A stretch of DNA of 13,498 nucleotides from Gemmatimonadota bacterium (GTDB taxonomy: Bacteria > 4572-55 > J002), in contig RFFQ01000023.1 of the NCBI GenBank assembly GCA_003697105.1, forward strand, positions 1-13,498. The letters run 5' to 3'. The notes below the pieces were generated by a model. It was not told the DNA's origin and ran no database searches. It worked only from the letters and a program-made list of their open reading frames with translations. Position 1 is the stretch's first letter. Every line of letters begins with the position of its first letter. Made by a program: the position numbers and the translations under genes. Positions 1-13,498 of this stretch are shown here, one piece after another.

Positions 1-557
1 GGAAAACATGCCGTTTCTGTTAATAGCTCAAAAATCTGCTCCCGATCGACTCCTTCCTGAAGTATTTCCACTAACCGGGTTTTGCCCCGTACTACTTTAG
101 GCCAGGGTGTGTCTAACAGATGATTACTCAAACCGTACACCCCTGGTTCCAGTCGCTTGATTGTATTTTCCCGATTGGAAAAATAGCCCATTTCCTTACC
201 ATCAAAGACGATCAGGTTAAATCCATTATATTGACTAGCGACGGATTTTACATACTGGAGTGCCTCCCGAGCAGGACGGTTGTCTTGTAAAACGTTCAGG
301 GGTAATTCTCCCCGAGATCGTTCGCCCGCCTGTTCCGTATGAGGGTCGCGATAATTGGTCAATGCGGCAAATTGCCTAGTTTTGGTGACTGCCAACCATG
401 TACCCCCAGCTTGTAAATCGCGCCCAGCAAATATCCCCGGATAATCCTCCCAAAAGTGGGCAGGAGCGGTAGGTCGATCATAAAATTCATCTCGATTAGC
501 GGCGACAACCAGGTCAAATTGGGGATGATAGCGGTACGCAAACAGAATCAGACACAT
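1..557 (-). CDS. TANGO2/NRDE-family protein, 3' end cut by window edge
   Basis: The reading frame is open from an ATG at 557-555 to the left edge, giving 185 residues of a family that is usually about 250-270 long, so the C-terminus is missing. The N-terminus begins MCLILFAYRYHPQFDLVVAA and continues with the name-giving NRDEFYDRPT motif (residues 21-30). Later landmarks are GGTWLAV (about 53-59) and GLSNHLLDTPWPKV (about 141-154), all typical of PF05742. The family is linked in eukaryotes to TANGO2 and haem/lipid metabolism; the bacterial role is not settled. Cys2 would become N-terminal after Met removal and could act as an Ntn-type nucleophile, which is inference. It is the last visible gene of the operon: its ATG lies one base after the channel gene's stop, and its Shine-Dalgarno (AAGGA) sits inside the end of that gene. 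Translational coupling is likely. Confidence 0.9.
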   Translation of the reverse strand, partial: MCLILFAYRYHPQFDLVVAANRDEFYDRPTAPAHFWEDYPGIFAGRDLQAGGTWLAVTKTRQFAALTNYRDPHTEQAGERSRGELPLNVLQDNRPAREALQYVKSVASQYNGFNLIVFDGKEMGYFSNRENTIKRLEPGVYGLSNHLLDTPWPKVVRGKTRLVEILQEGVDREQIFELLTETACF

Positions 558-558
558 T

Positions 559-1581
559 TTATCCTTGAAAATCTGGAGGATGGCACAAAGCGAATTCCTC
601 GGGTGTAATGAGGTTGTGCTGAAGGAATTCCATGATGATGGTTTCCGTCATATCACTCATAAAAGGGAATTCATAGCGGATGTCGAATACATACGCTTTT
701 AGTCGCATCTTGATGATTGAGCGTCCCTGATGAATCTCATTTTTGAAGATCACACGGATCGGCTTGTTGAGGTAAATATAGCGGGAAACTGCCGCCGCCC
801 GGTATGCCAGCTTGCGGGCTCGTACCAAATCAATATGTGCCGGCAGATAAATCTCGGCAACCACCTGACAGTTGGATTCCCCCGCATTGGCATTGGAGAC
901 TGATTGATTCATAATTTCCCCATTGGGGATCGAAACCAACGAGTCATCCGGGGTGACAATGCGTACCGACCGTAGCCCAATTTGCTTGACCTCGCCGTAG
1001 TAATTGTTAATCTCAATTTTATCACCCACTTGGAATGGTCGATCAAACAGAATCATAATTCCACCAAAAATGTTTTTCAGAATATCTTGAGAGGCGAAGC
1101 CAACGGCTAAGCCTGTAGAAGCACCCACCGCCAGCAACGTTTCCACCGGTGGGGAAAACACCCTCGTAATAATCAGATAAATAACCAACATCCATGCCAG
1201 AATCCGAAATACAGGAATAATTCCTTTGATGGTCAACCGGAGATTTGTCCACCGCTCAGAAATAGCTTCCAATAGTTGGGTCAGGGCTTGGATCAGAAAA
1301 AACGCCAGAATAAAAATAGCCGTAGCCCAAAAAATTTTGCCGTAGGGGATGGAAATCACCGGTTTGGCATCTTTCATTTTTTTGGTGATGGGAGGGGCTT
1401 CCGCGGGGGGTTGTGATGCAGAGATCGCTGGCGTGGGGGCAGAATCTATGACGCTGGACACCGTATCGGCAAACTTAACGTTACGGGTTATGGCATCCAC
1501 TTGTAAGGTCTCCTGTGCCTCGGTGATGCTTACTCCGACGACCGTCAACAGAATAATAATCCAACCAAATGGGTATTTCAT
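559..1581 (-). CDS. MscS-family small-conductance mechanosensitive channel
   Basis: This 340-residue membrane protein should open a pore under membrane tension and release solutes during osmotic downshock. Residues 4-22 form a hydrophobic signal peptide or anchor, and about 30-80 is a Ser/Pro/Ala-rich linker. Membrane helices lie at about 83-107 and 123-143, followed by the Gly/Ala-rich pore helix at about 146-170 (VGASTGLAVGFASQDILKN). The beta domain contains FDRPFQVGDKIEI (179-191) and the conserved SIPNGEIMNQSVSN (217-230); an alpha/beta cytoplasmic end follows. Both landmark stretches are hallmarks of MscS. The start is supported by AGGA seven bases upstream, which overlaps the stop of the preceding ATPase gene; the gap is 8 bp, so the two are co-transcribed. 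The length is closer to YnaI-like paralogues than to E. coli MscS. I assign only the family, not a specific paralogue. Confidence 0.92.
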   Translation of the reverse strand: MKYPFGWIIILLTVVGVSITEAQETLQVDAITRNVKFADTVSSVIDSAPTPAISASQPPAEAPPITKKMKDAKPVISIPYGKIFWATAIFILAFFLIQALTQLLEAISERWTNLRLTIKGIIPVFRILAWMLVIYLIITRVFSPPVETLLAVGASTGLAVGFASQDILKNIFGGIMILFDRPFQVGDKIEINNYYGEVKQIGLRSVRIVTPDDSLVSIPNGEIMNQSVSNANAGESNCQVVAEIYLPAHIDLVRARKLAYRAAAVSRYIYLNKPIRVIFKNEIHQGRSIIKMRLKAYVFDIRYEFPFMSDMTETIIMEFLQHNLITPEEFALCHPPDFQG

Positions 1582-1589
1582 GGTGGGTC

Positions 1590-4500
1590 CTAATGTAGGA
1601 TGTTTTGTATTTTCAGTGCTCGTACAATCGGACGGTACAAAAATGGATGAATACGGTAATAGGTCTTATGCCGGATGACGATCCCAGATTGTTCCATCCG
1701 ATTTAGCATGAGGGCGCTATACTGGAGTTCAAACCGGAACACCCGCGCAGTTTCATCAATACTTAAATTTTCGTGTTGGAGCAAGGCAGCTAATATAAAC
1801 AGTTCGTCTACTGTGAGTTGGTATAAAAAAGAATGATCAAAATCAACAAGGGGCGATACCACTAATTTGTCTTCGGTATTTTTTTTAATAGATCGTTGCC
1901 AGAACAGCATAGCTACGGTGATGTTACTTGCTGCCACGTCGTTTAGTTGGTGAAAAAAGATGTCTTCAAGATAATGTTGCTGTTCTTCTTCAGAGCGCAA
2001 CCGCCTGAATTTACGGGTATTTGCTATTGTTGGGGGGACTTCATAAACCAACTGGTAGCCGCTGGCACGATTCCGGCGCAGAATAATTTCTTTAATTTCT
2101 GCGGTTGCCATGATTTCCATGTGGATGACACGACGAAAATAGGTGGAGATGTGAATCACTTTGTCCAAATATTGCCAACTGTAGAGCGTGCAGCAAAGTA
2201 ACCAGTGGATTCGGGATTGGGTCTTTGTGATGAACAGTAAAAAGGACTCTAACGCTTCAAATCCATCAATCGTGCGTAAGAACATATTTTGGATATTCTC
2301 AAAAATGCAAACCATACTCTCATCTCGCGCTAAAATGCGAGCTTCAAGTTCGTTCAGGTTTTGGGCATCAGGTTCTTTCAACGCCCGTTTCAAATGCTCC
2401 AGAAGTTTCGTTTCCGTATAGACCGTGTTATCCAATCGCACTTTGACGACTGTCGTTTCCTGAAAAATCTGTTTGGCGGCAAAATTGAGCAAACTGGTTT
2501 TTCCGCTCCCTTTTTCGCCCACCACGGCGGTCAACTTGGGTTGTCCCGCTTGCCATGCTTCAAAATCCGTTTGAAGACGCACCATTTCCGCTCTACGACC
2601 CACAAAAAAACGCTCATCGCGTAGTGGCTCGTTGCGGAATAACCGCTGGTATACATACGGTAGGTGTTTAATTCGTTGAGTGGTTTCGTTGAGAAATTGT
2701 GCGATTCGTTCGCCCACATTTTCCGGGGTTGGGGCAAGTCCGGTGATTTTTTTCAGGTGGACAATGCGGGTCTGCAACGTCGTCAACGCGTTTTGGCTAT
2801 ACCGGATGAACGTATTGATGGTATGAGGAATGCCCTGTGTTAGGGTAGTCCACACGTGCTGGTAATAACGATGGAACTGTTCTTCAGCCTGGATCCGGGC
2901 AATTCGTAGTTGAATTTCCAAAATACGTTCGTCATCGGCTAAAGCCAGAATCTGCCGCCCAAAACTCACGGAGCGTTTGCAGAAAAAATGATTGCTCTGC
3001 TGGACAATCTGCTGGCAGTGTTCGATGATGGTATCCAATTGCTTTATGGCGCGTTCTAATCCTTCTACGGCGATTTTTTGGGCGTCATCAAATGCTTCGA
3101 TATTGGTACGTTGTCGCCGCAACAGAGTCAGTGCCGCTTCCAGGTTGAATTCGACAATTTGGTCGGTCTCGGAGATGTCGCGTAGGATATGTTCCACATG
3201 CGTTTGCACCGTTTGCATAAACACCTGATGTTCCTGAGCCAGCTCACGGAATATTTTATCTTCCACCAATTGTTTGAGTGCCACATTTTCCACTTTGGAG
3301 CGGGGTGGAATGTGTTCTAAATCTCTTTCTTTGAAGATGGTGTGGTTTTCGGATACAATCTCCAGCGCATTTTTGGCGCGATATGCATATTCCTGAAGAA
3401 AGCGATCCACCTGCGCCTGAAGCAGACTGTCAATCATCAAAGGCAATTTTTCATCGCGTAACGTTTTTAGCAATGTTCGATTTTCGCTTAAAATATGACG
3501 ACGCAACGCGAGTTTATCTTCTGTATCGACATTCGTAAACGTGGCTAAGGATTGCGCCAGAAGTGCCTTCACCTCACGGAAAATAGGGGTAAGTTGAGTC
3601 TCCATTTTGGATTGCACGGTCTCGAACGTCTTTAAGCTCAATTGCGAAATTCGGAATTGTAACAAAAGCAGTTCTAAATCCTTTTGCCACTCCTCTATTT
3701 CGCCATTCCAGTGGGTTTGCCACGCGGTTTGATCCTGCTGGAACTGTTTGTTCAGCGTATTCCAGTGAGATTGGAGGCGTTTGGCATCAAACATTTTTTC
3801 CGGTAGGGCAAATGTTCCGGCGTATGGCCACTGACGTTTCACTTCCGTTACCCGGGCTTCCCAAGCGGTATACACCTGATCCAACGCATCCACGATGAAT
3901 GTATCCAGTTGGATGATACATTCTTCAATGGTTGTCAAATGATGTTCTAATATTTTCCATTTCTGATCACGTGCTTCTCGGCTTGGTGTTAAACCGGACG
4001 TTTCAATTTCGGATAAAAATAGGAATGCTGTTTTGGTTTCCTCGCTGATTTGATGAAACTGGTAGAGGTGTTGGGCGATGAGGTGCATCAAGCGTTGCCA
4101 TTCATGGTAAAGGCATTCTGCAAACGGATATTCAAGGGTGAAGCGGAGAAAATGGTGCAAATGAAAAGTACGTGTATCGGGAGGTATCTCCTTTTTCGGG
4201 TGGCGTCTGATCCATTGTAGTATTCGATGGTGTTCTTGCCGTAGCCGGTACCGGAATGCTCGGTAGGTTTTCCATAGCCGGACGGGCACAGCATCGGTGG
4301 GGTCACGGTTCCAAAACGTGGGTGGGATTTCTAACGTGATGGTTTCGGGAACGGTCTCTAACGTTGTGCGGAATGTTTCCTGCCACAAGCCCCACACCTG
4401 ATCCGGGGTACTCGTGGCCAGCTCGGAATGCAGATTCTTGACCCATTCCTGAAATTGTTTGACCATGTATTCTTGTTCGCGCCACAAGTTGGTCGATGGG

Positions 4501-4670
4501 GTGTCAGGGCGTTCGGTTTGGCGGCGCCGTTCGAGATTTTCATGGAGTAGCTCAATGTACCGGTTTACCTTATCTTTGTAAGGATTGCGCCACGCCGAAA
4601 GCAACTTTTTAGCCGTTGCTTCGGCAACCTCTTGAAACGGACGTACATACTGGGTCGGGGTTGTCGGCAT
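1590..4670 (-). CDS. Large coiled-coil P-loop (AAA/STAND-like) ATPase with C-terminal winged helix
   Basis: The product is 1026 residues from the ATG at 4670 (MPTTPTQYVRPFQ). The open frame extends to 4781, but that extension contains a TTGACG-18-TACAAT promoter, so the inner start is preferred. Numbered from this start, residues 1 to about 680 are almost entirely charged, helix-forming sequence rich in Gln, Glu and Leu, consistent with long coiled coils. An ATPase domain follows: FFVGRRAEM (about 688-696), Walker A GEKGSGKTS (718-726, Lys724) and a Walker-B-like strand VCIFENIQ (787-794). Residues about 950-1018 look like a winged-helix domain (LTVDELFILAALLQHENLS, then LNRMEQSGIVIRH). No signal peptide or membrane helix is seen, so it is cytosolic. 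The Walker B carries Glu-Asn where Asp-Asp/Glu is usual. It is the first gene of an operon with a MscS channel and an NRDE protein. Its function is unknown; control of the channel is a hypothesis. Confidence 0.85.
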   Translation of the reverse strand: MPTTPTQYVRPFQEVAEATAKKLLSAWRNPYKDKVNRYIELLHENLERRRQTERPDTPSTNLWREQEYMVKQFQEWVKNLHSELATSTPDQVWGLWQETFRTTLETVPETITLEIPPTFWNRDPTDAVPVRLWKTYRAFRYRLRQEHHRILQWIRRHPKKEIPPDTRTFHLHHFLRFTLEYPFAECLYHEWQRLMHLIAQHLYQFHQISEETKTAFLFLSEIETSGLTPSREARDQKWKILEHHLTTIEECIIQLDTFIVDALDQVYTAWEARVTEVKRQWPYAGTFALPEKMFDAKRLQSHWNTLNKQFQQDQTAWQTHWNGEIEEWQKDLELLLLQFRISQLSLKTFETVQSKMETQLTPIFREVKALLAQSLATFTNVDTEDKLALRRHILSENRTLLKTLRDEKLPLMIDSLLQAQVDRFLQEYAYRAKNALEIVSENHTIFKERDLEHIPPRSKVENVALKQLVEDKIFRELAQEHQVFMQTVQTHVEHILRDISETDQIVEFNLEAALTLLRRQRTNIEAFDDAQKIAVEGLERAIKQLDTIIEHCQQIVQQSNHFFCKRSVSFGRQILALADDERILEIQLRIARIQAEEQFHRYYQHVWTTLTQGIPHTINTFIRYSQNALTTLQTRIVHLKKITGLAPTPENVGERIAQFLNETTQRIKHLPYVYQRLFRNEPLRDERFFVGRRAEMVRLQTDFEAWQAGQPKLTAVVGEKGSGKTSLLNFAAKQIFQETTVVKVRLDNTVYTETKLLEHLKRALKEPDAQNLNELEARILARDESMVCIFENIQNMFLRTIDGFEALESFLLFITKTQSRIHWLLCCTLYSWQYLDKVIHISTYFRRVIHMEIMATAEIKEIILRRNRASGYQLVYEVPPTIANTRKFRRLRSEEEQQHYLEDIFFHQLNDVAASNITVAMLFWQRSIKKNTEDKLVVSPLVDFDHSFLYQLTVDELFILAALLQHENLSIDETARVFRFELQYSALMLNRMEQSGIVIRHKTYYRIHPFLYRPIVRALKIQNILH

Positions 4671-4709
4671 GGATAATCTCTTGCCAGAAGTTGGGGTTTG
4701 GTTTGTATA

Positions 4710-4739
4710 ATTGTACTTGATCTTTTCAGAAGTCGTCAA
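4710..4739 (-). promoter_or_regulatory. Sigma70-type promoter of the ATPase-mscS-NRDE operon
   Basis: On the minus strand, -35 TTGACG (4739-4734) and -10 TACAAT (4715-4710) are separated by 18 bases. The predicted transcript would start near 4703 and carry a leader of about 33 bases before the ATG at 4670. The elements lie inside the longest possible reading frame of the ATPase gene, which argues against that longer start. Confidence 0.7.
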
Positions 4740-4781
4740 GCAAAATAGGGGCGTTGGCACCGTTACACGAAATGTAAACAC

Positions 4782-4817
4782 AAAAAAGTGATGGCCTGCC
4801 GGATGACCATCACTTTT
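4782..4817 (-). terminator. Intrinsic terminator after ribE
   Basis: A perfect 11-bp inverted repeat (AAAAGTGATGG at 4784-4794 with CCATCACTTTT at 4807-4817) encloses a 12-base loop. Read on the minus strand it runs into six Ts (4787-4782). It lies 53 bases past the ribE stop and before the ATPase promoter, so it separates the two units. The opposite strand has only four Ts and may terminate weakly. Confidence 0.85.
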
Positions 4818-4869
4818 GAATTGCCTTGTACTGTGGAGGGCGTCCGAATCGTTTAATACCGGGTTAATT

Positions 4870-5508
4870 TCACGAGTATCCTAAAGTTTTTAGTTTTTCC
4901 AAGGTGAGGGTCTGAGATTTAGGGGTACCGAGTAAGCGCTCGATATATTTGCCCAAAATATCCACCTCAATATTCACCTGATCCCGTATGTGGAGTTGCC
5001 CGAGTGTGGTTTGATCGAGGGTATAGGGAATGAGCGAAACGGTAAATTGTTCTGGTGTAAGGTGGGCGATGGTCAAACTTACCCCATCGACCGTAATGGA
5101 GCCCTGTTCCACCACGTAACGCATCCATTTGGGGTCTATTCGGATTGAAAAAAGGGTACTGCTGGCACGTTCCCGCCGCTCAACTACGGTTCCCACACAA
5201 TCCACGTGTCCGGCAACGATGTGCCCGCCGAAGCGATCCCCCACCGCTAGGGCACGTTCCAAATTGACCCGGCTACCCGGCCGTAAATTGCCCAACGTTG
5301 TTTTTTGGAGGGTTTCTTCAACCGCTTGCACCGTGAATGTGGTTGCCTGACGTTCGATTACCGTTTGGCAAGCTCCATTGACGTTGATGCTGTTATCGAT
5401 CTGTAAATCTTCCAAAACAGCGCGGGCTGAGATGGTGATTCGCCGGGAACCCCCTTGCGGTTGCACGTGTTGCACCATGCCCACTTCTTCAACCAGTCCA
5501 GTAAACAT
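4870..5508 (-). CDS. ribE: Riboflavin synthase, alpha subunit
   Basis: This enzyme converts two 6,7-dimethyl-8-ribityllumazines into riboflavin and a pyrimidinedione, the last step of vitamin B2 synthesis, in the cytosol. The 212-residue protein shows the expected duplicated lumazine-binding barrels, about 1-97 and 98-190. It starts with the canonical MFTGLVEEVG. Domain 1 has INVNGACQTV (41-50) and DRFGGHIVAGHVD (91-103); domain 2 has GSITVDGVSLTIA (136-148) and NIEVDILGKY (about 179-188). A longer frame opens at 5565, but the extra 19 codons overlap the -10 box, and AGGAG lies eight bases before the chosen ATG. The other rib genes are not adjacent and no FMN riboswitch fits in the short leader, so it is a single-gene unit. 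Confidence 0.96.
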   Translation of the reverse strand: MFTGLVEEVGMVQHVQPQGGSRRITISARAVLEDLQIDNSINVNGACQTVIERQATTFTVQAVEETLQKTTLGNLRPGSRVNLERALAVGDRFGGHIVAGHVDCVGTVVERRERASSTLFSIRIDPKWMRYVVEQGSITVDGVSLTIAHLTPEQFTVSLIPYTLDQTTLGQLHIRDQVNIEVDILGKYIERLLGTPKSQTLTLEKLKTLGYS

Positions 5509-5553
5509 GATCAATACTCCTGCAAAAATGAGTAAAGAAGAATGTGTTCGTTC

Positions 5554-5583
5554 AGTATATGCCAAAAATCCGATTCAAGTCAA
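5554..5583 (-). promoter_or_regulatory. ribE: Sigma70-type promoter of ribE
   Basis: On the minus strand, -35 TTGACT (5583-5578) and -10 TATACT (5559-5554) are 18 bases apart, close to consensus. The transcript would start near 5547, leaving a leader of roughly 38 bases. It faces away from the PilZ operon promoter at 5647-5675, and the 63 bases between the two are the only space for an operator. Confidence 0.75.
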
Positions 5584-5646
5584 CAGTAAACCGCGGTGAT
5601 ATGGCGTCCTGAAAAGGAGAGACTGTCCAAAATACCTGAAAAATTC

Positions 5647-5675
5647 TTGACAAGGGTGACACGGTAATGTAAAAT
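5647..5675 (+). promoter_or_regulatory. Sigma70-type promoter of the PilZ-ruvB-kinase operon
   Basis: A consensus -35 TTGACA (5647-5652) and -10 TAAAAT (5670-5675) are spaced 17 bases apart. This is the best promoter seen in the window and suggests strong constitutive expression. The -10 overlaps the ATG of a longer PilZ reading frame at 5674, which rules that start out. Confidence 0.85.
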
Positions 5676-5724
5676 GCGACAACCTTCGCTAACTTTTGGC
5701 TTTTATGAAAGGGAGAATAGTTCC

Positions 5725-6099
5725 ATGAATGTTCCTACCGGGGTAGAGCGTCGTCGGTATAAGCGCGTTCCGCTTCAAAACGTTATTATTGAGCTATCCC
5801 CGCCGACGGATGGCAAGAAATACACCGGAATGATCCGGGACATTAGTTTGGGCGGAATGTTGATCGCCTTTGAAACGCAACCGCCTAAGCCGGACGAATT
5901 CGCCCATGTTACGTTCATCTTACCCAGTGCGGGGGTGTTTTCTTATATTAAAATGCAAGTGATGCGCGAAACACGGGATAAAGAAGGGTTGTATGCGCTA
6001 GGGCTTGAGTTTGTAAACTTAAATGCCGAAGATCGTGCTAAACTGGAACGCTTTTTTCAGAATCACGCCAACTATTATAACCAACAGGATGAATCCTGA
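5725..6099 (+). CDS. PilZ-domain protein, probable cyclic di-GMP receptor
   Basis: This is a 124-residue single-domain PilZ protein. It shows both halves of the c-di-GMP binding signature: RxxxR in ERRRYKR (Arg10 and Arg14) and DxSxxG as DISLGG (39-44). Strand residues follow through ALGLEFVNL (about 91-99), with a C-terminal helix. Binding of c-di-GMP is therefore expected; the output partner is unknown. The ATG at 5725 follows AAGGGAGA by nine bases. The frame also opens at 5674, but that ATG lies in the -10 box. It is the first gene of an operon; ruvB starts 11 bases after its stop. The kinase downstream makes a signalling link plausible but unproven. Confidence 0.92.
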
Positions 6100-6110
6100 C
6101 GAGGTGTTTC

Positions 6111-7145
6111 GTGAACGATTCCGAACGGCTTACCACGCCGGATAAATTAACCGGTGATACAGACCTTGAGATTACCCTCCGCCCCCTTCGCTTAGATGAT
6201 TTCACGGGTCAGGAAAAGATCAAGGAAAATCTAAAAATTTATATTCAGGCGGCAAAAGGGCGCGGGGAAGCCCTTGACCATCTGCTTTTTTACGGACCGC
6301 CCGGGCTGGGTAAAACGACGTTAGCCGCCATTATTGCCAAAGAGATGGGAGTCAATATCAAATCGACTTCCGGTCCCGTCATCGAACGCCCGGGAGACCT
6401 CGCCGGAGTATTGACCAATCTCCGCAAAGGGGATGTCCTGTTTATTGATGAAATTCACCGCTTGAATCATGTGGTGGAGGAATATCTCTATTCCGCCATG
6501 GAAGATTTCACCCTTGATATTATGATTGATAAGGGTCCCAACGCGCGTTCGGTCAAACTCAACTTGGAACCCTTTACCTTAGTGGGTGCTACCACCCGCG
6601 TGGGATTACTTACCTCACCGTTGCGCGCTCGCTTCGGGGTGATTAATCGTCTGGATTATTATGATCCGCCCGATTTGCAACAGATTGTTATGCGCTCCGC
6701 GAAAGTGTTGGGGGTGGGTATTACCGCGGACGGGGCACTCGAAATCGCGCGGCGTTCTCGGGGGACACCCCGTATTGCCAATCGATTTTTGCGCCGCGCT
6801 CGGGATTATGCCCAAGTCATCGCCGATGGCGTCATTACCAAAGAGATTGCCCACCAGACATTGCAAATGCTCGAAGTGGATCAGGAAGGTCTGGATGAAA
6901 TGGATCGCCGCTTGATCTTAGCGATTATTGAAAAGTTTAGCGGGGGTCCGGTCGGGGTAAAAACCGTCGCGGTGGCCGTTGGTGAAGAACCGGACACCAT
7001 TGAAGAAGTCTATGAGCCGTATTTGATTCAAAAAGGGTTTTTAAAACGCACTCCGCGGGGACGTGAGGCGACACCTTATGCCTATGATTATTATGGGATT
7101 CCGCGGTCTGAAGAGACCAATCAACTGTCATTCTTGGCATCTTAA
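6111..7145 (+). CDS. ruvB: Holliday junction branch-migration helicase RuvB
   Basis: RuvB is the hexameric AAA+ motor that, with RuvA, drives branch migration of Holliday junctions during recombinational repair. At 344 residues it has the normal length. It begins at GTG 6111, with GAGG a few bases upstream. Motifs in order are [12 protein letters not shown] (23-34), Walker [10 protein letters not shown] (62-70), Walker B FIDEIHRL (111-118), sensor 1 around VGATTR (158-163) and the arginine-finger segment TSPLRARFG (168-176). The C-terminal winged-helix domain (about 262-330) includes [15 protein letters not shown] and ends with [11 protein letters not shown]. ruvA and ruvC are not in the window. 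Sitting between a PilZ gene and a histidine kinase gene is unusual company, with gaps of 11 and 32 bases. Confidence 0.98.
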
Positions 7146-7163
7146 GCGATAGCGAGTTGTCCT

Positions 7164-7170
7164 AAGGAGG
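7164..7170 (+). promoter_or_regulatory. Shine-Dalgarno deciding the TTG start of the kinase gene
   Basis: AAGGAGG lies exactly seven bases before TTG 7178, and no in-frame ATG is near. This supports the rare TTG initiation codon and retention of the arginine-rich N-terminal tail. Confidence 0.85.
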
Positions 7171-7177
7171 TAATCCG

Positions 7178-8875
7178 TTGGAAGAAAATAATGTAACGCG
7201 CCGTAGACCTTCAGGGCGCCGTCGCCCGCCAGGAATAGATGTCCCGCGTCATAGACGCCGGTACACCGACCATCTGGTGGAAAAAGCCCATAAAAAGACA
7301 ATTCTGTTGGTGGATGATGACCCGCTGGTGCGAAGTGCCATGAAAATGGCGATTTCCGATGATTATAATGTCCTTGAAGCCGAAGATGGCTATCAAGGGT
7401 TGGAAGTACTACGAAATCATGTTTCGGAAATCCAATGTGTGGTCACGGATATTCGGATGCCGGGTTTAAATGGTTCGGAGTATATGGCAAAAGCCGGAGA
7501 AGTCACCCAAGATGTCTATTTTGTGATTGTCACCGGGCATAAAGGGGAAGTGACCGAATCTAAATTGATCAGTGATGGTAGTGGGCGGCTAAGCGGCTTT
7601 CTGGAAAAGCCAATCTCCAATGATGAACTCAAATACCAGATTCAAAAAGCGGTTGAATTAACTCAAATTCAACAGGATCGCGCCCGGGCAAATTACAATG
7701 CCCAACAATTAGTCGAAGCTGTAGAGACGATCTATGCCGCCACCAATGAAGATGAACTCTTACAGTTGATCATTGATAATGTCTCGCGTTTTATGTCTGT
7801 GAAAACCGCGTTTTGGGCACTGGCAGACTCGCGGAATAACTTGTTGATCCGGGGCGGGTCAGACCGATTTAGCGGGCTGATCGGTGACCCCATTGAAGGC
7901 AATCCCAACCTCCGGTCTGCGGATGTGGAAGCTGTCCGCAAAGCAATTGAAGAAGATACTGTCACGGAAAATGAGCATATTATGGCATTGCCCCTGTATA
8001 ATGGCGTGATTTTGCTCTTTGGTAATCCTCTGATCGATGCACGAGATAAAAATTTTATCCGAACGTATGTCCGCAATGCGGAACAGGCACTGGAACGCAT
8101 GCATCTTTACGAAAAATTGAAAGATGCCAATACCAAACTCACCCAGTTGGATAAAATGAAAACGAAATTCACGGATATTATCTCCCATGAATTGCGCACA
8201 CCGTTGGCGTCCATGAAAGGGTATCTCTTTTTGCTGGACGTTCAAGCGCGCCCCAAACTGGATGAGGAAACGACCCAAAGTTTAGAAATTATCAATAATT
8301 GCACCAACAAACTGGTGGCTATCGCCAATGATGTGACCAACTTATCGCGTTTGACCTCTGCGGAAATCAAATTACGCTTAACCACTATCAATTTGGCGCA
8401 ATTGTTTCAGGATATTCAGAAAGAGGTCGAGTTATTCATCAAATACCGGAATCAAGTGTTTCAGACCCATATTGAAGAAGGATTGGTTAACATTGTGGGA
8501 GACCAAGAGGGGATTTCACAAGCGATCAAAAACTTGATTATGAATGCCATCAAGTTTACTCCAGATGGGGGAACGATCTCTTTGAAAGCACGTCAAACCA
8601 CTTCCACTTACGAAATTCAAGTATCCGATACCGGAATTGGTATTCCGGAGAGTGAATTTGAGAATATCTTTTCTGGGTTTTATGAAGTCGGAGACACCAG
8701 TTATCACCATTCTGGCACGTTTGAGTTCAAAGCTGGCGGGTTAGGCTTAGGATTGCGGATTGTCAAAAGCATCGTCAGTGCGCATGGCGGGGATGTCCGC
8801 GTAGAAAGTGAATTGGAAAAAGGCTCTACGTTCACCCTTCTTTTGCCGAAAACAATAACCCCCGCGGCAACTTAA
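7178..8875 (+). CDS. Soluble hybrid histidine kinase: Arg-rich tail, REC, GAF-like, HisKA, HATPase
   Basis: The protein has 565 residues and begins at TTG 7178, supported by a perfect AAGGAGG seven bases upstream. Residues 8-28 are strongly basic (10 Arg in 21). A receiver domain follows (about 41-160) with acidic pocket VDDD (45-48), phospho-acceptor Asp91 in VVTDIRMPG, Thr119 and Lys144 (FLEKP). Residues about 170-310 resemble a GAF-type sensor. The H box is SHELRTPLASMKGY (336-349, His337). The ATPase has an N box around Asn456, G1 DTGIGIP (484-490) and G2 GGLGLGLRIVKS. No membrane segment is visible, so it should act in the cytosol. With the receiver at the N-terminus, it may be switched by an upstream kinase or phosphorylate its own receiver. 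No separate response regulator lies in the window. It is the last gene of the PilZ-ruvB operon. Confidence 0.93.
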   Translation: MEENNVTRRRPSGRRRPPGIDVPRHRRRYTDHLVEKAHKKTILLVDDDPLVRSAMKMAISDDYNVLEAEDGYQGLEVLRNHVSEIQCVVTDIRMPGLNGSEYMAKAGEVTQDVYFVIVTGHKGEVTESKLISDGSGRLSGFLEKPISNDELKYQIQKAVELTQIQQDRARANYNAQQLVEAVETIYAATNEDELLQLIIDNVSRFMSVKTAFWALADSRNNLLIRGGSDRFSGLIGDPIEGNPNLRSADVEAVRKAIEEDTVTENEHIMALPLYNGVILLFGNPLIDARDKNFIRTYVRNAEQALERMHLYEKLKDANTKLTQLDKMKTKFTDIISHELRTPLASMKGYLFLLDVQARPKLDEETTQSLEIINNCTNKLVAIANDVTNLSRLTSAEIKLRLTTINLAQLFQDIQKEVELFIKYRNQVFQTHIEEGLVNIVGDQEGISQAIKNLIMNAIKFTPDGGTISLKARQTTSTYEIQVSDTGIGIPESEFENIFSGFYEVGDTSYHHSGTFEFKAGGLGLGLRIVKSIVSAHGGDVRVESELEKGSTFTLLLPKTITPAAT

Positions 8876-8904
8876 CCTCCACATCCGGCTTTCGCAATTA
8901 GCGA

Positions 8905-8937
8905 CGCTCGGTGGTGGATATCATCGGGCGATTTTTT
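8905..8937 (+). terminator. Intrinsic terminator after the kinase gene
   Basis: The arms CGCTCGGTGGT (8905-8915) and ATCATCGGGCG (8920-8930) pair over 11 positions, counting three G-U wobbles, with a GGAT loop. One A and six Ts follow (8932-8937). It lies 29 bases past the kinase stop, so it most likely ends the PilZ-ruvB-kinase transcript. Because a small ORF and thrS follow directly, partial read-through is also possible. Confidence 0.8.
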
Positions 8938-8957
8938 ATTAGGTAAGGAGACCGTAT

Positions 8958-9056
8958 ATGCTGTATCCCAAAGACCCCATTCAGGAGTTTGCGATGGCTT
9001 GTCACCATGCTGGTGGCAACCATCGCCGTTTAACCTCCTCCCCAAACAGAATTTGA
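8958..9056 (+). CDS. Small ORF (32 codons) upstream of thrS, possible leader peptide
   Basis: ATG 8958 to TGA 9056 encodes a 32-residue peptide starting MLYPKDPIQEFAMACHHAGG and ending in a Ser-rich tail. The start has a strong Shine-Dalgarno, AAGGAG at 8945-8950, at ideal spacing. The peptide resembles nothing I recognise, has no membrane segment and contains only one Thr codon, so it is not a classical threonine attenuation peptide. It ends 48 bases before the thrS start. Its second half coincides with a long hairpin (8991-9026), so ribosome movement through it would melt that structure. No promoter is obvious between the terminator at 8905-8937 and this ORF. It could be a regulatory leader, a genuine small protein, or a chance frame behind a good ribosome site. 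Confidence 0.45.
   Translation: MLYPKDPIQEFAMACHHAGGNHRRLTSSPNRI
8991..9026 (+). promoter_or_regulatory. Long RNA hairpin in the thrS upstream region
   Basis: The arm GCGATGGCTTGTCACCA (8991-9007) pairs with TGGTGGCAACCATCGC (9011-9026) over 16 positions. There is one bulged C (8998) and one wobble, with a TGC apical loop that probably opens to five bases. No T tract follows, so it is not a terminator on the plus strand. It lies wholly inside the small ORF at 8958-9056, about 80 bases before thrS. A regulatory or RNA-stability role is inferred. Confidence 0.6.
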
Positions 9057-9067
9057 ATTTAACTCCC

Positions 9068-9073
9068 TATACT
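9068..9073 (+). promoter_or_regulatory. thrS: Possible -10 element for thrS
   Basis: TATACT lies 32 bases before the thrS ATG and would start a transcript near 9080. No convincing -35 is found 16-18 bases upstream, and no extended -10 TG is present. It is only a candidate, but it is the sole promoter-like element seen between the terminator at 8905-8937 and thrS. Confidence 0.3.
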
Positions 9074-9104
9074 AACACTTTCAGTATTTGAGGTGAAAAC
9101 GAAC

Positions 9105-11051
9105 ATGAATAAATGGATTAACATCACGCTCCCGGATGGTAGCGTCCGCGAATTTGAAGCCGGTGTCACGGGAATGGATATTGCCAAGCGTATCAGCAAA
9201 AAGCTGAAAAAAGCCGCCATTGCCGCCAAAGTCAATGGTGTCGTCGTCGATTTGTCGCGTCCCATTGAGCAAGATGCAACGGTGGAAATTTTAACCTTTG
9301 ATGACCCGGAAGGGCGGGAGGTATATCGGCATTCCTCCACACATATTATGGCGCAGGCGGTAACGGAGCTGTTCCCAGAGGCAAAACCGACCCTGGGACC
9401 GCCGCTGGATGATATGTTCTATTATGATTTTGATGTCCCAAAACCCTTCACTCCAGAGGATTTAGCCGCCATTGAAAAACGTGCCAACCATATCATCAAA
9501 CAAAATTTGGAGTTCAAACGATTTGAACTGTCCCGTGAGGAAGCTCTAAAATTTTATCACGAACGGGTGCCCAATCATTACAAGTGTGAAATTATTGAGG
9601 ACTACCCGGAAGAAGAAACGTGGTCGTTCTATCAACAGGGGGATGGTGAGAACGGCTGGGTGGATATGTGCCGCGGACCGCATGTCCCCTCCACTGGGCG
9701 GATCAAGCAATTCAAAATTTTGAAGGCCTCGGGCGCGTACTGGCGCGGTAATGAAAACAACAAAATGTTGCAACGCATCTACGGCACGGCATACGAATCA
9801 AAAGAACAATTAGAAGCACATTTGCACCGGCTTGAAGAGGCGGAAAAACGAGACCACCGCCGGCTCGGGCGTGAACTCGACCTGTTTAGTTTCCACTCTG
9901 AAGATGCCGGCGCCGGTTTCGCCTACTGGCACCATAAAGGCGCCCTGATCCGGGAATTGGTGGAAAACTTCCTCAAGGAAGAACAGCGGAAACGGGGGTA
10001 TATCTTTGTGGTCAGCCCGCATGTGGTCTCGGCGGAACTTTACAAAACCAGCGGGCACTACGAATTTTTCCGGGATAACATGTATCCGGTGGAGATCGAA
10101 GGGGAGGAGTATTTCATCAAACCGATGAATTGCCCCTGCCACGTGAAGATTTTTGATACCAAATTGCACAGCTACCGCGATCTACCTGTGCGCATGGCAG
10201 AGTTCGGCACGGTCTATCGCTATGAAAAGAGCGGGGTGTTGCATGGCTTGCTCCGTGTACGCGGCTTTACTCAGGATGATGCCCACATCTTTTGCACGGA
10301 AGACCAACTGGACTCGGAAATTCGAGGCGTGATGGATTTGATGGAGTTCATCATGCAGAAATTCGGCTTCCACGAGTATAAAGTCGAACTGAGCGTTGCC
10401 GACCCCAATGATTGGAGCCATTACGCCGGTGAACCGGCCGAGTGGGAGCGGGCGGAACACTCCCTCGTCCAAGCCCTACGCGCCAAAAATTGGGAGTACA
10501 CACGGCACGAAGGCGAAGCGGCATTCTACGGTCCCAAAATCGACCTCAAAGTGGTTGATGCCCTTGGGCGCCCGTGGCAATGCAGTACGGTGCAGTTCGA
10601 TTTTAACCTGCCGCGGCGCTTTGGCTTAAAATACATTGGTTCGGACGGCGAAGCCCACATGCCTTATATGGTGCACCGTGCGATCTATGGCTCGGTGGAA
10701 CGCTTTATCGGGGTGTTGATCGAACAGTACGGCGGTGCCTTTCCCACGTGGTTGGCGCCCACGCAGGTTGTTGTTGCGACAATCACGGATGCTGTGAACG
10801 ACTATGCCCAGTCCGTTGTCCAACAACTGCATGATGCCGGCTTTCGCGTTCATTTGGATGACCGCAATGAAAAAATCGGCTATAAAATCCGTGAACATAC
10901 CACGCAAAAAGTGCCGTATATTCTGGTGGTGGGGCACAAAGAGGCTGAAGCCGGTCAGGTTGCCGTGCGTAAATATGGCGCGGGTGACCAAGGCGTAATT
11001 GCCTTCACGGAATTTCTAGCCGCACTGAACGCCGAAGTCGAAACCGTGTGA
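9105..11051 (+). CDS. thrS: Threonyl-tRNA synthetase
   Basis: The product charges tRNA-Thr and edits mis-charged Ser-tRNA in the cytosol. The 648-residue length is normal for the full-length bacterial form. Domains in order are TGS (about 3-63, ITLPDGSVREFE), then the editing domain with HSSTH (His76, His80) and DMCRGPH (Cys189, His193). The class II core has zinc ligands Cys343 (MNCPCH), His394 (DDAHIF) and His524 (MVHRAIYGS). Motif 2 is around RMAEFGTVYRYE, motif 3 is around GSVERFIGVLIEQ, and the C-terminal anticodon-binding domain spans about 540-648. A GTG at 9093 is in frame, but it lies inside the Shine-Dalgarno GAGGTG (9090-9095), so ATG 9105 is chosen. The familiar thrS-infC-rpmI-rplT arrangement is absent here: thrS stands alone and is followed by a strong terminator. 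Confidence 0.98.
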   Translation: MNKWINITLPDGSVREFEAGVTGMDIAKRISKKLKKAAIAAKVNGVVVDLSRPIEQDATVEILTFDDPEGREVYRHSSTHIMAQAVTELFPEAKPTLGPPLDDMFYYDFDVPKPFTPEDLAAIEKRANHIIKQNLEFKRFELSREEALKFYHERVPNHYKCEIIEDYPEEETWSFYQQGDGENGWVDMCRGPHVPSTGRIKQFKILKASGAYWRGNENNKMLQRIYGTAYESKEQLEAHLHRLEEAEKRDHRRLGRELDLFSFHSEDAGAGFAYWHHKGALIRELVENFLKEEQRKRGYIFVVSPHVVSAELYKTSGHYEFFRDNMYPVEIEGEEYFIKPMNCPCHVKIFDTKLHSYRDLPVRMAEFGTVYRYEKSGVLHGLLRVRGFTQDDAHIFCTEDQLDSEIRGVMDLMEFIMQKFGFHEYKVELSVADPNDWSHYAGEPAEWERAEHSLVQALRAKNWEYTRHEGEAAFYGPKIDLKVVDALGRPWQCSTVQFDFNLPRRFGLKYIGSDGEAHMPYMVHRAIYGSVERFIGVLIEQYGGAFPTWLAPTQVVVATITDAVNDYAQSVVQQLHDAGFRVHLDDRNEKIGYKIREHTTQKVPYILVVGHKEAEAGQVAVRKYGAGDQGVIAFTEFLAALNAEVETV

Positions 11052-11091
11052 GTCACCCTCTCCCCCAAAAGTTCATAACCGGTCTATAAGC

Positions 11092-11125
11092 CCCGGTCTC
11101 GTGCGATAGCGAGACCGGGTTTTTT
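11092..11125 (+). terminator. Intrinsic terminator after thrS
   Basis: A perfect 10-bp GC-rich stem (CCCGGTCTCG at 11092-11101 with CGAGACCGGG at 11110-11119) has an eight-base loop and is followed by six Ts (11120-11125). It begins 41 bases after the thrS stop and isolates thrS from ddl. Confidence 0.95.
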
Positions 11126-11258
11126 ACTTGATAATTTTAGGGGATTGGTTTATTCTAAACCCAGTTTTGCAACCTTGAAATCGCGACTCGAAGAAAAAAA
11201 CGCATGGCGTTACAAGAATGAGTTTATATTGCATCTATTTTGATTGAGGTGGCGGGAT

Positions 11259-12356
11259 ATGAGCCAAATTCGGGTTGGAATTCTTTTTGGCGGGCGCTCC
11301 GCTGAGCATGAAGTCTCGTTGCAATCGGCGAGAAATGTGATTAATGCACTCGATCGCACTCAATATGAGCCGGTACTGATCGGGATTGACAAAACGGGAC
11401 GCTGGTATTTATACGATGAGGCGAATTATCTGTGCCATGCCACAGACCCCAAGCGAATCCAACTGAATACCTCGAATCAGGAGGTGATGCTCGTGCCGGG
11501 TGGGAGCGAGAGCCTCCTGATCCGGTTGGATGAACCTTCGCTCTCCCAGCGGGTGGATGTCGTTTTTCCGGTGTTGCACGGAACATACGGTGAAGATGGC
11601 ACCGTGCAGGGGTTGCTCAAGCTGGTGAATGTGCCGTTTGTGGGGGTAGATGTGCTGGCAGCGGCGGTCTGTATGGATAAAGAGGTCACGAAACGCCTCC
11701 TGCGGGATGCTGGCATCCCCAACGCGGATTTTTTGACCTTTCGCCGGTACCAAAGGACAACGATCGATTACCGGCAGGTAACGGAACGGCTGGGAACCCA
11801 TTTGTTCATCAAACCGGCAAATTTGGGGTCGTCCGTCGGGATTCGTCGTGCCCGCAATGAAGACCAATTTTGGCAGGCGGTTGATCTGGCATTTGAATAT
11901 GATACCAAGCTCATTGTGGAGCAGGCTATCCCAGGGCGGGAGATTGAAATTGCCGTGCTCGGTAATGAAAATCCCATTGCCTCTCTACCGGGCGAGGTCA
12001 TCTCCCCGGATTTTTATTCCTACGAGGCAAAGTATATCACCGACGAATCAACCCTGCATATTCCAGCGGAGCTACCAAAAGAGACTATTCAGCGCCTGCA
12101 AGAGCTGGCGACCCGGGTGTTTCGGGTATTGGAGTGCGAAGGTATGGCGCGGGTGGATTTCTTTCTGCAACCGGATGGCACGTTGCTGGTCAACGAGGTT
12201 AATACCATTCCGGGTTTTACCCCGATCAGCATGTATCCCAAGTTGTGGGCCGTGAGCGGGCTGGCGTACCCCGACCTTATTGATCGCTTGATTCAACTGG
12301 CAATTGAGCGGCATCAACGGGACCAACAATTGAAAACTACCTTTTCCGTGATGTAG
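11259..12356 (+). CDS. ddl: D-alanine--D-alanine ligase
   Basis: This ATP-grasp enzyme joins two D-alanines in the cytosol for peptidoglycan precursors. The 365 residues match the longer DdlA-type enzymes. Motifs are GGRSAEHEVSL (11-21), HGTYGEDGTVQG (107-118), FIKPANLGSSVG (183-194), YEAKYI (255-260), and ARVDFF through NEVNTIPGFTPISMYP (297-326). The metal ligands are Asp300, Glu313 and Asn315. The AKY segment fits a D-Ala-D-Ala rather than a D-Ala-D-lactate ligase. A TTG at 11244 is in frame, but ATG 11259 has GAGG nine bases upstream and gives the family N-terminus. A weak -10-like TATATT (11225-11230) without a clear -35 is the only promoter hint in the gap after the thrS terminator. The membrane protein gene downstream starts six bases after its stop. 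Confidence 0.97.
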   Translation: MSQIRVGILFGGRSAEHEVSLQSARNVINALDRTQYEPVLIGIDKTGRWYLYDEANYLCHATDPKRIQLNTSNQEVMLVPGGSESLLIRLDEPSLSQRVDVVFPVLHGTYGEDGTVQGLLKLVNVPFVGVDVLAAAVCMDKEVTKRLLRDAGIPNADFLTFRRYQRTTIDYRQVTERLGTHLFIKPANLGSSVGIRRARNEDQFWQAVDLAFEYDTKLIVEQAIPGREIEIAVLGNENPIASLPGEVISPDFYSYEAKYITDESTLHIPAELPKETIQRLQELATRVFRVLECEGMARVDFFLQPDGTLLVNEVNTIPGFTPISMYPKLWAVSGLAYPDLIDRLIQLAIERHQRDQQLKTTFSVM

Positions 12357-12362
12357 GCAGTT

Positions 12363-13148
12363 ATGACATCGTATCATTTTTTCCAGAGTTTATGGCACTC
12401 GTTTTATGATGCTGACTTTTACCGCGAAATTGGGCAACGAGGGCAGGGGTGGGGGCTGTTACATCTCTTTTTAGTGCTCAGCCTCTTCTGGATTCCTCAA
12501 TTGATTCATCTCCAACAGGACTTTGTCAATGAGATCGGCGCGGAAGCCGAACAATTTTTCCAGCAAGTCCCGGCGATTGTCATTTCAGACGGCACCGTGT
12601 TGATCAATGAACCCATGCCCTACCGAATTCAAGTCTATAATCCGGTGGAAAATGACACCTTGATTGTCGTCATTGATACCAGCGGCACTTACACCGACCC
12701 GGATCAACTCAACGCTAAACTGCTGTTGACCAAACACGAACTGATCGTCAAGCAGAGTGAGAGCGAGACCCAACGCTATAATTTGCAAGAGATCGAGACG
12801 TTTATCATCAATGAGCACCGGATGCGAGAGTGGTTTAAGGCATTCCAAACTTGGTTTGCGGTGTTTATGTATCCCTTTTTGGTGTTTGCGTCCTACATCT
12901 TCCGGTTAGCAGAGGCATTTTTACTGGCGTGGGGGGCGCACCTTTGGGTCAAACCCGATATGCTGGCGTATCGCACTCTTGTGCGTCTGATGATTGTTTC
13001 TCTCACACCGGTGATTATCATCAAAACCCTACTTTCGGTGGTTGGGATTCCGCCGGTATTTTGGTTGATGTTTCCGATCACGGTTGGGTATTATCTATTT
13101 GCGTTACGAGCCAATCTGGAAGCCCCGCCACAGTCCGCCAACCCCTAA
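12363..13148 (+). CDS. DUF1189-like integral membrane protein
   Basis: The 261-residue product opens with an aromatic amphipathic stretch FFQSLWHSFYDADFYREI (6-23), like the start of DUF1189 (PF06691) proteins. A first membrane helix lies at about 30-48. A soluble region of about 110 residues (about 50-158), probably outside the membrane, includes paired beta-like segments (VISDGTVLINEPMP, LIVVIDTSGTY). Three or four further helices follow at about 164-196, 207-226 and 230-249. Its function is unknown. The start is ATG 12363; the ribosome site is weak (AGG overlapping the ddl stop), suggesting translation coupled to ddl. Co-transcription with ddl hints at an envelope role but does not prove it. 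The family call rests on overall layout and the N-terminal motif. Confidence 0.75.
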   Translation: MTSYHFFQSLWHSFYDADFYREIGQRGQGWGLLHLFLVLSLFWIPQLIHLQQDFVNEIGAEAEQFFQQVPAIVISDGTVLINEPMPYRIQVYNPVENDTLIVVIDTSGTYTDPDQLNAKLLLTKHELIVKQSESETQRYNLQEIETFIINEHRMREWFKAFQTWFAVFMYPFLVFASYIFRLAEAFLLAWGAHLWVKPDMLAYRTLVRLMIVSLTPVIIIKTLLSVVGIPPVFWLMFPITVGYYLFALRANLEAPPQSANP

Positions 13149-13498
13149 GGAAATACTTGATCTTTCTTTAGGGATGATGTAATCTAAATCGAGGCTTCGA
13201 GTGCGCTCAAAACCCGATTCACCGGCGGGTGAGCACCATATCGAGATGCAATCACTTCCGCCGCATTGAGCCGGTGAGTGAGCCAGCCAATCCGAGCAAA
13301 TGCGAATTAAGGTGCAATGCGTGTGCATCGCACCCGGGAAGAACTTCCTTGGAGGACTGCCAGTCCTCCAAAACTTATTTTACTCAATACTCAATTTTCC
13401 CGACATTCCGCACCCCCTATGTTATGAATAGACATTTTTATATCGGGGTCCGAGACCGTCCAGAATAGTTTGGTGTGTTTCATTGAGATTTAGCACCA
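13149..13498. other. 350-base stretch without a convincing gene, rich in palindromes
   Basis: No frame here has a credible start and protein-like composition. A loose promoter-like pair, TTGATC (13157-13162) and TAATCT (13180-13185) with 17 bases between, precedes a chain of inverted repeats. TCACCGGC (13219-13226) pairs with GCCGGTGA (13270-13277). An alternative pairing is CGGCGGGTGA (13223-13232) with TCACTTCCGCCG (13252-13263). Local palindromes at 13311-13334, 13337-13348 and 13349-13371 follow. From 13372 to the right edge the sequence is plain and AT-rich. A structured RNA, a dispersed repeat or a 3' barrier for the ddl transcript are all possible. Confidence 0.5.
13311..13371. repeat. 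Three adjacent palindromes
   Basis: Three inverted repeats sit almost end to end. The first is GGTGC-A-ATGC with GCAT-C-GCACC (13311-13334), with one mismatch and a GTGT loop. The second is GGAAG with CTTCC around AA (13337-13348). The third is a perfect 11-base palindrome around one central C (TTGGAGGACTG at 13349-13359 with CAGTCCTCCAA at 13361-13371). The last would form a 10-bp RNA stem with a GCC loop but is followed by AACTTATTTTA rather than a clean T run, so it would be a poor terminator. It resembles dispersed intergenic palindromic elements; whether it recurs in this genome cannot be seen here. Confidence 0.65.

Follow-up and report, generated by a model that had tools for sequence, protein, structure and literature searches.

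The AAA-like gene and the mscS gene directly behind it almost certainly form a dedicated functional partnership, which we describe here from a window of 13,498 nucleotides (the whole stretch of DNA analyzed) and from its relatives in several phyla. Among the 77 distinct loci that could be evaluated, the AAA-like gene is followed directly by an MscS-family gene on the same strand in 70, and the reciprocal search, started from the channel, led back to the AAA-like gene in 8 of 8 cases. These counts bear out the conserved ATPase-like/MscS partnership proposed in a first-pass annotation of this DNA. A role of the pair in ion or osmotic homeostasis is very likely, and probably the two genes encode a dedicated ion-efflux system in which the 1026-aa protein is the cytosolic regulatory subunit of its own MscS protein. 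To our knowledge, nobody has studied the AAA-like partner.

Gene order and expression signals

Sequence and open reading frames of the window place three co-directional genes on the minus strand, namely the AAA-like gene, mscS, and a TANGO2 gene. The first two are separated by 8 bp (1582 to 1589) and the last two by 1 bp (558), and Shine-Dalgarno-like AGGA/AAGGA sequences overlap both upstream stop regions, ahead of mscS and of TANGO2. Upstream lies a sigma-70-like promoter on the same strand (TTGACG-18-TACAAT, 4710 to 4739), assigned by consensus match only; 0.3 promoter-like sites would be expected by chance in the promoter/terminator stretch. A terminator-like hairpin (4784 to 4817, minus strand) at the end of the upstream riboflavin synthase-like gene sets that gene apart from the operon. 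The AAA-like gene starts with ATG at 4670 and its frame closes at 1590 (1026 aa). This ATG is the better start because the longer GTG-started frame, which extends to 4781, would include the promoter, and the GTG start is therefore disfavored. Spacing, embedded ribosome-binding sites, and single promoter all agree with the three-gene operon described earlier. The rest of the window (4870 to 13148) is ordinary, with Pfam matches to riboflavin synthase-like, PilZ, RuvB, hybrid response regulator/kinase, ThrS, D-Ala-D-Ala ligase, and DUF1189 proteins.

The TANGO2/NRDE gene (3 to 557, minus strand; PF05742, E 4.9e-60) is presumably cotranscribed, judging by its position. It runs off the contig, and its remainder lies on contig C146, which shares a 99-bp overlap with the window contig; behind it on C146 no further gene was called on the same strand. 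It had been put forward as a third partner, a proposal that does not hold: TANGO2 occurs in 0 other homologue loci, and we rejected it as a conserved part of the system.

Conservation of the AAA-like/mscS pair

Homologues were sought with profiles over sampled whole genomes and, once, in named GTDB contigs, and the counts describe this sample and are not a census; many of the sampled genomes are MAGs, and classes were assigned with small home-made profiles. The named phyla bearing homologues were Calditrichota, KSB1, Bacteroidota, Balneolota, Ignavibacteriota, Acidobacteriota, and Myxococcota, with two further homologues in Pseudomonadota (Novosphingobium), where the MscS pairing also holds. 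We examined 80 distinct loci in detail (81 rows, with L035 and L052 being the same locus), of which 77 could be evaluated and the rest were cut by contig ends; L086, L108, L124, and L132, cut by contig ends, were not counted.

In the 70 paired loci the median gap was -1 bp, with frequent overlap. At one further locus (G001; 1/77) the MscS gene is adjacent but divergent, and at the remaining 6 of 77 the MscS neighbor is absent: C169 of the window genome, L114, and four Nannocystis loci. All six are linked to CPA antiporters, since C169 and L114 are antiporter-fused and each Nannocystis copy precedes a Na_H_Exchanger gene (called by Pfam at L066 and by similarity at the other three). The apparent exception L122 carries its MscS inside a longer, mis-started reading frame (Pfam E 1.3e-17). 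One large phylum had one to four copies of the module in 103 of 282 genomes, and an MscS gene was present at 29/29 evaluable loci. Clustering of the neighbors of free-standing loci showed that only the AAA-like gene and mscS recur throughout, the next families being confined to few loci or one clade. This tabulation across phyla decisively contradicts the possibility that homologues occur mostly without MscS.

The reciprocal test compared a profile of the partner MscS with 386 genomes at a cut-off of E <= 1e-50, and its 8 matches all lay directly behind an AAA-like gene. They included those of G048 and G119, whose AAA genes the sequence search had hardly or never seen. Chance adjacency is negligible because the window genome holds only 8 MscS-domain genes in 4.2 Mb. 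Furthermore, in a maximum-likelihood tree the MscS partners of the free-standing and TM-anchored classes grouped in a single clade (99/90) that excluded the other MscS proteins of the same genomes, and patristic distances of 69 AAA/MscS pairs correlated at r = 0.82 against a permutation maximum of 0.28, with classes cosegregating. It is important to consider that linkage and mirrored trees are evidence of co-inheritance and functional linkage and not in themselves of contact or gating.

Searches of IMG/VR and of phages gave no matches to indicate viral origin or spread, and plasmid copies were limited to two Novosphingobium megaplasmids. In the Bacteroidota loci L047, L048, and L060, a conserved trio of genes lies near the free-standing pair (at L047, in a region of ~3-6 kb upstream of the ATPase gene), encoding a protease-like protein, a RimK-like ATP-grasp protein, and a succinylglutamate desuccinylase/aspartoacylase-like protein.

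Architecture of the 1026-residue protein

The product of the AAA-like gene (1590 to 4670, minus strand, as are all its parts below) belongs to the free-standing class and is annotated here as an AAA-like regulatory protein. The only Pfam matches were to P-loop families of the AAA_16/AAA_22 type at residues ~690-830 (PF13191, E 8.5e-10). An AlphaFold (AF2) model built on 26 homologues (mean pLDDT 86.1, pTM 0.52) predicts a stretch of ~650 residues made of long helices and a single beta-hairpin, followed by an AAA+ domain and a winged helix. Both the P-loop and the winged helix reported earlier are thus recovered by Pfam and by the modeled fold.

According to hhalign and AF2 secondary structure, the N-terminal helical domain (residues ~1-665; 2676 to 4670) is homologous to the linker domain of antiporter- and SLC12-fused relatives (probability 99.5, E 2.5e-23, 497 columns), where it sits between the transporter and the AAA part. 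Alignments and AF2 place a conserved spot within it at residues ~443-510 (3141 to 3344), a beta-hairpin and helix with the pattern VALKQLV...VEFNLEAAL. The first-pass annotation had described a giant coiled coil; the helices stand, but the generic coiled coil gives way to a specific conserved domain. We rejected generic coiled coil as the cause of the N-terminal similarity, since the profile match spans 497 columns and includes specific conserved motifs. An LPxxYxRLF motif (residues 670-678; 2637 to 2663), mostly invariant within the free-standing class, stands directly ahead of the P-loop domain. At the C terminus, a winged-helix-like domain (residues ~947-1021; 1608 to 1832) gave a weak MarR match and completes an AAA+ plus winged-helix fold of the Orc1/Cdc6 type. 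Residues ~668-1016, the span covered by the VIA-align comparison, were closest to Orc1/Cdc6 (Foldseek E 6e-8 to 1w5t; VIA Z ~16 to ORC/Cdc6 chains), followed by TnsC and NSF-D2 and, lower in the list, by the STAND proteins Apaf-1 and CED-4.

Decay of the nucleotide-binding motifs

The Walker A motif of the window protein is intact (GEKGSGKT, residues 718-725, 2496 to 2519; consensus GxxxxGK[ST]). The Walker B position reads VCIFEN (residues 787-792; 2295 to 2312) and departs from hhhhD[DE], with Asp changed to Glu and the catalytic acid to Asn. Of the 31 free-standing homologues, 14 retain the Walker A lysine and 17 have lost it, and the catalytic (second) acid of Walker B survives in 2 and is lost in 29. 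The group labeled "MscKlike" (12 TM-anchored loci plus the antiporter-like L135) keeps the Walker A lysine in 12/13 and a canonical DD or DE in 9/13. The relatives in G048 (L165, 2358-3578) and G119 (L166, 1-1488) are shortened or degenerate AAA-like winged-helix proteins directly before MscS, an apparent pseudo-ATPase end state; the P-loop is degenerate in G119, and in G048 it is absent along with most of the helical domain.

Consequently, ATP hydrolysis is not the conserved core function, because most free-standing homologues have degenerate Walker residues and G048 lacks the P-loop. Nucleotide binding by the window protein may survive, to judge from its motifs. The earlier description as an ATPase is therefore upheld for the P-loop fold and weakened for an energy-driven enzyme; as far as these sequences tell, "ATPase" is an overcall for this protein class.

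The MscS protein and the transporter-fused relatives

The channel gene (559 to 1581, minus strand) encodes 340 aa with a putative signal peptide, three TM helices, a canonical pore helix, and beta and alpha/beta domains. Its MS_channel beta-domain and adjacent TM3 pore helix, seen by Pfam (PF00924, E 1e-22; PF21088 partial), pore-helix alignment, and AF2, place it in the MscS family, and the best PDB match of its AF2 model was EcMscK (7uw5, E 6e-15), with further matches to MscS and YnaI structures. In the alignment, the pore helix is canonical in MscS partners of the free-standing and TM-anchored classes and altered in those of the antiporter (CPA) and SLC12 classes, where W, R, and D appear (e.g., WSxRD and WFAIRD). 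Since the pore helix is altered, the MscS-like proteins of the latter classes may not conduct.

Two additional copies of the module occur in the window genome. One (C169) is a CPA-type antiporter fusion, whose antiporter domain is not called by Pfam and matches a profile of Pfam-confirmed fusions; in the other (C144), the MscS-like gene overlaps an AA_permease/SLC12-AAA fusion gene by 4 bp. Both kinds of fusion, to Na_H_Exchanger and to AA_permease/SLC12 domains, recur in other genomes according to Pfam and profiles. A third fused class is TM-anchored, with a signal peptide, a long coiled coil, and ~5 TM helices ahead of the AAA part. A profile of its N-terminal part found no MscK match among PDB sequences; the likeness lies in layout only, and MscK ancestry of the class drew no support from these sequences. 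TrkH, usually accompanied by TrkA, adjoins 14 of the 21 CPA fusions as well as 3 free-standing loci, and the frequent position of CPA fusions behind trkH and trkA points to a K+/osmotic context.

Several loci deserve separate description. In the SLC12-type cotransporters that carry the helical and AAA module as a fusion (L014, 5444-10591 with 4677-5447; L015, 3633-8807), the partner is a small, divergent MscS-like protein with W and R/D in the pore helix, which may be a nonconducting sensor. An NB-ARC/TPR STAND-type gene lies beside the SLC12-AAA and MscS genes of G001 (L015, 9914-12814). The antiporter-AAA fusion of the window genome (L013, 6729-11363) has no MscS neighbor and is followed by gyrA, and the 160-aa gene upstream (P0009) had no significant Pfam match. 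A membrane protein family overlaps the start of CPA-AAA fusions (L114, 6570-7799; L115, 271-1638; L126, 6395-7501; L112, 137-1654), with relatives at L040, L127, L065, and L041; its L114 copy matched no Pfam family at E 0.05. The Nannocystis loci (L066-L069, 6062-8137 with 8162-10414) encode a 690-aa version, behind which one or two antiporter genes take the place of MscS, an arrangement like an unfused antiporter fusion; the antiporter at L066 combines Na_H_Exchanger with Usp.

Proposed function and alternative explanations

We consider it probable that the two products bind each other and that, within this complex, the MscS protein is regulated or read out by the AAA-like module, and we infer both the contact and the direction of control. 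The MscS-family protein would be a heptameric tension-gated pore, and the AAA and winged-helix module would dock, along with the helical domain, on its cytosolic face (the cage) and set its opening, adjusting gating to the cytosolic state; candidate ligands are a nucleotide, K+, or ionic strength. ATP or ADP binding in the window copy would be at most a switch, with hydrolysis unlikely to be needed. In the fused forms, the MscS-like protein could act as a sensor of turgor or ionic strength whose state the module relays to a transporter output, either a K+(Na+)/H+ antiporter or a cation-chloride cotransporter; a periplasmic-coiled-coil/TM anchor takes this place in the third related form. The task of the pair would be K+/osmolyte release and turgor homeostasis. 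The cytosolic cage of MscS can be regarded as a protein-binding surface, since the cytosolic domain of Escherichia coli MscS has been reported to bind FtsZ (PMC4440785).

A scaffold or assembly factor, a long helical protein that positions or clusters MscS (and transporters) with no control of gating, is an unlikely alternative to such regulation. The length of the helical domain and the reported FtsZ binding (PMC4440785) fit it, as do the degenerate catalytic residues of most free-standing homologues and the missing P-loop of G048. However, the AAA plus winged-helix fold is retained, and the AAA part looks essential because G048 drops most of the helical domain while this fold stays.

The same winged helix, its weak MarR-like matches, and the DNA-binding Orc1/Cdc6 and TnsC-like fold neighbors could instead suit a transcription regulator or signal reporter that binds DNA and reads the state of the channel. 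We hold this quite unlikely, as the module sits inside integral membrane proteins in the transporter-fused and TM-anchored classes, a poor layout for a DNA regulator, and STAND-type proteins carry a winged helix without binding DNA. A STAND-like antiphage or stress-suicide system, in which a trigger perceived by the AAA-like protein would lead it to open the MscS pore and so depolarize or kill the cell, could draw on the AAA_16/AAA_22/nSTAND-type P-loop module, the NLR and Apaf-1 structures lower in the fold list, and the NB-ARC/TPR gene adjoining the G001 relative, but it is highly improbable, and a defense system was rejected on context (Trk, antiporter, and SLC12 neighbors, not defense genes), on PADLOC (no family with a meaningful score; best E 0.002, over the P-loop), and on distribution (no phage and almost no plasmid homologues, with long conserved co-inheritance), while its P-loops decay rather than stay intact.

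Beyond the regulated two-gene efflux system, we only tentatively advance a broader reading, an undescribed and widespread ion-homeostasis machine built around an ORC/STAND-like pseudo-ATPase module that links tension sensors of the MscS type to efflux, with the own MscS pore, K+/H+ antiporters (with Trk), and cation-chloride cotransporters as its routes.

We know of no earlier regulated mechanosensitive-channel complex in bacteria, and, if this broader reading is true, the machine would be the first and would join turgor sensing directly, at the molecular level, to K+ transport. A partner gene almost never found apart from its channel in several phyla, together with fusions to K+/Cl- transporters, implies that these valves are controlled or used as sensors in many bacteria. 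The pattern points to an undescribed control of ion release and cell turgor and would give a function to a family seen annotated only as "AAA family ATPase." Thus, the long-standing question of how turgor sensing reaches K+ transporters becomes testable with two genes taken from a cultured organism.

Comparison with known systems

MscS channels are textbook valves gated by membrane tension alone, and MscS and MscK are single-gene channels. The window MscS shares the MscS beta-domain, the three-helix TM region, and the canonical pore helix with MscS, MscK, and YnaI, EcMscK being its best structural match, whereas in the pair described here a dedicated AAA-like gene precedes the channel. In MscK, a periplasmic regulator is part of the same chain, and external K+ is needed (PMC9653487).

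We found no description of the AAA-like/MscS pair or of the transporter-helical-AAA architecture in the open-access literature, and in Novosphingobium pentaromativorans US6-1 each gene of the pair has its own annotation, "AAA family ATPase" for the one and "mechanosensitive ion channel family protein" for the other. Orc1/Cdc6, TnsC, NSF-D2, and STAND proteins share the AAA+ plus winged-helix fold with the window protein, at an identity of only about 12-17%. In contrast to Orc1/Cdc6, TnsC, and STAND proteins, the window protein has no replication, transposition, or immunity context, its catalytic residues are degenerate, and it adds an apparently novel N-terminal helical domain and membrane-transport partners.

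In Trk/Ktr and Kef, a K+ transporter is likewise accompanied by a cytosolic nucleotide-fold protein, as a neighbor or as a fusion, and TrkH and TrkA are real neighbors of many CPA fusions. However, regulation here would fall to an AAA plus winged-helix fold instead of a Rossmann KTN/RCK domain, and the partner is of MscS type; Pfam matches in the module were to AAA and winged-helix families only, with KTN/RCK (TrkA_N) absent. Prokaryotic SLC12 cotransporters and CPA Na+/H+ antiporters correspond to the N-terminal domains of the fused relatives, which, unlike ordinary members of these families, add the long helical domain, the C-terminal AAA/winged-helix module, and an MscS-like gene behind. 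By comparison with these systems the pair is best described as an MscS system with a new, probable regulatory subunit.
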